DNA of 64,000 nt from assembly GCF_012295525.1 (NCBI RefSeq), contig NZ_CP051167.1:2170001-2234000 (forward strand), read 5' to 3'. This document shows positions 1 through 64,000 of this stretch, one piece after another. The notes beneath the pieces were generated by a model that worked only from the letters and a program-made list of their open reading frames with translations, did no database searches and was not told where the DNA came from. Each line of letters opens with the position of its first letter. Position 1 is the first letter of the stretch. The translations under genes and the position numbers were made by a program. This DNA comes from Oxynema aestuarii AP17 (GTDB taxonomy: Bacteria > Cyanobacteriota > Cyanobacteriia > Cyanobacteriales > Laspinemataceae).

Positions 1-839
1 TCGGGAAGATGTTTCGCCCATATTTGTTGACGACAGATTTCGTCTGGCATGGGAAAGTTGACATGGCGAACTCTGGTTTCAAAGGCTTTATCATAGTTTT
101 GCACCAGATTAGTGGAAAAAATGACTACGCCGCGAAACCGTTCTAAGCAGATAAGTAACTGACTCCGCATGGAGTTAATCGCTTGTTCCGATCCTTGATT
201 AACGTTTGTGAGTCGCTTGGAAAGTAAGGAGTCAGCTTCATCGATAAACAACAAGGAATTTTCTCGCTCTGCTGCCATGAAAATTGCCTCAACATTTTTC
301 GGCCCTTCTCCATGATACATACTCTCAATTTGAGCGTAACTGGCGACTAAAATAGGTCGGTTAATTTTAGAGGCGATCGCGTGTGCGGCTAAAGTCTTAC
401 CCGTTCCCGGTTTACCATGAAAGTTGAGGGCGGTACGAGGAAACGGTTCAATTTGTCGCAAACCCCAGTCATCAAAAACTTTGGATTCTAACTCAATTAA
501 GTCAACCGCCAACAGTAAGTCTTCTTCTACTTCTTTGGTGATAACTAATTGCTCGAAAGTAAATAAAGGTTGGGTGGGTTTGTATTTTTTGGCGCGGTCT
601 TCAGGGGACAGGTCGTAGTTAGATTTGTTTTCGGGAGCATCTTTAGATCCTTCCTCTGATTTTTGACCGTTTTTCTGATTTGCCGATTGAGTTCCTACAG
701 TAATCTGGATATCCTCAAGATTGGTTTCATCCAGTAGCTTATTGACTGCATTAACAAGTCTAGAACGACATACTGCGGCAACCGTTTCGGAAACTTGGAC
801 TGGGATACCATCAATAACAAGAGAAGGAGCTTTATTCAT
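1..839 (-). CDS. AAA+ ATPase, C-terminal part beyond the left edge
   Basis: The gene reads leftward from an ATG at 839 and is still open at base 1, so only about 279 N-terminal residues are visible. Residues 1-90 are a poorly conserved N-terminal region with a polar linker. The AAA+ module follows, with Walker A GKPGTGKT at about 142-149, Walker B LLFIDEAD at about 196-203 and a sensor-1-like FSTN. This resembles the stand-alone spastin/FtsH-type AAA class rather than a MoxR protein, and the family suggests an ATP-driven remodelling role. No clear Shine-Dalgarno lies before the start, and a small inverted-repeat element ends only about 14 bases upstream. It lies downstream of a small membrane-protein gene and a duplicated-domain gene on the same strand, which suggests a common accessory cassette. 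The specific function is unknown. Confidence 0.85.
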   Translation of the reverse strand, partial: MNKAPSLVIDGIPVQVSETVAAVCRSRLVNAVNKLLDETNLEDIQITVGTQSANQKNGQKSEEGSKDAPENKSNYDLSPEDRAKKYKPTQPLFTFEQLVITKEVEEDLLLAVDLIELESKVFDDWGLRQIEPFPRTALNFHGKPGTGKTLAAHAIASKINRPILVASYAQIESMYHGEGPKNVEAIFMAAERENSLLFIDEADSLLSKRLTNVNQGSEQAINSMRSQLLICLERFRGVVIFSTNLVQNYDKAFETRVRHVNFPMPDEICRQQIWAKHLP

Positions 840-863
840 ATCTATTCAAAGCTAATAAACAAT

Positions 864-1025
864 CAGGGTAAACGCATCAAATCAATAAGAGCCATTTTCT
901 AGCCTCTTCTTGCCAAAATTATCAATAGTCTGCCCCTTATTGAGACTGCTGGATCCATATATAGCGTATGACATGTAAGTAAAGCCCTATATATGAAATT
1001 GTCCGAATTAGATGCGTTTACCCTG
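864..1025. mobile_element. MITE-like element with inverted ends and a 10-bp target duplication
   Basis: The 162-bp element begins CAGGGTAAACGCATC and ends with the reverse complement of the same 15 bases. It is flanked by perfect direct repeats AATAAACAAT at 854-863 and 1026-1035. It has no coding capacity. A 10-bp duplication with such ends is compatible with mobilisation by an IS4-type transposase, but no partner transposase is in the window. It sits between the AAA+ ATPase start and the preceding gene of the cassette. Confidence 0.85.
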
Positions 1026-1078
1026 AATAAACAATAAAGCGAGAGTTCCTATTTCGATATTGAGCAATCCAAAAAACT

Positions 1079-1432
1079 TTAAGAAGTGTAAAGTTTTATT
1101 TCTCTTCTACCGTATTCATGATTTCTAAGAAAGTCTAAATCAACATAGGATGATTTAACCACTCTAGCCTCTTTGATTTTGTTCAAACTTGGACTAAATA
1201 CTCCTTGAATGGTTGTATAACTCTCAGGGTCGTTCATTGCAATTCCAATTTTATCTCCGAGATTTTTAAATGCAGTAAAACCTATATCATTTCCAGTGAC
1301 TAAATAAGCATGTTTACGAAACCAACTGAAAACTTCATCTAGAGTTAATAGGATCATGGTAACAGTTACATGAACCATCACTGATACCATTGCCCATACA
1401 GCAGCCCAAGTCAAAATTGATATAGGATCCAT
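1079..1432 (-). CDS. small membrane-anchored protein of unknown function
   Basis: This is a 117-residue protein. I chose the ATG at 1432 because a strong AAGGAGG ribosome-binding site lies just upstream; the frame is open a little further, to about 1453, but without a better start. Residues 6-30 are a hydrophobic helix (ISILTWAAVWAMVSVMV...), followed by a polar, probably cytoplasmic region of about 85 residues. I recognise no domain. The stop codon of the upstream duplicated-domain gene lies only about 10 bases before this start, so the two are almost certainly co-transcribed and perhaps translationally coupled. In an AAA+/NB-ARC neighbourhood a small membrane protein could be an anchor or effector, but that is inference. 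Confidence 0.7.
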   Translation of the reverse strand: MDPISILTWAAVWAMVSVMVHVTVTMILLTLDEVFSWFRKHAYLVTGNDIGFTAFKNLGDKIGIAMNDPESYTTIQGVFSPSLNKIKEARVVKSSYVDLDFLRNHEYGRREIKLYTS

Positions 1433-1442
1433 CTTTTCCTCC

Positions 1443-2177
1443 TTATTCCACAATAATTAAATCTTTGTCACCAAAGCACTCTTGCAATTCTTCGTCTAAC
1501 TTTCTAGCAACAAACTGGCGACCGTAGGGTTTACCAAGTGAGTCACAAACCAATTCATTGTTTTTGTCCAGAAACATTTGGACGATATGATAGCCTTGGA
1601 AATGAGCCTTACGCAGGATCGCGCCTTTCTTAATTCTTGAATTTCGGGGTCGATCGCTCACGAAATATTTTATGGCATCATCATAGGTAATCTCTGGGAT
1701 AACTTCTGGTAATCTCAGCAGATCGCGCAACAAATCCCCAAATTGACTAAAAACATCCTGTTCAATGCGATCGCCCGGTAAATTTTTCTCTTTTAATTGG
1801 ACAAACACAAAATCTCGATCGCCGAAAGCATTGCTCAATTTCGGGTCTAAGGTTTTCGCAACTATCTGACGACCGTATGGACTGCCATCTTGACGGCAAA
1901 CAATCTGGTTATATCGATCTAAAAATATCTGCCCTAACACTTGACCTTCAGCGTGTGGTTGACGGATAATTACTCCATTCTTGACCGCAGAATTTGAGGG
2001 GCGATCGCTCTGGAAATAACTAATCACTCGATCGAAAGTCATCATTTCCTGTACTTCCGGCACTGCCAGAATGCGCGGCAACCATTCTTTAAACTGAGCA
2101 ACTATTCGCCGTTTATCCTCGGGGGTGATTTTCTGATCACCATCAGAGGAGTCTTTAGAAAACCAGCTTACAATCAT
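1443..2177 (-). CDS. protein with a tandemly duplicated uncharacterised domain
   Basis: This 244-residue protein consists mainly of two copies of an approximately 95-residue unit, at roughly residues 30-128 and 145-244. Each copy has an LPxVxxxxT(F/Y)D start, a conserved (Q/V)SDRPxNS motif, an FLD...(V/L)C stretch, PYGRQ(I/F)VA(K/R) and a closing FGD(R/D)(D)... segment. The copies have diverged at many positions, so the duplication is not recent. The protein is soluble, with no signal peptide. I do not recognise the family. It is the first gene of a minus-strand cassette with a membrane protein and an AAA+ ATPase, and it diverges from an HTH-NB-ARC gene, which suggests a signalling or defence-related role. 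The start ATG at 2177 has no strong ribosome-binding site. Confidence 0.75.
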   Translation of the reverse strand: MIVSWFSKDSSDGDQKITPEDKRRIVAQFKEWLPRILAVPEVQEMMTFDRVISYFQSDRPSNSAVKNGVIIRQPHAEGQVLGQIFLDRYNQIVCRQDGSPYGRQIVAKTLDPKLSNAFGDRDFVFVQLKEKNLPGDRIEQDVFSQFGDLLRDLLRLPEVIPEITYDDAIKYFVSDRPRNSRIKKGAILRKAHFQGYHIVQMFLDKNNELVCDSLGKPYGRQFVARKLDEELQECFGDKDLIIVE

Positions 2178-2289
2178 TGCATAATTCCCCTTATGGTAAA
2201 GCTTACATAGCGTTTATAGTTAAGGAACCCTATATGTACGATCGTTTTTTGGCTACATATCTATGATTTTGCCACGCAATTTTTATTTC

Positions 2290-2400
2290 GTGACCCTAGA
2301 CGCGGTGGCATTTGGTGGGGAGTTTTTCCAGCTTTTGGCTTCCTGCTTGGTGACAAAAAGTGGTATTTGGTGGCAAAAGTTGTATTTAGTGTGATAAAGT
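2290..2400 (+). promoter_or_regulatory. direct repeats upstream of the HTH-NB-ARC gene
   Basis: In the 264-bp divergent intergenic region, similar units recur just before the NB-ARC gene: variants of GGTGACAAAAAGTGGTATTT, GGTGGCAAAAGTTGTATTT and AGTGTGATAAAG, plus GGTGGCATTTGGTGG further up. Spaced direct repeats of this kind could be operator or promoter sites, perhaps for the HTH domain encoded next to them. This is seen in the sequence only; binding is inferred. Confidence 0.35.
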
Positions 2401-3035
2401 AACGTCAAATCTTAACTACTGGATTACCTTATCTAACACTTATGGAGATTCAGGAAGCGATCGAATGGACGGACGATCGGGTTTTTGCTAAAACAGGAAA
2501 GCGTCTCGACTCACTGCAACGCACTATCTTAGAAGGAACTTTAGAGAATCAAAGTTACAAGCAAATCGCCGAGGATTATCACTGCACTAAAGACCATACT
2601 AAAAGAGTCGCTGCGGAATTATGGAAGTTATTGTCGGATGTGTTAGGGGAAGAGGTCAAAAAAAGAAATTTTAAATCTACCTTAGAAAGAATAAAATTTT
2701 CCAATATTTTAAATTTTAGTGTCAGTGACAGCGCACAAATTACTCACGTTAACTTCTGTCAAGAACATTGCCCTTATCCAAAAGCCAAAAAAGCGACAAA
2801 AACCCGATCGCCCATCTCCACCTCCGCTTCTACCAGCACGCAACCAGAACAACGTCACGATTTAACCGAAGCCCCGGAACTGCAACATTTCCAAAATCGC
2901 ACGGCAGAAATCAACCTGTTGAAACAGTGGAGTATTGACGAAAAAATCCGCGTTGTTAATATTTTTGGATTGCCGGGAATAGGCAAAACAAGCCTAGCTA
3001 GAGAACTGGTCGAAAACATTAAAGATAAGTTTGAC

Positions 3036-4161
3036 TATAGCAGTCCTAAATGATTCATGGAAGCTTTTTTTGTTATAATATACACGGAAGATTCTCAATA
3101 TCAGACAGACCTCATGAATATCATAGACGAGCTAGATAATTTCATTGAAAATACCACAAATACCAAAGAAATGAAGAGAGCATTGGCAGCCAAAATGAAA
3201 TTATCTGGTCAACCCTCTAAGAAAATTGAAGAAATATTAAATGTTTCTTCGAGCTTCGTTAGTCAATGGAAAAATAAAGCAATTTTTGAGGGTGTTGAGA
3301 GTTTGAATCTTCAATACAAAGGAAGTAAAGGCTATCTAAAACCGGAAGAAAAAACACAAATCACTTCATGGATAAGACAACAAGAGTATTTGAGATTGTC
3401 TGACTTAAAACGATATTTGCAGCAAGAATACAACGTGATTTATTCTTCAAATCAAAGTTATTATGACTTGCTGAAAGCGGCTGGCATGAGCTGGAAAAAG
3501 TCGCAAAAAAAGAATCCAGCCAAAGATGAAAAGCTAGTCAAAAAAAAAGAAGAAGAAATTCAAAAGAAGCTTAAGGACTGGGAAGAGGATATCAAAGCTG
3601 GAAAGCTTGCTGTGTTTATGATTGATGAATGTCATCTTCTTTGGGGAGACGTCTTGGGTTTTGTTTGGGGAAGAAAAGATATAAGAGTCGAAATTCCCAT
3701 TAAAAACCAAAAAAGTCGCCAAAGTTATTATGGCGCTTTAGATTACCAAACTCATGAATTTATTCTTCAAGAATACCCGAAAGCCGATACCGACAATACC
3801 ATTCAGTTTATACAATACTTACGAGAACAAAGACCGGGACAAAAATTAGCCATTTTTTGGGATGGTGCCAGGTATCACGACTCTCAACAATTTCGAGATT
3901 TTTTAAAAGAGCTAAATGAAGGCTTAGAAGAAGATGAATGGTTGATTACTTGTACGAAGTTTGCTCCGAATGCTCCCGAGCAAAATCCAGTTGAAGATAT
4001 TTGGCTGCAAACTAAAAATTTCTTGAGAACATTTTATTTTTTATGTGATTCATTTAAAAGAGTTAAAGAGCTATTCAAGATATTTGCTGATGGCCAAGTT
4101 TTTGATTTCCCTAAGCTATATTCTTATGGATTTTTGCCACAAATGACTTAGGATTGCTATA
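3036..4161 (+). mobile_element. IS630-family insertion sequence with TA target duplication
   Basis: The element occupies about 3038-4159 with TA at both borders. Its ends are inverted: the left end reads TATAGCAGTCCTAAATGATT and the reverse complement of the right end reads TATAGCAATCCTAAGTCATT (TA included). It carries one transposase gene and almost nothing else. Removing it with one TA restores an NB-ARC reading frame, which proves both the borders and the direction of the event. Confidence 0.93.
3114..4151 (+). CDS. IS630-family DDE transposase
   Basis: This is an intact 345-residue transposase when started at the ATG at 3114; the frame is open to 3057, but that extension runs through the terminal repeat. 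An N-terminal helix-turn-helix region (KMKLSGQPSKKIEEILNVSSSFVSQWK) is followed by a second, winged-helix-like DNA-binding part. The DDE triad is visible: D in VFMIDECH, D in AIFWDGARYH and E in NPVEDIWLQTKN. The family cuts and pastes with TA duplication, which agrees with the borders. A TTATAATA stretch at about 3073-3080 may be its promoter. The gene fills the element and its stop lies inside the right terminal repeat. No frameshift is needed, unlike many IS630 members, so the element may still be active. Confidence 0.92.
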   Translation: MNIIDELDNFIENTTNTKEMKRALAAKMKLSGQPSKKIEEILNVSSSFVSQWKNKAIFEGVESLNLQYKGSKGYLKPEEKTQITSWIRQQEYLRLSDLKRYLQQEYNVIYSSNQSYYDLLKAAGMSWKKSQKKNPAKDEKLVKKKEEEIQKKLKDWEEDIKAGKLAVFMIDECHLLWGDVLGFVWGRKDIRVEIPIKNQKSRQSYYGALDYQTHEFILQEYPKADTDNTIQFIQYLREQRPGQKLAIFWDGARYHDSQQFRDFLKELNEGLEEDEWLITCTKFAPNAPEQNPVEDIWLQTKNFLRTFYFLCDSFKRVKELFKIFADGQVFDFPKLYSYGFLPQMT

Positions 4162-4792
4162 TATTGTCTGGCGCAACTGCAACAACAGTTTTGCCCTGAA
4201 TTCTCTAAAAATAAACTTAATCCAGTTTTTTTCTCAAAATCAAGAAACTAAATCATCATCCCTCATCGACTATTTACGTTTAAATCGCTGCCTGATTATT
4301 CTCGACGATTTCCAAGAACTGTTTGCTTCTGGGGAATTGGCAGGCACTTATCTGCCAGACAACGCAAGTTATGGAAAATTCTTAAAAGAAATTGGGCGAT
4401 AGCCTCATAACAGTTGCTTTCTCTTACTGAGTTGGGAAAAGCTCAAAGAAATTGCTACTTTAGAAGGAGAAAATCGCCATTGCCGGAGCTTACAACTGGG
4501 CGGGTTGTCAGAAGATGCAGCAGAAATATTAAGCAATAAAGGATTGAAAGATGAAGAGAAATGGGGAGAATTGATCCGACTCTATGGGGGCAACCCGTCC
4601 TGGTTGAATATTCTTGCGACTACCATCGAAGACTTATTTAATGGCAGCGTCGATCGCTTCTTATCCTATCCCAGTTTATGCTTAGGAGACTTAGACCCGA
4701 TATTACAAGAATATTATCAACGGTTATCCGCATCTGAAAAAATAGTCATTCAATGGTTAGCCAACCAAGAAGCCGCCGATATTTTCCAGAAA

Positions 4793-4826
4793 CCCGTAGG
4801 GGCGATTCGCGAATCGCCCCTACGGG
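4793..4826. repeat. 34-bp perfect palindrome inside the NB-ARC gene
   Basis: The sequence is a perfect palindrome built on CCCGTAGGGGCGATTCG and its complement. It lies in frame within the NB-ARC coding sequence and adds residues KPVGAIRESPLRD. It resembles the interspersed GTAGGGGCGA-type palindromes of cyanobacteria; imperfect relatives are at 24260-24294 and 54498-54537. Confidence 0.85.
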
Positions 4827-4954
4827 ATGCGGATTTTTTGACTGCGATCCAGTCTTTACGAAAACGGGGTTTAATCGAAAAAGTCTGCGACGATCGTGGG
4901 GAGTTGCTGTTGGCGGTTCCAGCTTTATTTAAAGAGTATGTGAAACATCAATAG

Positions 4955-5371
4955 GTTAATAAATTTGTCTGCGATCTACCCAGAAACTGAGTTTTTAGCG
5001 CCCCCACACGCAGGTGGCTTCAATTGAATCCCCCCATCACTGGGAGAGAGTCCAACCGCACGATCGCGGCCAGACGAACGAGTACATTCTATATCTACCT
5101 CTCAATCTCCCATCTAAAATTCGTCAATTGTCCTCACACAAGTCTATGCGCCGACAGCCGATCGCCCGTCGTGTCCCCATCGAGAAAGCGGGTCAACGAT
5201 CCCGAGAAGCCATTCAAAGCGATGCAAGAGAGACCACAGCCGAGCAAAAGCCAGTTTGGGTCTACGGCGTTACACTATAGGGTGAAGACGTTCTATTCAA
5301 GGACTGCCAGAGGTTCGAGCCAGAAAGCACTGAGCGATCGCTCCGAGGCAGCAGCTCAAAGGCAATCGACT
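4955..5371. other. intergenic stretch before ftsH
   Basis: This is 417 bp between the NB-ARC pseudogene and ftsH. A frame open from 5024 runs into ftsH and a short frame lies at 5014-5280, but their composition (many Arg/Ser codons, no domain) does not look like protein. I see no RNA gene or convincing repeat. It probably holds the ftsH promoter and leader. Confidence 0.5.
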
Positions 5372-7387
5372 ATGAAAGGTGTTTGGAAACAATGGATCGA
5401 GTGGGAAATGCTCAAAGCCGATAAACGTGGGGTGCGCGATCGAGGTCGTTCGAGACTCAACACTACAGGGAGTCCCCCGAAAGAGAAATCGCGGGGTCGG
5501 GCGCGATCGCCCCTGACCCTTGAATTCGCCCGACGCATGTTAACCGTCGTCGCCTCCGTCGCGATCGCCCAAGGCGCCTTATTTGGGGGGGCGGCGATCG
5601 CCCAAAATAAAAGCGAAAACCTCAGTTACAGCCAACTTTTAGAAAAAATTGAAGCCAACGAAGTCGAAAGCGTGGCGATCGATCCCGAACAACGGATCGC
5701 CACTGTCGAACTCAAAGGCGTCAAAGGTGAAAAACAAGTTCTTCTGTTCGATCGCTACCCGGAATTATTTCAAAAAATCCACCAACAAAACCGTCAGGGC
5801 GGCGAAATCATCGCCTTCGACGTCCAACCGTCCGCCGATCGCACGATGGCTTTCAGTATCGTCGCCCATTTACTCCTCATCCTGCTCCTGATCGGCGGTT
5901 TGATGACCATTTTGCGGCGATCGTCCCAAGCGGGAAATCAAGCGATGAACTTTGGCAAATCCCGGGCCCGCTTTCAAATGGAAGCCAAAACCGGAGTCCT
6001 CTTCGACGACGTCGCCGGAATCGAAGAAGCTAAAGAAGAACTGCAAGAAGTCGTCAGCTTCCTCAAAAAACCCGAACGCTTTACCGCCGTCGGCGCCAAA
6101 ATTCCCAAAGGCGTCTTGCTCATCGGTCCGCCGGGAACCGGGAAAACCTTACTCGCCAAAGCCATTTCTGGAGAAGCCGGAGTCCCCTTTTTCAGCATCT
6201 CCGGTTCCGAATTCGTGGAAATGTTCGTCGGCGTCGGCGCCTCCCGCGTCCGGGATTTATTTAAAAAAGCCAAAGAAAATGCCCCGTGTATCGTCTTTAT
6301 CGACGAAATCGATGCGGTCGGTCGCCAACGGGGCGCTGGAATTGGCGGCGGAAACGACGAACGGGAACAAACCCTCAACCAATTACTTACGGAAATGGAC
6401 GGGTTCGAAGGCAATACCGGAATTATTATTATCGCCGCGACCAACCGCCCGGATGTTCTCGATCGCGCCTTACTGCGTCCCGGACGTTTCGATCGCCAGG
6501 TGACCGTCGATTTACCCAGTTATAACGGGCGCTTGGGTATTCTCAAAGTTCACGCGCGCAATAAAAAGCTCGCCTCCGACGTTTCGATCGAACGGATCGC
6601 CCGTCGGACCCCCGGGTTCTCCGGCGCCGATTTGGCGAACTTGCTCAACGAGGCGGCAATTTTAACGGCGCGACGCCATAAAGAGGCGATCGGCGAGTTG
6701 GAAATTGAAGACGCCATCGATCGCGTCACCGTCGGTTTGCGCCTGACTCCCTTACTCGACAGCAAGAAAAAACGCCTGATCGCTTATCACGAAGTCGGTC
6801 ACGCCTTGCTGATGACCTTGCTCGAACATTCCGACCCCTTAAACAAAGTGACGATCATTCCTCGTTCCGGCGGGGTCGGCGGTTTCGCCCAACAACGGTT
6901 TGACGAAGAAATGATCGATAGCGGCTTGTATACCCGCGCCTGGTTGATGGATCGGATTACAATTACCCTCGGCGGGAGGGCGTCGGAAGATGTGGTCTTC
7001 GGCGATTCGGAAGTGACCATCGGCGCCAGTAATGACCTGCGGGTGGTCAGCGAGTTGGCGCGGGAAATGGTCACCCGCTACGGAATGTCCGATCTCGGTC
7101 CGGTGGCGTTGGAAAATGAGAATAACGAAGTCTTTTTAGGTCGCGATTTCATGTCGAAATCGGAATGTTCGGAAGAATTAGCGACCAAAATTGACCGCCA
7201 AGTCCGCGCGATCGCCGTCCATTGCTATGAAAAAGCCCGTCACATTCTCGATCGACATCGCGAGTTGATGGATCGCTTGGTCGATTTACTCATCGATGAA
7301 GAAACTATCGAAGGCGATCGCTTCCGCGAAATTGTCGCCCAATACACGGAATTACCGGAAAAACAACTCGTCGGCGACCTTAAATGA
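5372..7387 (+). CDS. ftsH: FtsH AAA+ zinc metalloprotease
   Basis: This is a 671-residue membrane-bound ATP-dependent protease that removes damaged or unassembled membrane proteins. Order of parts: a basic N-terminal tail (1-50), a first membrane segment at about 56-77, the lumenal FtsH extracellular domain (about 80-155), a second membrane segment at about 162-181, AAA+ with Walker A GPPGTGKT (252-259), Walker B IVFIDEID, the second region of homology [21 protein letters not shown], and the peptidase motif HEVGH (473-477). HEVGH with [21 protein letters not shown] resembles the FtsH1/FtsH4 type of cyanobacteria more than FtsH2/FtsH3. The ATG at 5372 gives a tail about 40 residues longer than usual; a start near 5537 (MLTVV) is possible. 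A strong terminator follows, so the gene is probably monocistronic. Confidence 0.95.
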
Positions 7388-7424
7388 TAACTAAAAGATA
7401 ACTCGATCGGTCACCGAACGAATG

Positions 7425-7467
7425 AAGACGACGGGCGTAATTGACGTCCGTCGTCTTAACTTTTTTT
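7425..7467 (+). terminator. intrinsic terminator after ftsH
   Basis: A 10-bp perfect stem, AAGACGACGG with CCGTCGTCTT, has a 13-base loop and is followed by AAC and seven T. It lies 38 bases after the ftsH stop. Confidence 0.9.
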
Positions 7468-7509
7468 CCGCTATGTTGATTTGCAAGTTGATTTCAGGTC
7501 ATTTTCTCC

Positions 7510-8355
7510 TTACGGGCGATCGCTCCAATCACTCCAAACCGATGGATACTCGACCCCATATTTAGCAAACGTTTGTTTCGCCCGTTCGATCAGATCCGTT
7601 TGATAGATAAACTCATCTCTAGCATCCATCGGATAAGATTTGACCTGAAAATGACTTCCCCAGGGCTTTTCTGACAAAATCACGACAATCGGTAATTTTA
7701 ATTGCGTGTATTTGCTCGTATAAGCGGCTTGATAGAGGATTTTCATCACCAATTCTACGTCAACCTCATGCGCTAAGTAAAAATGGGTGACCGCTTGCGC
7801 TTCTAACTCCCCCGCATTCGCATTAGAAATCGGATCGGTCCAGATTTTATTGTGGGGAATTGTCACTAAATTATCATCAGGGGTTTTTAAACGAACCCCA
7901 CGCAATCCATAACTGACAATTTCACCATAATGCTCGCCAATAGCCACGCGATCGCCTACCCGGTACGGCCCTTCAAATAAGGCAATAAATCCAGCAATTA
8001 AAGAACTGGCATAATCTTTAAATGCAAAACCTAACGCTACTGCAGTCGTTCCCGTCAACGCTAATAAATTATTCGCCGACAAGCGGACAAATAAACGAAC
8101 CAGGGTTAAAACTGCTATTAAAATAATCACCGCACGGCAAAAGGGTAAGGACTGCTTGACCCCCAAACGAAAGCGACTCGGGACTTTTTCCGAAACCCAA
8201 GCAATCAGTTTTTCATTCGCCCACAATATGCCGTAAGTCGCGGCGACAACGACGACGGCGATCGTGATTTTATAAAGCGTGATTTCGGTGAGGGATTCGA
8301 GTCCCGTTGCTTGATTTGAATTGCCGTTACTTTGGAGTAAAAATAGGGTTTTCAT
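7510..8355 (-). CDS. MscS-family small-conductance mechanosensitive channel
   Basis: This is a 281-residue membrane protein. Two or three hydrophobic helices lie at about 24-46, 72-92 and 95-125. The pore-lining TM3-like stretch ALTGTTAVALGFAFKDYASSLIAGFIALFEGPYRVGDRV and the following beta-domain (GEIVSYGLRGVRLKTPDDNLVTIPHNKI) are typical of MscS. Such channels open under membrane tension and release solutes after osmotic downshock. The C-terminal alpha/beta domain runs to about residue 265 and ends in a Trp-rich tail. The gene lies 159 bp after an unknown ATPase-like gene on the same strand, and an operon is possible but not shown. The length fits the short bacterial MscS type. Confidence 0.9.
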   Translation of the reverse strand: MKTLFLLQSNGNSNQATGLESLTEITLYKITIAVVVVAATYGILWANEKLIAWVSEKVPSRFRLGVKQSLPFCRAVIILIAVLTLVRLFVRLSANNLLALTGTTAVALGFAFKDYASSLIAGFIALFEGPYRVGDRVAIGEHYGEIVSYGLRGVRLKTPDDNLVTIPHNKIWTDPISNANAGELEAQAVTHFYLAHEVDVELVMKILYQAAYTSKYTQLKLPIVVILSEKPWGSHFQVKSYPMDARDEFIYQTDLIERAKQTFAKYGVEYPSVWSDWSDRP

Positions 8356-8514
8356 TGGAAATATCTATAAAGCCAAAAGGCAAAAGGGAAGAATGAAGAT
8401 AAATATTACGGGAAAAGAAAACAATATTTTCTAGAATTGGGAATTATTTTTAAAGGGTATATCTGATTTTTACCCGATCGCAACAATTCACTTTGAAGAT
8501 CGAATCGACTAAAA

Positions 8515-9714
8515 TTAAATGTTATCCTTACCGACTAAAAAGTTATTGCTATCCAAAAGATCTCGTAATTTTGGATAATAGGCGGGATTGACCCAAAGAA
8601 AATCTTTTTTCCGTTCGATCGCATCCGCCAACCACAAAAAATGCACTCTCGCTTGCACGGTTGTTTCACTTTCTCCTAAACTTAAGGCTAAATGAGATAA
8701 ACTCATGCCTCCGTGAAGTAATAAAGAATACAGCAAGTAGCGATCTTCCGGGAGTAAACTCGGTAAATCGGGAAGTTTGGGTATTTTAGGAATAATTTTT
8801 ATCGTTTTGAGCGATGATTCTGCGATCGCTTCCGATTTTTCTTCCTCGTCTTCCGACGGTTGCGGACAAACGAGCGATCGCCACCATACATCGCCAGCTA
8901 CACTGGGAATTCCTGAGGAAAGATGAGCCAAGTAGCTAAAATATTGCTGCCAAAATTTATCGATTTTTTCTTCGTCAAATTCTTCAGAAAATTCAAAGTT
9001 TAGGGAATTTAAAATCGGATCGAGCCAAGTTTTTAATTCTTCGGCATTTAAGCCGGGTAAAGAGAGGCGATCGCCTAAATATGCACTCAGTTTAGAAACA
9101 TAATCAAAATATTGCCAAGACCACCGATTGCACCCGATCAACCAAAATCGAGAAGAATCGGTAAAAATCATTTCCCGGAGTAATTCGATCGCTTCTAATC
9201 CTTCAATACACCGCAAAAAACACCATTCTAATTGCGGGACAATCACCAAGCTTTGCCGTTTCTCTAAAATATCGGTCGATCCCTCGTCGGAAAAACCGAT
9301 CTGAGTCTCGCCGATCGCCTGTTTTAACTGCACGCTTAAACTCGCATAATCGGAGGGTCTTCTTTCCCAATCCAGCGATCGCTCGTGGATCCACTGACGC
9401 TCGATTTGGGTGGCAAGAGTTTCGCAAAAAAGCAGGGGAAGGCGATCCGTGGGGCTGCCGAGAACCACTAGGCTATTCGGGGCTTCGGGATCGCTGCGCC
9501 AATTTTCAAAAGCTTTGCTAAATGAATCTTTTAACGCTTTTTGATGGGCGATCGCCGTCGGCAGTTCTTCACTTTTGCGCTGGAGTTGCCGGGTAATATC
9601 GACGGGTAAATTTTGCGTTGGCTTGCCCGATCCATTGCCTTCGGGATTCGTTAACCAGTCTTGCGATTTTGCCTGTGTATTGCGATACCAAAATTTAATG
9701 GTTTCCAGTACCAA
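8515..9714 (-). CDS. uncharacterised protein, possible P-loop-derived ATPase plus winged helix
   Basis: This 399-residue soluble protein is not assigned to a family. The start is a TTG at 9714, supported by a strong GGGAGGGAGAGG ribosome-binding site; no ATG occurs near the N-terminus. Residues about 80-90 (LVVLGSPTDRLP) look like the strand-loop of a P-loop but lack GKS/T. LVIVPQLEWCFLRC at about 150 could be a Walker-B-like strand, and WLIGCNRWSWQYFDY recalls AAA/STAND folds. The C-terminus (LPEDRYLLYSLLLHGGMSLSHLALSLGESETTVQARVHFLWLADAIER) looks like a winged helix. The layout suggests a degenerate ATPase acting in signalling or transcription. It precedes the mscS-like gene. Function is unknown. 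Confidence 0.7.
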   Translation of the reverse strand: MVLETIKFWYRNTQAKSQDWLTNPEGNGSGKPTQNLPVDITRQLQRKSEELPTAIAHQKALKDSFSKAFENWRSDPEAPNSLVVLGSPTDRLPLLFCETLATQIERQWIHERSLDWERRPSDYASLSVQLKQAIGETQIGFSDEGSTDILEKRQSLVIVPQLEWCFLRCIEGLEAIELLREMIFTDSSRFWLIGCNRWSWQYFDYVSKLSAYLGDRLSLPGLNAEELKTWLDPILNSLNFEFSEEFDEEKIDKFWQQYFSYLAHLSSGIPSVAGDVWWRSLVCPQPSEDEEEKSEAIAESSLKTIKIIPKIPKLPDLPSLLPEDRYLLYSLLLHGGMSLSHLALSLGESETTVQARVHFLWLADAIERKKDFLWVNPAYYPKLRDLLDSNNFLVGKDNI

Positions 9715-9805
9715 AACCCTCTCCCTCCCTGAAGCGATCGCCCCTGATTTAAAGTTTCAATTGATGTTAAAATAAATAATTAAATTCGATGTAACTTGAA
9801 AGATT

Positions 9806-10084
9806 TTAACCATGATGAACTTTAGGATATAACATCCCTTTAACAGGTTGACCGCCGCGAAGATGTCGCTCGATAATAGTCGGGACTTCATCGGGATGCA
9901 CTCGCCAATACCAAATCCCATCGGGTTCGACGAGAACCATCGGACCGTTACCACAATGTCCGGTACAACCGCATGTTTTAACGGTGACTCCTTCTACCGG
10001 ATCTCGTTGAAAAGCGGCAAGGACGCGATCGCTTCCGTACTGGCGACAACAGCGATTTTGGCAAACGAATACTTGTTTTTTCAT
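9806..10084 (-). CDS. thioredoxin-like [2Fe-2S] ferredoxin
   Basis: This is a 92-residue protein of the (2Fe-2S) ferredoxin domain type with a thioredoxin fold. Cysteines are at 8, 12, 13, 38, 40 and 44; the pattern CQNRCC ... CGCTGHCGNGP matches the cluster-binding arrangement, with two ligands in the first group and two in the CxxxC of the second. Such small ferredoxins act as soluble one-electron carriers in the cytoplasm. It stands alone between a heme protein gene and an unknown gene on the same strand. Four TTTTAGA heptamers lie directly upstream at about 10104-10132. Its partner is not evident; redox genes for sulfide oxidation begin 3 kb away, but a link is only a guess. Confidence 0.88.
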   Translation of the reverse strand: MKKQVFVCQNRCCRQYGSDRVLAAFQRDPVEGVTVKTCGCTGHCGNGPMVLVEPDGIWYWRVHPDEVPTIIERHLRGGQPVKGMLYPKVHHG

Positions 10085-10103
10085 CGGAGTAAGCTCATGG
10101 GGA

Positions 10104-10132
10104 ATTTTAGATTTTAGATTTTAGATTTTAGA
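10104..10132. repeat. heptanucleotide tandem repeat (TTTTAGA)4
   Basis: Four consecutive TTTTAGA units lie just upstream of the ferredoxin gene. A second, imperfect array of the same unit is at about 29608-29642. Short tandemly repeated heptamers are common between cyanobacterial genes. Confidence 0.85.
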
Positions 10133-10201
10133 TGGTTAAATTATAAAACTTATCCGGCGATCGAGCGGATACACCGGATGAAGTGTTAGGGGATTAAACC
10201 A

Positions 10202-10230
10202 CAAAAGGCAGCCATTCGGGCCGCCTTTTG
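10202..10230 (-). terminator. hairpin terminator after the DUF3365 gene
   Basis: CAAAAGGC (10202-10209) pairs with GCCTTTTG (10223-10230), with further GCC/GGC pairing inside. It lies about 36 bases past the stop of the minus-strand heme protein gene, and TGGTTT follows on that strand. Confidence 0.7.
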
Positions 10231-10265
10231 GATTAATTTAAGCTAAAATTAACGATCGCCGTTCC

Positions 10266-10901
10266 CTATTGAGGGGCGATCGCCGCGTCGATGGCTTCGC
10301 GCACGTCGGGAATAAAGACCGAGTACATCCCGCGTAAATCGCCAGGGTTGAAATTATAGGCTAAATCGTTGGGATAGTTGTCTTTGACAAATTGGGGGCG
10401 ATCGTTTTTAGCGCCGTGACAGGCTAAACAACTCGCTTCTACATTAATCCGGCGATAATAACGGGTTCCTTCGCGACCGTCGATCGTTTCGCGATCCCAG
10501 AAACCGACTAAATCGGAATCGAGGTCGAATTTATTGAGGGCGACTTCGGCTTTCATTCCGTCGGGTGCGTGAGCGGGATTGCGATATTTTTTGGCAATTT
10601 GTTTGACTTGCCAGTTGTTTTCTTTAGCTAATTCTTTCGCTCGCATCCCGACGGGTTTGCAAACTTCTTTCATCGTTTGCATCGTCGGTTCGGTGTTGGG
10701 GTCGATGGTCGCCGCCAACTCCGATCGCATCGAGTCGAGATATTCGATTTCGCGAACGGCTTTGGCTAACTCCTGGGGATTGGTTTGCGCGTTGGCGCTT
10801 TGAGGATGCCAACCGAGGAGAAAAAGAGCCAAACACAGACCGATAAATAGTTTGGAAAGTTTGGAAAAATTGGAAAGTTTGGAAAAATTAGAATGCCACA
10901 T
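10266..10901 (-). CDS. DUF3365 (Tll0287-like) c-type heme protein, exported
   Basis: This is a 211-residue protein when started at the ATG at 10901; the frame is open to 10973, but that part runs through a long hairpin. A signal peptide (LFIGLCLALFLLGWHPQSANA) precedes a mature domain of about 170 residues ending in the heme-binding motif CLACH and the conserved YPNDLAYNFNPGDLRGMYSVFIP. DUF3365 proteins have a PAS-like fold with one covalent heme; they are thought to be sensors or electron carriers outside the cytoplasmic membrane. The N-region contains a DNA-level repeat that reads FSKLSNFSKLSKLF. It lies downstream of an HlyD-like gene on the same strand, separated by a strong hairpin, so it probably has its own promoter. 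Confidence 0.88.
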   Translation of the reverse strand: MWHSNFSKLSNFSKLSKLFIGLCLALFLLGWHPQSANAQTNPQELAKAVREIEYLDSMRSELAATIDPNTEPTMQTMKEVCKPVGMRAKELAKENNWQVKQIAKKYRNPAHAPDGMKAEVALNKFDLDSDLVGFWDRETIDGREGTRYYRRINVEASCLACHGAKNDRPQFVKDNYPNDLAYNFNPGDLRGMYSVFIPDVREAIDAAIAPQ

Positions 10902-10946
10902 AATAAAGGTTTTTGAACTTTGCTTGAACTTTGCTACAAAATCACG

Positions 10947-10990
10947 GTCAATGGGGTAGCAATTTTTTAGCAAATTGCCACCCCATTGAC
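10947..10990. terminator. long hairpin between hlyD-like and DUF3365 genes
   Basis: GTCAATGGGGTAGCAATTT is followed, after a short loop, by its near-perfect complement (18 of 19 positions). The position just after the minus-strand HlyD stop fits a transcription terminator or RNA-stabilising hairpin. There is no T-run directly after it. Confidence 0.6.
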
Positions 10991-11001
10991 AGCGATCCTC
11001 A

Positions 11002-12582
11002 CTACGAGTTGGTGACGGTCACGGTCGTGCCATCTTTCAAGTCGGCGGAGGGTTGGAGGATGACGCGATCGCCGCGTTCCAAACCGGAAAACACTTCGAC
11101 CCGATCGCCCGTTTCGCTACCCGTGGCGATCGCCTGGAAGCGGGCGCGATCGTCAACCACTTTATACACCCCCGTAATCCCCATGCGTTCGACGATCGCC
11201 GTTTTGGGAACGCTTAAGGCGCTCCAGTACGCCCCTTGCTCGCCGACGGAAGGTTTCGCACTCAGGCGGATACGTCCGAACATTCCGGGAATCAAATCCG
11301 GCTCGTACTCCAGGGCAATTTTGACGGTAAAGTTGTGAGCGGTCGGGTCGGCGGAGGGGATAATCTGGGTGACTTGTCCGCTTACGACGCGATCGATCGC
11401 GTCGAACTCGACCTCGAAATCGTCTCCCTGGCGCACTTGTTTGACGAAGGATTCGGGGATGGCGGCGCTAAAGCGCAATTTTTCCGTACTTTCGAGGGTG
11501 ACTAACGGTTGTCCCGGCCCCGCCATGGCGCCGACTTCGGTATGTTTGCGGGTGACGACGCCATCGAAGGGCGCCTTGACCGTACCGTAATCTAAATTGG
11601 CGATCGTCTGTTCTTGGCTGGCTTGGGCTTGTTCGACTCCGGCGCGGGCTTGGGCGATGCTGGCTTCGGCTTGGTCTACGGCCCCTTGAGCTTGTTCGAT
11701 CGCCGCGTCCGCTTGGCTCACTTGAGACCGAGCCCGTTCGACTCCCGCCTCAGCTTGGGCGATCGCCGCTTCCGCTTGTTCGATTCCCGCTTCGGTTTGG
11801 GCGACCGCGCGGTCGGCTTGGTCGATTCCCGCTTCAATTTGCCCGATGCGCGCTTCGATGACGCTGACGCGGGTATTGGCAGTGTCGAGTTGGGACTCGC
11901 TGATCGCGCCTTGGGAATATAACAAGCTCATGCGCTGTTGATGTAATTTGGCGTCGGCGAGTTCGGCTTCGGCTTCGCTCAGTTGCGCTTCGGCTTCGCG
12001 TTTGGCGGCGATCGCCCGTTCTCGTTCGGCTTGCGCTTGCCGCTTTTGCGCTTGCGCCTGGTTGCGATTGGCGATCGCTTGATTGAATTGGGCTTCGGCT
12101 TGCGATCGCGCGGCGACGGCTTGATTTTTTCCGGCGATCGCCTGGATTTGCGCCGATCGCGCCACGGTCACGGAGGCTTGAGCTTGGGCGATCGCGGCGG
12201 TGGCCCGATTGCTTTCAGCTTGGATATCTTTGGCGTCGATCTCGACCAAAATATCTCCCTGGCTCACGCGATCGCCTTCTTCTACGGATAAGCGTTGAAT
12301 CTGCCCCATCACCCGACTGGTCACGGTTACGGTGTCGATCGCTTCCGTGCTGCCGATGGCGCTGCGATCGGCTTGGGTCGTTTGTTCGATCGCCGGGGCG
12401 ACCCGGACGGCGATCGCTTCCGGGGTCGTCGCCACGGCGGCTGATTCGACGGGTTCCCGTTGGACTGTATTCGCCAACCACCAGCCTGCTGCCGAGGAAC
12501 TGGCGACAATCACGACAAGTCCGCCGAGGAGTAACGGTAAAGATTTGGGGGGGTGCCAGTGGCGATCGTCTAAACTCTGCAT
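11002..12582 (-). CDS. HlyD/RND-type periplasmic adaptor with very long coiled coil
   Basis: This 526-residue efflux adaptor has an N-terminal membrane anchor at about 16-38. The split biotinyl-lipoyl domain (VTVTSRVMGQIQRLSVEEGDRVSQGDILVEID ... TVKAPFDGVVTRKHTEVGAMAGPGQPL) is interrupted by an unusually long alpha-helical hairpin of about 200 residues. That hairpin is made of repeated heptad-like units rich in Ala, Gln and Glu (AxAQAEAxxxQA). A beta-barrel and membrane-proximal domain follow. Adaptors of this type link an inner-membrane pump to a TolC-like outer-membrane channel; neither partner is in the window. A strong AGGAGG precedes the ATG at 12582. It lies 260 bp downstream of an ArsR regulator on the same strand, so co-regulation with the sulfide genes is possible. 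Confidence 0.92.
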   Translation of the reverse strand: MQSLDDRHWHPPKSLPLLLGGLVVIVASSSAAGWWLANTVQREPVESAAVATTPEAIAVRVAPAIEQTTQADRSAIGSTEAIDTVTVTSRVMGQIQRLSVEEGDRVSQGDILVEIDAKDIQAESNRATAAIAQAQASVTVARSAQIQAIAGKNQAVAARSQAEAQFNQAIANRNQAQAQKRQAQAERERAIAAKREAEAQLSEAEAELADAKLHQQRMSLLYSQGAISESQLDTANTRVSVIEARIGQIEAGIDQADRAVAQTEAGIEQAEAAIAQAEAGVERARSQVSQADAAIEQAQGAVDQAEASIAQARAGVEQAQASQEQTIANLDYGTVKAPFDGVVTRKHTEVGAMAGPGQPLVTLESTEKLRFSAAIPESFVKQVRQGDDFEVEFDAIDRVVSGQVTQIIPSADPTAHNFTVKIALEYEPDLIPGMFGRIRLSAKPSVGEQGAYWSALSVPKTAIVERMGITGVYKVVDDRARFQAIATGSETGDRVEVFSGLERGDRVILQPSADLKDGTTVTVTNS

Positions 12583-12842
12583 GGGGTCCTCCTGGTGACG
12601 GTTGCTTGCTCGATGAGGGGCGAAAGTGAGAAAAATTGGTCGATGGGCTTCGATCTCGGACGGCGGCGGGGGAATCTCGGGGAGAGGGGGCGATCGCCCG
12701 CGATTGTTCTCTTCTTGGTTGACGGAATCGGTTCGATTTTTTTAACAAAAATCTGTAAAAATTTACGAAATTGTAACCGATTCTTTCGAGGCAATTTTCT
12801 AGAAAAGGAAGGGGCGATCGCCTAGATAAAATCCAGAATTAA

Positions 12843-13190
12843 TTAAGAATGTGCCAGGATTTTTCGATCTTGTAAAAGATGACGGGCGCTGACACACAAA
12901 CCGAGTAAATCTGGGTCGATCACCCGATAGTAACGACAAACACCGACGCGCTTGCACGCTACAATTTTAGCATCTTTTAAGAGGCGTAAATGTTTGGAAA
13001 CGTTGGCTTGGTTCAAGCCCGTGCGATCGCAGATTTCTTGAACGTTCCGTTCTCCCCCACAGATCGAGGATAAAATTTGCAAGCGCGCGGGTTCTCCCAA
13101 AATTTTGAATCGGTTAGCCAGAGATTCGAGTTCGTCTGGACTGAGGTTCATTTCCATAGAGAAATTCCTGAAATTGACTGCTGAATTCAA
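12843..13190 (-). CDS. ArsR-family transcriptional regulator, possible persulfide sensor
   Basis: This 115-residue winged-helix repressor is typical of ArsR: RFKILGEPARLQIL, then the recognition helix TGLNQANVSKHLRLL and the wing VGVCRYYRV. The start may be ATG 13190 or a later one (13157 or 13151). The classical ELCVCDL metal site is absent. Cysteines are at 44, 54, 79, 85 and 99. C44 lies in the helix before the ERNV turn and C99 in the last long helix, the places used by the persulfide-sensing SqrR/BigR subfamily. The gene lies 129 bp downstream of sulfide:quinone oxidoreductase on the same strand, which supports control of that operon by reactive sulfur species. The sensing chemistry is inferred from position only. 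Confidence 0.9.
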   Translation of the reverse strand: MNSAVNFRNFSMEMNLSPDELESLANRFKILGEPARLQILSSICGGERNVQEICDRTGLNQANVSKHLRLLKDAKIVACKRVGVCRYYRVIDPDLLGLCVSARHLLQDRKILAHS

Positions 13191-13319
13191 TGCGTTTGAA
13201 TCGGATCGCTGGGCGAGTCAAGTTCGCGCGATCGCAACGGACGAGATGACCTCTGATGGGGAGACCAAACGGATAATTTATAGATTCATTCTCTGACGAC
13301 CTCCGTTTCCGAGTTAAAC

Positions 13320-14657
13320 TTACGTTTCTACTTTCGATCCCCCGACTCCGGCGAGCGATCGCCCCTGTTCGACTGCGATCTCCTCGTCGGGATCGAGGGG
13401 TTCGACGAGGGACAGGCCCAAGGTTCGCAGTCCCAAGCGCTCGAACCACGGCACTGCCATTCCCCAGCGCATTTTGGCGAGGAAAAACGTCTCGAACGCG
13501 AGTTTGCTCCAGCTCACCCAGCGCCCCTGTTTGACCACGGCCCGACGGCGTTTTCCGGTTTTGCGATCGGGCAGAACCGGATCGGCAATGAAAATTAAGC
13601 CCGTATCGCCAAAGTCGGCCATGCAAATCGCTTCTAAGGTCGGTTTGACGGGTTTGCCGCCCATGACACCGAGTTCGAGGGCGATATTGTGAGCCGCCGC
13701 CATTCCCATCGCTTCGGTCATTTGTCCGGTTTTGGGAACGCCCAAGGGCAGGGGGGTGACTTCCGGCGGGGCGATCGCCACTGCAATCCCGGCGGCATAG
13801 ACCGAGGGAAAATCCCGGTGGCGCCCGGTGGGTAACACGGGAATAAAGCCGTTTTCATCGCCGAGTCCGGGGGTCGATCGCACGAAGCGAGGGCCGCGAA
13901 ATGGGGGCAAGAGCATTGAATAGGCAAAGGGAACCGACTCGCCGTTACTCAAGCAGACGCGATCGCGCTCGATCGAAGTAATTGCGGTATTCTCCATCAA
14001 CGTCACCTCGCGTTTTTTCATCAAGGCGGTGACCATTTCTGAGGAGTTCGCCATCCCCCCAATCCCGAGATGTCCCGCATAGGGTTCCGGGGTGATGAAG
14101 GTAATCGGAACGCGATCGCGCAAGCCGTACTTCCTCAAGATAAAATCGGCTAATAACGCAAATTCATACGCCGGACCCATGCAACTGGCTCCCGGTACGG
14201 CGCCGACCACTAACGGTCCGGGATTTTTTAAAAACGCTTTCCAAGCGTCGCGAGCGATTAAGGCGTGTTGCGGGTTGCACACGGACTGTGTATAACCGCC
14301 GTGCGGTCCCAAGCCACTGACGGCATCGACGGCTAATTCGGCTCCGGTGGCTACGATCAGATAGTCGTAAGCGATCGCGCGATCGCTGACGTGCAGTTGT
14401 TGCCCTTCGAGATCGATCGCCTCGACGCGGTCGTGAATCCATTCGATCCCCTGACGTCCCAAGGCGGTTGCCAGGTCTACTTGCACCCGTTCTAGGGGCA
14501 TTAAATCCATTCCCACCCACGGTAAGGAGGGAATAAAGGTGAATTGCGCGCGATCGGAAATTAACGTGACTCGATGCTTTTTCCCGAGGAGATGTCGCAA
14601 CTCATAGGCTGTCGGCAATCCCCCAATTCCGCCCCCGATGACCACGATTTGTGCCAT
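13320..14657 (-). CDS. sqr: sulfide:quinone oxidoreductase
   Basis: This 445-residue FAD enzyme oxidises sulfide to sulfane sulfur and passes electrons to the quinone pool at the membrane. The N-terminal dinucleotide site is VVIGGGIGGLPTAYEL. The three catalytic cysteines expected in SQR are present at C127 (SVCNP), C159 (GASCMGP) and C345 (EAICMADFG), close to the numbering of the Rhodobacter enzyme. A C-terminal amphipathic region (about 375-415) should mediate membrane attachment. The three cysteines separate it from NDH-2 dehydrogenases. The gene is divergent from a Rieske gene and followed by an ArsR regulator. In cyanobacteria SQR supports sulfide detoxification or sulfide-driven anoxygenic photosynthesis; the sequence alone cannot say which. 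Confidence 0.93.
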   Translation of the reverse strand: MAQIVVIGGGIGGLPTAYELRHLLGKKHRVTLISDRAQFTFIPSLPWVGMDLMPLERVQVDLATALGRQGIEWIHDRVEAIDLEGQQLHVSDRAIAYDYLIVATGAELAVDAVSGLGPHGGYTQSVCNPQHALIARDAWKAFLKNPGPLVVGAVPGASCMGPAYEFALLADFILRKYGLRDRVPITFITPEPYAGHLGIGGMANSSEMVTALMKKREVTLMENTAITSIERDRVCLSNGESVPFAYSMLLPPFRGPRFVRSTPGLGDENGFIPVLPTGRHRDFPSVYAAGIAVAIAPPEVTPLPLGVPKTGQMTEAMGMAAAHNIALELGVMGGKPVKPTLEAICMADFGDTGLIFIADPVLPDRKTGKRRRAVVKQGRWVSWSKLAFETFFLAKMRWGMAVPWFERLGLRTLGLSLVEPLDPDEEIAVEQGRSLAGVGGSKVET

Positions 14658-15028
14658 TTGTTTTTTTATCCTCCATCCGGTAGACCCGATGCCGATTGCG
14701 GCGATCCCGAAGACCGACCTGACGGGCGATCGAATCTTAACGACTATTTATAACTAGATACTTATTTAATCATACTACGGGGGGATTGACAAGACCCGAT
14801 CGCGATTCCACTGCCAAGCCGTGGGGCAACCGAGACACGAAAGCCGCCACCACGAGCGTCGCCATCCCTGGGGGGCGATCGAGGTTTTTTATTTTTTTAA
14901 AGGGTTAAACCCCTTCAAGGACAAGGCTTTGCCCGCATTTACTGCAAAAATTTTTCAAGATCGATCCCATTTTTACTTGACTAATTAACTAAATCACTAT
15001 TAAGCTATATAGCAAGATGTAAAAATTT
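14658..15028. promoter_or_regulatory. divergent promoter region between sqr and the Rieske gene
   Basis: This is 371 bp with no gene. Near sqr is an AT-rich stretch (about 14740-14775: TATTTATAACTAGATACTTA and ATTTAATCATACTA) that could hold its promoter and an ArsR-type operator. Near the Rieske gene is a palindrome GCTATATAGC at 15004-15013. The middle is GC-rich without recognisable elements. Operator assignments are inference. Confidence 0.4.
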
Positions 15029-15589
15029 ATGACAAATCTGGAGGATGCGATCGTGCAAGATAGTTTCAGTTATTCCAACCCTTCAATGTCCCGGCGCAAA
15101 CTGCTCAACTTTCTGACCGGAGCCGCCGTCGCCGCCAGTGCGGGGGGCGCCCTGTATCCGGCAGCGAAATACTTCGTCCCGCCGAAAGAAAGCGACAGCA
15201 GCGACGGCGCCATTCTCGCCAAAGATAAACTCGGTCACGTGATTCCCGCGAGCCAGATTTTAAGCGAACCCGTCGGTACCCGCGCCTTAATCGCCGGACT
15301 CGCCGGAGAACCGACCTATTTAACCGTGAAAGCGAACGGTACCCTCGACGATCGCGGCATCGTCAACAACTGCACTCACCTCGGCTGTACCTTCCCGTGG
15401 AACGGGAGAGACGAACAATTCCAATGTCCCTGTCACGGATCGCGCTACAGTCCCGACGGTTCCGTAGTACGCGGTCCCGCAGACCGTCCCTTAAAGTTGG
15501 TTCGCGTCCGCGTAGAGGATAATCGAATCTGGATTGCTCCCTGGACTGATATCGATCCGAGAACGGGCGCCAAACCTTGGTGGGTGTAA
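15029..15589 (+). CDS. petC: Rieske iron-sulfur protein of cytochrome b6f type
   Basis: This is a 186-residue PetC-like protein. After a 20-residue leader, SRRKLLNFLTGAAVAASAGGALYPAAKYFVPP forms the single membrane helix with an RR motif that suggests Tat-dependent insertion. The soluble domain carries CTHLGC (C115, H117, C120) and CPCHGS (C133, C135, H136): C115, H117, C133 and H136 bind the cluster and C120-C135 form the disulfide. PetC transfers electrons from plastoquinol to cytochrome f. Cyanobacteria often have several petC genes, and the main one normally lies with petA. This copy lies divergently from sqr and next to a rhodanese gene, so it is probably an alternative isoform for sulfide-exposed or low-potential conditions (inference). 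Confidence 0.93.
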   Translation: MTNLEDAIVQDSFSYSNPSMSRRKLLNFLTGAAVAASAGGALYPAAKYFVPPKESDSSDGAILAKDKLGHVIPASQILSEPVGTRALIAGLAGEPTYLTVKANGTLDDRGIVNNCTHLGCTFPWNGRDEQFQCPCHGSRYSPDGSVVRGPADRPLKLVRVRVEDNRIWIAPWTDIDPRTGAKPWWV

Positions 15590-15638
15590 CCCTTGCCAGC
15601 CCAGCCCTCGACGACATTAATTTAAGTGAGATCGAAAC

Positions 15639-16025
15639 ATGACTTTTACTACTTCTAAAGCTCGACAAGCATTTACCGATATCGACCCGCGCGAATTCGT
15701 TACCCTCAACGATCCGCCCTTGTTAATCGACGTGCGATCGCAACTGGAATATCAAACCGGACACGTTCCCGGCGCCGTCAATCTCAGCTTACCTCGCTTG
15801 TTGCTCGGTTCGATTCCGATGCTGCGATCGCTCGTGTGGCCCGAATGGTTTCGCGACATCGAAAAAGATCGAACCGTCGCCGTCATTTGTTTGAGTGCCC
15901 ATCGCAGTCCCATTGCTGCCGATTACTTGGCGAAACAAGGCTTCGATCGCGTTTGGAACCTGATCGGCGGTATGTTGGAGTGGAAGCGCTTGGGACTGGA
16001 AACCCGAAGCGGCAAACAACCTTAA
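15639..16025 (+). CDS. single-domain rhodanese
   Basis: This 128-residue cytoplasmic sulfurtransferase domain has the fold-start motif PPLLIDVRSQLEYQTGHVPGAVNL and the active-site loop CLSAHRS with catalytic Cys84. Rhodaneses move sulfane sulfur from thiosulfate or persulfide to acceptors such as glutathione or cyanide. It starts 49 bp after the Rieske gene on the same strand and is probably in the same transcript. Placed opposite sqr, it could take up the persulfide made by SQR. A separate rhodanese gene lies at 52797-53135 and is not closely similar. Confidence 0.92.
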   Translation: MTFTTSKARQAFTDIDPREFVTLNDPPLLIDVRSQLEYQTGHVPGAVNLSLPRLLLGSIPMLRSLVWPEWFRDIEKDRTVAVICLSAHRSPIAADYLAKQGFDRVWNLIGGMLEWKRLGLETRSGKQP

Positions 16026-16204
16026 TTTAGGTTAATTTAATCCGTTAATTTAAGTCATGAAATCGATCGCGATCGCGAGTTTGACAGTCATCCTCGAACC
16101 CTTGAAACTTGTTCAAATTCTCGATGCAATTGCACCACCGAACTCGTGCCTGTTAAATTCCGCGATCGCCTCCTAACTTTACTCATTTTACTGGAGGATC
16201 TGCC

Positions 16205-16894
16205 ATGATCTCCCGTTTAAACGCTCCAGGCAATTGGTACAAACAATTGTTTGCTTGGGGAATGTCAAAAGTCAACCGTGCCGATGAAAGCGCGATCGCC
16301 GTGCGCGAATGCGATCGCTACCGATCGATCGGCGAACTCAAACGCGATTTACTCGGCGATTTGTCCGGTACTGTCGTTGAAATTGGTCCCGGTGCGGGAA
16401 ACAATCTCGGTTATTATAGTTCCGAAATAGATTGGGTGGGAATCGAACCCAATCCCTTCATGCATCCGTATCTCGAACAACAAGCTGGACGAGTCGGTCT
16501 GAAACAGGCTCGGGTTCACTTAGGAACGGCGGAAAAACTCCCCTTTGAAGACGGACAAATCGATGCCGTCGTCGGCACTTATGTTTTATGTTCTGTCGAG
16601 AACTTGTCCCGAAGTTTACAAGAAATTTTGCGAGTTCTCAAGCCCGGAGGACAATTTATTTTTGTCGAACATATCGCCGGACAATGCGGGACATTAACGC
16701 GAACCGTGCAGAACGCGATCGAACCTGCTTGGAAAAAAGCATTTGACGGTTGCAATCCCAATCGGGAAACGGGAAACGCCCTCAAACAAGCTGGCTTTGA
16801 AGCCGTTGAAATGTTTGATTTTTCTCTATCGATTCCGATTGTCAGCCCCCATTTAGCCGGAATTGCGCGCAAACATGGCGATCGCCTGTTTTGA
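16205..16894 (+). CDS. class I SAM-dependent methyltransferase
   Basis: This 229-residue methyltransferase of the UbiE/Methyltransf_11 type has motif I VVEIGPGAGNNLGYY at about 57-71, an acidic residue after the second strand (WVGIEPNPFM), and motifs LPFEDGQIDAVVGTYVLCSV and LRVLKPGGQFIFVEHI. A GGAGG ribosome-binding site precedes the ATG at 16205. The substrate cannot be read from the sequence; thiol methyltransferases such as those that detoxify sulfide belong to this broad class, and the position in the sulfide cluster makes that thinkable but not shown. It follows the rhodanese gene by 179 bp and precedes the flavoprotein by 44 bp. Confidence 0.9.
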   Translation: MISRLNAPGNWYKQLFAWGMSKVNRADESAIAVRECDRYRSIGELKRDLLGDLSGTVVEIGPGAGNNLGYYSSEIDWVGIEPNPFMHPYLEQQAGRVGLKQARVHLGTAEKLPFEDGQIDAVVGTYVLCSVENLSRSLQEILRVLKPGGQFIFVEHIAGQCGTLTRTVQNAIEPAWKKAFDGCNPNRETGNALKQAGFEAVEMFDFSLSIPIVSPHLAGIARKHGDRLF

Positions 16895-16938
16895 AGCACT
16901 GATAAAATTCTGTTGTTTTTTTTATTTCACTTAATCCT

Positions 16939-17937
16939 ATGAAACTGACCAAAAAGAACTTGGAAGAACGGCGCGATCGCGTTTACGATGCGATCGTTAT
17001 TGGCGGCGGTGCGGGCGGACTGTCTGCTGGAATTTACTTGCAACGCTATCGCCTTTCGAGCTTAATTATTGATAAAGGAAAGGCGCGATCGTTTTGGATG
17101 CAAGAACTGCACAACTATCTCGGCTTACCTCCAGACACTCCCGGACGAGTTTTACTCAAACGAGGAGAGCAGCATTACGAATCCGTTAACGGGGACATGC
17201 TCAACGGCTACGTCGAAGAAGTCGTCGATGAGGGAGAGACATTTGCAGTGCGCGTCAAAGTCGGTCGGCAAAATAGTATTTACCCGACGTTTCGAGCCAA
17301 ATACATCATCGCGGCGAGTGGAATTATCGATAATTTAGTGCCGTTGGAAGACATGAGAAATGTCTTTGAATATGCGGGTTACAATCTGCACGTTTGCATG
17401 GTTTGCGATGGCTATGAAATGGCCGACAAACAGTGTGGATTTTTTGCCGGAAGTGAAGCCAGCATCGAAGAAATGGTGTTTAATTTAAGCTGGTTTACGC
17501 CCTATATTACGATTTTCACCCACGGCTTATTTGAAGTGAGCGAACCCCTGCGGCAAGAACTGCGCGAACACGGCTATCGGTTAGTAGAAACGCCGATTAA
17601 GCAGTTTCTCGGCGAAAACCATCGGATGACCGGGGTGGAATTGGTCGATGGAACGGAGATTGGGTTAGAAACGGGATTAATTTCGATGGGTTCGACCTAT
17701 CACAATACTTATTTGAAGAATATCCCGTTGGAGATGAAAGGCGGTTATTTGATAACGGATAAGATGGGACGGACTTCTCACCCGCGTATTTTTGCGATCG
17801 GCGATTTGAAGGTGGGATTAAATCAAGTGGTGGTGGCGGCGGGAGATGGCGCCTTGGCGGCGACCCAAATCTGGCGGGAAATTCGGCGCGATCGCGGTCC
17901 GCGTCGGTGGGAAGAGAATCTTTCGGCGTCAGTTTGA
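16939..17937 (+). CDS. thioredoxin-reductase-like FAD/NAD(P) oxidoreductase
   Basis: This 332-residue flavoprotein is built like thioredoxin reductase: FAD site AIVIGGGAGGLSAGIYL at about 18-34, a redox-active-type CxxC (C153-M-V-C156, followed by DGYE), an NAD(P) region FFAGSEASIEEMVFNL and a closing FAD motif RIFAIGDLKVGLNQVVVAAGDGALAATQIWREI. True TrxR has CATCDG; here CMVCDG is close, but the NADPH-binding HRR..R signature is missing, so the electron donor or partner may differ. Related cyanobacterial proteins without NADPH activity are known. The gene ends a probable operon with a Rieske protein, rhodanese and methyltransferase, which suggests thiol or persulfide redox work. Confidence 0.9.
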   Translation: MKLTKKNLEERRDRVYDAIVIGGGAGGLSAGIYLQRYRLSSLIIDKGKARSFWMQELHNYLGLPPDTPGRVLLKRGEQHYESVNGDMLNGYVEEVVDEGETFAVRVKVGRQNSIYPTFRAKYIIAASGIIDNLVPLEDMRNVFEYAGYNLHVCMVCDGYEMADKQCGFFAGSEASIEEMVFNLSWFTPYITIFTHGLFEVSEPLRQELREHGYRLVETPIKQFLGENHRMTGVELVDGTEIGLETGLISMGSTYHNTYLKNIPLEMKGGYLITDKMGRTSHPRIFAIGDLKVGLNQVVVAAGDGALAATQIWREIRRDRGPRRWEENLSASV

Positions 17938-18518
17938 GGGGATCCGAACGGCGATCGCCCCCGATTGAGGCGCGAGATCTCGCATCCGTGCTGTTTTTTC
18001 TCGAAACAGGGGATTGGGGGTGGTCGATCGCCATCGGATCGAGTAGCATGGAACAGAGGACGGGCGATCGCCCCCGGTCGCGATTGGATGTGGGGGATCG
18101 GCGTTCTCGAACGGCTCGGGGATCGAGCGGTGGCGGTGATCTGCATCACGACTTCCAGGGGGTGGCGATCGCCTCGAAAAGCTTATTTACATCACGATTT
18201 TTAACGAGATCGATCGCCAAATGAGAGCGATTTAGATCGACAAAAACGCATTAAATAATCACAGGTTATTTTCGATCTGCATCACGAATTATAATCCTTA
18301 ATTCCTCCATACTAATTATAGCGATTGGCAATCGCCAAAAGCAAAATTTAACTTCAATTCTCGATCGAAACGTCTTAAAAAGACCTATCGAATAATTGAA
18401 ATTAAATTTTCTGGCGATCGCCCGGGCTGCACGATCTCTGTTTCTCTGGACAGGGAAAAATATCGTTGAGCCGCAAAGTTCACCAAACAGTCATCGCGTT
18501 GCCAGGAGGAAAGTAGGA
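17938..18518. other. gene-free stretch rich in HIP1 octamers
   Basis: This is 581 bp between the flavoprotein and the HD-domain gene. Short frames here are Arg/Ser/Pro-rich and show no protein-like pattern. Several GCGATCGC sites are present. The last 200 bp become AT-rich and probably hold the promoter of the next gene. Confidence 0.5.
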
Positions 18519-19373
18519 ATGTTAAATGCGACTGCACTTTTAATTGATTCGTTTGTTCCTAAACTTCAAGACGGTTACCATCGAACCTATGGCGGCTACA
18601 AACCGCATTATGCTGACATTCTGGCTTGGGCTGGCGCAATGGCGTTAGAAAACATTGCCAATAGTGACGCGCTTTATCATAACGTCGAACATACAATTTT
18701 CGTCACCTTAGTCGGACAAGAAATCTTGCGAGGTAAACATATTCGCGAAGGTGGTGTTTCCTGCGAAGACTGGTTACATTTTATTATTTCCCTACTCTGT
18801 CACGATATCGGTTATATCAAAGGGGTCTGTCGCGGCGACGAGATCGGCGATCGTATGTATGCTACGGGTCGCGATGGGATCAGAATTTCCCTACAACCCG
18901 GCGCCACCGATGCCAGTTTGACTCCCTATCACGTCGATCGCGGCAAACTCTTTATTCACGAACGTTTCGGCGGACACGGTTTGATCGACGCCGACGCCAT
19001 TAAAGCCAATATCGAACTGACTCGCTTTCCCGTCCCCAAAGACCGCGACCACCAAGATACCCTCAATTATCCCGGCTTAGTGCGTGCGGCGGATCTGATC
19101 GGTCAACTCAGCGACCCGCGTTATTTACAAAAAATTCCCGCTTTATTTTACGAGTTTGAAGAAACCGGACAAAATAAAGTCTTGGGTTACGCCAATCCGG
19201 GGGATTTACGCAAGAATTATCCCAAATTTTTCTGGAATGTCGTTTATCGTTACATCGAAGATGCGTTAGGGTATTTGCAATTAACTCAAGAAGGAAAACA
19301 AGTTATTGCCAACCTTACGGCGAATGTCTTCCGCGTCGAACACGAAGATTGTAGTACGGTCGTAGCGTCTTAG
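18519..19373 (+). CDS. HD-domain metalloprotein (Npun_R2479-like)
   Basis: This is a 284-residue protein. I placed the start at the ATG at 18519 because GGAGGAAAGTAGGA lies right before it; the frame is open upstream to 18396. HD-superfamily metal ligands are visible as HNVEHT (H54, H58) and CHDIGY (H95, D96), and a conserved Asp/Glu region follows near RAADLIGQLSDPRYLQKIPALFYEFEE. This group is common in cyanobacteria and is named after the Nostoc Npun_R2479 protein. HD enzymes hydrolyse nucleotides or phosphate esters, and the substrate of this group is not known to me. The gene stands alone, and a palindromic repeat follows it. Confidence 0.88.
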   Translation: MLNATALLIDSFVPKLQDGYHRTYGGYKPHYADILAWAGAMALENIANSDALYHNVEHTIFVTLVGQEILRGKHIREGGVSCEDWLHFIISLLCHDIGYIKGVCRGDEIGDRMYATGRDGIRISLQPGATDASLTPYHVDRGKLFIHERFGGHGLIDADAIKANIELTRFPVPKDRDHQDTLNYPGLVRAADLIGQLSDPRYLQKIPALFYEFEETGQNKVLGYANPGDLRKNYPKFFWNVVYRYIEDALGYLQLTQEGKQVIANLTANVFRVEHEDCSTVVAS

Positions 19374-19449
19374 TTTTAAAGGGATTTATCAGAAAAGTGG
19401 GTCTAAGACCTCGCCCTTGACCGGGTCAAAGCCGGGTGGGTATTGCGGT

Positions 19450-19564
19450 TAAGTTAAAACCAAATCCCTGTAGGGACTCGGCATTGCCGGGTCCCTACTG
19501 AAACCCTTGGGAGTGGGAGTATCTTGCTCCCTATTTGGGTTACAAATCATTTAGGACTGTTATA
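19450..19564. repeat. small repeat element with IS630-like right end
   Basis: A GTAGGGAC...GTCCCTAC palindrome (19470-19498) is followed by CCCTTGGGAGTGGGAG and an end reading ATTTAGGACTGTTATA. The second part recurs at about 47190-47252, and the final bases resemble the right end of the IS630 element at 3036-4161. The left border is uncertain. Confidence 0.7.
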
Positions 19565-19626
19565 GTGAAAAATTGGTCAATGCACCCTCATATTACTGCC
19601 CTATTTTTGCCTAAAATTGGCAAAAA

Positions 19627-20670
19627 TTACGGGGCAATATCCCAAATTTTGATCGTGTTGTCGTTGCTCCCACTGGCGAGACGAGTTCCGTCGCCGTTGA
19701 TGCCGATCGCGAAGACCGACTTGGTATGTCCGGTGAGATTGAGTAACAGGCGACCATCTCTGACACTCCACAGCTTGATCGTGCGATCGTCGCTGGCGCT
19801 GGCGATCGCCTCGCCGTCCGGCGTCACTTCCACGTCATAAACCGGGAAGGCATGACCGCGTATGGTTCGCAACAAGTCCCCAGTTGCTACATCCCAAATT
19901 TTTACCGTATTGTCGAAACTGCCCGTGATTAACAGCTCGCCGTCGGGGGTAAATGTGAGAGAACTTACCCAGTCATCGTGAGCGACGATGCTGGCGAGTT
20001 GGGTTCCGGTTTCGACATCCCAAAGGCGAACGGTGCGATCGAGGCCGCCACTGGCGAGGATTGCCCCGTCGGGACTGAACGCCAAGGCATTGACGCCGTC
20101 GCTATGTCCGGTGAGAATCCGAAGCGGATCCCCGTTGGTCCCGTTCCAGAGGCGAATGGTTTTGTCCCAACTACCTGTAGCGACGATCGCGGTATCCGGG
20201 GCGATCGCCACCGCTTTGACTGCTTGTTGGTGACCGATCAGGGTAAAGCGGATTTGACCCGTCGCCGCATCCCACATATTGGCGGTTTTGTCGTCGCTAC
20301 CACTGAGCAGATATTTACCATCCTGACTCATCACCAGAGCGCGAACGTCATCTAAGTGGGTGGCGGCGGTATATTGTAGGCTGCCGTCGGTACTGCGCCA
20401 AAACTTGATTGTATCTTCAATGCTGCCACTAACGACAACTGGGGCGCTGGGACTGTACGCCAGGGCTAATACGGCATAGGTCTCGTCGCCGAAGGTCCGC
20501 ATCAGGCGATTGCTGACTTCAACGGTAGGGGCGGCTTGAGGCGCGTCCGGTTCTTGGGCGATCGAGGCGGGAACCCAGTCGTTGACAAAGAGTTTGAGGG
20601 TGGAAACGGTAGCAACGGCAGCGATCGCGATCGCGCCCGATGCTTTCCAGGAGGATAGCTTTAAAATCAT
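19627..20670 (-). CDS. WD40-repeat protein with N-terminal membrane anchor or signal
   Basis: This is a 347-residue protein. Residues 10-30 (GAIAIAAVATVSTLKLF) form a signal peptide or anchor. The rest holds seven WD repeats, each closing with a motif such as TIKFWRS, TANMWDA, TIRLWNG, TVRLWDV, TVKIWDV, TIKLWSV or TIKIWDI. Seven blades make one complete beta-propeller, a scaffold for protein contacts. There is no catalytic or kinase domain, unlike many cyanobacterial WD40 proteins. The probable location outside the cytoplasm is unusual for WD40 proteins but common in cyanobacteria. The next gene upstream on the same strand, 99 bp away or more, encodes a membrane-anchored unknown protein. Its partner is unknown. 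Confidence 0.9.
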   Translation of the reverse strand: MILKLSSWKASGAIAIAAVATVSTLKLFVNDWVPASIAQEPDAPQAAPTVEVSNRLMRTFGDETYAVLALAYSPSAPVVVSGSIEDTIKFWRSTDGSLQYTAATHLDDVRALVMSQDGKYLLSGSDDKTANMWDAATGQIRFTLIGHQQAVKAVAIAPDTAIVATGSWDKTIRLWNGTNGDPLRILTGHSDGVNALAFSPDGAILASGGLDRTVRLWDVETGTQLASIVAHDDWVSSLTFTPDGELLITGSFDNTVKIWDVATGDLLRTIRGHAFPVYDVEVTPDGEAIASASDDRTIKLWSVRDGRLLLNLTGHTKSVFAIGINGDGTRLASGSNDNTIKIWDIAP

Positions 20671-20768
20671 GGGTCGTTGGGTGAGAAATGGCTATGGAAC
20701 TCGCATGGTCGTTATAGTGCTCGGACAACTTCAAAAAATTGCCGTTTTTAAGCACGTATTCCCAAAGT

Positions 20769-21224
20769 TTACGAAATTTCCTCAGAATTGACCGCTTCCG
20801 AATGCCACCTGTTCCACTCGGTTCGCAGATATTGCGCCCATTGGGACGCCAGAGACCATTCGGTAAATCGGATGCGTTGGGGGTCTTGCCCTTGAGAGAA
20901 ACTAAATTCCAAACAGATAGCGCCCTTGGGGGCAGCTTCAGAAGCGACGATCGGATCGACTTCGGTCCGATCGACAAGCAGTCGGATTGATTTTACATCC
21001 TTTAAGGAAAAGCTTTGCAATTCCACCGGACCCGATCGCGTCGGTTTGCCCCAGGTGAGGCGATCGCCCTTTTGTCCGAGAACCGCGTAAATATCGTATT
21101 TGGCGCGATCGAAGTCCTCGGCCCAATGGCGGTATGCCTCCACCTTTTGATATTCATTCCAACCCGCCCATCCCAAGCCGATAAAAATGGCCAGAAGGGG
21201 CAACCACATCAATCCGCGTTCCAT
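20769..21224 (-). CDS. membrane-anchored protein of unknown function
   Basis: This 151-residue protein has one N-terminal hydrophobic helix (LMWLPLLAIFIGLGWAGW) followed by a soluble domain of about 125 residues. The start is taken at ATG 21224, with a GTG directly before it. The domain contains alternating strands such as PVELQSFSLKDVKSIRLLVDR and GAICLEFSFSQGQDPQRIRFTEWSLASQWAQYL, which look like a small beta-rich PH-like fold, but I do not recognise the family. It sits between pcrA and the WD40 gene on the same strand. Conservation in cyanobacteria is likely but not tested here. Confidence 0.75.
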   Translation of the reverse strand: MERGLMWLPLLAIFIGLGWAGWNEYQKVEAYRHWAEDFDRAKYDIYAVLGQKGDRLTWGKPTRSGPVELQSFSLKDVKSIRLLVDRTEVDPIVASEAAPKGAICLEFSFSQGQDPQRIRFTEWSLASQWAQYLRTEWNRWHSEAVNSEEIS

Positions 21225-21318
21225 CACTTTTCTCGTATATTTACTATCACCAAAACCGTGACGGGCGATCGCCCAACAGCTAGCCCGAAATTAAGCCAAA
21301 ATCAAGCCTAAATTAAGC

Positions 21319-23649
21319 CTAAAGTTTTTGCAACGGTGCATTTTTCGGATCGATAATCTTCTGACCCAACCGAGGAAACTTGATCGCCAAGGCCAGCTTT
21401 TCTCCAGTTCCGAAAACATGGGAAATTTGACCCGGCCCGAAAGTCTCGTGAACCACGCGATCGCCGACATTCCAATTAGCCACCCCCGCCGCCGATCCTT
21501 TAGCAATTTTCTTTGCCGTCGCGCGCGATCGTCGTTGCTTCGCCACCGCATTTCCCATTAACAATTCCCGAGGTAACTCCGCCAAGAAACGGGACGGACG
21601 CGATCGTTCGTAAGACCCCCACAATCGCCGTTCGCTAGCCATCGTTAAAAAGAGTCGTTCTTGGGCGCGGGTAATGCCGACATAACACAACCGTCGTTCC
21701 TCCTCAATTGCTTTCGGATCGTTCAAACTGCGGAAATTCGGAAATAATCCATCTTCCATTCCCACTAAAAAGACAACCGGAAATTCTAACCCTTTCGAGG
21801 AATGAAGAGTCATCAAAGAAACCGCCGCTTCCCCTTCGTCTAAATTATCTAAATCCGACGCAAGGGATGCACTGGCTAAAAATCCCGCCAAGGAAGAATC
21901 TTCCTCATCTTCGCCAAACTGCAAAATAGCATTGTAGAGTTCTTCTACATTTTGACGGCGGTTTTCCGCTTCGTCCGTTCCTTGCTGATTGAGTTCGTCG
22001 ATGTAACCGGATTCTTCGACAATCCCTTGATAGATTTCCGCCGCCGTACAGTCCTCTATTTTTTCTTGCCATTTGGCGATCGTTTTTGCAAACGCATTGA
22101 CCGCTTTTGCCGATCGCCCCGCCAAGGTATTCACCGAGGTTTCGTCGTTGAGAATTTCCCACAACGGCACATTTAATTGACTCGCCGCATCGGTCAACCG
22201 TTGTAAAGTCGTCTTCCCAATTCCCCGACGGGGAGTGTTAATAATACGCTGCAAACTGATGCTATCCGCCGGATTGGCGATCGCCCGTAAATAGGCCAAA
22301 ACATCTTTAATTTCCTTGCGATCGTAAAAGCGTAAACCGCCGACAATTTTATAAGGAATCTGCGACTTGACCAAGACTTCCTCAAACGGTCGCGATTGAG
22401 CATTCGTGCGATATAAAATTGCAAATGCGCCGAAATTCAACTCCGGATGTTGGGATTCCAGCATCCGAATTTGGCTGACCACAAAATCCGCCTCTTCGAC
22501 CTCATTAAACGCTTGATGGCAGATAATTTGTTCGCCTTCGCCGCGCGTCGGTCGCAAGACTTTTTCGATGCGTTCCGTATTTTTCTCGATTAATTTATTC
22601 GCCAATTCGAGAATATTTTCGCGCGATCGGTAGTTCTCCTCTAACTTCACTAAAGTTCGAGTGTCTTCATCCGCCAAGCCGTCGCCGAAATCTTCTTGAA
22701 ACTCCAGCAAAATCGTAAAATCGGCCATCCGGAAGCTGTAGATCGACTGATCCACGTCGCCGACCACAAACACCGATCGCTTTTCCCAATTCTCGAAGGA
22801 TTTGGGATGGCTGCCATTGGTGGAAAGCAAGCGAATTAGATCGTATTGCGTCCGGTTGGTATCCTGATATTCATCGACGAGAATATGATTGAACTTGCGA
22901 TGCCAGTAGTCGAGAATTTGCTCGTTTTGCCGAAATAATTCCACGGGAATCCGAATTAGATCGTCGAAATCGAGAGCATTATTTTTTGCGAGCAGGTCTT
23001 GATAGTTGCGATAGATATCCGCCATCACCCGCCCGCGAAAATTCGGCTCGTTTTGTTCGAGATCTTTCGGCGTCCAACCGCGATTTTTCGCCCCGCTAAT
23101 TTGGTAGCGCATTTTGCGCGGGTCGAACTTTTTATCGTCTAAATTGAGTTGATTGCGGACAATTTCTTTAAATAAATCTTGGGCTTCCGATTCGTCTACA
23201 ATCGAAAAATTGCGGTTCCACTGACGCCCACTTTCATCTTGATATTTGTCGATATCGAAGCGCAAAATCCGCGCGCACAAGGAGTGAAAAGTACCGATCC
23301 AAAGGGGTTTGATGTAGGTTTTCCAGACCCGCGATCGAACTTGAGTTTGTTGGACGGGTTCGAGTCCTCCCAAGGGTTTGCCATATTGCGCCAAGGCATA
23401 AGATTCGGCAAACAGCACTTCAATCCGTTCTTTCATTTCCCGCGCCGCCTTGTTGGTGAAGGTAACGGCGAGGATATTTTCGGGATCGATGCGATGGGTA
23501 CGAATTAAATTGGCTATGCGGTAGGTCAGGGCGCGCGTTTTGCCCGAACCCGCCCCCGCCACGACCAGCAACGGTCCGGAAAAATGTTCGGCGGCTTGGC
23601 GTTGACTGGGGTTGAGTTGGCTGAGAAAGTCGGTGGTCGTGGTGGTCAT
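21319..23649 (-). CDS. pcrA: UvrD/PcrA superfamily 1A DNA helicase
   Basis: This is a 776-residue ATP-dependent 3'-5' helicase. The helicase motifs are in order: Q motif LNPSQRQAAEH, motif I AGAGSGKTRAL, motif Ia TFTNKAAREMKERI, motif II ILVDEYQDTNRTQY, motif III VFVVGDVDQSIYSFR, motif IV LEENYRS, motif V SLMTLHSSKGLEFPVVFLVGMEDGLFP and motif VI EERRLCYVGITRAQERL. The C-terminal tail (VGDRVVHETFGPGQISHVFGTGEKLALAIKFPRLGQKII) is the Tudor-like PcrA domain that can contact RNA polymerase. It acts in DNA repair and in clearing proteins from DNA. The length is close to typical PcrA. There is no sign of damage. Confidence 0.97.
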   Translation of the reverse strand: MTTTTTDFLSQLNPSQRQAAEHFSGPLLVVAGAGSGKTRALTYRIANLIRTHRIDPENILAVTFTNKAAREMKERIEVLFAESYALAQYGKPLGGLEPVQQTQVRSRVWKTYIKPLWIGTFHSLCARILRFDIDKYQDESGRQWNRNFSIVDESEAQDLFKEIVRNQLNLDDKKFDPRKMRYQISGAKNRGWTPKDLEQNEPNFRGRVMADIYRNYQDLLAKNNALDFDDLIRIPVELFRQNEQILDYWHRKFNHILVDEYQDTNRTQYDLIRLLSTNGSHPKSFENWEKRSVFVVGDVDQSIYSFRMADFTILLEFQEDFGDGLADEDTRTLVKLEENYRSRENILELANKLIEKNTERIEKVLRPTRGEGEQIICHQAFNEVEEADFVVSQIRMLESQHPELNFGAFAILYRTNAQSRPFEEVLVKSQIPYKIVGGLRFYDRKEIKDVLAYLRAIANPADSISLQRIINTPRRGIGKTTLQRLTDAASQLNVPLWEILNDETSVNTLAGRSAKAVNAFAKTIAKWQEKIEDCTAAEIYQGIVEESGYIDELNQQGTDEAENRRQNVEELYNAILQFGEDEEDSSLAGFLASASLASDLDNLDEGEAAVSLMTLHSSKGLEFPVVFLVGMEDGLFPNFRSLNDPKAIEEERRLCYVGITRAQERLFLTMASERRLWGSYERSRPSRFLAELPRELLMGNAVAKQRRSRATAKKIAKGSAAGVANWNVGDRVVHETFGPGQISHVFGTGEKLALAIKFPRLGQKIIDPKNAPLQKL

Positions 23650-24346
23650 AATTGAACCGAATCGAATGCCCTAGAATCTTGGGTTTTGCAGGAGTTGATA
23701 TTAGCAAGATTAGCGCATCAGTTCCACTCTTGGGGACGGCTGCGGTTCGTTGTCATGACGATTTCTGGAAGAAGTGAGGGGAAGGATTTTTGAGGAGTTG
23801 TGTGGGTAGGGGCGATCGCGGTATGTATGAGAGTCGGGGCGATCGCCTGCGTTATTTCGCTAAATCTACGGACAACAAAGTGATAAAAAAACTTGTACGA
23901 TCGGTGATTAATCCCTCGTTATTTTGGTCAATCTCCGATGAAGTTTCGCATCTACTCGGCGATCGCGAAGCTAAATATTTGGGATTAATTACAAATGATA
24001 AAAGAACCCATAGAAATGAACCTCAATTCTAATTTACAGATATGTTAATCGAACGGTGATAGAATGATGGGTGTTATAACTAGTAAATCTGAAGTTGCGA
24101 TCGCCCCGATCCTGATTCTTATCCTTACAGCTTGCCAATTCCCCTCTACAAATCATCCAGAAGTCACCACACTCACTGCAATTTCTATACAATCATTACT
24201 GTAATGAAGATTGAGATCGTCGCGATCGAGGAGAGAATGTCTGCACGATGCCCAAATTTTGTAGAGGCGAAAAATTCTTCGTCCCTACAAAGATGGCGCC
24301 GCCGACAGGAAGGATAGATAGGGTTGGGATTTGACGAGGGTAAGGG
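23650..24346. other. intergenic region with a palindromic repeat
   Basis: This is 697 bp between pcrA and the ABC1-kinase gene. A frame at 23790-24032 has no protein-like features. A stem built on TTTGTAGAGGCGAA and TTCGTCCCTACAAA lies at about 24260-24294 and resembles the palindrome inside the NB-ARC gene. One tiny lipoprotein-like frame is listed separately. I see nothing else. Confidence 0.5.
24064..24204 (+). CDS. possible small lipoprotein ORF (46 residues)
   Basis: The frame from ATG 24064 encodes a hydrophobic stretch IAPILILILTAC followed by a polar tail, so it has a lipobox-like LTAC. The N-terminal positive charge is weak, there is no good ribosome-binding site, and it may be chance or a remnant. 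I list it only because it is too short to be noticed otherwise. Confidence 0.2.
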   Translation: MMGVITSKSEVAIAPILILILTACQFPSTNHPEVTTLTAISIQSLL

Positions 24347-26005
24347 TTAGCGCAGGCGACCCGATCGCAGGATACTAAAAATGAGCCATAACCCGACAAT
24401 ACTCGCCGCCGCGAACAACACGTCGCTGACCCAGTAGACTTGCGAAATCTCCGTTTGCGAGGAAATCATCGCGGCGCCCATAATCAGAGAACCGACCAAA
24501 ACACTGAACGAGAGGCGGTTGGCGGCGTCGTCCATCGTCCGGCGCAGTCCGTCGAGTCCACTTACGGCGATATTCCATTGCAAGGTTTCCGTGGTCACCC
24601 GGTCTAAAAACACTTCCAATTGGCGGGGGGATTGTAACGAGAGGTTTTTCAAATCGAGGGCGGTTCGCAACAAGCCTTGTAACGGGGCTTCGCCGACGAG
24701 TTGGCGCCCGAACAGATCGGTCATGAGGGGCTTGATCTGTTCGGCGAAATTATACTCGGGGTCGAGAGTGCGAGCAATTCCTTCCAGGTTGGCGATCGCC
24801 TTCGCACAAAGTCCCATATTCGAGGGCAATCTCAAATTATTTTCCCGCGAGACTTGCAGGACTTCGTAAAACATCTGGCTGAAACTCAACTCGGACAAGC
24901 TCAAATTGTAATAGCGCCGCAGGAGGCGATCGTAACCGCTCTCTAAATTCGCCAAATTGACCCGCTTGCTCGATACTCCCGCCATTTCTACCGAAAGCTG
25001 GGAACAGCGTTGGGCGTCTAAATTGACCATCGCCAAGAGCATCTCGATCAGTAACTGCTGGGTGCGCGGGTCCATACGTCCGATCATCCCGCAGTCGAGT
25101 AAGGCGACTTGTCCGTTTTTTAAATAAAACAAATTCCCCGGGTGGGGGTCGGCGTGGAAAAACCCGTCGAGGCAAATTTGCTGGAAAAAGACCCGGGTTA
25201 ACAGGGTGACGAGTTCTTTTTTCTGCGCTTCGCTGTCGCCGCCGTGTTCTTGTCCGGTATAGTCGGCGAGTAAAATCGGGTCGCCGTCCAACCATTCGAT
25301 CGCCAATAACTTTTCCGTGGTTAAATTCCAAAAAACTTCGGGAATTTTAAGTTTTTTCGGGTCGTACCAGCGACTTTTGGATAAATTGCGACTGAGGCGA
25401 TCGGTATAGGTCGCTTCTTTGGCAAAATCTAACTCGGCGCGCAAGGCGTTGCCAAATTCATCCGCCAATCCCATCAAATCTTGGGCTTGTCCGATATCAG
25501 TAATCGAGACCAACTCCGCCAACCCTTTGAGCAGGGCAATATCTTGCTCGACAACTTCTTCGAGTCCGGGACGCTGGACTTTGAGGGCGACTTCGCGACC
25601 GTCCGCCAAGGTGGCGCGGTGGGTTTGGGCGATCGATCCGGCGGCGACGGGTTGGGGATTGAGGGTTTGAAAAACCTCTTCGAGGGGTTGGCGGATTTGC
25701 TGGCGAATGAGGATTTCGATCTCGTCCCAAGGAACCGGGGGGACTTCTGCTTGTAAGGCAGTCAGTTCTTCGATGTATTCCGGGGGTAAAATATCCGGGC
25801 GGGTACTGAGCAGTTGCCCCAATTTGACGTAGACCGGACCGAGATCGATGAGGATATTGCGTAAGACCGCCGGGGGGGGCAGTTTCGGCTCGTCGTCGGC
25901 TTTCCCGGCGGTGAGTAAGCGCCGCATGTAATCCCAACCGTTGCGAAATACGATTTCGACGATCTCTCGTTGGCGAGCGCTAGATTGAACGAAGTTGGAA
26001 AGCAT
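24347..26005 (-). CDS. ABC1/UbiB-family atypical kinase
   Basis: This 552-residue protein of the ABC1 (UbiB/AarF/ADCK) family is conserved in photosynthetic organisms. The family KxGQ motif appears as YVKLGQLLSTRPDILPPEYIEEL, the Ala-rich loop as AAGSIAQTHRA, the catalytic Lys in VALKVQRP, the catalytic loop as FHADPHPGNL and the metal motif as LLDCGMIGRM. Two hydrophobic segments at the C-terminus (about 500-548) should anchor it to a membrane. UbiB-like proteins act in quinone biosynthesis, and plant ABC1K proteins regulate plastoquinone and tocopherol metabolism, so a prenylquinone role is likely here. The substrate is unknown. The gene is not in a clear operon. Confidence 0.93.
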   Translation of the reverse strand: MLSNFVQSSARQREIVEIVFRNGWDYMRRLLTAGKADDEPKLPPPAVLRNILIDLGPVYVKLGQLLSTRPDILPPEYIEELTALQAEVPPVPWDEIEILIRQQIRQPLEEVFQTLNPQPVAAGSIAQTHRATLADGREVALKVQRPGLEEVVEQDIALLKGLAELVSITDIGQAQDLMGLADEFGNALRAELDFAKEATYTDRLSRNLSKSRWYDPKKLKIPEVFWNLTTEKLLAIEWLDGDPILLADYTGQEHGGDSEAQKKELVTLLTRVFFQQICLDGFFHADPHPGNLFYLKNGQVALLDCGMIGRMDPRTQQLLIEMLLAMVNLDAQRCSQLSVEMAGVSSKRVNLANLESGYDRLLRRYYNLSLSELSFSQMFYEVLQVSRENNLRLPSNMGLCAKAIANLEGIARTLDPEYNFAEQIKPLMTDLFGRQLVGEAPLQGLLRTALDLKNLSLQSPRQLEVFLDRVTTETLQWNIAVSGLDGLRRTMDDAANRLSFSVLVGSLIMGAAMISSQTEISQVYWVSDVLFAAASIVGLWLIFSILRSGRLR

Positions 26006-26179
26006 GAAGCAGAATTTAGCGTGTAGAGTGTAGATTTTGGATTGGAGCGATCGCCGCTCCTGCGACGGTTAACTCCAATCTCGACCCGTAGGACGTTCCC
26101 TGAAGGCTTCCCATCCGCCAGAGTCATCGAGTGCGACGGCGAGGCGATCGCCCGTGAATGGAGATTGCGAATTTACGGT

Positions 26180-26620
26180 TTATGATGGTTGGCGATCGCC
26201 ATGGCCGATCGCGTCGTCGGCTAAGCGCACGGTGTCTTCGTCCCCGAGAAATTCTCCGTTCTGCACTTCGATCAAGACCAGGGGAATGACGCCGGGATTT
26301 TCCACCCGATGCGCGGTACACGGCGGGACGTAAGTAGACTGATTTTGAATCACGAGGGATTCGTCGTCGCCGCAAATCACTTTGGCGGTTCCGGACACCA
26401 CGATCCAATGTTCGCTGCGGTGGTAGTGAATTTGGGTCATGATCCGGTGACCGGGTTTAATTTCCAAGCGACTGATGCGATAGCGCTGTCCGGTTTCTAA
26501 AACGGTGACCGTTCCCCAGTAGCGTTCTTGGGTTTCGGAAGTTTCCGGATAGCGGGCCGCTTCTTTTTCTTCTTGGGGGGTTTGGGTGGCGTTTTGGGTT
26601 GGGGTGGTGGTTTCGCTCAT
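26180..26620 (-). CDS. cupin-type mannose-6-phosphate isomerase
   Basis: This is a 146-residue single-cupin protein when started at the ATG at 26620, which has GAGGT upstream; the frame is open further to 26725 without a ribosome-binding site. The metal-binding cupin motifs are GHRIMTQIHYHRSEHWIVVSGTAKV and STYVPPCTAHRVENPGVIPLVLIEVQNGEFLGDEDTVR. It matches the type II mannose-6-phosphate isomerase domain that forms the C-terminal half of bifunctional ManC proteins. The guanylyltransferase half is a separate gene 149 bp upstream, so together the two genes replace one fused enzyme and supply GDP-mannose for polysaccharide or glycan synthesis. Confidence 0.9.
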   Translation of the reverse strand: MSETTTPTQNATQTPQEEKEAARYPETSETQERYWGTVTVLETGQRYRISRLEIKPGHRIMTQIHYHRSEHWIVVSGTAKVICGDDESLVIQNQSTYVPPCTAHRVENPGVIPLVLIEVQNGEFLGDEDTVRLADDAIGHGDRQPS

Positions 26621-26769
26621 GGTTTGACCTCTAAATTTACTCGGTAAGATCGGGAGAGAGTCGCGCACGGGTGGGGCGATCGCCGCATTGAGGATCGGGG
26701 CCGATCGCGAGTCACTTTCCACCATAGCGCAGTTGGCTCGACGCGCCGATCGCGTCGGAACCGTTGTCG

Positions 26770-27834
26770 TTATAATTCCGATTGGTATTCCGGTCGTTCT
26801 TTCAAGCTTTGGAGAACTTTTTTGATGTCTTGAGTGCGCTCTTTTTTAACAATTAGGGTGACGTTCCCATCGCGAACGACGACCACATCTTCCAAACCGA
26901 TGGTAACGATCGCCTCTTCCGGGTTGCTGGCGTAGAAAATGCTCCCTTTCGTATCGAGTCCGAGATGACGGGCGACTTCCACGTTGGGACAGTCGTCATC
27001 TTTGAGCAGCCGTTCGAGGGCGTTCCAGTCCCCGAGGTCGTCCCAGCCGAAATCGGCGGGCAGGACGTAAGTGAGATGGGTTTTTTCCATCAAAGCGTAG
27101 TCGATGCTCTTTTTCGGTAAATCCGCATAAGCGGCGACCCCGCGTTCGGCGATCGGATCGAGGATTTCCGGGGCGTAGGCGCGTAATTCGTCGATGACGA
27201 CTCCGGCCCGAAAAATGAACATGCCGCTATTCCAGGTGTACTTTCCCGTTTCGATAAAGGTTTCGGCGGTCTCGCGGTCGGGTTTTTCCGTAAAGCGGTT
27301 GACCCGATAGGCGCTGATTCCAGCATAGGTTCCGGCGCCTTGTCCCTGTTCGATGTAACCGTAACCGGAAGAAGGATAGGTCGGTTCGATCCCGAGGGTG
27401 ACGATCGCCCTTTGGCTGTTCGCCAGTTGGCTCGCCGCTTCTAAGGTATTTTTGAACCCCTCGCGATCGCCGATCCAATGATCTGCCGGGAAAAAGCCGA
27501 TGAGGGCATCATCCCCGTGGCGTTTGGCAATTTCTAAGGTGGTCCAGGCAACCGCAGGCGCAGTATCCCGTCCTTGGGGTTCGGCGAGCAGGTTTTCCGG
27601 GGGTAACTCGGGCAGTTGTTCGCGCACGCCGTCGCTCAATTCGGCACTGGTAATGACCCACAAGCCTTGCCATCCTCCGGCAACGTCGAGCAGTCGGTCA
27701 GCTGTCGCTTGTAATAGGCTTTTACCCGTGCGATCGAGGCAGAGAAACTGTTTGGGTCGCGCCCGACGGCTGAGCGGCCAAAATCGTTCGCCTTTTCCAC
27801 CAGCTAAAATAACGGGGATCATAGATGATTTCAT
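26770..27834 (-). CDS. manC: mannose-1-phosphate guanylyltransferase
   Basis: This 354-residue nucleotidyltransferase makes GDP-mannose from mannose 1-phosphate and GTP. The signature IPVILAGGKGERFWPLSRRARPKQFL lies at the N-terminus, with the substrate-binding GYGYIEQGQG and FTEKPDRETAETFIETGKYTWNSGMFIFRA further on. The length fits the single-domain GMP type without the isomerase domain, which is encoded by the next gene (26180-26620). Starts at ATG 27834 or ATG 27822 are both possible. GDP-mannose feeds exopolysaccharide, O-antigen-like and fucose-containing glycans in cyanobacteria. It is divergent from an LCP-family gene, itself a glycopolymer-attachment enzyme, so the region may serve cell-surface glycans. 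Confidence 0.94.
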   Translation of the reverse strand: MKSSMIPVILAGGKGERFWPLSRRARPKQFLCLDRTGKSLLQATADRLLDVAGGWQGLWVITSAELSDGVREQLPELPPENLLAEPQGRDTAPAVAWTTLEIAKRHGDDALIGFFPADHWIGDREGFKNTLEAASQLANSQRAIVTLGIEPTYPSSGYGYIEQGQGAGTYAGISAYRVNRFTEKPDRETAETFIETGKYTWNSGMFIFRAGVVIDELRAYAPEILDPIAERGVAAYADLPKKSIDYALMEKTHLTYVLPADFGWDDLGDWNALERLLKDDDCPNVEVARHLGLDTKGSIFYASNPEEAIVTIGLEDVVVVRDGNVTLIVKKERTQDIKKVLQSLKERPEYQSEL

Positions 27835-28182
27835 TGCTCCATTGAGACGACTCGATCGCGATCGAGGCTTCGCGATCGCCGGGAGAATTGAGTTGTTACA
27901 AACTTTGACAATTCAATTCTCCGATTCCTCTTTATTTTTCTGTCAAATGATGATAGCATGTGACTCAAAAATAAGAGATACTTTTTTATGAATTTAGAGT
28001 AAAGTTTTCAATTGAAAAATAGTATTTTGAGGTTCAAACTTGAGTCCCTATAAAACTAGCGATAATTAATTTTTCAAAAAATATTAAAAAATCCCCCTGC
28101 TTTTTTCCAGAAATGTTGTTAACACGAACTTAACCCTCGGTCATCTCCAAATCCATCTCAAAATACCTCTCAAAATCTTTGC
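27835..28182. promoter_or_regulatory. divergent promoter region between manC and the LCP gene
   Basis: This is 348 bp without a gene. The middle (about 27940-28110) is AT-rich with stretches such as TATAAAACTAGCGATAATTA. Promoters for both genes are expected here. I see no repeat or RNA gene. Confidence 0.4.
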
Positions 28183-28188
28183 GTGAAA

Positions 28189-29622
28189 ATGTTTGAAGCG
28201 CTAGACCTATATGACAAAGTACCCAAATCGGGGAAAAAATCACCGAAACGACCCGATCGCCCTCCGAGGCGATCGCGCAAATCCCGCAAATCGATACCGA
28301 TGCCCCCAGAACCGTTGAGCGTCAAACTGGCGCGGTTGGTGTTTTGGAGCTTTACCTTCTTATTGATGACGACCGTCGCCGCCACCGTCGGCGGGGTTCT
28401 AGCGCTGATCGATCCGAAAAATGCCCTGACTCCCCAACAACTGCAAGCCCGACAAGCTGCCGAAAAATTGAAGGCGATCGCCCCCAATCGCGATTCGATG
28501 GGCTTTCCCCGCTTCGAGTTAGCCCGACCGATGACCCTGTTGGTGATGGGCGTCGATCCCCCCCTCGACGCTCCTGACGACCCCGAAGCCGTCTTTTCCG
28601 GACGCAGCGACACCTTACTCCTGGTTCGGCTCGATCCCGACCGCGAAAGCATCAGTTTACTGTCCGTTCCCCGGGATACCCGGGTCCGGTTGGGCGATCG
28701 CGGCTACGCCAAAATTAACGAAGCGAACTACCTCGGCGGAATTCCCCTCACCTCCGAGGCGATCTCCGACCTACTCGATGTCGAGATCGACCGCTACATC
28801 CGCATCGGAACTGGAGCCTTTCGCGAACTCGTGGATCTGCTCGGTGGCGTCGAGGTCTTCGTTCCCTACCCGATGTCCTACACCGATCGCACCCAACAAC
28901 TCAAAATCGAACTCAAACCCGGCTGGCAGACCCTCAACGGACGACAATCCGAACATTTCGCCCGCTTTCGTAACGACGCTTACGGCGATATCGGACGCAT
29001 TCAACGCCAACACTTACTCGTCGAAGCCCTACAGACGCGGCTGAGCGATCCGAGTGTTTTACCTCAAGTGTCTAAAGTTGTGCGAGTCATGCAGAAGTAT
29101 ATCAATACCAACTTGAGTCTGGAAGAACTGCTCGCCGCCGTCAAAATGGGATTGGGGCGATCGCCGGAAAGCTTGCAAATGGTGATGCTTCCCGGAAAAA
29201 TCAGCGACGGACACGACAGCGATCGCAGTTATTGGATCGTCGATCGCCAAGGGCGCGATCGGGTCATGGCTCAATATTTCGGCAACGGCGACGAAACCGA
29301 GGGGCGATCGCAACCCGACCAACGCGCCCTAAAACGCCTCGATATCGCCGTTCAAAACGCCTCCGGCAACCCCCAAATCGCCCGCAAACTCTTGCACGAG
29401 TTACAAAGACAAGGATTTAAAAACGTCTACGCGATCGAAGATTGGCCCGATCGCCAACCCCACAGCCAAATCATCGTCCAGAAAGGTGATTTAGAAAGTG
29501 CAAAAACCCTTCAAACCCTCTTAAAATTCCCCCGTCTAGAAACCAGTTCCACAGGCTACCTCGACTCCGATTTAACCCTTCGTATTGGCGAAGATGTAGA
29601 GAGGGGGGATTTTAGATTTTAG
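28189..29622 (+). CDS. LytR-CpsA-Psr (LCP) family phosphotransferase
   Basis: This is a 477-residue protein; a GTG two codons earlier (28183) is an alternative start. A basic, proline-rich cytoplasmic tail (1-45) precedes one membrane helix (LVFWSFTFLLMTTVAATVGGVLALI). The extracytoplasmic LCP domain carries the conserved SGRSDTLLLVRLDPDRESISLLSVPRDTRV, KINEANYLGG and FARFRNDAYGDIGRIQRQHLLVEAL, with Arg and Asp residues that bind the pyrophosphate of prenyl-linked glycans. The C-terminus (ISGNPQIARKLLHELQRQGFKNVY region) is a LytR_C domain. LCP enzymes attach glycopolymers to peptidoglycan. Divergent from manC. TTTTAGA-type heptamers follow the stop. Confidence 0.93.
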   Translation: MFEALDLYDKVPKSGKKSPKRPDRPPRRSRKSRKSIPMPPEPLSVKLARLVFWSFTFLLMTTVAATVGGVLALIDPKNALTPQQLQARQAAEKLKAIAPNRDSMGFPRFELARPMTLLVMGVDPPLDAPDDPEAVFSGRSDTLLLVRLDPDRESISLLSVPRDTRVRLGDRGYAKINEANYLGGIPLTSEAISDLLDVEIDRYIRIGTGAFRELVDLLGGVEVFVPYPMSYTDRTQQLKIELKPGWQTLNGRQSEHFARFRNDAYGDIGRIQRQHLLVEALQTRLSDPSVLPQVSKVVRVMQKYINTNLSLEELLAAVKMGLGRSPESLQMVMLPGKISDGHDSDRSYWIVDRQGRDRVMAQYFGNGDETEGRSQPDQRALKRLDIAVQNASGNPQIARKLLHELQRQGFKNVYAIEDWPDRQPHSQIIVQKGDLESAKTLQTLLKFPRLETSSTGYLDSDLTLRIGEDVERGDFRF

Positions 29623-29642
29623 ATTTTAGATTTTGGATTTTA
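29608..29642. repeat. imperfect heptamer array (ATTTTAG)n
   Basis: Five or so ATTTTAG units, one changed to ATTTTGG, overlap the end of the LCP gene and run past its stop. It is the same heptamer as at 10104-10132. Confidence 0.8.
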
Positions 29643-29685
29643 GCGCGATCCAGCATGTCTCAATCAGTTGAATCTGAGCTCCAGC

Positions 29686-29772
29686 TTGTAAAGTCGCTAA
29701 AACCCCGTAGGGAAACAGCATTGCCGTGTCCCTAAAACCCATAAACTTTACAACCGATCGAGCATCGCTATA
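29686..29772. repeat. small repeat element with GTAGGGAAAC palindrome
   Basis: The segment TTGTAAAGTCGCTAAAA, a TAGGGAAAC-A-GCATTGCCGTGTCCCTA hairpin and AAACTTTACAA matches the core of the element at 36201-36316, with an end in GCTATATAG similar to IS630 ends. It is probably a relative or remnant of the same family. Confidence 0.7.
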
Positions 29773-29843
29773 TAGGAGACGGCTTGGGAATTTGGGGAGC
29801 CTTAGTAAAGGCGGGCAAGATGCCCGCCCCACAAAATCCCTGC

Positions 29844-30068
29844 CTAATTCAGCTCGAACCCATCGACCTGCAACACCGGACCGATCGCCGCCAACGTCAT
29901 CACATCATCGCGGATGCGACCGTTAACCTTGACCTTTTGACCCGGTTTCAACAAGTCCGAGGGAGCGCCTTCGTAAATTTCGTAAGTTTGACCGTCATCG
30001 GCGACCAACGCCCAGGCGCCCGTACCCATTTCGCGACGTTCGATCGTTCCGGTTAGCGATACACTCAT
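29844..30068 (-). CDS. small OB-fold-like protein (DUF5818-like)
   Basis: This is a 74-residue protein. The ATG at 30068 overlaps the TGA of the upstream subtilase gene by four bases (ATGA), and a GGAGAGGAGA ribosome-binding site lies inside the upstream gene, so translational coupling is likely. The pattern LTGTIERREMGTGAWALVADDGQTYEIYE...LLKPGQKVKVNGRIRDDVMTLAAIGPVLQVDGFEL is five beta strands, typical of a small OB-like barrel. Proteins with this pattern bind small molecules or act as modules attached to other proteins. Its pairing with a membrane subtilase suggests a partner or regulator, but no function is known. Confidence 0.8.
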   Translation of the reverse strand: MSVSLTGTIERREMGTGAWALVADDGQTYEIYEGAPSDLLKPGQKVKVNGRIRDDVMTLAAIGPVLQVDGFELN

Positions 30069-31864
30069 GCGAATTTCTCCTCTCCTTTTAGCGCCAGACG
30101 GGCCAAGCCAAAGCACAAGAATGCATTGACCAACAAGAACGCCCGGGCGCCCAAACCACTGCCGAGCCACAGTAACATCGGACCCGGGACGAGAACCGCA
30201 CTAATCGCGAGACAGCTTGCCACGCCGAGGGTCGTACCGATCGCGAAATTCTTCCACTGCGGGTGACCCAACAGTAGCACGATTAAAATCCCCGGAATCA
30301 GCACGCTCGCAAAAATCGGGTTTAACGCACTACTCCCTTGAATCGCCGTTCCTAATTCCGGCAGCGAACTGCCCATGACCCGCATCGGCCATTGGGGCAA
30401 ATCGAAGATATAGAAACCGCGCAGGACGAACAAGCCGGAACTGCCGAAAATCAGGCCGCTTGCCATACTCCAAGTCCAGCCGAACGGGAAATAGGTTTTC
30501 AGCAACCATGCCAGCAAGTAAGACCCGACCATCATCAGCAGTTTCGGGACTAAAGTGTAAACGCCGCCATCGATCCAGAAACCGGGATTGAGATAGCCAT
30601 TATCGCGCAACCACCGGAAGAAGTCGCGGAAGTCGATTTTCCCGTGCATTGCCAGTTGTACTGCATTCGCCGCATCGAGTTGACCCGCGCCAAAGTGGTT
30701 GAGGGGGTCGTCTTTAATTACTCGCGCCGATTGTTTGAGGATTTCGGCCACTTCGTCCGGGTTTTCGACGCCGGAGGCTTTGACTAAAGCGGCGACCCCG
30801 GCGACGTGGGGGGCGGCCATGCTGGTGCCTTGGAAGGCTTTAAAAACGCTGGTGGGACGGCGGGTATCCGGATCGATCGCGATCGTATTTTGGAGGATGC
30901 CGCCGGATTCGCCCTTGCTGGTATCCCCACCGGGAGCGGAGATATCGACCCCCGCGCCAAAGTTAGAATAGGGAGCTTTTTGTCCGGTGGAGTCGATCGC
31001 CGCCACGCCGATGACGTGGGTGTACCGGGCCGGATAAGAGGCGGAATTGCGATTTTCGTTCCCGGCGGCGGCCACGACGACCACGCCTTTTTCGTGGGCG
31101 TAGGCGATCGCCTCTTTCATCGCTTGACTTTCGCCCGCGCCGCCGAGACTCATATTAATGACATCGGCGCCGTTGTTGGCGGCGAATTTAATCGCTTCGG
31201 CAATATCGCCGATGTTGCCGCCTCCGCCTGCAGAGAGGACTTTGAGGGGCATGATTTTAGCTTCGTAAGCGATTCCGGCGACCCCGTAATTGTTATTGGT
31301 CGTTTGGGCGATCGTTCCGGCGACGTGGGTACCGTGTCCGTTGTCGTCGTCGGCGAGTTCGCGATCGTTGACAAAGTCGTAGCCTTTGACAAATTGGGTG
31401 TCTTTGAGGTCGGGAACTTTAGAAACTCCCGTATCGATCGCGGCAACCGTAATCCCGTTGCCTTTGGTATTTTCCCAGGCTTTTTCGAGGTTGATACTGC
31501 GGAAATTCCACTGTTGACCGTAGAGCGGATCGTTAGGAATGGTGAGAGCTTTGTACTGATAATCCGGCTCGATATACTCGGTGTACTTCGAGAGTTCGGA
31601 TTTTTTGAGGGTTTTCAGCAGTTGGCGATCGCCCTCGACAATATAAAAGTTGTCCTCCCGGGAAAATTCGCTGTTGAGGCGGGCTTTGACCCCGTAGCGA
31701 TCGCCGAGTTGGTCGAGTTGTCGTTCGACTTGTCCGGCGGCGAGATCTTCGCGAAAATCCAAGACAATTGCATCGAACGTGCCTTGGTTTGCCAGACCTT
31801 TGAAGTTGAACAACGCCCAACTCAGCCCTACTAAAAATAAGGCGAGTAAGAATATTTTTTTCAT
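30065..31864 (-). CDS. membrane-attached subtilisin-like serine protease (S8)
   Basis: This is a 599-residue protease. A hydrophobic N-terminal segment (2-20) serves as signal or anchor. An inhibitor-like propeptide of about 80 residues follows, and the catalytic domain starts near 110. The triad is D144 (AAIDTGV), H177 (GHGTHVAG) and S348 (GTSMAAPHVAG), with the oxyanion Asn in AAAGNEN at about 270. After residue 430 come four or five hydrophobic helices, so the C-terminus is embedded in the membrane, which is unusual for secreted subtilases. It should cleave proteins on the periplasmic side. It is co-transcribed with a small OB-fold-like protein whose start overlaps its stop. Confidence 0.94.
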   Translation of the reverse strand: MKKIFLLALFLVGLSWALFNFKGLANQGTFDAIVLDFREDLAAGQVERQLDQLGDRYGVKARLNSEFSREDNFYIVEGDRQLLKTLKKSELSKYTEYIEPDYQYKALTIPNDPLYGQQWNFRSINLEKAWENTKGNGITVAAIDTGVSKVPDLKDTQFVKGYDFVNDRELADDDNGHGTHVAGTIAQTTNNNYGVAGIAYEAKIMPLKVLSAGGGGNIGDIAEAIKFAANNGADVINMSLGGAGESQAMKEAIAYAHEKGVVVVAAAGNENRNSASYPARYTHVIGVAAIDSTGQKAPYSNFGAGVDISAPGGDTSKGESGGILQNTIAIDPDTRRPTSVFKAFQGTSMAAPHVAGVAALVKASGVENPDEVAEILKQSARVIKDDPLNHFGAGQLDAANAVQLAMHGKIDFRDFFRWLRDNGYLNPGFWIDGGVYTLVPKLLMMVGSYLLAWLLKTYFPFGWTWSMASGLIFGSSGLFVLRGFYIFDLPQWPMRVMGSSLPELGTAIQGSSALNPIFASVLIPGILIVLLLGHPQWKNFAIGTTLGVASCLAISAVLVPGPMLLWLGSGLGARAFLLVNAFLCFGLARLALKGEEKFA

Positions 31865-32196
31865 ATTCGATTAACCTTAGCGCTGGTTATTTCACCACCA
31901 TAACTCAACCCAGCTCCAATCCGTCGGGACGATTTCGGCAGGGTCAGTGGCGATCGCGGGTCTGCCCCTGTGGGTTAGAATGATTTCCCGAACCGATGGC
32001 AGCGCGATCGCCCGGTTTTGAGCCTTAGCTCCCCCTGGGGGGTCGGCAACGACGGCAATTTGACGCGATCGCCACTTTGACGCCCTGGTCGATTTCCCTT
32101 GCCGTTGCTGTCCCTCGTCCTCTCGCTCCCCCGCTCCCACACCTCGGCCAACCACTCACTCGACCGACATTGTTGCTCGAACCGCAAACCATCCTT
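31865..32196. other. divergent intergenic region
   Basis: This is 332 bp between the subtilase and the RDD-family gene. Frames here are artefacts of GC-rich sequence and HIP1 sites. It should hold both promoters; none is clear by eye. Confidence 0.4.
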
Positions 32197-33159
32197 ATGA
32201 CCTCTCGCCGCTCTCAATCATTTTTGGACAACCTTTTACGTCGTATCCTCGCTGGTTTAATCGATTATTTACTCTTAATTTCAATCTGTTGGTTTGGCTT
32301 AGGTCTTCAATTTAATATCGGGCTGACTGGGTTATTTGCGGACAGTCAAGTGGTCACCATAAACGAACCTCGAAACCTGTTCGTGATTTACCTAATTCTG
32401 GTCGCTTATTTCTCCCTGGGGGAATCCTTCCTCGGCCTTACCCTCGGAAAGTTTATCTTTCAGGCCGAAGTCGTGACGGTACGGGGACATCGTCCCAGTT
32501 TGGTGCAAGCTGCCCTTCGCAATCTATTCAAACCCTTTGATTTGTTGTTATTGCTCTCGCCAATTTTGCTCTCGCCGAAGTATCAAACCCTCGGCGATCG
32601 CTTTGCCAAAACCCTCGTCATTAAAAGGAACGCGGCGGTTCCGACAATTCCGAGTAACAAATATTCCCTCAGTCCGCAAAAAATTGTCGGTTGGATTCTC
32701 TTAGCCGTCGCGATCGTCAATTTGACGATTTGGTTTTATTTTGCCAGCAATTATTTTCCCGAAACCAAAGCCACGGCGAGGGCGACCAATACTTATTTCA
32801 TGAGATTGGAAAAAGGATTTGAAATCGACAACTTAGAATCGGCCTACACCACCTCATCGAGCCGCTTACAAGCCGAAGAAACTTTAGAAAGCTTTCAACA
32901 GCGCTTGTTAGGCAATCCGGGATTGCAGTTTTTATTAGAGAATCGAAAAGATATCAACTTTTATCGCTGGGAATTTAAAGAGGACATGGCGATGTTATTC
33001 GGTGAGATTGATAAGGAGTTTAAAATTACCGTCGTTCTCGATCGCGAAAATCAACAGTGGAAATTTCTCTCGGGAAGCGTCGAACCGATCGAAAACCCGC
33101 AAGATTTATGGAACAAACCCAATGAAATCCCAGCAGGAGAGCAGGAAAGCGTCGATTAA
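32197..33159 (+). CDS. RDD-family membrane protein
   Basis: This is a 320-residue protein started at ATG 32197. Residues 1-150 form the RDD domain: RRILAGLIDYLLLISICWF supplies the Arg and first Asp, a second and third hydrophobic segment follow (FVIYLILVAYFSLGESFLG; LFKPFDLLLLLSPILLS), and LGDRFAKT the second Asp. A further helix (IVGWILLAVAIVNLTIWFYF) leads to an extracytoplasmic domain of about 120 residues (ATNTYFMRLEKGFEIDNLESAYTTS...) that looks like a DUF4864/NTF2-type module. RDD proteins are often transporters or membrane-stress proteins. The exact role is unknown. Confidence 0.85.
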   Translation: MTSRRSQSFLDNLLRRILAGLIDYLLLISICWFGLGLQFNIGLTGLFADSQVVTINEPRNLFVIYLILVAYFSLGESFLGLTLGKFIFQAEVVTVRGHRPSLVQAALRNLFKPFDLLLLLSPILLSPKYQTLGDRFAKTLVIKRNAAVPTIPSNKYSLSPQKIVGWILLAVAIVNLTIWFYFASNYFPETKATARATNTYFMRLEKGFEIDNLESAYTTSSSRLQAEETLESFQQRLLGNPGLQFLLENRKDINFYRWEFKEDMAMLFGEIDKEFKITVVLDRENQQWKFLSGSVEPIENPQDLWNKPNEIPAGEQESVD

Positions 33160-33189
33160 CTCCATTGACCTCACTGGGCATTCGATCGC

Positions 33190-33963
33190 CTAATCCGATG
33201 CGACCAAAGCCCGCGCCAATTCGCAAAAGCCCCACCCTTCCGGTTGTCCGGTCACGTAAGCGGGTTGGTGGGTCAGGCGAGTGGTGTAGTCGAGGACGTT
33301 CGCCACGCCGACGGAGAGCTGAAAATAGTGCGGGTCGAACAAACTTTCGTCATTGGGACTGTCCCCGACAGTAACGACGCAATCCGGGGAATGGTCGGGA
33401 AAATAGCGCGACAGAACCGAGAGTAAACCTTTAGCTTTATCTTGACCGAGGGGGCGGATGTGGCACTGCACGGAACTATAGGTAAAATCCCACCCCAATT
33501 CACGACAGCGCAGTTTAAGTGAGTGTAACGCTCGGGTGGTCAATCCTTGCACGTCAAAGGTCCAATCCGTGAGGCGAAAGGGGTTGTCCGACGATTCGCA
33601 AAGGTCGGGAAACTGCCGTTGAAGTTCGGCGAAGACGGCGGCGAGCTGTTGGCGGTGACTGGGGAGATCTACAATAGGGGTTAATAAGGTGGATTCGCCA
33701 TTGGCCGCATAAAAAATACCGCCATTTTCGGCGATCGCCCCTGCAATCGGCAGTAACTGACTCAACCCATTGACCCAACCCGCCGACCGTCCGGTAACGA
33801 TCAGTGTAGCGATCGCGCGATCTCTTAATGCTTCTAAAACTTCGAGCAATTCCCCACTCAGTTGACCGTTGCAGGTGAGGGTTCCGTCCATATCGGTAGC
33901 GACCAAACGCACGGATTGCAAACGAGATTGGGCGATCGCCTCGGATAAGGGCAAACAAGACAT
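33190..33963 (-). CDS. HAD-superfamily sugar-phosphatase-like hydrolase
   Basis: This 257-residue enzyme of the Cof/SPP type has motif I VATDMDGTLT with both Asp residues, motif II LIVTGR, motif III with Lys in the QDKAKGLLSVLSRYF region and motif IV VVTVGDSPNDESLFD. The C2-type cap lies between motifs II and III. Members remove phosphate from sugar phosphates such as sucrose-6-phosphate or mannosylglycerate phosphate; the substrate here cannot be read from the sequence. The gene is convergent with the RDD gene and stands alone. The length is normal for the family. Confidence 0.9.
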   Translation of the reverse strand: MSCLPLSEAIAQSRLQSVRLVATDMDGTLTCNGQLSGELLEVLEALRDRAIATLIVTGRSAGWVNGLSQLLPIAGAIAENGGIFYAANGESTLLTPIVDLPSHRQQLAAVFAELQRQFPDLCESSDNPFRLTDWTFDVQGLTTRALHSLKLRCRELGWDFTYSSVQCHIRPLGQDKAKGLLSVLSRYFPDHSPDCVVTVGDSPNDESLFDPHYFQLSVGVANVLDYTTRLTHQPAYVTGQPEGWGFCELARALVASD

Positions 33964-34497
33964 TATTGATTTTAAAGATTTTGTATGTACGGGTCAGGGC
34001 ATGACCGACTGACAGACTTCGATTTTAAACTAAAGTCAGGTTTCGCTAAAGGTGGGAGTCAAATTTTCAAGAGCCAATACTTGCAAATTTATTGAAAAAT
34101 AGCGAACCGAGTATCAGTTTTGGGCGAGTCTACTCCCCGGCTTTATGCTTGGAGGATGGCAACCATTGCCGCTCCTTTTTTGAAATCGGGGGATCCGCCT
34201 CCGGCGTCGGGTTGCGATCGCGCGACAGGCGCCGACCCGGCGAGTCCTCCAGAACTCGAACGGATGGTCACGGTCGTTGTCGTACTTCTACCGCTAGGTC
34301 ATCGGTACGAATTGCCCTCGGGCGATCGGCTTCCAGGGGTTATAGTGCTTAAGAGGAGGAGGGAGGCATCGACCATGAAAAATTGAGTCTTGCGGGGCAA
34401 ATTCCCCCATCACCTTTGAGGGATGCACCGAAACTGCCCGTCGGATCGGGGGCATTCTAAAAGTGAAACTCCAGCGTGCTTGTATGAAGGAGAACTA
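33964..34497. other. gene-free stretch before a membrane-protein gene
   Basis: This is 534 bp. Frames at 34092-34352 and 34120-34386 overlap each other and lack any protein-like pattern. AAGAGGAGGAGGG followed by a very short frame (ATG 34375) is seen but looks accidental. A promoter for 34498 is expected here. Confidence 0.45.
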
Positions 34498-35391
34498 ATG
34501 ACAAACTCTCATATCCTCGTTCCATCGACTTTGGCACAGACTCCCACTCCGAATCAGCCCGCCGAGGCCAACCTCTCTTCAGATAAGATCTGGATGGGGG
34601 TTTCGGGAGTATTGTTGCTCTTACTCATTGGTTTTGCGGTTTTTTCTAAACTTAGCATCGACAAGCTCAATAAAAAGATCAAGTTCGATGATTTTAAAAA
34701 TCGCGAACTCCAGAAAAAACTGAAAATGGCCCTCGCCACCATTACCAAAATGGAGAAGAACCCCGATTTGATTCACTCTCGGGAGTTCAACTTAGATTAT
34801 CTGCGAATGCGGATGGAAGAAGAAAATTTCCACTTTGCCATTGTCAATCAAATTAAGGTCAAAGTTAAGGAAAAAATCTCCGTCGCCTTGCGTCCGAATG
34901 CCGAAAACCGAGGCACGGGTCGGCAAGTAGACGAAGTGTTTGATGTGGAATATCAACTCGGAGAAATTGCCAAAGCAGGCAAACGGGTGTTATTCCGGAT
35001 TCAAATTAAATTGACGAAATTACCGACCCAAGCCACCTCGAAAACGATCAGTCAAATTATCGACTGTTTGGAAACCTACTTGAGCGCCCGCGAAGATCAC
35101 GATACCTGGCAACCGACGATTCAAGGACGAGTGGCTTACATCCACTGGGATCAAAAAGCGAAACCGACGCCCTTACTCGTTCTCGAACAGTCCAACGAAG
35201 GGGTAAATGTGACGTTCCGTACCAACACCCGACGGGGAGCGGCGAAAGCGGCGGCAGCAGGGGAAATGACCTCGATTGGCAAACCTCCGATGACCGGAAA
35301 TACTTCGATGTCCGGGCGCACCGCCAATGGCAGGGGGGCAGGCGGTGGCAATACCCGCATCCGACGATCGCGCTCGACGGGACGCCGTTAA
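34498..35391 (+). CDS. membrane-anchored protein of unknown function with basic, Gly-rich tail
   Basis: This is a 297-residue protein from ATG 34498, which has GAAGGAGAA upstream. One hydrophobic helix lies at about 32-52 (WMGVSGVLLLLLIGFAVFS), followed by a basic, probably coiled-coil segment (SIDKLNKKIKFDDFKNRELQKKLKMALATITKMEKN) and a soluble domain to about 245. The tail is rich in Gly, Arg and Ser (GRGAGGGNTRIRRSRSTGRR). I do not recognise the family; it looks like a cyanobacterial conserved protein. The basic tail could bind nucleic acid or acidic lipids. It is convergent with the devA gene. Confidence 0.75.
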   Translation: MTNSHILVPSTLAQTPTPNQPAEANLSSDKIWMGVSGVLLLLLIGFAVFSKLSIDKLNKKIKFDDFKNRELQKKLKMALATITKMEKNPDLIHSREFNLDYLRMRMEEENFHFAIVNQIKVKVKEKISVALRPNAENRGTGRQVDEVFDVEYQLGEIAKAGKRVLFRIQIKLTKLPTQATSKTISQIIDCLETYLSAREDHDTWQPTIQGRVAYIHWDQKAKPTPLLVLEQSNEGVNVTFRTNTRRGAAKAAAAGEMTSIGKPPMTGNTSMSGRTANGRGAGGGNTRIRRSRSTGRR

Positions 35392-35412
35392 AGATGGCTG
35401 ACACTCGCCAAT

Positions 35413-36126
35413 TTAAGGTAAAGCGGCGATCGCCTCAGCTCGCATTAAGCGTCCGTCCTCCATGCGCACGATGCGATCGCCCACATCGAGAATCCGGTGG
35501 TCGTGGGTGACGAGCAAAATGGCCGTTTGTTGTTCTTTGGCCAAATGTTGCATGATTTCGACGATATCTCGCCCGGATTTACTGTCGAGAGCGGCGGTGG
35601 GTTCGTCTGCCAAGATGAGTTGGGGATGACTGACTAAAGCGCGGGCGATCGCGACACGCTGTTTTTGACCGCCTGAAAGTTTCTCCGGATAATAATCGAT
35701 TCGATCGCCCAATCCCACAGCTTCGAGCATGGTGGCCGTTCGTTCGGATAGCTCCTTATCCGTCAAGCTGTCCGCGTGCAGTTGTAACGACATTTGCACG
35801 TTTTGACGGGCCGTGAGCGAGTGCAGCAAGTTATGACCTTGAAAAATATAACCGATTTGCCGCCGAACGGAGACTAATCGTTCCGTCGGTGCGTCGCACA
35901 ACTGATTTCCCAAGACTTCAATACTCCCATTTTGAGGCGATCGCAATGCCCCGATTAAGGTTAGCAAGGTCGTTTTTCCCGATCCCGACGGTCCCATCAT
36001 CAACACGATTTCGCCGGGATGAATTTTAAGGTGAATATTAAATAAAATCTGTTTTCTTAAATCTCCTTGACCGAAATAATGATCCAATTTTTTAATATTG
36101 ACGACAGGAGAGGTAAAAGGTTTCAT
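35413..36126 (-). CDS. devA: DevA-type ABC exporter ATP-binding protein
   Basis: This 237-residue ATPase subunit has Walker A GPSGSGKTT, signature LSGGQKQRVAIARALV, Walker B LILADEPTAALD and the switch His in VTHDHR. The N-terminal start VNIKKLDHYFGQGDLRKQILFNI is typical of the DevA family, close to MacB/LolD. With DevB and DevC it forms a tripartite exporter that works with TolC; in heterocyst formers it deposits envelope glycolipids, but homologues occur in non-heterocystous species with other cargo. The gene lies 256 bp after devC, a gap that contains a small inserted repeat, so its transcription with devBC may be altered. Confidence 0.93.
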   Translation of the reverse strand: MKPFTSPVVNIKKLDHYFGQGDLRKQILFNIHLKIHPGEIVLMMGPSGSGKTTLLTLIGALRSPQNGSIEVLGNQLCDAPTERLVSVRRQIGYIFQGHNLLHSLTARQNVQMSLQLHADSLTDKELSERTATMLEAVGLGDRIDYYPEKLSGGQKQRVAIARALVSHPQLILADEPTAALDSKSGRDIVEIMQHLAKEQQTAILLVTHDHRILDVGDRIVRMEDGRLMRAEAIAALP

Positions 36127-36200
36127 TGATTTTGTAGGTTTTAAAATTCGGGAAGGAAGGAGGACACTTGTCAGGAAAGGTAAAAGATTATTGTTTTTTA

Positions 36201-36316
36201 TATAGCAGTCCTTTGTAAAATCGCAAAATCCCCCTAGGGAAACGGCATTGCCGTGTCCTTACAAGCCATTCATTTTACAATAAGATTATTTTACAACAAG
36301 ATTGAGAATGGCTATA
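36201..36316. mobile_element. MITE with IS630-like ends between devC and devA
   Basis: The element starts TATAGCAGTCCT, identical over 12 bases to the left end of the IS630 copy at 3036, and ends GGCTATAG. TA is found at both borders. Inside is a CTAGGGAAACGGCATTGCCGTGTCC hairpin shared with 29686-29772. It has no coding capacity. Confidence 0.8.
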
Positions 36317-36382
36317 GATTGGCGATCGCCTAAATTCATCGATGTTTATGGTCAATTCAAACATCCCTCAAAACATCTGCTT

Positions 36383-37555
36383 TTAAAAAATATCTGCCGG
36401 ATCGGCAGCACGTAATTTACGGACGGCGATCGCCCCTGAAATGGCACACATAATTAACGTCAAACAAAACACAAATAAAGCCCGAGAAACCGTCATATAA
36501 ACCGGGAGTTGAGTGGCATTTTGAGTTAAAGAATAAAGGAAAAAACTACATAATGAAAATCCTGGAAAATAGCCTAAAATAGCTAAAATTAATGCTTCTT
36601 GAAACACCACGCTTAAAAAATACAAATCTCGATATCCCATTGCCTTGAGCGTAGCATATTCCGCCAAGTGATCCGAAACATCGGTGTAGAGAATCTGATA
36701 AACGATGACGATACCAACAATAAAACCCATCGCCACACCGAGACCGAAAATAAAGCCGATCGCCGTACTCGTCGCCCAATAGTCCTGCTCGAACTTGATA
36801 AACCCTTGATGAGTCAAAACCCGCACGTCTTCCGGTAAATAGTCATCAATTTTTTGGCGAACTTTTTCCGGATCGGCTCCCGGTTTGAGCTGAATTAAAC
36901 CGACATCAATTTGACCGTAATCGCGCTCTTCAAATAAACGAATAAAGTTTAAATCGCTAGTGATAATATTGCCGTCGGCAGCAAAAGAAGCCCCCATCGA
37001 AAATAAGCCGCGAACCTGAATCCGGCGCATCCCTACTTCAGTTTCTACGGAACCTTTTTCGGCGAGTAAATCGGGAATGGGGCCGAATTCCGGGCGAGAA
37101 TCGCGATCGAACAGTACCACATCTTGCAGTTTTATTTTGTCCAAATGCTGGTTGACTTCCGGCATCGTTAAAGCTGCTTTGTTGGGATTAAAACCCATCA
37201 CCAGAATAGAGCGATCGTTTTTCTGTACCGGATTTTTCCAATTAATCAATCCCAGATATAAAGGCTCGATCGATTCGACTTCTTCAAAGGCTAAAACTTG
37301 ATACAAACGCCGCCATGAAAACGATTGCATGGCAATTAAAGCTTCGGACTTAGGATCGATCAAAACCAAATCGCTATTGAGATTTTGATGCATTCGGGTG
37401 GAACTGTCGAAGAGGGCGTCGCGAAAGCCCAGTTGCATGAACATCAAGGTATTGGCAAAACTAATCCCCGCTAAGGCGACGAACAAGCGACTTTTTTCGC
37501 GGGTCAGTTGACACCAAGCGAGGGGAATTTTGTGACGAAACATGATTTCAAACAA
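36383..37555 (-). CDS. devC: DevC-type ABC exporter permease
   Basis: This 390-residue membrane subunit has the MacB/FtsX architecture: an N-terminal helix at about 22-42 (RLFVALAGISFANTLMFMQLG), a large periplasmic domain (about 50-265) and three C-terminal helices (about 268-295, 318-340, 355-380). The sequence FRHKIPLAWCQLTREKSRLFVALAGISFA and the C-terminal KLRAADPADIF are typical of DevC. It drives substrate through DevB to a TolC-like channel by mechanotransmission. It follows devB by 83 bp on the same strand, clearly one operon. Cargo is not evident. Confidence 0.93.
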   Translation of the reverse strand: MFEIMFRHKIPLAWCQLTREKSRLFVALAGISFANTLMFMQLGFRDALFDSSTRMHQNLNSDLVLIDPKSEALIAMQSFSWRRLYQVLAFEEVESIEPLYLGLINWKNPVQKNDRSILVMGFNPNKAALTMPEVNQHLDKIKLQDVVLFDRDSRPEFGPIPDLLAEKGSVETEVGMRRIQVRGLFSMGASFAADGNIITSDLNFIRLFEERDYGQIDVGLIQLKPGADPEKVRQKIDDYLPEDVRVLTHQGFIKFEQDYWATSTAIGFIFGLGVAMGFIVGIVIVYQILYTDVSDHLAEYATLKAMGYRDLYFLSVVFQEALILAILGYFPGFSLCSFFLYSLTQNATQLPVYMTVSRALFVFCLTLIMCAISGAIAVRKLRAADPADIF

Positions 37556-37638
37556 CTGGAGTGAGGTTAGATGAAGGAGATCGAATTTTAAAGTTAAAAT
37601 AGAAAGTTAAAATTTAAAGTAAATTGGATTGAAAACGA

Positions 37639-39402
37639 TCAATTTTCTTGGGGGGCGAGGGTGGCAATGGCGACGCTGACTTGCAAGTTGGTCAAGCTGG
37701 CGACACGATCGCTATGTTCGGGGTCGAGGCGGATTTTGACTTCAATGACGCGCACGTCTACATCGGCGGCGGGGTCGGTATCGAGGATATCTTTTTTACC
37801 AATTTTTAAGCCGACAGTCTCCACAGTCCCTTGTAATTCCCCCTCAAAAGCGTCGCTGGAAATGGTCGCCCGTTGACCGACGCGGACGTTTTTGATGTCG
37901 GTTTCGTAGACTTCGGCGACGGCGTACATGCGATCGGTGCGACCGAGTTCGACGATCCCGAGATTGCCGACCGTTTCGCCGGGACGGGTATGGATTGTCA
38001 TGACGCGACCGTCAATGGGCGATCGCACGTATGCCTCGTCGAGGCGCGCTTGGGCTTCTTTCACCCCCGCGATCGCGCGATCGACCTCAGCTTGTGCGGC
38101 TTGGACGTCCACGGTTCGCACTTCGGAGATACTCTCTAAGGTCGATTCGGCTTGTTTTTTATCCTGTTCGCGGGTCACCACGATCCGGTCTAAATTCACC
38201 CGGGATTCGGCGATCTGTTCCCGTCCGGTACTGCGGATTTGCTCTAGAATGGCGCGGGCTTCGTTGAGTTGTTCCCGTCCGGTGGCTTCGATGCGGGCTA
38301 AGGCGGCTTTGGCTTCTTCAATTTGCTTGCGTCCGGTCACTTCGAGGCGTTGCAAGTTGGCGCTGGCTTCTTCGAGTTGCTTGTCTCCGGTGGCTCGAAT
38401 TTCGTCTAAAATCGCGTAAGCTTCTTTCACTTCTTGCAAGCTAGTTTCGAGGTCCAAGCGTTTGGAGTCGAATAGGGATTCGCTGACGACCCCTTCGCGA
38501 TAGAGATTTTGATAGCGCTGGTATTCGGCGCTGGCGTTGCGTAATTGGGCTTCGAGACGGGCGACGGTCGTGGTTTGGGCGGCGATCCGACCTTGTAATT
38601 CGGCGCGGAGGCGATCGAGGGTGGCGCGGGCTGCGGTAACGTCCCCTTGAAATTGGGCTTCGAGGCGGGCAATTTGAGCGTTTTGGGCGACGCGATCTTC
38701 TTGTAATTGGGCTTCGAGACGGGAAATGGTGGCTTGTTGGGCGCTCAGATCCCCTTGAAGTTGGGCTTCGAGGCGGGAGATCGTGGCTTGTTGGGCGGCG
38801 ATTTCCGTGGGGAGTTGGGCGTTCAAACGGGCGATCGCCGCTTCTTGGGCGGCGATGTCTCCGGCTTTGGCCCCGGCCCTGACTTGTCCTAATTGGGCTT
38901 GGGCAATTTGCACTTGCTGTTTGGCGATGTCGAGGGCGGCGGTGAGGCGGTTGCGACTGTCCATAATGGCGATCGCCTGGTTTTTGCGGACGCGATCGCC
39001 TTCTTCGACGAGCAGTTTTTCCAAGCGTTCGCCTTCAAAGGACATCGGCGCGGTCAGTTGGACGATTTCGCCTTCGGGTTCCAAGCGTCCCAAGGCACTC
39101 ACGGTATACATTTGGGTCGTGCGGGTTTTGGAATCGGTCCCGGCGGTCGGGCGATTGTCACTGAGGGGATTGAATTGCAACAGGGTGTACAGGGAAATGC
39201 CCCCGGTAACGACGGCGCCGACCGTGGCGATCGCCACCAACCAGCCCGGGATAAAACTTTTGGACACTTCCGAGGTGGGATCGACGGGCAAACGGTTATT
39301 TCTGCCTACGGGAGTCGAGAGGAAGTCTGTAGGATTCGCCGCTCTTCCTTTTGAATTCAGTTGAGGTCTTCGTTCGCCTGTGGGTGGAGATTCGGGAGCC
39401 AT
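37639..39402 (-). CDS. devB: DevB-type HlyD-family adaptor
   Basis: This 587-residue membrane-fusion protein is longer than most DevB proteins (about 470 residues). A membrane helix lies at about 52-72 (LVAIATVGAVVTGGISLYTLL). Lipoyl half-domains (VSALGRLEPEGEIVQLTAP... and VRSPIDGRVMTIHTRPGETVGNLGIVELG) flank a very long coiled-coil hairpin with near-repeats of QATISRLEAQLQ in the first arm and (E/Q)IxxTGREQ in the second. The extra length is in these repeats, which may reach further to the outer-membrane channel. It heads the devBCA operon. The DevBCA exporter is usually induced under nitrogen limitation; no NtcA site was verified. Confidence 0.93.
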   Translation of the reverse strand: MAPESPPTGERRPQLNSKGRAANPTDFLSTPVGRNNRLPVDPTSEVSKSFIPGWLVAIATVGAVVTGGISLYTLLQFNPLSDNRPTAGTDSKTRTTQMYTVSALGRLEPEGEIVQLTAPMSFEGERLEKLLVEEGDRVRKNQAIAIMDSRNRLTAALDIAKQQVQIAQAQLGQVRAGAKAGDIAAQEAAIARLNAQLPTEIAAQQATISRLEAQLQGDLSAQQATISRLEAQLQEDRVAQNAQIARLEAQFQGDVTAARATLDRLRAELQGRIAAQTTTVARLEAQLRNASAEYQRYQNLYREGVVSESLFDSKRLDLETSLQEVKEAYAILDEIRATGDKQLEEASANLQRLEVTGRKQIEEAKAALARIEATGREQLNEARAILEQIRSTGREQIAESRVNLDRIVVTREQDKKQAESTLESISEVRTVDVQAAQAEVDRAIAGVKEAQARLDEAYVRSPIDGRVMTIHTRPGETVGNLGIVELGRTDRMYAVAEVYETDIKNVRVGQRATISSDAFEGELQGTVETVGLKIGKKDILDTDPAADVDVRVIEVKIRLDPEHSDRVASLTNLQVSVAIATLAPQEN

Positions 39403-39578
39403 GGGTTTAGCTCACCCCTCGTGCGCTTAAAAGTTAATCTGTATTTTCATCATAAGGGGTCTGACCCCCGATTTTCACCCCCGCGATCGGAAAATAGCCA
39501 CAAATTTCGACGAATCGAGACGGGGGATGCTCCTGGGGAGACCTTGAGCGAAGACCCCGAAGATGGCGTGTTTCCAGC

Positions 39579-39607
39579 AAAAAACCAAGCCTCGGACGGG
39601 CTTGGTT
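39579..39607 (-). terminator. intrinsic terminator after argD
   Basis: On the minus strand AACCAAGCC pairs with GGCTTGGTT around a 7-base loop and is followed by a run of T (the A-run at 39579-39584). It lies 26 bases after the argD stop. Confidence 0.9.
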
Positions 39608-39632
39608 GTCGGGATCTAGGGATCGGTCTCGA

Positions 39633-40904
39633 TTAGCTGACTCGGGTCGAGATCGCGCGATCGAGCATTTCCAAGGCGCGATCGATTTCGGCTTCGGTGA
39701 CGATCGCCGGAGGGACGAAGCGCACCACTTTCGGTCCCGCCGGGACTAAGAGCAAACCTTCGACGATCGCCGCTTTGACGATCTCGATCGAGGTGACCTC
39801 GGACTCGGCAGCAATTTCGATCCCGTCGATCAATCCCCAACCGCGTACCTCGACGAATAACTGCGGGTAGCGATCGGCGATCGCCTGCAAGCCAACACGC
39901 AACTGTTCGCCCCGTTCGCGGGCATTTTCGACCAGATTTTCCCGTTCCAGGGTTTCGCAGACCGCCAAGGCGACCCCGCAAGCAAAGGGGTTCCCGCCAA
40001 AGGTACTGGCATGATCTCCGGGTTCGAAGACATCGCACGACGACTTACACAGCAGCGCCCCGATGGGAATTCCCCCGCCCAATCCTTTCGCCGAGGTGAA
40101 GATATCCGGTTCGATTCCGAGGTGTTCGTATCCCCAGAGTTGGCCACTGCGCCCCATGCCGACCTGTACTTCGTCTAAAATCAACAAAATGCCTTTCTCG
40201 TCGCACAGTTGCCGGACCTTTTGGAAGTAGGCGCGATCGCCCGGACGGACGCCCCCTTCTCCTTGCAACGGTTCGAGTAAAATCGCCGCCACCCTGCGTT
40301 TTTCGCCGCCGTCGAGTTGGGCGATCGCCGCCGCGATCGCCTCGAAATCGTTATAGGGGACGTAGTGAAAACCGGGGACTAAGGGGTTAAAGTTTTTCTG
40401 ATATTTCGGCTGTCCCGTCGCCGTAATCGTCGCCAGGGTCCGCCCGTGAAAACTGGCGTTGGCCGTTAAAATCACGGGTTCGTCGATGTTTAAGACCGTA
40501 TGGGCGTATTTACGGCTTAATTTAATCGCCCCTTCGTTCGCTTCCGCCCCGGAATTGCAGAAAAACGCGCGATCGGCGCAGGAGCGATCGACTAGCCATT
40601 TCGCCAGTTCCCCTTGTTCGCGAATGTAATATAAATTCGAGACGTGGTGCAGTTTTTGAATCTGACGGTTGACCGCTTCCACCATCGCCGGATGGGCGTG
40701 ACCGAGGGTACAGGTGGCAATCCCCGCCACGAAATCGAGGTATTCTTTCCCGTCGCTATCCCACACCCGACACCCTCGACCGCGTTCGAGGGCGATCGCG
40801 AAACGCCCGTAAGTTTTCATCACCACGCGATCGAACTCGTCCGCATCGAAAGGGGTGTTCTCTACCGCCGGATTGTCTAACACACTCTCTGGACTCATGA
40901 GCAT
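39633..40904 (-). CDS. argD: acetylornithine aminotransferase
   Basis: This 423-residue PLP-dependent class III aminotransferase makes N-acetylornithine in arginine biosynthesis. Motifs: CNSGAEANEGAIKLSRKYA for PLP phosphate binding, FHGRTLATITATGQPKY, LILDEVQVGMGRSG with the PLP-contacting Asp and the glutamine that marks ArgD-type enzymes, and TSAKGLGGGIPIGA with the Schiff-base Lys. The start is ATG 40904 or 40898. The gene stands alone with its own terminator. Length and motif order are normal. ArgD, AstC and GabT are related, but biosynthetic ArgD is the only general member expected in cyanobacteria, so the assignment is firm. Confidence 0.95.
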   Translation of the reverse strand: MLMSPESVLDNPAVENTPFDADEFDRVVMKTYGRFAIALERGRGCRVWDSDGKEYLDFVAGIATCTLGHAHPAMVEAVNRQIQKLHHVSNLYYIREQGELAKWLVDRSCADRAFFCNSGAEANEGAIKLSRKYAHTVLNIDEPVILTANASFHGRTLATITATGQPKYQKNFNPLVPGFHYVPYNDFEAIAAAIAQLDGGEKRRVAAILLEPLQGEGGVRPGDRAYFQKVRQLCDEKGILLILDEVQVGMGRSGQLWGYEHLGIEPDIFTSAKGLGGGIPIGALLCKSSCDVFEPGDHASTFGGNPFACGVALAVCETLERENLVENARERGEQLRVGLQAIADRYPQLFVEVRGWGLIDGIEIAAESEVTSIEIVKAAIVEGLLLVPAGPKVVRFVPPAIVTEAEIDRALEMLDRAISTRVS

Positions 40905-41051
40905 CCCAAAAATAAAAACTGAATTGACCTATTCTAAACCGGGTCGATTTTGGGATCTGGAGAGGTTAGCAGATTTGTATGAGCGATCGATCGCCAATCA
41001 AGGTCTCGTGGGAATTTTAGGCATTTTTGCCCAAGATATGGTTTTGACGAT

Positions 41052-41712
41052 CTACTTCGAGTCTCGATCGGTACGATGTTTCAAATAGTCATAAAATTCT
41101 TGGTGATTTATGTCGGTGGGACTCCCGGCGATCGTAAAGCGATCGCTAAAATCTTCCATCCAGTCTTCCCTAGAATTCGGCTGGAATCCCAAAGGTATTT
41201 TCTTGTCGTTGACAAAATTCGCGCGCGCCTTCCTTTGTAAACCTGAAAGCATAACCGATACCTTCCATTTTACCTTGATCTCGATAGTAAGGGATAGCAT
41301 CTTCTAGAGAATCCAACAAAACGATGGATTCTGACTCATCTCCAGAACAATACTCTAAGGCAGTCTTACAGGCATACCAGAGCAACCAAAAACCTACTGG
41401 ATCTACTCAACGTGTTTGTGTTATTTGAGATTCGACATTATGAATATAGACAAATTCTGGCTCGTCACAGGGGTAAGGATATATGGCAAATCTAATCAGA
41501 CCCATTAGATGGTTCCGATACTCCATCTTAATGATTGCTTCACAATCAAAATCAGACCGAGCCCAAAAAGTAACCCATTCACAAGTCCAATCCTGGGGCA
41601 TATCGCTTTGACGAGCTTCACTCAATACAGCTCGACGTAAAGTCCCTTATCGATCGCGCACGTCAACATAAAAACGAGGAAGTCCGGATTTACCCTGTTC
41701 GATATTACTCAT
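41052..41712 (-). pseudogene. decayed gene with two stops and a frameshift, possibly acetyltransferase-like
   Basis: A single protein can be followed from ATG 41712 (MSNIEQGKSGLPRFYVDVRDR) through an in-frame TAA, then SEARQSDMPQDWTCEWVTFWAR...EFVYIHNVESQITQTR, an in-frame TGA at 41407-41409, VDPVGFWLLWYACKTALEYCSGDES...KEGAREFCQRQENTFGIPAEF, and after a frameshift near 41170 a tail REDWMEDFSDRFTIAGSPTDINHQEFYDYLKHR. All segments before the shift are in one frame. Each piece reads like real protein. The family is not certain; the fold could be a GNAT-like acetyltransferase. It directly abuts the 3' end of a broken tnpB element. Confidence 0.75.
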
Positions 41713-41740
41713 GAGATCGGATCTAATTTCATGACATCCT

Positions 41741-41771
41741 CCCGACGCTGAATCAAAGATTACAGCGCGGG
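41741..41771 (-). ncRNA. conserved 3'-end hairpin of the first tnpB (omegaRNA/RE type)
   Basis: CCCGACGCTG and CAGCGCGGG pair around the 12-base loop AATCAAAGATTA. It overlaps the end of the broken tnpB, and on that strand GAGGATGTCATG follows. Such hairpins form part of the right end and guide RNA scaffold of IS200/IS605-type tnpB elements. RNA status is inferred from position and similarity to the hairpin at 43339. Confidence 0.6.
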
Positions 41772-42556
41772 CTTCCCAGCCTCACGATTGGGTGTTCGGG
41801 CCCCACGCCACTTATCTAGGTCATAGACCCCCGACAGACCGACTTGACAGGAGGTTTCCGTTCCCCAGAGTCCCTGGGATACTACGTTTTCTTGTCCACG
41901 ATGCAAAACCATCTCTGCTACAGCACGTTCGCGTAGCGACGCCGAAGGCGTATCGCGATGCGTTCGATACCCACACTCAGGACAATGATGCTCTCTGACT
42001 TCCAACCCCTTGCTCACCGTAGCAAGGCAGGATGGACAGGTTTGACTGGTGCCGTTGGGATTGACTTTACCAAAGTAGACCCCACGCTTCCAGCAAACCC
42101 ATTCCGTCAGAGACAAGAATTGTCCGAAGGCGGCATCAACACAATCTGTTCGCAGCATTGCTCTCGTCAACCCCGTGACGTTGAGATCTTCTGCAAAGAT
42201 AGTTTGCGCCCGATCGCAAAGCTGATGAGCCGTTTTCAGATGGAAATCTTTACGACGGTTCGCAATCCGATGGTGCATTCTAGCCACTTCGACTTGTGCT
42301 TTCTCCCAGTTTTGAGAACCCTTCTGTTTTCGTGCTGCTCTGCGTTGCAGCAATTTCAGCTTGCGTTGCATCGACTTGAAAAACTTAGGGTGTTCTTGGA
42401 AAGAGCGATCGGAAGCGGTCAAGAATCGCTCCAATCCCAGGTCAATCCCAATCGCCCGACCATGAACCGGGACATCGGGAACCGATATATCCGATTCTAT
42501 GGTGACGACGACATACCATTGTGTTCCTCGCACCCTGGACAATACCCTTACCTGTA

Positions 42557-42596
42557 TCCCCCCAACCCCCCTTTGAAAGGGGGGCGAAGGGGGGAT
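42557..42596. repeat. G/C-rich palindrome inserted in tnpB
   Basis: ATCCCCCC, a core CCCCCCTTTGAAAGGGGGG and GGGGGGAT form nested inverted repeats. The 45-bp element inside the second tnpB (43741-43785) has the same plan. It causes a frame change in this gene. Confidence 0.85.
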
Positions 42597-42743
42597 GCAG
42601 GTTGATGGGTACTTCCCCGATCTTTGGCAATTTGATTGTGAAGCCATTGATGGGATTGTTCTTGAATTGGGGAAACACAAAGGATTTGAATTGACCGAAC
42701 TTTTTGAAACGAGGGAATCCATATCCCCGCTTCCGAAAGACTT

Positions 42744-42786
42744 CTCAGGTGTTGCAGTCTACGAATCGTAGTCTGCAACACCTGAG
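42744..42786. repeat. 43-bp near-perfect palindrome at the tnpB frameshift
   Basis: CTCAGGTGTTGCAG, a T mismatch, CTACGA, a central A and the mirror-complement arms TCGTAG, T, CTGCAACACCTGAG. One arm encodes the normal TnpB segment QVLQ, and the other lies where the frame changes. Confidence 0.85.
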
Positions 42787-43100
42787 AATGCACCTTGCCC
42801 AAGTGCGGGAATGGCTTCTTTGCTTTGGGCAGGTTGTTCTGCTGACGATGGTAAGACGGGAATGGCTCATCGGCGGGAATGATGTATTCCTTTTCCAACG
42901 AGCATCGGTCTACCGAACACTTACGCGAAGCAATCCAGTCTTTGGGTTCGCGCAACGCGTAGTTATATACGCCTGTGCACGTCTCAAGCCACGATCGCAG
43001 TTCAGTCTGCTGCAAGGCATCTGGATAGATTCGGTAGGTGTAGTTCATGGTCAGCATAGCCGGAGTTTACCAAAGGCTATAGCTGCCTGTAAATGCTGGT

Positions 43101-43151
43101 CTCATCCCCATCGTAGGGCTTGGCCCTTCCCGTAGGGTGGGGATGAGACTT
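43101..43151. repeat. hairpin with 12-bp perfect stem in the tnpB spacer
   Basis: GTCTCATCCCCA (43101-43112) pairs with TGGGGATGAGAC (43140-43151). The loop contains a second small stem, AGGGCTTGGCCCT. It lies between the two tnpB genes and may be an element end. Confidence 0.75.
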
Positions 43152-43173
43152 TTCAAGGGGAGTCCATGTATCC

Positions 43174-43204
43174 CGACGCTGATGCTTCGCATACAGCGCG
43201 GGAC
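43174..43204 (-). repeat. solitary copy of the tnpB 3'-type hairpin
   Basis: It has the same stem as at 41741 (CCCGACGCTG and CAGCGCGGG) and a 12-base loop, but the loop is ATGCTTCGCATA. No tnpB ends here, so it may be a right-end remnant. Confidence 0.7.
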
Positions 43205-43338
43205 TTATAGCTCCCCGAACCCCTCAAAAGTTAAAAACGGCATTTTTTGCCCGATCGGTGCGAGTAATGTACCAAAAGCTAAGATAAATAACCATAAAAT
43301 AGGCAATTTTTTCCTAAATTGCCACTCAACGTGAACTA

Positions 43339-43368
43339 CCGCTATTGAATTAAAGATTACAATAGCGG
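43339..43368 (-). ncRNA. 3'-end hairpin of the second tnpB (omegaRNA/RE type)
   Basis: CCGCTATTG and CAATAGCGG pair around loop AATTAAAGATTA. The loop is nearly the same as at 41741 (one base different), while the stem differs by paired changes. It overlaps the 3' end of the intact second tnpB. RNA function is inferred. Confidence 0.6.
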
Positions 43369-44576
43369 CTTCCCTCTTCACTGGGGACTGCGCTAGATAG
43401 AACTGAAGTTCTACCACCTCGTCTTACATCCCCTCCAAGGGCAGTAGAGCGAGTTCCTAACTCTAATATCCGTAAGCCTTCATTTTTGAGATTGATGGCG
43501 GCATTGATATCCCTGTCATGATGGGTTTGGCAATGTTCGCAAGTCCAGCTTCTCGCATCAAGAGACAAGCTTTTGATTTGATTGAGACATACATGGCAGG
43601 TTTTAGAAGAAGGAAAAAATCGATCGACTTCTAGATAAACTTTTCCTTCTGATTCGGCCTTGTACTTTAACATCGTACAAAACATCCCCCAACCGACATC
43701 ACTAATCGCTTTGGCGAGTTTGTGATGGCGAACCATGCCTATCCCCCCTTTAGTTCCCCCCTTATTAAGGGGGGTTAGGGGGGATTCGACCACAATCACT
43801 TGGTTTTCGTTCACTATCTTACGGGATAGCTTGTGGAGAAAATCTTCACGACAGCGACTTATTTTGGCGTGAATCTTGGCAACTTTTACCCGCGATTTAT
43901 TGTGGTTGTTGCTGCCTTTCCTTTTTCGAGCGTGTTTTTGCTGTTTTCTTTTTAGGTTTCGCGCGTGTTTATCAAAATACTTGGGATTATTGTATTTCGA
44001 CCCCTCACTGGTAATCGCAAAATCGGTCAGCCCTAAATCAATGCCAATTGCTTTTCCTTCAGTTGAGGGAAAGGGAGGTTCTTCTCTACCCTCCACCAAA
44101 ACTGAAACATAATATTTACCATCTGGATTTTTGGAGAGGGTTACAGTTTTGATTTTTCCCTCAAAACTTCGATGCTGACGACAACGCACTAACCCAACTT
44201 TAGGCAGTTTGATGTAATTTCCCTCAAACTTAACATTTTGAGGATAACTGATAGATTGCCTTCCCTGCTTGGATTTGAATCGGGGTAATTTTGCCCGTTT
44301 CTCAAAGAAGTTTCGATAAGCGGTTGATAAGTTCAACGCCACGACTTGCAAGCATTGGGAATAGACATCTTCTTTAAGCCAAGGGTATTCCTTTTTGAGG
44401 GCAGGTAATAATCCCTGAAGATCACCCCTTGACAAGCCTTTTCCGGTCGCTCGATAAGTCTCTTGGCACAAATTTAACGCATAGTTCCAATACCAACGAC
44501 AGCAACCAAAGCTCTTGGCTAAAGTCGCTTGTTGCTCGGGGGTTGGATAGATGCGGTATTTGTACGCCTTGAACAT
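43350..44576 (-). CDS. tnpB: TnpB RNA-guided nuclease with an in-frame palindrome insert
   Basis: This is a 408-residue TnpB of IS200/IS605-type elements. It has an N-terminal FKAYKYRIYPTPEQQATLAKSFGCCRWYWNYAL and RuvC residues D180 (AIGIDLGL), E264 (VIVVE) and D356 (HHDRDINAA), with a zinc ribbon CHVC...CEHC. Right after E264 the usual EDLNVKGM segment is replaced by SPLTPLNKGGTKGGIGM, encoded by a 45-bp palindrome that kept the frame. All three acidic residues remain, so activity is possible but untested. TnpB is guided by an omegaRNA from its own 3' end; a hairpin for this overlaps the stop. No tnpA is present. Confidence 0.9.
   Translation of the reverse strand: MFKAYKYRIYPTPEQQATLAKSFGCCRWYWNYALNLCQETYRATGKGLSRGDLQGLLPALKKEYPWLKEDVYSQCLQVVALNLSTAYRNFFEKRAKLPRFKSKQGRQSISYPQNVKFEGNYIKLPKVGLVRCRQHRSFEGKIKTVTLSKNPDGKYYVSVLVEGREEPPFPSTEGKAIGIDLGLTDFAITSEGSKYNNPKYFDKHARNLKRKQQKHARKRKGSNNHNKSRVKVAKIHAKISRCREDFLHKLSRKIVNENQVIVVESPLTPLNKGGTKGGIGMVRHHKLAKAISDVGWGMFCTMLKYKAESEGKVYLEVDRFFPSSKTCHVCLNQIKSLSLDARSWTCEHCQTHHDRDINAAINLKNEGLRILELGTRSTALGGDVRRGGRTSVLSSAVPSEEGSRYCNL
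43741..43785. repeat. G/C-rich palindrome inserted in frame in tnpB
   Basis: ATCCCCCC, then a core CCCCCCTTATTAAGGGGGG, then GGGGGGAT. It adds residues PLTPLNKGGTKGG to the protein. Same plan as 42557-42596. Confidence 0.85.
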
Positions 44577-44742
44577 TATCGCCGATATAGCCAGATGATA
44601 AGATTATCACTGATTTGCCGAAGAGTCGCTTTCATCCCACGATTCACCTTCGGTAGAATCGGGGAATTCCCGCTCCCATTGTTAAATAGGGGTGAAAAGT
44701 TGCCCGGTAGCGGGTCTGACGAGCGCGCTACGGACTCCCGAC

Positions 44743-45642
44743 TCAGCTTTCCCCTTCCTGGGGCGACGGTTTCGATCGATCGAATCGGGATAACTTAAAT
44801 GACGTGCGATGATTCGGCGCTGGGGTATTGTCGGGTCCTTTGCCGCCATAATAGTTTTTCTGCCATTCTAGGGGAGTGCGATCGCGGCGCTGGTTGAATG
44901 AATTGCGCGATTGATGCCACTGATAATAATCTTGCTTCAATTTCGGGTCGCTTTCCATCGAGACAAACCCCGCATCGAAGCGTTCGAGTAAATCCATCGG
45001 ATAGGGAACCAACATGCAAATCGGATCCCCTTTGCTAAACTTAACCGGAATATCTTTTTCGACGATCTTCCAATTCATCGTAAAGCTGTAAGGGGACCAG
45101 TCGGTTTCGATCGCCCCGTCCAAAGGCGCCGCATTGAATTTGAAGAAATTCGTCGCCCCGCGTACCATCAACCCAATTCCCGGCGGCGTCCGAAACAGCC
45201 ACGGCAGGGAAAAGGTGAGAATCCCCGAACCAAAGTGAGAGGCAATCAATTTTTCGTAGGGCGTCCCTTCTTCCTTAAACCGGATGGCGATCGAATTGAG
45301 ATAATGCATTTGTCCATTCCAGACCGCCTCGAAGTCCGTCGGACACCGCACGATCCAACCCATCTGATTCGCCATCACTAAAGGCAAACAACGATAAGCA
45401 AACCCGTGAGGGATCCGGTCCATCCATTCCCGCCGTGGCGGTGCAGGTTCGATCGTCCAGCCTTCCGTCGAACTAATCGGATAGGCTTTAATTTCATACC
45501 GACTTCGATCCTCTGGCGATGGCGCTGGCGCAGGAGGATTCTGGGCTTGCGGTTGCCACTCCAATGTTGCTTGCTGGCCGTCTTTAAGGGTAATTTTCAA
45601 CGGCGGTAGGGTGATATGTATGGTTTGATTCGGTTCGGCCAA
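44743..45642 (-). CDS. DUF6065 family protein
   Basis: This is a 299-residue soluble protein. The region from about residue 45 to 245 (IKAYPISSTEGWTIEPAPPRREWMDRIPHGFAYRCLPLVMANQMGWIV ... FTMNWKIVEKDIPVKFSKGDPICMLVPYP) matches the DUF6065 pattern, a beta-rich fold known from bacteria with no assigned function. A Pro-rich N-terminal linker (QNPPAPAPSPEDRS) separates a short first part with the strand-like IHITLPPLKITLKDGQQATLEW. The C-terminus is basic and polar. Members are sometimes found near 2OG-oxygenase or peptide-type metabolic genes, but here the neighbours are tnpB and a K+ channel, so context gives no help. Confidence 0.8.
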   Translation of the reverse strand: MAEPNQTIHITLPPLKITLKDGQQATLEWQPQAQNPPAPAPSPEDRSRYEIKAYPISSTEGWTIEPAPPRREWMDRIPHGFAYRCLPLVMANQMGWIVRCPTDFEAVWNGQMHYLNSIAIRFKEEGTPYEKLIASHFGSGILTFSLPWLFRTPPGIGLMVRGATNFFKFNAAPLDGAIETDWSPYSFTMNWKIVEKDIPVKFSKGDPICMLVPYPMDLLERFDAGFVSMESDPKLKQDYYQWHQSRNSFNQRRDRTPLEWQKNYYGGKGPDNTPAPNHRTSFKLSRFDRSKPSPQEGES

Positions 45643-45727
45643 AATAGTTCTCCACTACCCATTCGATCGCATTGATACCCATGGTAAACTAAGCGACTAG
45701 GTTTCACTGAGACCCCCCTCAAAATCC

Positions 45728-46804
45728 TTGTATTCTAATTTTCAGAAAAAATACCGACGCATACGCAATGAATTACTCGCCGGAGGGGTGGGACTCGCCG
45801 GAGTCCTATTAATTGGAACCTTGTGGTACTGGTTGGTGGAAGGTTGGAAGCTGTCGGACGCGGCGTACATGACGGCGATTACCCTCTCGACGGTCGGCTA
45901 TATGGAAGTCCACCCCCTCGGCGAACGGGGTCGCTTGTTTACGGTGTCGCTGATTGCGATGGGTCTGGTCAGTATCGGTTACATCGTCAACCGCTTTACA
46001 GAAGCCCTGATTCAGGGATACTTTCAAGATGGACTGCGTTTGAGACAGCAACAACGCTTGTTAGACACTCTCTCCAATCATTACATCCTTTGTGGTTTCG
46101 GTCGCACCGGGCGTCAGATCGCCTATGAGTTCAGTGCGGAAAATATTCCGTTTGTGGTGATCGATACCGATCCGGAACAGATTCAAATCGCCCAAGACCT
46201 CGGCTATATCACGATTCAGGCGGATGCTACTTTAGATGCAACGTTGATGAAGGTCGGGATCGATCGCGCCTTGTGCTTGGTGACGGCGATGCCTTCGGAT
46301 GCGGAAAATCTCTATACGGTGATTTCGGCGAAAACTCTCAATCCGAAAATCCGGTCGATCGCCCGCGCCAATAGCGAGGAAGCGGTGCAAAAACTTCAGC
46401 GTGGCGGCGCCGATGCGGTCATTTCTCCTTACATTACCGGAGGTCGGCGGATGGCGGCGGCGGCGTTGCGACCCCAGGTGATGGATTTTGTCGATGGGAT
46501 TATTACCGGGGCCGATCGCGCGTTCTATCTCGAAGAGTTTCGCATCGAACCCGGCGCCTGTCCCTGTGAAGGTCAAACTCTCGCCGATACGCGCCTGCGA
46601 TCGCGATCGGGGGCGTTGGTTCTCGCGATTCGCCGCAGCGACGGCAACCTGATCGGCGGTCCGACAGCAGACACGATGGTGTTACCCGGCGATACGCTCA
46701 TTTGTATGGGGACGGCCCAGCAGCTTCGCCGCCTCAATCAGATTCTCAGCCCTCTGAAGGCGAAAACGCCGCGCCTCCCGCGCAAGTTTCCACCCCAACC
46801 GTGA
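45728..46804 (+). CDS. potassium channel with TrkA-type (RCK) domains
   Basis: This is a 358-residue channel subunit. Helix 1 is at about 17-37, the pore loop follows with the filter TVGYME (55-60), and helix 2 is at about 70-92. An RCK_N Rossmann domain begins LCGFGRTGRQIAYEF (GxGxxG at 123-128) with the acidic VVIDTDPEQ, and a TrkA_C domain follows at about 255-340. Such channels are gated by nucleotides or Ca2+ through the RCK ring. The filter keeps TVGY but has ME where GD is usual, a variant seen in part of the family. The protein is otherwise complete. Alternative start: none better than ATG 45728. Confidence 0.92.
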   Translation: MYSNFQKKYRRIRNELLAGGVGLAGVLLIGTLWYWLVEGWKLSDAAYMTAITLSTVGYMEVHPLGERGRLFTVSLIAMGLVSIGYIVNRFTEALIQGYFQDGLRLRQQQRLLDTLSNHYILCGFGRTGRQIAYEFSAENIPFVVIDTDPEQIQIAQDLGYITIQADATLDATLMKVGIDRALCLVTAMPSDAENLYTVISAKTLNPKIRSIARANSEEAVQKLQRGGADAVISPYITGGRRMAAAALRPQVMDFVDGIITGADRAFYLEEFRIEPGACPCEGQTLADTRLRSRSGALVLAIRRSDGNLIGGPTADTMVLPGDTLICMGTAQQLRRLNQILSPLKAKTPRLPRKFPPQP

Positions 46805-46829
46805 GGCGATCGCCTGTCATGGCCTTGTT

Positions 46830-47036
46830 TCAGGACAGTTTCAACGCGCTGACCGGAACTTCATCCCAAGAACTCACCGTTCTCATACGGGCAATCCAGC
46901 CCGTTTGTTTTTGTTCGTCGCTGAGGTTTTCTAAAAACTCTTGATGGCATTTTTGGGCTTGCTGTTCGTCGGAACAAGCGATGCAAGCGTAAATCATCCC
47001 CGACGGATCGACTTGCTCGTTCACCCAGATGGTCAT
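46830..47036 (-). CDS. small conserved-type protein of unknown function
   Basis: This 68-residue soluble protein begins MTIWVNEQVDPSGMIYACIACSDEQQAQKCHQEFLENLSDEQKQTGWIARMRTVSSWDEVPVSALKL. A CIAC motif and a third Cys are present, which might bind metal, but the pattern is not a known ribbon. The composition reads like real protein and the start has AAGGAGC upstream. I have no family name for it. It is convergent with the K+ channel gene, with only 25 bases between stops. Confidence 0.75.
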   Translation of the reverse strand: MTIWVNEQVDPSGMIYACIACSDEQQAQKCHQEFLENLSDEQKQTGWIARMRTVSSWDEVPVSALKLS

Positions 47037-47492
47037 CCTAAAAGCTCCTTAGTTTTGAGAGTTTATTCATTTATTTTATACGTTGATTGATGGCAATGAA
47101 TCAAGGGAAAAACACGATCTTTAACAAAAGAAACTCGATGGTATTGATATAGTATTCTTAAATCGGATGAGTCGGGGTTACCCCCCTCAACCCCTTGGGA
47201 GTGGGAGCATCTTGCTCTCTATTTGGGTTAAAAATTATTGAGGATTGCTATAGAAACAATTGAAGTTTTATTTTTTCAAATAAGAGCGATCGCCTCCCTC
47301 GCGGACGATCGCAAACTCCTGAAAAAATGTCCCCATAAGCGGCCAATCTCTTAACTCAGACCCGCGCTCGCTCAAAATGGGCCAATTTCCTACTCTAGCG
47401 ATCGTTAATTTGTCGATTCATCGATCGAAACGATCGCAGACGGGCAAGTTCACCCGCCTGGATCGTCAATTTCGATCGGTTAAAGCTGTAGT
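47037..47492. other. intergenic region holding a MITE
   Basis: This is 456 bp; the element at 47148-47252 lies in the middle. The remainder has HIP1 octamers and no gene-like frame. Confidence 0.5.
47148..47252. mobile_element. MITE with IS630-like ends
   Basis: It begins TATAGTATTCTTAAAT and ends ATTGAGGATTGCTATA, close to the ends of the IS630 copy at 3036-4161, with TA at the borders. The inner part CCCTTGGGAGTGGGAG matches 19503-19520. It is about 105 bp long and non-coding. Confidence 0.8.
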
Positions 47493-48863
47493 TTAAGCAT
47501 CGGGATTGCGCTCTTTTTGTTTGAGGGCTTGTTCGCGCAAGGCGATCGCATCCGGGTCGTTAGGTCGCAGTTGTAACACCGTGTCGAAGGCAGCGATCGC
47601 GCGATCGTAGTTCTGAAGACTCAGATAAATTAAGCCAACATTAATCCAGGCGCGATCGTTTTGCGGTTGCAACTGCGCCACTTGTTCAAAAGAGGCGATC
47701 GCCTCTTGCGGTTTCTGTTGCTGCATCAACACCAAGCCCCGATTAAACCAAGCTTCCACATAATTCGATTGGGATTGAATCGCTCGATCGTAACAGGTCG
47801 TGGCTTCTTCGTAGCGTTCCAATTGCATTAACGCATTGCCCCGTCCGGTCCAGCCTTCGGCAAAATCGGGCTTAATTTGAATCGCTTTTTCATAACAGGC
47901 GATCGCCTCTTCATGGCGGTGCAGTTTCGACAGTTCGATCCCGCGATGCTGCCACGCTTGGATAAAATCTCCCTTGAGTTCGATCGCCTTTTTATAAGAT
48001 TCGATCGCCTCGATCGGTCGATTGAGCATCGATAAAGTAAAACCGTGATTGAACCACAAACTGGGATTGTCTGCGGCAAAAGCAGTAGCGCGATCGAAGG
48101 CTTCCAACGCTTCCGGATACTGTTGCGCGTAAAAATGCACCCCACCGAGATTAATCCACGCCGCCCCAAAATCCGGCTTGATTTCGATCGCTTTACGATA
48201 CGATGCGATCGCCCCTTCCCAATCTTGTTGGCTGACTTGTTCGTTCCCTTTTTGGAAATACTCGTCTGGACTCAAAGCCACTTGAGAGTCCGAAACTTCA
48301 TGTTCGGAAACTTCATGTTCCGAAACTTCATGTTCCGATATCCCCGATTCTGACACCGGAGGTTCCGAACTTTCCTGTTGCAAATCTTCCCCCGCTTCCG
48401 TCGCCGAAGGGGTTGCCGACGTTGCAGGCGGCGGCGGGGGTGGCGCTACGGGTGGAGGGGGTGGCGTCTGTACCCCCATCTGCCGTTCGAGTAACTGGCT
48501 GCCAATACTAATCGCCACTTTGCTGAATTCGCCGATTTGCATCTGACCCAAACGGGTTAAAACGACGGCCAGTTCTCGACTTGACGAGTTTTGCGCCAAC
48601 AGGCGATCGCCGTACCCTCTCAACCACTCGGCCCAGAGGCGATCGTCCCCCCGAGACCCGAGCACCTCGAAAAATTGAACGACGCGCGATCGATCCCATC
48701 CCGTCATCATTCCTTCGCGAATCTGTCGAAACAGTAATTCGTAATCTTCTGCTTCCAAAGGTGGGGGCGGACTCGCAGGCGTTGCTGTCGTTTCCTCTGG
48801 TTGTCGGCGAGGGGGCTTACTGTTCCCACTCCCCAACCACTTTTGCCAAATCCCCTTGACCAT
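47493..48863 (-). CDS. tetratricopeptide-repeat protein
   Basis: This is a 456-residue protein from ATG 48863, which has GAGGGTGAATTC upstream; the frame is open to 48956. An N-terminal domain of about 110 residues (YELLFRQIREGMMTGWDRSRVVQFFEVLGSRGDDRLWAEWLRGYGDRLL) precedes a Pro-rich linker and a run of VSEHE repeats. At least six TPR units follow (GNEQVSQQDWEGAIASYRKAIEIKPDFGAAWINLG and similar). TPR arrays hold protein complexes together. The N-terminal part recurs in cyanobacterial TPR proteins. It stands alone, and its partner is unknown. Confidence 0.9.
   Translation of the reverse strand: MVKGIWQKWLGSGNSKPPRRQPEETTATPASPPPPLEAEDYELLFRQIREGMMTGWDRSRVVQFFEVLGSRGDDRLWAEWLRGYGDRLLAQNSSSRELAVVLTRLGQMQIGEFSKVAISIGSQLLERQMGVQTPPPPPVAPPPPPPATSATPSATEAGEDLQQESSEPPVSESGISEHEVSEHEVSEHEVSDSQVALSPDEYFQKGNEQVSQQDWEGAIASYRKAIEIKPDFGAAWINLGGVHFYAQQYPEALEAFDRATAFAADNPSLWFNHGFTLSMLNRPIEAIESYKKAIELKGDFIQAWQHRGIELSKLHRHEEAIACYEKAIQIKPDFAEGWTGRGNALMQLERYEEATTCYDRAIQSQSNYVEAWFNRGLVLMQQQKPQEAIASFEQVAQLQPQNDRAWINVGLIYLSLQNYDRAIAAFDTVLQLRPNDPDAIALREQALKQKERNPDA
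48291..48345. repeat. 15-bp tandem repeat inside the TPR gene
   Basis: Three or more copies of a GAAACTTCATGTTCC-like unit encode the residues VSEHE in a linker. The copies are nearly identical, so the number probably changes by slippage. Confidence 0.8.
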
Positions 48864-48983
48864 GAATTCACCCTCTGGCACTATTCCTTCAATCATTTTA
48901 GGAGGTGGCTCGGTTCTGTGCGCGTCTGGCTTTCCCGGGGCGATCGGACTTCGCACTCACCGTGCGATCGCCCTCCCTCGGAT

Positions 48984-49349
48984 TTAAAAGACTTTCAGCA
49001 CTCGCGCCGCCGCAATCAACTCCGGAACTACCCGGGCGGGCCAAAACCCCTCACCCCGTCGCCCTTCATTGAGAATAAAGCGCAAGCTGTAAGCCTCCGG
49101 ATAGCCTTCAACCTCCATCCACAATAAATCGCTTTGCGCTTCACAAGCGATCCGTTCTTCCTCCATCAACTCCTCAGCCATTTGCGCCATCGTGGTCGCC
49201 AACTGATTGAGCAACCGACAAAAATCGTCTAACTCACTTTCACTCAATTCGATCGCCCAATCGTCACTTCCCACTAAACCTCGATAGATTTCCGCTTGCG
49301 GATTCCACCCCAACCGCCAGCCTTCGCCACTTTTGAGAATTTTCTCCAT
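48984..49349 (-). CDS. DUF1818 family protein
   Basis: This 121-residue soluble protein found in cyanobacteria and plastids is recognised by its start EGWRLGWNPQAEIYRGLVGSDDWAIELSESELDDFCRLL and end LRFILNEGRRGEGFWPARVVPELIAAARVLKVF. Its structure is related to the Whirly-type or ssDNA-binding-like fold in some descriptions, but no role is established to my knowledge. The start is ATG 49349. It lies just downstream of an intact tnpB gene (convergent ends are not involved, since both are on the minus strand) and seems undamaged. Confidence 0.85.
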   Translation of the reverse strand: MEKILKSGEGWRLGWNPQAEIYRGLVGSDDWAIELSESELDDFCRLLNQLATTMAQMAEELMEEERIACEAQSDLLWMEVEGYPEAYSLRFILNEGRRGEGFWPARVVPELIAAARVLKVF

Positions 49350-49366
49350 CGACCGCTAGATACAAC

Positions 49367-50581
49367 TTACCCAAACTTACCCATCAAGTCTGAAAGCTTG
49401 ATGAACAATACGTTTGAGTCGATTTTACTTCCTGCTTCTACCAAGGGAGTCGGCTCGCTCTTGTCCACAGGCGTTAATTTGGCCGTAGCTCGACCTATTT
49501 TTTCCAGATTTTTAGCTGCGTTTAAATCTCTGTCTATTTTGAGATGACAATGGTCGCAACCAAACAGTCTTTCTGATAAGAGTAATGAGTCTTTAATGCT
49601 TCCACAATTAGAACAGATTTTACTAGATGGATAAAATCTGTCTACGATTATTAATTGTGACCCATATATTTGGCTCTTATATTCCATCTGTCGTCGGAAT
49701 TCATAAAACCCCATATCGGCGATAGATTTAGCTAGTTTATGATTGGCCATCATGCCCGATCCGTTTAAGTTTTCTATCACATTAACGGCGTGGTTCTTGC
49801 ATGATTGTAAGGTCAACTTATGTAACGTATCTTTTCTGAGATTAGCGATTCTCCGATGGAGTTTTTGGACTTGAAGCTGGGACTTTTTTCGATTGGCAGA
49901 GCCGAGACTTTTTCGGCTAACTTGTCTTTGGAGTCTAGCTAGTTTATTTGAATACTTTTTATATGCTTTTATTCCTTCTATACTTACTCCCGTTGATAAG
50001 GTGGCAAGCGCTTTTATCCCCAAATCTATCCCCACTACATCTGTTTTCTTCTCGGTGGGGGTCACGTTGACATCTATTTTAAACGAAATAAACCAGCGAT
50101 CTGCCTCTCGACTAATCGTCACATTTTTGGGTTGATAATTTCCCGATAATCTTTCATAAGTTTTCAGAATTCCAATGACAGGAACCTGAATTTTATTTTC
50201 AGATAATATTTTTATGGTTCCATCTAGAGTAAAGCTGTCTTGTCTACCTTTTTTCTTGAATTTAGGTCTAGATTTCTTTTTTTTAAAGCAATCTTGCCAC
50301 GCCTGGGCGAGATGTCTGAGAGCGTATTGAGGGACACACTTAGAAACTTCGTAATACCACAGATTCTCTGGTTTTACTAACTTATTTAACCACTTATGTA
50401 AGTCAATAGCTGTGGGAAATTTGATTTTTTCATCGGGACGACAAGCGGCATTATGTGATAAAATTCCTAAACACAACCCGTGACCCCAATTGTAAGCATG
50501 ACGCGCCACTCCCGCATGACGAGCGAGTTTTTGTCGTTGAGTCAGATTAACTTTAAGTTGTGTTTTAAACCCTAATAACAT
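49367..50581 (-). CDS. tnpB: TnpB RNA-guided nuclease, intact
   Basis: This is a 404-residue TnpB of a type different from the other two copies: MLLGFKTQLKVNLTQRQKLARHAGVARHAYNWGHGLCLGIL at the N-terminus. RuvC acidic residues are present in VVGIDLGIKAL, VIENLNGSGMM and IDRDLNAAKNL, and the zinc ribbon is CSNC...CDHC. A hairpin CATCAAG/CTTGATG lies near the 3' end (49382-49403). No palindrome interrupts it. TnpB cuts DNA at sites matching an RNA guide from the element's right end and favours retention of the element. No tnpA is nearby, so movement would need help from elsewhere. Confidence 0.93.
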   Translation of the reverse strand: MLLGFKTQLKVNLTQRQKLARHAGVARHAYNWGHGLCLGILSHNAACRPDEKIKFPTAIDLHKWLNKLVKPENLWYYEVSKCVPQYALRHLAQAWQDCFKKKKSRPKFKKKGRQDSFTLDGTIKILSENKIQVPVIGILKTYERLSGNYQPKNVTISREADRWFISFKIDVNVTPTEKKTDVVGIDLGIKALATLSTGVSIEGIKAYKKYSNKLARLQRQVSRKSLGSANRKKSQLQVQKLHRRIANLRKDTLHKLTLQSCKNHAVNVIENLNGSGMMANHKLAKSIADMGFYEFRRQMEYKSQIYGSQLIIVDRFYPSSKICSNCGSIKDSLLLSERLFGCDHCHLKIDRDLNAAKNLEKIGRATAKLTPVDKSEPTPLVEAGSKIDSNVLFIKLSDLMGKFG

Positions 50582-51079
50582 GGAATTAAATGCTCTACGC
50601 TACCAATGGCGCCTAACTAGAGCTAATTTTACCACCACTGATGACTTTATTAACAATTCAGTTTCTAGAAATATTGGTCAATGCTACGGGAATTTCTCAC
50701 GATTTGAGTGAGATTGAGTAAGATTGGGTAAGTTTTCGGCTTCTGTGGTTAACCCTTTCCTATTTTTTCGGATCTAGCGTACCGTGACCCGAACCCGATC
50801 CCCCCTGCCCGATCGCCACGAACCAGCACTGACATAGCTTTGAGAGAAAATTGACTTTCTTACTTGACTTATTCGTAAAACAACTATATAGTTATGTTTG
50901 AGTAGAGTTAGAGAGTCCGCACCCATCGATCGCTGGGCGAGGCGCGATCGCCACGTCCACTCGAATCGACCACAAGGACAATCCGAGTGGAAAGCCCAGT
51001 CTGCAATGACGTTCTGGTTGTATACCCCCTTCCAGAACGTCAAACTCCTAACTGATTTAGAACCTAGAGGTGAGCGATC
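50582..51079. other. intergenic region
   Basis: This is 498 bp between tnpB and a small membrane-protein frame. The first 200 bp are AT-rich and may contain the left end of the tnpB element. No gene-like frame is seen. Confidence 0.4.
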
Positions 51080-51277
51080 GTGTGGCGTCAAATCAGACAA
51101 CTACTATCGGTTTTTCTCATAGTCGATGTCTTACTGGTTGTTTTTACGTTTGGATTCGGACTGTTTCATTCCCCCTCGGCTACCCCCCTACCCAATGATA
51201 TTTGGGTTAGTCCGCATCCTCACAAACAACTTAATTTGATGCCAATATCGCGATCGCTTCCCCCTTTTTCTCTCTAA
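51080..51277 (+). CDS. possible small membrane protein
   Basis: This 65-residue frame starts with GTG at 51080, with GAGGTGAGC upstream. Residues 8-30 (LLSVFLIVDVLLVVFTFGFGLF) form one convincing helix, followed by a short Pro-rich tail. The N-terminus MWRQIRQ is positive, so the tail should lie outside. I recognise no family. It could be a real small protein; evidence is limited to the ribosome-binding site and the helix. Confidence 0.4.
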   Translation: MWRQIRQLLSVFLIVDVLLVVFTFGFGLFHSPSATPLPNDIWVSPHPHKQLNLMPISRSLPPFSL

Positions 51278-51465
51278 AAAATCCCTCAAGCTTTTGCGAT
51301 TTTAACTAAACTGCGATCGGCCACAACCCCTTTGAACTGCAACGGCGATCGCCCCTAAAAATTGGGAGTTTGCAAAAATATTGAAAACCCAATTTTTAGA
51401 TTCAATCGGCTAATTTTAGCCAAACTTAGCCGGAGTTTCGTAAATTCAAATTAGGAGCATTATCG

Positions 51466-51882
51466 ATGTCAGATTTGTTTTCTACCCAATGGATGGAGCA
51501 ATTTAAAGAAGCGTGGAATGCCGATGAAGAACTCACCAGCTCTCTAGCTAAAATCAATTTTAATTCTATTATCGGCTATGGATTTAAAGATAGCGATCGC
51601 CCCACTGGCTTTATTGAAATTGTCAACGGAAAAGCAGTGAATGCCGGAAGCTACGACGGTCAAACACTGAATTGGGATTTACGCGCTTCCCGAGAAAGCT
51701 GGGAAAAATGGCTTTCTCAAGGATTAAATATGATGGGTCTGAGTATGGCCTATATGAAGCGCAATATAGTCTTTCCCGTAGGCGACTACGGCGCCATGAT
51801 TAAAGATCCGCGCATGGCCGGACCATTTGTCAAAAGTTTTGCCGTGATGGGACAAGTTTCAACTCACTCAAGTGTCAGCTAA
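51466..51882 (+). CDS. SCP2-like sterol-carrier-domain protein
   Basis: This 138-residue soluble protein begins MSDLFSTQWMEQFKEAWNADEELTSSLAKINFNSIIGYGFKDSDRPTGFIEIVNGKAVNAGSYDGQTLNWDLRASRESWEKWL, the pattern of SCP2-type domains that bind lipids or other hydrophobic ligands. The region AYMKRNIVFPVGDYGAMIKDP is the second half of the fold. A clear TTAGGAGC ribosome-binding site precedes ATG 51466. Its ligand is unknown. The neighbours do not form an obvious pathway. Confidence 0.8.
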   Translation: MSDLFSTQWMEQFKEAWNADEELTSSLAKINFNSIIGYGFKDSDRPTGFIEIVNGKAVNAGSYDGQTLNWDLRASRESWEKWLSQGLNMMGLSMAYMKRNIVFPVGDYGAMIKDPRMAGPFVKSFAVMGQVSTHSSVS

Positions 51883-52065
51883 CTCCTACCTCTAAAAAGA
51901 GCGATTCTACCTCTGAGTCCGAGCGAACAGGGGGGACAGTTGGCGCCTCTCTGTTCTTTTTTGAAAAGATTCCATTAATTGCCAAAATAAGCAAAAATAC
52001 AGATTTACATACATAACCATTTAGGTATATAGTTAAATCAACAAGCAAAAAGAAAGGTAAATTCA

Positions 52066-52626
52066 ATGCAACGCTTAACCCGTTTATTTTCCCCCTCTTC
52101 CCTTTTGGCAACCCTAGCGATTGGCTTAGGCAGTCTCGGCGCGATCGCCACCCCTGCGAGTGCAGTAGAACTGCCTGACGGCACGATCGCCTTTGAAGCC
52201 CCGCCGCGTTTTGTCTCACTCTCCGCCAATCATCCTTGTGCGAGCGTTCCCTCAAACTATTACTTCACCCTCGAAGTTCCCGAAAGTGCGGGAGAAGCGC
52301 TCAAACAAGTGACCATCACCCAACCCGAAGGAGCCGAAGCACTCGACTTTAACTTCGATGCTTCCGTCGCCTGCGAAGGCGGACGCGGGGGGAGAAAAAT
52401 TGCCCTCGAACGAATGAATTCAGATCCCAATAACGATCGCTCTTGGACATTTTCCTTCGATCGCGCGATCGAACCCGGCGAGAAAGTCACCATTCGCCTG
52501 CACACCGATCGCAATCCCGAATTAGATGGTTTCTATCTCTTTGGCGTCACCGCTTTTCCCGAAGGCGAACAAGTTCGCGGTCAATTCTTAGGCTTACACC
52601 AATTATCCTTAGACGGTGGCAGCTAA
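52066..52626 (+). CDS. exported DUF2808 protein
   Basis: This is a 186-residue protein with a signal peptide ending ATPASA-VELPDG at about residue 33. The mature part (FYFTLEVPESAGEALKQVTITQPEG... FDRAIEPGEKVTIRLHTDRNPELDGFYLFGVTAFPEGE) matches DUF2808, a family of small exported proteins of cyanobacteria and relatives. Two Cys (PCASVPSN and ASVACEGG) may form a disulfide. The function is unknown. A hairpin follows the stop and probably ends transcription. Confidence 0.88.
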   Translation: MQRLTRLFSPSSLLATLAIGLGSLGAIATPASAVELPDGTIAFEAPPRFVSLSANHPCASVPSNYYFTLEVPESAGEALKQVTITQPEGAEALDFNFDASVACEGGRGGRKIALERMNSDPNNDRSWTFSFDRAIEPGEKVTIRLHTDRNPELDGFYLFGVTAFPEGEQVRGQFLGLHQLSLDGGS

Positions 52627-52644
52627 CAGAAAAGCCCACGACTA

Positions 52645-52683
52645 AAGACCTCCCCCGATCGAGGGAGAATAGGGGGAAGTCTT
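52645..52683 (+). terminator. hairpin after the DUF2808 gene
   Basis: AAGACCTCCCCC pairs with GGGGGAAGTCTT with one mismatch. No T-run follows, so it may be a weak terminator or mRNA end. Confidence 0.6.
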
Positions 52684-52796
52684 GACAGTATTAGCTTCGT
52701 AAAAGCTATCCTAAATATTCTCAGTCTTCCTCAGATTTCAGATCGATTTTAAGTCCAAACTCTCATTCAACTTGCAAATAGGAGAATCGGCAACTC

Positions 52797-53135
52797 ATGG
52801 CTCAAACCAAAAAACGCAAGGCAACCCTGAAAACCCTGACCCCCTCTCAATTAAAATCCCGTAAACAGCAATTAGAAATTATCGACGCGCGTGGATTTTT
52901 AGAATATCTCTTCGGTCACATTCCCGGCGCCAAACGTATGAGCCGCGATCGCATTCTCCAAGAACTCCCCAAAGATCGGGCGATCGTCGTCACTTGCATG
53001 TCCGGCGCCCGTAGCGCCGCCCTCGGTCACTGGCTCGTCGCCCAAGGCTATCAAAAAGTCTACAACTTGCAAGGTGGATGTATGGGCTGGCAACAATCTG
53101 GATATGGCCTCAAGCAAGGCAGAAGTGAAGCTTAG
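52797..53135 (+). CDS. single-domain rhodanese
   Basis: This 112-residue sulfurtransferase domain has a basic N-terminus. The fold motif LEIIDARGFLEYLFGHIPGAKRM and the active-site loop CMSGARS with Cys67 are both present. An AGGAGA ribosome-binding site lies before ATG 52797. It is a different subtype from the rhodanese at 15639. It probably transfers sulfane sulfur in general metabolism; the neighbours give no specific clue. Confidence 0.92.
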   Translation: MAQTKKRKATLKTLTPSQLKSRKQQLEIIDARGFLEYLFGHIPGAKRMSRDRILQELPKDRAIVVTCMSGARSAALGHWLVAQGYQKVYNLQGGCMGWQQSGYGLKQGRSEA

Positions 53136-53374
53136 AAAGAGGCAAAAGGCCAGAGGAAGGGGAGTAGGGAGTAGGCAAAAAGTAAAAGGGAAGAGGGTCG
53201 CCCATTCTAATTCCCCCTTCCCTCCATCTAAAATCTAAACTCTCAACTCTAAATCCCCTCAAATTTCTCCCTCTCTAACAGCCAAAAACCTCTTGTTTCT
53301 GCTTTTCGAGACAAGGGGTTTTCCTCATCAATGACGCATTGAAATCAAGACAAAATTAACCGTTCTCAAAACAG

Positions 53375-54460
53375 ATGATGACCTCTTTACCCCCTCTTCA
53401 AATAGGCCGACATACCGCCCGCTATCCGATCGTCCAAGGCGGTATGGGGATTAGAATTTCAGGAGCCAATCTCGCCGCAGCCGTCGCGAATGCTGGAGGA
53501 ATTGGGATTGTTTCAGCAGTCGGATTGGGACTGAACTCGCCCTACTACGATCGCCAACAGAAAAAAGGGAATTTTTTTGAAGCCAATCGGTTAGCATTAA
53601 TCGACGAATTAAACCAAGCCCGCGCCCTCAGTCCGGACGGCATTCTCGGGATTAACGCGATGGTCGTCGCCCGAGATTACGAAACATTAGTGAGAACGGC
53701 GGCGGAACGCGGTGTCAATTTGATTATCTCAGGGGCGGGATTGCCCATTCACCTGCCGAAATATACAAAAGACTATCCCGACGTTGCCCTCGTGCCGATC
53801 GTCTCCTCCACCCGGGCGGCGAAAGTCATCTGTCGCAAGTGGGAACGGCTTTACGATCGCCTCCCGGATGCCTTCGTCGTTGAAAATCCCAATACCGCAG
53901 GCGGTCACTTAGGCGCAAAATACGAAGAACTCTACGATCCCGCCCTCGACGCCGATCGCGTCATCCCCGAGTTAATCGAATTTCTCAACAGCGAATACGA
54001 TCGCCCCATTCCCGTCATCGCGGCGGGAGGAATCTGGGATCGCGGCGACATCGATCGCGCGATCGCACTAGGTGCGGCGGGGGTGCAAATCGGCACGCGC
54101 TTTATCACCACCGACGAATGCGATGCCGACGTGCGCTATAAAGAATTCCACTGTCGGGCCCGTCCGGAAGACGTGGTTATCGTTCCCTCTCCCGTCGGCT
54201 TACCCGGACGGGCCTTAAAAAATCCGTTCGTCGAAAAAGCGATCGCCCATTCCGACGAATTAGAGACAAAATGTCTGGCGAACTGCCTGCAAGTGTGCGC
54301 CTGTCGCGATCGGCGCCAGACCTATTGTATCGTGCAGGCCCTCGATCGCGCCGCGCGCGGCGACATCGAAAACGGCTTGATCTTCGCCGGAAGCAACGCC
54401 GGACGCGCTCGAAAAATCGTCCCCGTCGCCGAAGTGATGGCCCAATTAGTCGCCAGTTAG
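53375..54460 (+). CDS. nitronate-monooxygenase-like FMN oxidoreductase
   Basis: This 361-residue TIM-barrel flavoprotein of the NPD/YrpB group starts RYPIVQGGMGIRISGANLAAAVANAGGIGIVSAVGLG. VVENPNTAGGHLGAK contains the conserved His, VIAAGGIWDRGDIDRAIALGAAGVQIGTRFI the phosphate-binding loop. The C-terminus has a Cys-rich segment CLANCLQVCACRDRRQTYCIVQAL found in a subgroup related to FabK enoyl-ACP reductases and 2-nitropropane dioxygenases. Whether it oxidises nitronates or reduces another substrate cannot be told. ATG at 53375 or 53378. Convergent with cupB. Confidence 0.88.
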   Translation: MMTSLPPLQIGRHTARYPIVQGGMGIRISGANLAAAVANAGGIGIVSAVGLGLNSPYYDRQQKKGNFFEANRLALIDELNQARALSPDGILGINAMVVARDYETLVRTAAERGVNLIISGAGLPIHLPKYTKDYPDVALVPIVSSTRAAKVICRKWERLYDRLPDAFVVENPNTAGGHLGAKYEELYDPALDADRVIPELIEFLNSEYDRPIPVIAAGGIWDRGDIDRAIALGAAGVQIGTRFITTDECDADVRYKEFHCRARPEDVVIVPSPVGLPGRALKNPFVEKAIAHSDELETKCLANCLQVCACRDRRQTYCIVQALDRAARGDIENGLIFAGSNAGRARKIVPVAEVMAQLVAS

Positions 54461-54497
54461 GGGATCGATCGAAAAAGAGAGCGGTCGATCGCAAGAT

Positions 54498-54537
54498 AAT
54501 CTAGGGGCGAACCAGAAAAATTGTTCGCCCCTAGATT
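54498..54537. terminator. bidirectional terminator between converging genes
   Basis: AATCTAGGGGCGAAC (54498-54512) pairs perfectly with GTTCGCCCCTAGATT (54523-54537). It lies between the converging oxidoreductase and cupB genes and could serve both. Confidence 0.8.
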
Positions 54538-54558
54538 GATATATTGATTTCGTTGAAT

Positions 54559-55740
54559 TTATTTGGTTTTTTCCGACGGTTCGGGAAACAGTTGACAGGC
54601 GCGTTCGGTCCGTTGGTTGACCATTTCCAGGCGCGAAGTGATAAAACGATCCATCCAGGTTTCTAAATACTGGCGATTGGCTTCGTGTTCTTCCGGGTCG
54701 GTCGTCGTCAGGGGATGGGGAGCCAAGCCTTTAATCGCGGCGGTCGTCACGCAGAACATCGATTTTTGGAAACTCTGACAGATTTGCACCCGGATGTCAT
54801 CTTCACCCCGGCAGTTAGTCCGGTAAACTTCGTGCAGATAATCCGGCAAATAGTGGCGCATATCTTGCATCAACAACGTCGGCGGAATGCCCGCGCCCCC
54901 AGTCGGCAAGGGATCGGCATACAAGGCACCATAAGCGAAATCCCGTTGAAAATAGGGGATTTGATGGGCTTGGGCGTTATAAGAAACCGTCCCCGGGAAA
55001 GGGGTACCCCGGAAGAAAATCGTATCGACATAAGGGACGGCGGTATCCATTAAAAAGGTCAACCCGGCAGATTTGGGGAGGATGTCGTAACGGCGATCGC
55101 CGATCTTGACCCCATAGGTAATCGGCTTGCTGGCGGCGGCGACCAAACCATCGAGGATATATTGGACGACTTCGGGAATCGATTGAATCTCTCCGGCATC
55201 GTAGCGGTCGGAGAGGGTGAGAAAAATATCGCTCATCACCCGCCAGAATTGACCGAGTGCGCTATAGTAGCACGACTGCCGCACGTACTCGGGCAAGAAA
55301 TCGGGGAAAATGGCGTGAATGGCTGAGATGGCGGGGTTGAATTTGAATTTAGCGCGAATGGCTCGTTCGGCTAACTGTTGGAATTCCTCGGTATCGAGAT
55401 AGTCGTCGAGACCGCCGCCGCCGTGCCACATCATCACTTTCATGACATATTCGGCGTATTCGTAGTTGATGCGATCGTGCCACCAGTGGCGCAGCAACTT
55501 GGTGGGGTTAATGTCGCCGTTGAAGTATTTAAAAAAGGGAAAGAAGACTAAAAATTGATGGTCGGCGATATAAATTAAGTTCTTGGAATAGGCATCGAGG
55601 ACGACGCCATAACTTTTTAAAATGCCGACGACTTCGACGAGGTTTTCCGGGCTGTCCGGAAGTAAGTCGCCGCCTGCTTCCAGGCGTTCGATATAAGCAG
55701 CTAGGGGATGATTGGATGGTTTAAATGCGGTACGGGTCAT
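54559..55740 (-). CDS. cupB: CO2 hydration protein CupB/ChpX
   Basis: This 393-residue subunit of the NDH-1 CO2-uptake complex hydrates CO2 to bicarbonate on the cytoplasmic side. The sequence from HPLAAYIERLEAGGDLLPDSPENLVEVVGILKSYGVVLDAY to TYGVKIGDRRYDILPKSAGLTFLMDTAVPYVDTIFFRGTPFPGTVSY follows the ChpX/ChpY family. Conserved His and Cys residues that could hold a zinc (RHWWHDRINYEYAEYV) are visible. It belongs to the constitutive-type set because it lies with ndhF4-ndhD4 and divergently from ccm genes, an arrangement known from Nostoc-like genomes; CupA instead accompanies ndhF3-ndhD3 and cupS. It is 214 bp after ndhD4. Confidence 0.93.
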   Translation of the reverse strand: MTRTAFKPSNHPLAAYIERLEAGGDLLPDSPENLVEVVGILKSYGVVLDAYSKNLIYIADHQFLVFFPFFKYFNGDINPTKLLRHWWHDRINYEYAEYVMKVMMWHGGGGLDDYLDTEEFQQLAERAIRAKFKFNPAISAIHAIFPDFLPEYVRQSCYYSALGQFWRVMSDIFLTLSDRYDAGEIQSIPEVVQYILDGLVAAASKPITYGVKIGDRRYDILPKSAGLTFLMDTAVPYVDTIFFRGTPFPGTVSYNAQAHQIPYFQRDFAYGALYADPLPTGGAGIPPTLLMQDMRHYLPDYLHEVYRTNCRGEDDIRVQICQSFQKSMFCVTTAAIKGLAPHPLTTTDPEEHEANRQYLETWMDRFITSRLEMVNQRTERACQLFPEPSEKTK

Positions 55741-55954
55741 CGAAATTTCACCCTCAATTTATAAATGTTGCGAATTGCTGTGAATGGGTATGAATAAGTG
55801 GGGAATCAGGGGAAAGGAGCCAGTTAAGCGCGGAGTTTTGCTTAAATTTTATCTATTTTGACCTTAGCACGCACCGCTCAAGCCAAAGAGAGGGGGAGCG
55901 GGCGATCGCGCCAAAACTCTACGGTCAATTGGGGTAAAGTTTTGGCGATCGCGC

Positions 55955-57466
55955 TTACGGTCCTACGGTTCCGGGAGGATCCGGGGAGAGGGCCGAAACG
56001 GAGAAGGTTGAGGGGGATCGCGTCAGGGCAGTGGTTTGGTTTTCCGTCAAATCCACCAAGGGACTCGGGAGTAAACCGAGAATGACGATAAACACCGCCA
56101 GAACGATCGCCGGAATGCGATCGTCCCACTGAACCGGGGGCAAATTGACCACCACGTCAGACAAGCGACCGAAAAAGGCTCGGTTAATTAACAGCAAGAA
56201 ATAGACGGCGGTCAATCCCGTACCGACCATCGAGAGCAAAGTTTGTACGGGAAACTCGGTGAAACTGCCGCGAAAGACCAAAAATTCGGCGATAAATCCG
56301 GCCATGCCCGGAATTCCCGCACTCGCCATCACTCCGAGAACCATCAAACTGCCGATCACGGGTAAACCGCGTTCGGGGTTGAGCAATCCGGTCAAGACAC
56401 TGAGATCGCGGGTTCCGGCTTTGCGGTAAATAATACCGACGAGTAAGAACAGTAAGGCGGAGATTAAGCCGTGGGCGATCATTTGGAACACGGCAGCGAG
56501 CAAGCTAATGGGGGTGGCGGCGGCGACGGCGAGCAGGATGTAGCCCATGTGGGCGATCGAACTGTAGGCGACCATTTTTTTCATATCGGTTTGGGCGATC
56601 GCGCTTAAGGCCCCGTAGAGGACGCTGACCACGGCCCAACTGGCCAAAGCGGGGGCTACATAATGCCACGCTTCGGGAAACAAGCCGTAACCGAAACGCA
56701 ATAAGCCGTAAGTCCCCAATTTGAGCAGGACTCCCGCCAGGAGGACCGAAATCGGGGTCGAGGCTTCGACGTGGGCGTCGGGTAACCAGGTGTGGAAGGG
56801 AACCACTGGGATTTTGATGCCGAAGCCGACGAGTAAGGCACCCAGTAGCACGAGTTGAGTCGTCAGGGGTAAATGGTTTCCGGCGAAGGGTTGGTAAGCA
56901 AAACTACTCGATCCGCCCAACCAGACTAAGCCGAGGAAGGCGGCGAGAATTAAGATGCCGGAAAGGGCGGTATAGATTAAAAATTTGGTGGCGGCGTAAC
57001 CGCGTCGTTTGCCTCCCCAGATGGCGATCAGTAAATAGAGGGGAATGAGTTCGATTTCGTAAAAGAGGAAGAACAGCAGCAGATCTTGGGCGAGAAAGGC
57101 GCCGTAAACTCCCGCCATCAGGAGTAAAACGAGGGCGTAGTACAGGCGGGGGCGGGTTATGGAGCGCGACGTGCTGTAGATGGCGATCGCACTTAACAGG
57201 CCGTTTAACAGCACTAAGGGCAGGGAAATGCCATCCAAGCCGAGGCGGTAGCTCAATCCCAAGGAAGGGATCCAGGAGAGGGACTGTTCAAATTGCAATC
57301 CGACTTGATTCAAGTCAAATTGAGTCGTGAGCAATACGGTCCATAGGAAGACGGCGATCGCCGTGGCTAAGGCCAACTGGCGAAAGCGGTTGGAGGTGGG
57401 TTTTGCGGGGAAAAGCCCGATCGCGATTGCCCCGAGAATGGGCAAAGCAATTAACAAAGTGAGCAT
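55955..57466 (-). CDS. ndhD4: NDH-1 subunit NdhD4
   Basis: This is a 503-residue antiporter-like membrane subunit of the CO2-uptake NDH-1 complex. It has about 14 hydrophobic helices; LSYRLGLDGISLPLVLLNGLLSAIAIYST, LLFFLFYEIELIPLYLLIAIWGGKRRGYAATKFLIYTALSG and VVPFHTWLPDAHVEASTPISVLLAGVLLKLGTYGLLRF carry the conserved Glu, Lys and His of the proton path. It pumps protons in the complex that gives CO2 hydration its drive. The C-terminus ends in a soluble tail. The assignment to D4 rather than D3 rests on the neighbouring cupB and ccm genes. Confidence 0.93.
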   Translation of the reverse strand: MLTLLIALPILGAIAIGLFPAKPTSNRFRQLALATAIAVFLWTVLLTTQFDLNQVGLQFEQSLSWIPSLGLSYRLGLDGISLPLVLLNGLLSAIAIYSTSRSITRPRLYYALVLLLMAGVYGAFLAQDLLLFFLFYEIELIPLYLLIAIWGGKRRGYAATKFLIYTALSGILILAAFLGLVWLGGSSSFAYQPFAGNHLPLTTQLVLLGALLVGFGIKIPVVPFHTWLPDAHVEASTPISVLLAGVLLKLGTYGLLRFGYGLFPEAWHYVAPALASWAVVSVLYGALSAIAQTDMKKMVAYSSIAHMGYILLAVAAATPISLLAAVFQMIAHGLISALLFLLVGIIYRKAGTRDLSVLTGLLNPERGLPVIGSLMVLGVMASAGIPGMAGFIAEFLVFRGSFTEFPVQTLLSMVGTGLTAVYFLLLINRAFFGRLSDVVVNLPPVQWDDRIPAIVLAVFIVILGLLPSPLVDLTENQTTALTRSPSTFSVSALSPDPPGTVGP

Positions 57467-57543
57467 CGACGGTCAAACTCCTTATCCAAATCGATCGGCG
57501 AGGGAGGTTCGGGGGGGGTGAGGATGGAGAAGATGGATCGGAT

Positions 57544-59400
57544 TTATAACAACCAGCTCATCAGCAGCCCCAAAACGCTAATCCCGACGAGGATGGTCAG
57601 GACGTAGAGTTGAGAACGACCCGGAACGGTATATTTCAAGCCCTGACCGCTAAAAATCGTGGCAAAGCCGACTAAGTTGACCAGACCATCGACGAAATAG
57701 CGATCGATCCAGGCAGTGATTTTAGAAAACTGCTCGACGGCGAAGACGACGGTCAGGTGATAGAGGCGATCGATGTAAAAGTCGTAGGCCAACAAGTTCT
57801 GCACCGCAGGCCACGGCAACTGCACGGGTTTCGGCCAACTCGGGGACATGTAGATCGCCCCGCCGACGACGCAGCCGACGACGCCGGAGAGAACTAGTAA
57901 GGGAACGGAAAATAGTGCCGGGTCCGGTCCGGTTCGCGCCCACGGTCCGGTCCAACTGAGCAAGAATTGCCAATGTTGCAACATCACCGGAACGAGTAAG
58001 GTGGCAATGGTGAGGGAGACGAGGGGCAAGGCCATCGGCCAGCCGACCTCGGGGGCGCGGCGGGTTTTGGCTTGTCGTTTGCCCAAGAAGACGAGGGTAA
58101 AAACGCGGGTTAGGTTAAAGGCGGTTAAGCCGTTGACGATGACTAAGACCGCGACTAACCACCACGGCACACTCCAGAAGCCGTTGACCCAGCGCCGCAA
58201 GACCCAGAACATGCCCAAGGGGAATAGGTCGATCGATCCGGCGACGCCGACGACGAAGGCGATCGTCGTGGCGGGCATCCGGGACCACAAACCGCCCATT
58301 TCGGTGATGTTTTGGTTGTTGGTGGTTAGGATGACCGATCCGGTGCTGATGAAGAGCAGGGCTTTGGCGAGGGCGTGGGTGAGGATGAGCAGCAAGGCGA
58401 TATCGACGTGCTGCATTCCGATCGCGATGAAGACTAAGCCGAAATAGGCGCTGGTGGAGTGGGAAAGGGTGCGTTTGATATCGATTTGGGCGATCGCCAC
58501 CAAGGACGCCCCGATCGCCGTCAGCGTCCCCAAGACGATCGCCGTAGTCGAGGCTAAGGGAGATAGGGCTAAAATCGGCTGCAATTTAATCAGCACGTAA
58601 GCGCCACAGGAGACCACCAGGGAATTTCGCAGCACCGATGCCGGGTTGGGCCCTTCCATCGCTTCGTCCAGCCACAGGTGTAAGGGAAATTGGGCGCATT
58701 TGCCGATCGGTCCGGCAATTAAGGCCAATCCGAGCAAGTTCGCGGTTAAGGGAGACAGTTGCTGGGTCTCCGACCACGCCTCCAAGCCGGAAAAGCTCAT
58801 GCTACCGGACAGGGCCGAGAGACTGACGACCCCCATCAGCAGCAAGATATCGCCGACGCGCTTGGTGAGAAAGGCATCCCGGGCCGCCGTGACCACTAAG
58901 GGCTGGGCGTACCAGAAGCCGACGATTAGGTAGGTGGACAGGGTGAGCATTTCGAGCAAGGCGTAGCTGAGAAACAGGGAGTTACTAATCGCCAAGCCAC
59001 TCATTGCCCCTTCAAAAAAGCCCATCATCCCAAAGAAACGGGCTAATGCCCAATCTTTTTCCATGTAGCCGAGGGCGTAGAGTTGGGCGATTAAACTCAA
59101 GCCCGTCACCAGTTCCATTGCCCCGGTACTGACTTGGGAAATTTCAAAGCTCAAAGATAAGTCTAAATCGGCAACGGTAAGCCAGTGAAAGACTAACTGT
59201 TGTGGGGCTTGACCCCAGGTACTTCTAAATAGAAATAGGCCGTGGACGAAGGCGAGTAATGTGGTCAGGAGGTTGAAGTAGGTCGCGGGACGCGGCCCGG
59301 TCCGACGCACGATACCCATAGACCACGGTAAGGTTAAGACGGCTCCAATCGATCCGTATATAGGAATCCACCAACTCGTTTGGAGGAGAAATTCATTCAT
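57544..59400 (-). CDS. ndhF4: NDH-1 subunit NdhF4
   Basis: This 618-residue antiporter-like membrane subunit has about 16 hydrophobic helices and a long C-terminal arm. Conserved parts include SLIAQLYALGYMEKDWALARFFGMMGFFEGAM, VGFWYAQPLVVTAARDAFLTKRVGDILLLMG, FPLHLWLDEAMEGPNPASVLRNSLVVSCGAYVLIK and IDIKRTLSHSTSAYFGLVFIAIG. Together with NdhD4 and CupB it makes the NDH-1 CO2-uptake module. It heads the operon: ndhD4 follows after 77 bp and cupB later. The start ATG 59400 has GGAAAATTTCG upstream, not strong. It is divergent from the carboxysome operon, with 673 bp between starts. Confidence 0.94.
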   Translation of the reverse strand: MNEFLLQTSWWIPIYGSIGAVLTLPWSMGIVRRTGPRPATYFNLLTTLLAFVHGLFLFRSTWGQAPQQLVFHWLTVADLDLSLSFEISQVSTGAMELVTGLSLIAQLYALGYMEKDWALARFFGMMGFFEGAMSGLAISNSLFLSYALLEMLTLSTYLIVGFWYAQPLVVTAARDAFLTKRVGDILLLMGVVSLSALSGSMSFSGLEAWSETQQLSPLTANLLGLALIAGPIGKCAQFPLHLWLDEAMEGPNPASVLRNSLVVSCGAYVLIKLQPILALSPLASTTAIVLGTLTAIGASLVAIAQIDIKRTLSHSTSAYFGLVFIAIGMQHVDIALLLILTHALAKALLFISTGSVILTTNNQNITEMGGLWSRMPATTIAFVVGVAGSIDLFPLGMFWVLRRWVNGFWSVPWWLVAVLVIVNGLTAFNLTRVFTLVFLGKRQAKTRRAPEVGWPMALPLVSLTIATLLVPVMLQHWQFLLSWTGPWARTGPDPALFSVPLLVLSGVVGCVVGGAIYMSPSWPKPVQLPWPAVQNLLAYDFYIDRLYHLTVVFAVEQFSKITAWIDRYFVDGLVNLVGFATIFSGQGLKYTVPGRSQLYVLTILVGISVLGLLMSWLL

Positions 59401-60073
59401 CGAAATTTTCCTGGTAATTATCTGCGGTTAAATATCATCGTTTCTTCCTCCTCGATCGGGAGGTAGATCGTTCTATTTCTCTGGAACAAACGGATAGAAT
59501 TCGAGGAAAATCTACCCGCAAAAAGGTTTTGGTTAATCTTAGCTTAAGGGTTTTATTGCTAAAACCAATAACGGGAAGACTAGAGAAATGATAAATCGCT
59601 CGGGTCACTTTTTTTGAAATTTGACGATCGCCGAGAGCATCATTACCTAGGGGAACTCGCCGATCGCCCGTCCCGATTGCACGACTCTTGAGGCAGATTT
59701 TCCCGGGAGATCGATTCGATCCCCGTCCCGATCTCGGGGGCGATCGCTCGCCGTCGCTTTTCCTCTCCCACCCGTCGTCCAGCCGCTTCCCTGACGCCGC
59801 GATCGGCGAGGATCCCCGGGTCGGCGATCGTCCCTCAAGTACGTCGATTTTATGAATAAATTATTAATTTTAATTAAGATATTAGTTTTGTTAATGACTT
59901 TAATTTGTCAACATGATATTTATTTATATTGTCAAGAGATACAAGCTTCACCTATTCTGGATAGAGGAACACTGAAAGCTTTTATAAAGCGAGAAAAACT
60001 GGGAATTCCCGTCAAAATTTTCTCGACAGCTTCATGCTATTAATTCGACTCATCCTAACAGGAGACAAAACAG
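59401..60073. promoter_or_regulatory. divergent control region between ndhF4 and ccm operons
   Basis: This is 673 bp. A stretch at about 59850-59945 is strongly AT-rich and contains TTA-N7/8-TAA patterns (for example 59864-59877 and 59891-59903), the form of CcmR/CmpR (LysR-type) sites that govern CO2-limitation genes. A short frame at 59852-60043 overlaps it and is probably not a gene. Promoters for both operons should be here; operator assignment is inference, since AT-rich DNA produces such matches by chance. Confidence 0.45.
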
Positions 60074-60385
60074 ATGCCAATCGCCGTGGGAATGATTGAA
60101 ACCAAGGGGTTTCCCGCCGTCGTAGAAGCGGCAGATGCGATGGTCAAAGCCGCTCGCGTCACGTTAGTCGGATATGAGAAAATCGGGAGCGCCCGGGTCA
60201 CGGTAATCGTGCGCGGCGACGTGTCGGAAGTGCAAGCCTCCGTCGCTGCCGGAGTCGAAAACGTCAAGCGGGTCAACGGCGGAGAAGTTGTATCTACCCA
60301 CATTATCGCCCGTCCTCACGAGAACCTCGAATACGTCCTGCCGATTCGGTACACCGAAGCTGTCGAGCAGTTCCGAACCTACTAG
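60074..60385 (+). CDS. ccmK: carboxysome shell protein CcmK (first copy)
   Basis: This 103-residue single-BMC-domain protein forms hexamers that tile the facets of the beta-carboxysome. [60 protein letters not shown] is the BMC core; the pore loop KIGS surrounds the central channel. Ribosome-binding site AGGAGACAAAACAG precedes the ATG. First gene of the ccmKKKLMN operon. It differs from the next copies mainly at KGF, GEVVS and the end [10 protein letters not shown]. The CcmK1/CcmK2 subtype is not fixed by sequence alone. Confidence 0.96.
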
Positions 60386-60487
60386 ATCGAGTTCGATACC
60401 CATCGATCCGAGCGATCGATATTTTGTTAAAAGTGGGCGATCTCACCATAAAATCTTGTTGAAACAATTCATTTGGGAGTCAGGAAA

Positions 60488-60799
60488 ATGTCTATTGCCG
60501 TCGGCATGATCGAAACGATTGGATTTCCCGCCGTCGTGGAAGCGGCAGATGCGATGGTCAAAGCGGCCCGCGTCACCTTAGTCGGATACGAAAAAATTGG
60601 AAGCGGTCGCGTGACCGTAATCGTGCGCGGCGACGTGTCGGAAGTGCAAGCCTCCGTCGCTGCCGGAGTCGAAAACGTCAAGCGGGTCAATGGGGGTCAA
60701 GTGGCGTCCACCCACATCATCGCCCGTCCCCACGAAAACCTCGAATACGTGCTGCCGATTCGATATACCGAATCCGTCGAACAATTCCGCAGTTACTAA
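60488..60799 (+). CDS. ccmK: carboxysome shell protein CcmK (second copy)
   Basis: This is a 103-residue single-BMC-domain shell protein; I started it at ATG 60488 (AGTCAGGAAA upstream), not at the earlier GTG in the same frame. Pore loop KIGS is kept. It differs from the first copy at IGF, GSGR, GQVAS and at the end [10 protein letters not shown]. Two near-identical CcmK proteins normally mix in one shell and build the hexamer sheets. It lies 102 bp after the first copy. Any division of labour among copies is not visible. Confidence 0.96.
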
Positions 60800-60887
60800 C
60801 CTTGAGAGGCGATCGCCCCTCAAACGCGATCGCACGAGTCAAACGCAAACCAACGCAAACCAACATTAAATTTGGGAGTTATTACGG

Positions 60888-61229
60888 ATGTCAATCGCTG
60901 TTGGCATGATCGAAACCCTCGGGTTTCCCGCCGTCGTCGAAGCTGCCGATGCGATGGTGAAAGCCGCCCGGGTTACCTTGGTCGGCTATGAAAAAATTGG
61001 GAGCGCCCGCGTCACCGTGATCGTGCGTGGCGACGTCTCCGAAGTGCAAGCCTCCGTCGCTGCCGGAATCGAAAACGTCAACCGAGTCAACGGCGGACAA
61101 GTCGCGTCCACCCATATTATCGCGCGTCCCCACGAAAACCTCGAATACGTCCTACCGATTCGGTACACCGAAGCTGTAGAGCAGTTTCGCGAGAGTACCG
61201 CCGGAATTCGACCGATGAATCGACCGTAA
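60888..61229 (+). CDS. ccmK: carboxysome shell protein CcmK (third copy, extended C-terminus)
   Basis: This is a 113-residue single-BMC-domain shell protein with the KIGS pore loop and a core almost equal to the other two copies. Its C-terminus is ten residues longer ([12 protein letters not shown] in place of the short TY/SY end), as in CcmK1-type proteins of other cyanobacteria. The longer tail lies on the hexamer surface and may affect sheet contacts. ccmL starts three bases after the stop, so the two are translated together. TTGGGAG lies before the ATG. Confidence 0.95.
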
Positions 61230-61232
61230 TTC

Positions 61233-61541
61233 ATGCAACTGGCTAAAGTTCGCGGCACCGTCGTCAGCACGCAAAAAGAACCGAGTTTGCGAGGAGTCAA
61301 ACTGCTCTTATTGCAACTGCTCGACGAAAACGGGCAACTGCTGCCCGACTACGAGGTCGCTGCCGACAGTGGCGTAGGAGCTGGGGTAGACGAATGGGTA
61401 CTCGTCACCCGAGGGAGTGCCGCCCGCCAAGTTTTCGGATCGTCTCAAGAGCGTCCCGTCGATGCAACCGTCGTGGCGATCGTCGATACGGTGACCGTCG
61501 AAAATCAGACCCTATATAGCAAAAAAGACCAGTACCGTTAG
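61233..61541 (+). CDS. ccmL: carboxysome vertex protein CcmL
   Basis: This 102-residue protein of the EutN/CcmL family forms pentamers that close the vertices of the icosahedral shell. The start [35 protein letters not shown] and the core [46 protein letters not shown] are diagnostic. It starts three bases after ccmK. Between it and ccmM lies a 15-bp perfect hairpin that may set relative expression. Length is normal. Confidence 0.96.
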
Positions 61542-61556
61542 TTGTCTCGGTCAGTT

Positions 61557-61599
61557 GTCATTTGTCATTTGTAATCGATCGCGGCAAATGACAAATGAC
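61557..61599. promoter_or_regulatory. hairpin between ccmL and ccmM
   Basis: GTCATTTGTCATTTG (61557-61571) pairs perfectly with CAAATGACAAATGAC (61585-61599) around 13 bases. It lies 30 bases before the ccmM start and downstream of the ccmL stop. It could limit read-through or protect the upstream mRNA; it also looks like an interspersed CATTTGT-type repeat. Confidence 0.75.
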
Positions 61600-61629
61600 C
61601 CGTTTTCAGGAAGGAGGAAATCAAAAATT

Positions 61630-63276
61630 ATGGTAGTCCGTAGCGTCGGCGTCGCCGCCCCCCCCACGCCCTGGTCGAAAAACTTAGCCGAACCGCAAAT
61701 CGATACATCCGCATACGTTCATTCCTTTTCTAACATCATCGGGGATGTACGCATCGGACCGAACGTCCTCGTTGCACCGGGAACCTCGATTCGCGCCGAT
61801 GAAGGCTTCCCCTTCAATATCGGTGCGGGAAGCAACATCCAAGATGGGGTCGTCATTCACGGGTTGGAACAAGGCCGAGTCATCGGCGATGACGGCAAAG
61901 AATATTCCGTCTGGATCGGCAAAAATGCTTCGATCACCCACATGACCTTGATTCACGGTCCGGCTTACATCGGCGATAACTGTTTTATCGGCTTCCGCTC
62001 CACCGTGTTCAACGCCCGGGTAGGAGAGGGCTGTATCGTCATGATGCACGCCCTGATTCAAGATGTGGAAATTCCCCCCGGAAAATACGTGCCTTCCGGC
62101 TCGGTGATTACCAACCAACAACAGGCCGATCGCCTCCCGGACGTGCAACAGGCCGATATTCAATTTAGTCGCCACGTCGTCGATATTAACGAAGCCTTGC
62201 GCTCGGGATATCAATGTGCGGAAAACGTGGCTTGTGTTACCAATATTCGCAACGAAATGAATACAGCAAGTAATTCTAACGGTTTTGGCGCTTCTTCCTC
62301 TAACTCGACCCTCTCCCCGGAAGTGGTGAATCAAGTGCGGCAACTGCTCGATAGCGGCTATCGCATCGGCACGGAACATGTAGACGAGCGCCGTTTCCGC
62401 ACCGGATCGTGGAAGAGCTGCGCCCCCATCGACAGCAAGCAAGTCTCGCAAGTGGTCGGCGCCCTGGAAGCCTGTCTGGCGGAACATCGCGGCGAATACG
62501 TGCGCCTGATCGGCATCGACCCGAAAGCCAAACGCCGGGTTCTCGAAACCATCATCCAACGCCCCAACGGTCAAGCTACCTTTAGCCGCCAAAGCGGCAG
62601 CTACAGCCCCTCCCGCCCCAGTTCCGCCAGTGCGGGCGCTGCCGGATCGGCGAGTTTTGACGGGGAAGTGGTCGAACAAGTGCGTCAACTGATCCAGAGT
62701 GGCTATCGCATCGGGACGGAACATGTAGACGAGCGCCGTTTCCGTACCGGGTCGTGGAAGAGCTGCGCCCCCATCGACAGCAAGCAAGTTTCCGAAGTGA
62801 TGGACGCCCTCGCCGCCTGCTTGGTGGAACATAGCGGGGAATACGTGCGCCTGATCGGCATCGACCCGAAAGCCAAACGCCGGGTGGTCGAAACCATCAT
62901 CCAACGTCCCGGAGATCCGGCGCCGAGTGCGGGCGCCCGTCCGGCGAGTGGTAGCAGTAGCGGCAGTTTCGGCGGGAGCACTTCGGCGACGGCGACGGCA
63001 ACGGCGACGAGTACCAAGCTCGATCGCGAGGTGGTCGAACAAGTGCAGCAGCTCCTCGCGGGGGGTTTCCGCATCGGCGCGGAACATGTGGACGAGCGCC
63101 GTTTCCGTACCGGGTCGTGGAAGAGCTGCGGTCAACTCGACGCCACCAGCGCCGCCGGAGCGATCGCCGGACTGGAAAACTTCATGTCGCAATATAGCGG
63201 GGAATACGTGCGCCTGATCGGTATCGACCCGAAAGCCAAACGCCGGGTGGTGGAGACGATCGTTCAAAGACCGTAG
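61630..63276 (+). CDS. ccmM: carboxysome assembly protein CcmM with three SSU-like domains
   Basis: This is a 548-residue protein started at ATG 61630, preceded by AGGAAGGAGG. Residues about 20-200 are a gamma-carbonic-anhydrase-like left-handed helix with the zinc-type His ([15 protein letters not shown]). Three Rubisco small-subunit-like repeats follow (about 225-315, 340-425, 462-548), each with GYRIG(T/A)[16 protein letters not shown] and [15 protein letters not shown]. They bind Rubisco and condense it in the carboxysome. Repeats 1 and 2 have a second Cys 18 residues after the first, repeat 3 does not. An internal ATG at 62257 could start the short form made of SSU-like repeats only, as in other beta-cyanobacteria. 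Confidence 0.96.
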
Positions 63277-63445
63277 ATCTCCCTAGATCTCGTTGGCAAT
63301 CCCTTTGCGTCGGCGGGGGGAGTCGGGGTGGCGTTGGCGCTAACTTCCCTCCGACTCCCCCGATCGCCCGCGCGATCGCGGCTTGCCCGACGGTCGTATG
63401 CACGATAAATGATTTTTGTCAAGACCCTTTGAGGTTTGATTTCCC

Positions 63446-64000
63446 ATGTATTTGCCGCCCCTACGAGCCACTGACAACCAGATGGTGTACGTCAGTGGCG
63501 ACGTAAAGCTTGACGAGAGTGCGGCGATCGCCCCTGGGGTGATTCTCCAAGCGAGTCCAAACAGTCAGTTGATCGTCAGTGCCGGGGTATCGATCGGGAT
63601 GGGGGCGATCGTCCAAGCCCATCAAGGTACCCTGACGATCGCCGAAGGGGCGACCCTCGGAGCCGGAGTATTGGCGATCGGAAGTGGAACGATCGGGGCG
63701 AATGCCTGCCTCGGCGCCGCGACCACAGTCCTCAATCCCGCGATCGCCCCCGGGAAAATCGTTCCCGCAGGTTCGATCCTCGGCGATCGCAGCCGTCAGT
63801 GGAGCGATATTGCTCTCCCCGAACCCGCCCCGACCCCCGAACCTGTGGCCGACGACGCCGCGAAGGAACCAGACCGACCGGAACCACCCAGCCCCGCCCC
63901 GCCACCGACTCCCCCGACGGCAACGGAAACCGAAACGAACTTAGAAACGGAATTAGAAACGGAAACTGGATCGACCACCGAACCGACGGGGGACGATCGC
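63446..64000 (+). CDS. ccmN: carboxysome protein CcmN, 3' end beyond the window
   Basis: The frame opens at ATG 63446 and is still open at the right edge after 185 codons. Residues 1-125 are hexapeptide-repeat left-handed helix (VYVSGDVKLDESAAIAPGVILQAS ... IGMGAIVQAHQGTLTIAEGATLGAGVLAIGSGTIGANACLG). A Pro/Glu/Thr-rich linker (PEPAPTPEPVADDAAKEPDRPEPPSPAPPP) follows. In CcmN the helix binds CcmM, and a short amphipathic C-terminal peptide, not visible here, binds the CcmK shell. Last gene seen of the carboxysome operon, 169 bp after ccmM. Confidence 0.93.
   Translation, partial: MYLPPLRATDNQMVYVSGDVKLDESAAIAPGVILQASPNSQLIVSAGVSIGMGAIVQAHQGTLTIAEGATLGAGVLAIGSGTIGANACLGAATTVLNPAIAPGKIVPAGSILGDRSRQWSDIALPEPAPTPEPVADDAAKEPDRPEPPSPAPPPTPPTATETETNLETELETETGSTTEPTGDDR

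Follow-up and report, generated by a model that had tools for sequence, protein, structure and literature searches.

Cyanobacteria can take their electrons from water or from sulfide, and passages of PMC8651085 describe the genetic regulation of the switch between the two as little known. A locus of Oxynema aestuarii AP17, in which genes for sulfide:quinone oxidoreductase (SQR) and an ArsR regulator diverge from a petC-led gene cluster, raises the question in a concrete form: is a second Rieske subunit of the cytochrome b6f complex tied to SQR, and by what control? We examined the locus within a stretch of 64,000 nucleotides, called the window here, and among related loci from other genomes. 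An earlier note on this DNA held up in part: its genes, their positions and the tie between Rieske protein and SQR were borne out, and its label of a TrxR-like protein was not.

Layout of the locus

The six genes are open reading frames where they had been placed before, and they show the divergent layout that had been described, with SQR and ArsR on the minus strand and the petC, rhodanese, methyltransferase and flavoprotein genes on the plus strand (Table 1). The intergenic gaps are 129 nt (ArsR-SQR), 371 nt (SQR-petC), 49 nt (petC-rhodanese), 179 nt (rhodanese-methyltransferase) and 44 nt (methyltransferase-flavoprotein).

Table 1. Features of the SQR-petC locus and related sites, in window coordinates
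Feature	Position	Strand	Evidence
Tll0287-like protein	10266..10973	-	PF11845 106.3 bits
Membrane-fusion protein (RND adaptor type), downstream of ArsR	11002..12582	-	TIGR01730 226.6 bits, cut-off 94.9
ArsR/SmtB-type regulator, downstream of SQR; candidate sensor	12843..13190	-	NF033788 76.1 bits, cut-off 55
Sulfide:quinone oxidoreductase (SQR)	13320..14657	-	phmmer E 2e-100; Cys127, 159, 345
Operator-like palindrome, 96-113 nt before SQR start codon	14753..14770		12.0 bits
Operator-like palindrome, end 15 nt before petC start codon	14996..15013		15.1 bits
Alternative b6f Rieske subunit (PetC2-like clade)	15029..15589	+	NF045928 281.2 bits, cut-off 250
Single-domain rhodanese, Cys84 in CLSAHR	15639..16025	+	PF00581 70 bits
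Class I SAM methyltransferase; candidate thiol/H2S S-methyltransferase	16205..16894	+	PF08241 67.8 bits
DDOR, diflavin-linked disulfide oxidoreductase, CMVCDG	16939..17937	+	Slr0600, Gll2934 matches
Third palindrome, before DUF2808 - rhodanese - NMO genes (52066-54460)	52016..52033		2 mismatches

Gene products

Residues 2-420 of the SQR aligned with SQR chains that we take to be those of A. ferrooxidans (next kind, 3hyv, E 8e-95), and the three cysteines listed in Table 1 lie opposite the three of that enzyme, as the prediction of a complete catalytic Cys set had it. Similarity to chains 3sz0, 3hyv and 3h8i, whose organisms and type names are likewise our assumption, was 340, 321 and 130 bits, respectively. 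By this ranking the protein is A. ferrooxidans/Aquifex-like, presumably type I in SQR naming. The selenoprotein type III SQR family was rejected (101.6 bits, cut-off 525).

The window PetC exceeds the NCBIfam equivalog cut-off for b6f Rieske proteins, matches PF25471 (72.1 bits, cut-off 37.1) and carries the TM anchor and the CTHLGC and CPCHGS boxes. It is not the main copy: on looking for one elsewhere in the genome, as the note had suggested, we found the main petC, with petA, at position 2768498, and its product is 50% identical to the window PetC. The objection that the window might encode the sole petC therefore falls. In a tree the alternative PetC proteins form a clade split from the main PetC with support of 1.0. 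This clade appears PetC2-like and may correspond to the PetC2 of the literature; a Synechocystis salina member (L312) lies in the order psbA-rhodanese-DUF2892-petC, as described for slr1181-slr1185. The Ser and Tyr of the CPCHGSxY motif influence Rieske redox potential. Both are kept in the window PetC, with Phe there in 9 of 75 relatives, and the suggestion of a Rieske protein working at another potential is thus not indicated for this copy.

The rhodanese has Cys84 as its sole Cys. The methyltransferase falls below every NCBIfam cut-off, its next match in the genome reaches 34% over 111 aa, and solved structures gave generic matches only (best E 4e-11, to YcgJ). It may resemble METTL7, and is a candidate thiol or H2S S-methyltransferase (METTL7/TMT1, Mdd). 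The flavoprotein matches Slr0600 (5jri/5k0a; E 1.3e-130) and Gll2934 (5n0j/5ode; E 1.4e-116), has its CMVCDG at residue 153 and, on direct reading, has lost the NADPH motif GxGxxA/G at CGFFAGSEAS; judged from these features it is a DDOR of the Slr0600 family, and not TrxR-like. As partners, the methyltransferase and the flavoprotein are less unexpected than supposed: DDOR recurs in 8 of 109 loci and the methyltransferase in 6, with the window counted among them. Among the same 109 loci the adaptor family occurs in 38 and the Tll0287-like family in 50, both often near SQR.

The regulator beside SQR passes the ArsR/SmtB subfamily cut-off, in agreement with its first assignment. Its Cys44, Cys54, Cys79 and Cys99 are conserved in 31, 33, 32 and 33, respectively, of 33 homologues of at least 50% identity, and Cys99 persists in 26 of 29 homologues that are more distant. 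It fails the BigR equivalog cut-off for SqrR/BigR sulfide sensors (NF040642, 38.6 bits against 155). SqrR and BigR, according to passages of PMC8960804, rely on one Cys in helix 2 and one in helix 5; the window protein could still act as they do, with Cys44 and Cys99 as such a pair. A phylogenetic profile cannot pick out the regulator, since some ArsR homologue is present in 80 of the 80 genomes examined.

Association of SQR with the alternative petC

Among the matches listed, covering 388 genomes, 57 genomes had both the alternative PetC and this type of SQR, 51 SQR only, 20 PetC only and 260 neither (odds ratio 14.5, p 9e-22, with phylogeny not corrected for). Seven genomes with a partial SQR gene (172-373 aa) are counted in, and two short fragments (G341, G175) are left out. 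At the level of loci, the alternative petC lay within the stretch at 36 of 108 SQR loci (the window and 107 fetched stretches, some sharing a genome), in divergent orientation at 26 and with a gap below 1.5 kb at 22; the other 72 had none in the stretch. This set leaves out L129, which has no SQR open reading frame, as well as G216 (a 3-kb contig) and some second copies. Looking from the other side, we found SQR linked to 29 of 80 petC loci with a named organism (the best 80 of 117), which partly duplicate genomes counted elsewhere. SQR also adjoins petC in L194, L195 and L215, which are outside the 36.

The complete order, SQR diverging from petC-rhodanese-methyltransferase-DDOR, is repeated in a Trichormus sp. 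(L258) and an uncultured Coleofasciculus (L287), both of which have no ArsR gene beside SQR. The suggested check for this order in sulfide-adapted cyanobacteria had a mixed outcome. Geitlerinema BBD 1991-9 (L277) and Phormidium sp. OSCR (L326), both of which reportedly live with sulfide, have no SQR in the fetched petC flank. The same is true of P. pseudopriestleyi FRX01 (L290), which lives with sulfide according to passages of PMC8002359 and whose contig stops 0.7 kb beyond petC.

A palindrome common to the two genes

Upstream of SQR we observed a palindrome, ACTATAT-N4-ATATAGT, with a score of at least 10 in 86 of the 108 loci (3.0 expected from shuffles). These loci were the training set, and the palindrome was first spotted by eye near SQR, in motif-search output, and tested afterwards, so that this count is not independent of the discovery; the counts given below for unlinked petC, psbA, ETHE1-like and ArsR genes come from places other than SQR upstream regions. 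Two other motif-search results were discarded, neither being the palindrome: the first consisted mostly of the SQR gene start, which the input had included, and the other was conserved DNA some 140-260 nt upstream within a single group of loci. The palindrome is distinct from the RexT motif too, which passages of PMC8960804 give as ATTCG-N15-CGAAT.

As a held-out set we used 37 alternative petC genes unlinked to SQR: 20 had the palindrome at a score of at least 10 in the 1.5 kb before them (2.3 expected), and 17 fell below that score. The palindrome preceded 0 of 20 main petC genes and was found in 6 of 172 control stretches. The window carries a weaker copy at both divergent promoters, with 3 mismatches each, and the scores in Table 1 come from a matrix trained without the window; in its 64 kb there are 3 sites with at most 3 mismatches, against 0.86 expected. 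The claim that an extra b6f-type Rieske protein is linked to SQR is supported by gene order, by co-occurrence in at least 57 genomes and by the common palindrome.

We then have the genes that come first in a transcription unit, as picked with simple scripts for open reading frames and first position. With sites near SQR excluded, a rule that in divergent pairs drops petC's own promoter too, the palindrome was found at ETHE1-like (8/8), YgaP-like TM (DUF2892, now named PF11127; 8/10), psbA (8/13), ArsR (10/21) and DUF302 (7/21) genes, at 1/13 petC, 1/20 Tll0287 and 0/9 adaptor genes, and at 1/9 genes of a second YgaP-like TM family. Other first genes had it in 28 of 415 cases, and with such a background one site alone is weak evidence. 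'ETHE1-like' labels an MBL-fold family below curated cut-offs (97.5 and 110.5 bits against 625 for the Blh dioxygenase model; 105.6 and 117.8 bits against 200.8 for GloB); 'SCP2-like' (no Pfam match) and 'ACR3' (SBF family; 86.1 bits against 282.8 for the ACR3 model) are likewise mere labels.

The genome of O. aestuarii itself has close matches in the interval that separates acsF from ho-hemN, ahead of a psbA, and ahead of an ETHE1-like gene that shares 71% identity with the family member L118. The D1 protein of this psbA lacks manganese ligands: it has D170E, E189D, E333A and D342I, and nothing aligns to position 344; Glu is found at 170 in 15 of the 26 PsbA proteins of SQR loci. There are 13 sites in this genome against 7 for a reversed control pattern, and 6 of the 10 inspected adjoin genes without a recognised fit. 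A palindrome common to SQR and unlinked alternative petC genes is new here insofar as none of the publication titles listed concerns it.

Proposed switch and alternatives

The genes and their repeated occurrence, the PetC clade split from the main one and the common palindrome were directly observed; beyond these we propose a mechanism. An ArsR-type repressor, most simply the island's own, would occupy the palindrome at both divergent promoters and would come off the DNA once its conserved cysteines react with sulfide or persulfide. At that point SQR would oxidise sulfide and reduce plastoquinone, and the alternative Rieske protein would replace the main one in cytochrome b6f, passing electrons to photosystem I; it may be sulfide-resistant, serve another partner or suit assembly at low oxygen. 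Rhodanese, DDOR and methyltransferase, together with the ETHE1-like (persulfide dioxygenase-like) enzyme encoded elsewhere in the genome, would handle sulfane sulfur and thiols, and the D1 copy without manganese ligands, under the same palindrome, would stop photosystem II from oxidising water. The shared palindrome suggests that SQR, the spare Rieske protein and thiol-handling genes are parts of a single genetic switch towards photosynthesis fed by sulfide. That the island forms the centre of a jointly regulated gene set feeding photosystem I from sulfide at low oxygen seems to us an evenly balanced proposition. Against it weigh the genomes that have only SQR or only the alternative PetC, the unlinked alternative petC genes below the score threshold, the near absence of the palindrome from petC, Tll0287 and adaptor first genes away from SQR, the mismatches in the two window sites, the own-genome sites next to genes without a recognised fit, the ArsR profile that singles out no regulator, and the lack of ArsR beside SQR in L258 and L287. 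The wider idea we put forward tentatively, as somewhat likelier to fail than to hold: a single palindrome with a single regulator, probably the ArsR beside SQR acting as a thiol sensor, would run a genome-wide switch from water to sulfide, taking in SQR, the second Rieske protein, persulfide removal, pigment synthesis that spares oxygen, and a D1 that cannot bind the manganese cluster.

A serious alternative trigger is low oxygen, since expression of comparable clusters in the literature goes up in microoxic cells. The genes could form a low-oxygen response set in which oxygen signals through another regulator, SQR is one member of several, and sulfide does not control petC. In the passages of PMC5295598 cited here, Acaryochloris petC, upstream of psbA1 and with rhodanese and DUF2892 neighbours, is up about 16-fold (log2 4.03) in microoxic cells, and the Synechocystis psbA1-rhodanese-petC cluster is reported as higher in microoxic conditions; sulfide was not the variable there. 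The palindrome between acsF and ho-hemN also adjoins genes that passages of PMC4500134 place under low-oxygen control by ChlR. However, the ChlR motif TTMCC-N3/4-GGWAA, as quoted in PMC5295598, is unlike the palindrome, and a scan of 14658-15028 that allowed 1 mismatch found no copy of it, and sites at every ETHE1-like first gene and about half of the ArsR ones fit a sulfur signal. We consider this explanation on the whole unlikely.

We judge it improbable that the cluster serves to detoxify persulfides and thiols, with the spare Rieske protein replacing sulfide-damaged subunits and any gain of electrons from sulfide being minor. Rhodanese, YgaP-like TM, ETHE1-like or DDOR genes do stand beside petC in many loci without a visible SQR, and passages of PMC9025218 describe DDOR mutants as sensitive to oxidative stress, but the SQR link and the D1 variants without manganese ligands argue for more than repair, namely for a rewiring of photosynthetic electron flow. 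Chance adjacency of SQR and petC, to which the 72 SQR loci without an alternative petC and the three unlinked strains taken as sulfide-associated could be credited, is scarcely credible and already disfavoured by the linkage counts from both sides and the common palindrome.

For the sulfide-fed switch, an operator-like site joining SQR, the alternative Rieske protein, D1 variants and sulfur genes points to specific DNA sites and to a candidate regulator, and it places PetC2 in a likely context.

Comparison with known systems

The comparisons below refer to the passages of each source that we used. Both SQR-petC adjacency and a low-oxygen cluster of petC, rhodanese and psbA genes have been published before (PMC11304991, PMC5295598). 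The window resembles the Acaryochloris petC-rhodanese-DUF2892-psbA1 and Synechocystis slr1181-slr1185 clusters of PMC5295598 in having petC near rhodanese, and differs in having no psbA beside petC; no SQR figures in those passages, nor does the word sulfide (or sulphide). The ArsR gene downstream of SQR recalls the sqr1-arsR operon of Geitlerinema PCC 9228 (PMC5061849), and the location of sqr near group 2/3 psbA in that report is a further likeness, sqr being linked to variant psbA genes; Rieske, rhodanese and petC go unmentioned in its text, and its passages contain no operator. With the ChlR regulon (PMC4500134) the palindrome has targets in common, acsF(chlAII)-ho-hemN and a psbA variant, whereas ChlR, a MarR-type regulator, recognises another motif. 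The flavoprotein is like DDOR Slr0600/Gll2934 (PMC9025218) in sequence, in its CxxC (CMICDG and CLICDG there) and in the first GxGxxG, yet PrxII and PerR are frequent neighbours in that report and petC, rhodanese and methyltransferase are the neighbours here. In Thermostichales metagenome-assembled genomes (PMC11304991, 2024) a type I sqr is flanked by petC2, and electron transport under hypoxia is proposed. The gene pair and the hypoxic proposal are the same as ours; in contrast to those genomes, the window has rhodanese, methyltransferase and DDOR genes after petC and ArsR after SQR, and, relative to the passages of that report, the 388-genome count, the separate PetC clade and the palindrome belong to the present analysis.

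Gene content of the island

The genome of Oxynema aestuarii AP17 is a single cyanobacterial contig of 6.36 Mb, of which the window covers bases 2170001-2234000. An earlier note had proposed that an SQR with all three catalytic cysteines and an ArsR regulator diverge from a petC-rhodanese-methyltransferase-flavoprotein operon, and the cysteines, strands and coordinates listed below agree with that description. The window PetC scored above the curated cut-off for b6f Rieske proteins. Judged from sequence, its gene and the 3 that follow are likely to share a single transcript, and the gap between rhodanese and methyltransferase leaves space enough for a second promoter.

Features of the window (window positions)
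Feature	Position	Strand	Remarks
Tll0287-like protein	10266-10973		downstream of ArsR
RND-type adaptor	11002-12582		downstream of ArsR
ArsR	12843-13190	-	129 nt 3' of SQR
SQR	13320-14657	-	residues 2-420 align with A. ferrooxidans SQR; Cys 127, 159, 345
Palindrome site	14753-14770		before SQR
Palindrome site	14996-15013		before petC
petC, rhodanese, SAM methyltransferase, flavoprotein		+	first gene 371 nt from SQR; gaps 49, 179, 44 nt
SAM methyltransferase	16205-16894	+
Second sulfur-type set	51466-54460		includes DUF2808 protein
Gene before second set	51466-51882		no Pfam match
Palindrome site	52016-52033		before DUF2808-rhodanese-NMO genes
Rhodanese, second set	52797-53135
NMO-family protein, second set	53375-54460

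The adaptor and Tll0287-like families were also found near SQR elsewhere, in 38/109 and 50/109 loci respectively (window included), and in the window's first 40 kb the RND pump family seen beside other SQR genes had no representative. In one review (PMC4582080), Tll0287 is mentioned as a hemoprotein that associates with PSII containing the D1' protein PsbA2.

The flavoprotein, previously labelled TrxR-like, proved to be a diflavin-linked disulfide oxidoreductase (DDOR), its closest solved relatives being the DDORs Slr0600 and Gll2934; of the 8 DDORs in the set, that of the window among them, 7 have CMVCDG as their CxxC box and 1 has CMICDG. A section of another review (PMC9025218) describes DDORs as lacking NADPH and thioredoxin sites and as possibly drawing electrons from glutathione. 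The methyltransferase family occurs near petC in several named genomes (loci L258, L261, L262, L267, L278, L287, L294 and L302). The window methyltransferase may resemble the animal METTL7 thiol methyltransferases. According to excerpts of the literature, METTL7B methylates H2S (PMC7921093) and H2S methyltransferases also exist in bacteria (PMC12904073).

An additional petC of a separate clade

Rieske domains were found in 4 places in the genome. The main petC, which the earlier note had suggested looking for elsewhere, lies at genome positions 2768498-2769031 and is followed by petA (recognised by eye from sequence); its product shares 50% identity with the window PetC, which is an additional copy. 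Among the matches listed for 388 genomes of the class, PetC fell into 2 groups, with 62-75% identity (at least 77 genomes) and at most 54% identity, and these groups separated with support 1.0 in a tree that included 75 sequences of the alternative kind and 21 of the main kind. Beside the cluster-binding loop, 72/75 alternative proteins read CTHLGCTFPW and 21/21 main proteins CTHLGCVVPW. CPCHGS is present in both, and the Tyr 2 positions past it is Phe in 9/75 alternative proteins, the window PetC not among them. The potential of Rieske proteins is increased by these Ser and Tyr residues, and since both are kept, the window PetC sequence carries no sign of low potential. Gene order around the group's Synechocystis salina member (L312), psbA-rhodanese-DUF2892-petC, resembles the slr1181-slr1185 cluster as presented in part of a published account (PMC5295598); because of this likeness we take the alternative group to be, probably, PetC2.

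Linkage of SQR and petC across genomes

Among the matches listed for the 388 genomes, SQR of this kind occurred in 108, alternative PetC in 77 and both in 57 (odds ratio 14.5, p 9e-22; minus the small-genome family f17, 11.3 and 1e-17; kinship ignored throughout). The alternative petC lay within the stretch in 36/108 SQR loci (107 fetched and the window), divergent from SQR in 26, in the same direction in 9 and convergent in 1, with a gap below 1.5 kb in 22. Scanned from the petC side, SQR was seen in the fetched flank (up to 6 kb) of 29/80 named loci (best 80 of 117). The order of SQR divergent from petC-rhodanese-methyltransferase-DDOR recurred at L258 (Trichormus sp. M33_DOE_039) and L287 (an uncultured Coleofasciculus), neither with an ArsR adjoining SQR; the order is shortened at L257 and L302, and at L294 the 4 petC-side genes stand without SQR. 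For sulfide-adapted strains, in which the earlier note had suggested checking the order, the picture is mixed: no SQR-petC link was seen in the fetched petC flanks of Geitlerinema BBD 1991-9, Phormidium sp. OSCR and P. pseudopriestleyi FRX01, the last on a contig that stops 0.7 kb past petC. At petC loci without visible SQR, rhodanese, YgaP-like TM, DUF302, ETHE1-like (our label for an MBL-fold family below curated cut-offs) or psbA genes were often still nearby; in 10/80 named loci (best 80 of 117), petC was the only searched family present.

Apart from SQR itself, the family met most often in SQR loci (65/109; e.g. L043, 5770-6306) is a DUF3122 protein roughly 178 aa long, for which Pfam gives no function. 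The small protein that precedes petC (e.g. L086, 2554-2814), which papers call DUF2892, is a YgaP-like TM domain. E. coli YgaP is such a domain joined to a rhodanese, beside a SqrR/BigR-type regulator.

An operator-like palindrome

During a hunt for the ArsR operator, the palindrome ACTATAT-N4-ATATAGT was first noticed by eye in SQR upstream stretches. At least 11/14 arm bases were matched in 31/36 SQR loci with a close ArsR (2.5 expected from block shuffles) and in 51/72 others (3.75 expected). From 81 SQR sites, window left out, a matrix was derived that gave scores of at least 10 upstream of SQR in 86/108 loci, which are training data. On held-out data, stretches of at most 1.5 kb preceding the alternative petC where it is unlinked, the same threshold was reached in 20/37 (2.3 expected), as against 0/20 for main petC and 6/172 control stretches (Fisher p 1e-5 and 5e-13, respectively, relatives not being independent). 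In the named set, scores of at least 12 were found within 1.6 kb upstream in 39/80 petC loci (best 80 of 117, genomes partly repeated). Among first-in-unit genes, SQR-near sites excluded, sites preceded ETHE1-like (8/8), YgaP-like TM (8/10), psbA (8/13), ArsR (10/21) and DUF302 (7/21) genes, and few were found at Tll0287 (1/20), adaptor (0/9), petC (1/13) or a second YgaP-like TM family (1/9); the background was 28/415 other genes. None of the publication titles listed in the literature searches concerns this palindrome.

With up to 3 mismatches the window holds 3 matches (0.86 expected), and with up to 2 the whole genome holds 13, against 7 for the reversed pattern. As far as genes were recognised, 4 of 10 own-genome sites inspected, including both one-mismatch sites, lie beside fitting genes and 6 do not. 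The 4 are at an ETHE1-like gene that has a TauE-family gene beside it; in the interval separating acsF from heme oxygenase-hemN (L237, genome 423476; hemN, cut by the locus end, scores 287 of 325 bits); at psbA; and at the DUF2808-rhodanese-NMO set. In other strains acsF and heme oxygenase-hemN form a low-oxygen set under ChlR, but the published ChlR motif differs from the palindrome.

The gene before the second sulfur-type set has 58% identity to a member of a family in 32/109 SQR loci. A gene for a Crp-like regulator with a cNMP-binding domain (L236, 1826-2578), a further candidate regulator, points away from the ETHE1-like gene, and the palindrome lies in the space separating the two.

The palindrome-bearing psbA (genome 3278821; L332/L244), from which a DUF3122 gene diverges, encodes a protein 72% identical to the genome's standard D1. 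At the Mn-ligand positions, as listed in a portion of PMC8002359, it has E170, D189, A333 and I342, with no residue aligned at 344; another copy (84% identity) keeps all 7 ligands. PsbA in SQR loci has Glu at 170 in 15/26; of 10 with an upstream site of at least 12, 8 keep the full ligand set and the other 2 carry Glu at 170. In the Pseudanabaena-type loci L253, L259, L264 and L269, psbA directly follows petC; their matched loci L063, L078, L072 and L054 encode PsbA with Glu at 170, L054 also having a second, ligand-complete copy.

Regulation and comparison with published systems

Among 33 close relatives of the ArsR, each of 4 cysteines is conserved in 31-33; the protein is not classed as BigR because its score of 38.6 is below the cut-off of 155. 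The palindromes before 10/21 first-in-unit ArsR genes fit autoregulation. In the mechanism we propose, ArsR would regulate the island genes with sulfide or persulfide as signal, and alternative PetC would assemble into b6f, so that electrons might pass from SQR through plastoquinone and b6f to photosystem I. Oxygen is the chief rival signal, since a response to low oxygen has been published for clusters of this type. The operator-like site and its wider gene set are worth following.

We conclude that the island is real and recurrent, and that its SQR/petC pairing is in itself one version of a theme already in the literature. As given in parts of the respective papers, petC2 flanks SQR in Thermostichales (PMC11304991), a low-oxygen petC-rhodanese-psbA cluster has been described (PMC5295598), sqr is known with arsR and near psbA variants (PMC5061849), and in PCC 7002 a petC, which one not being specified, goes up with polysulfide (PMC12466478).
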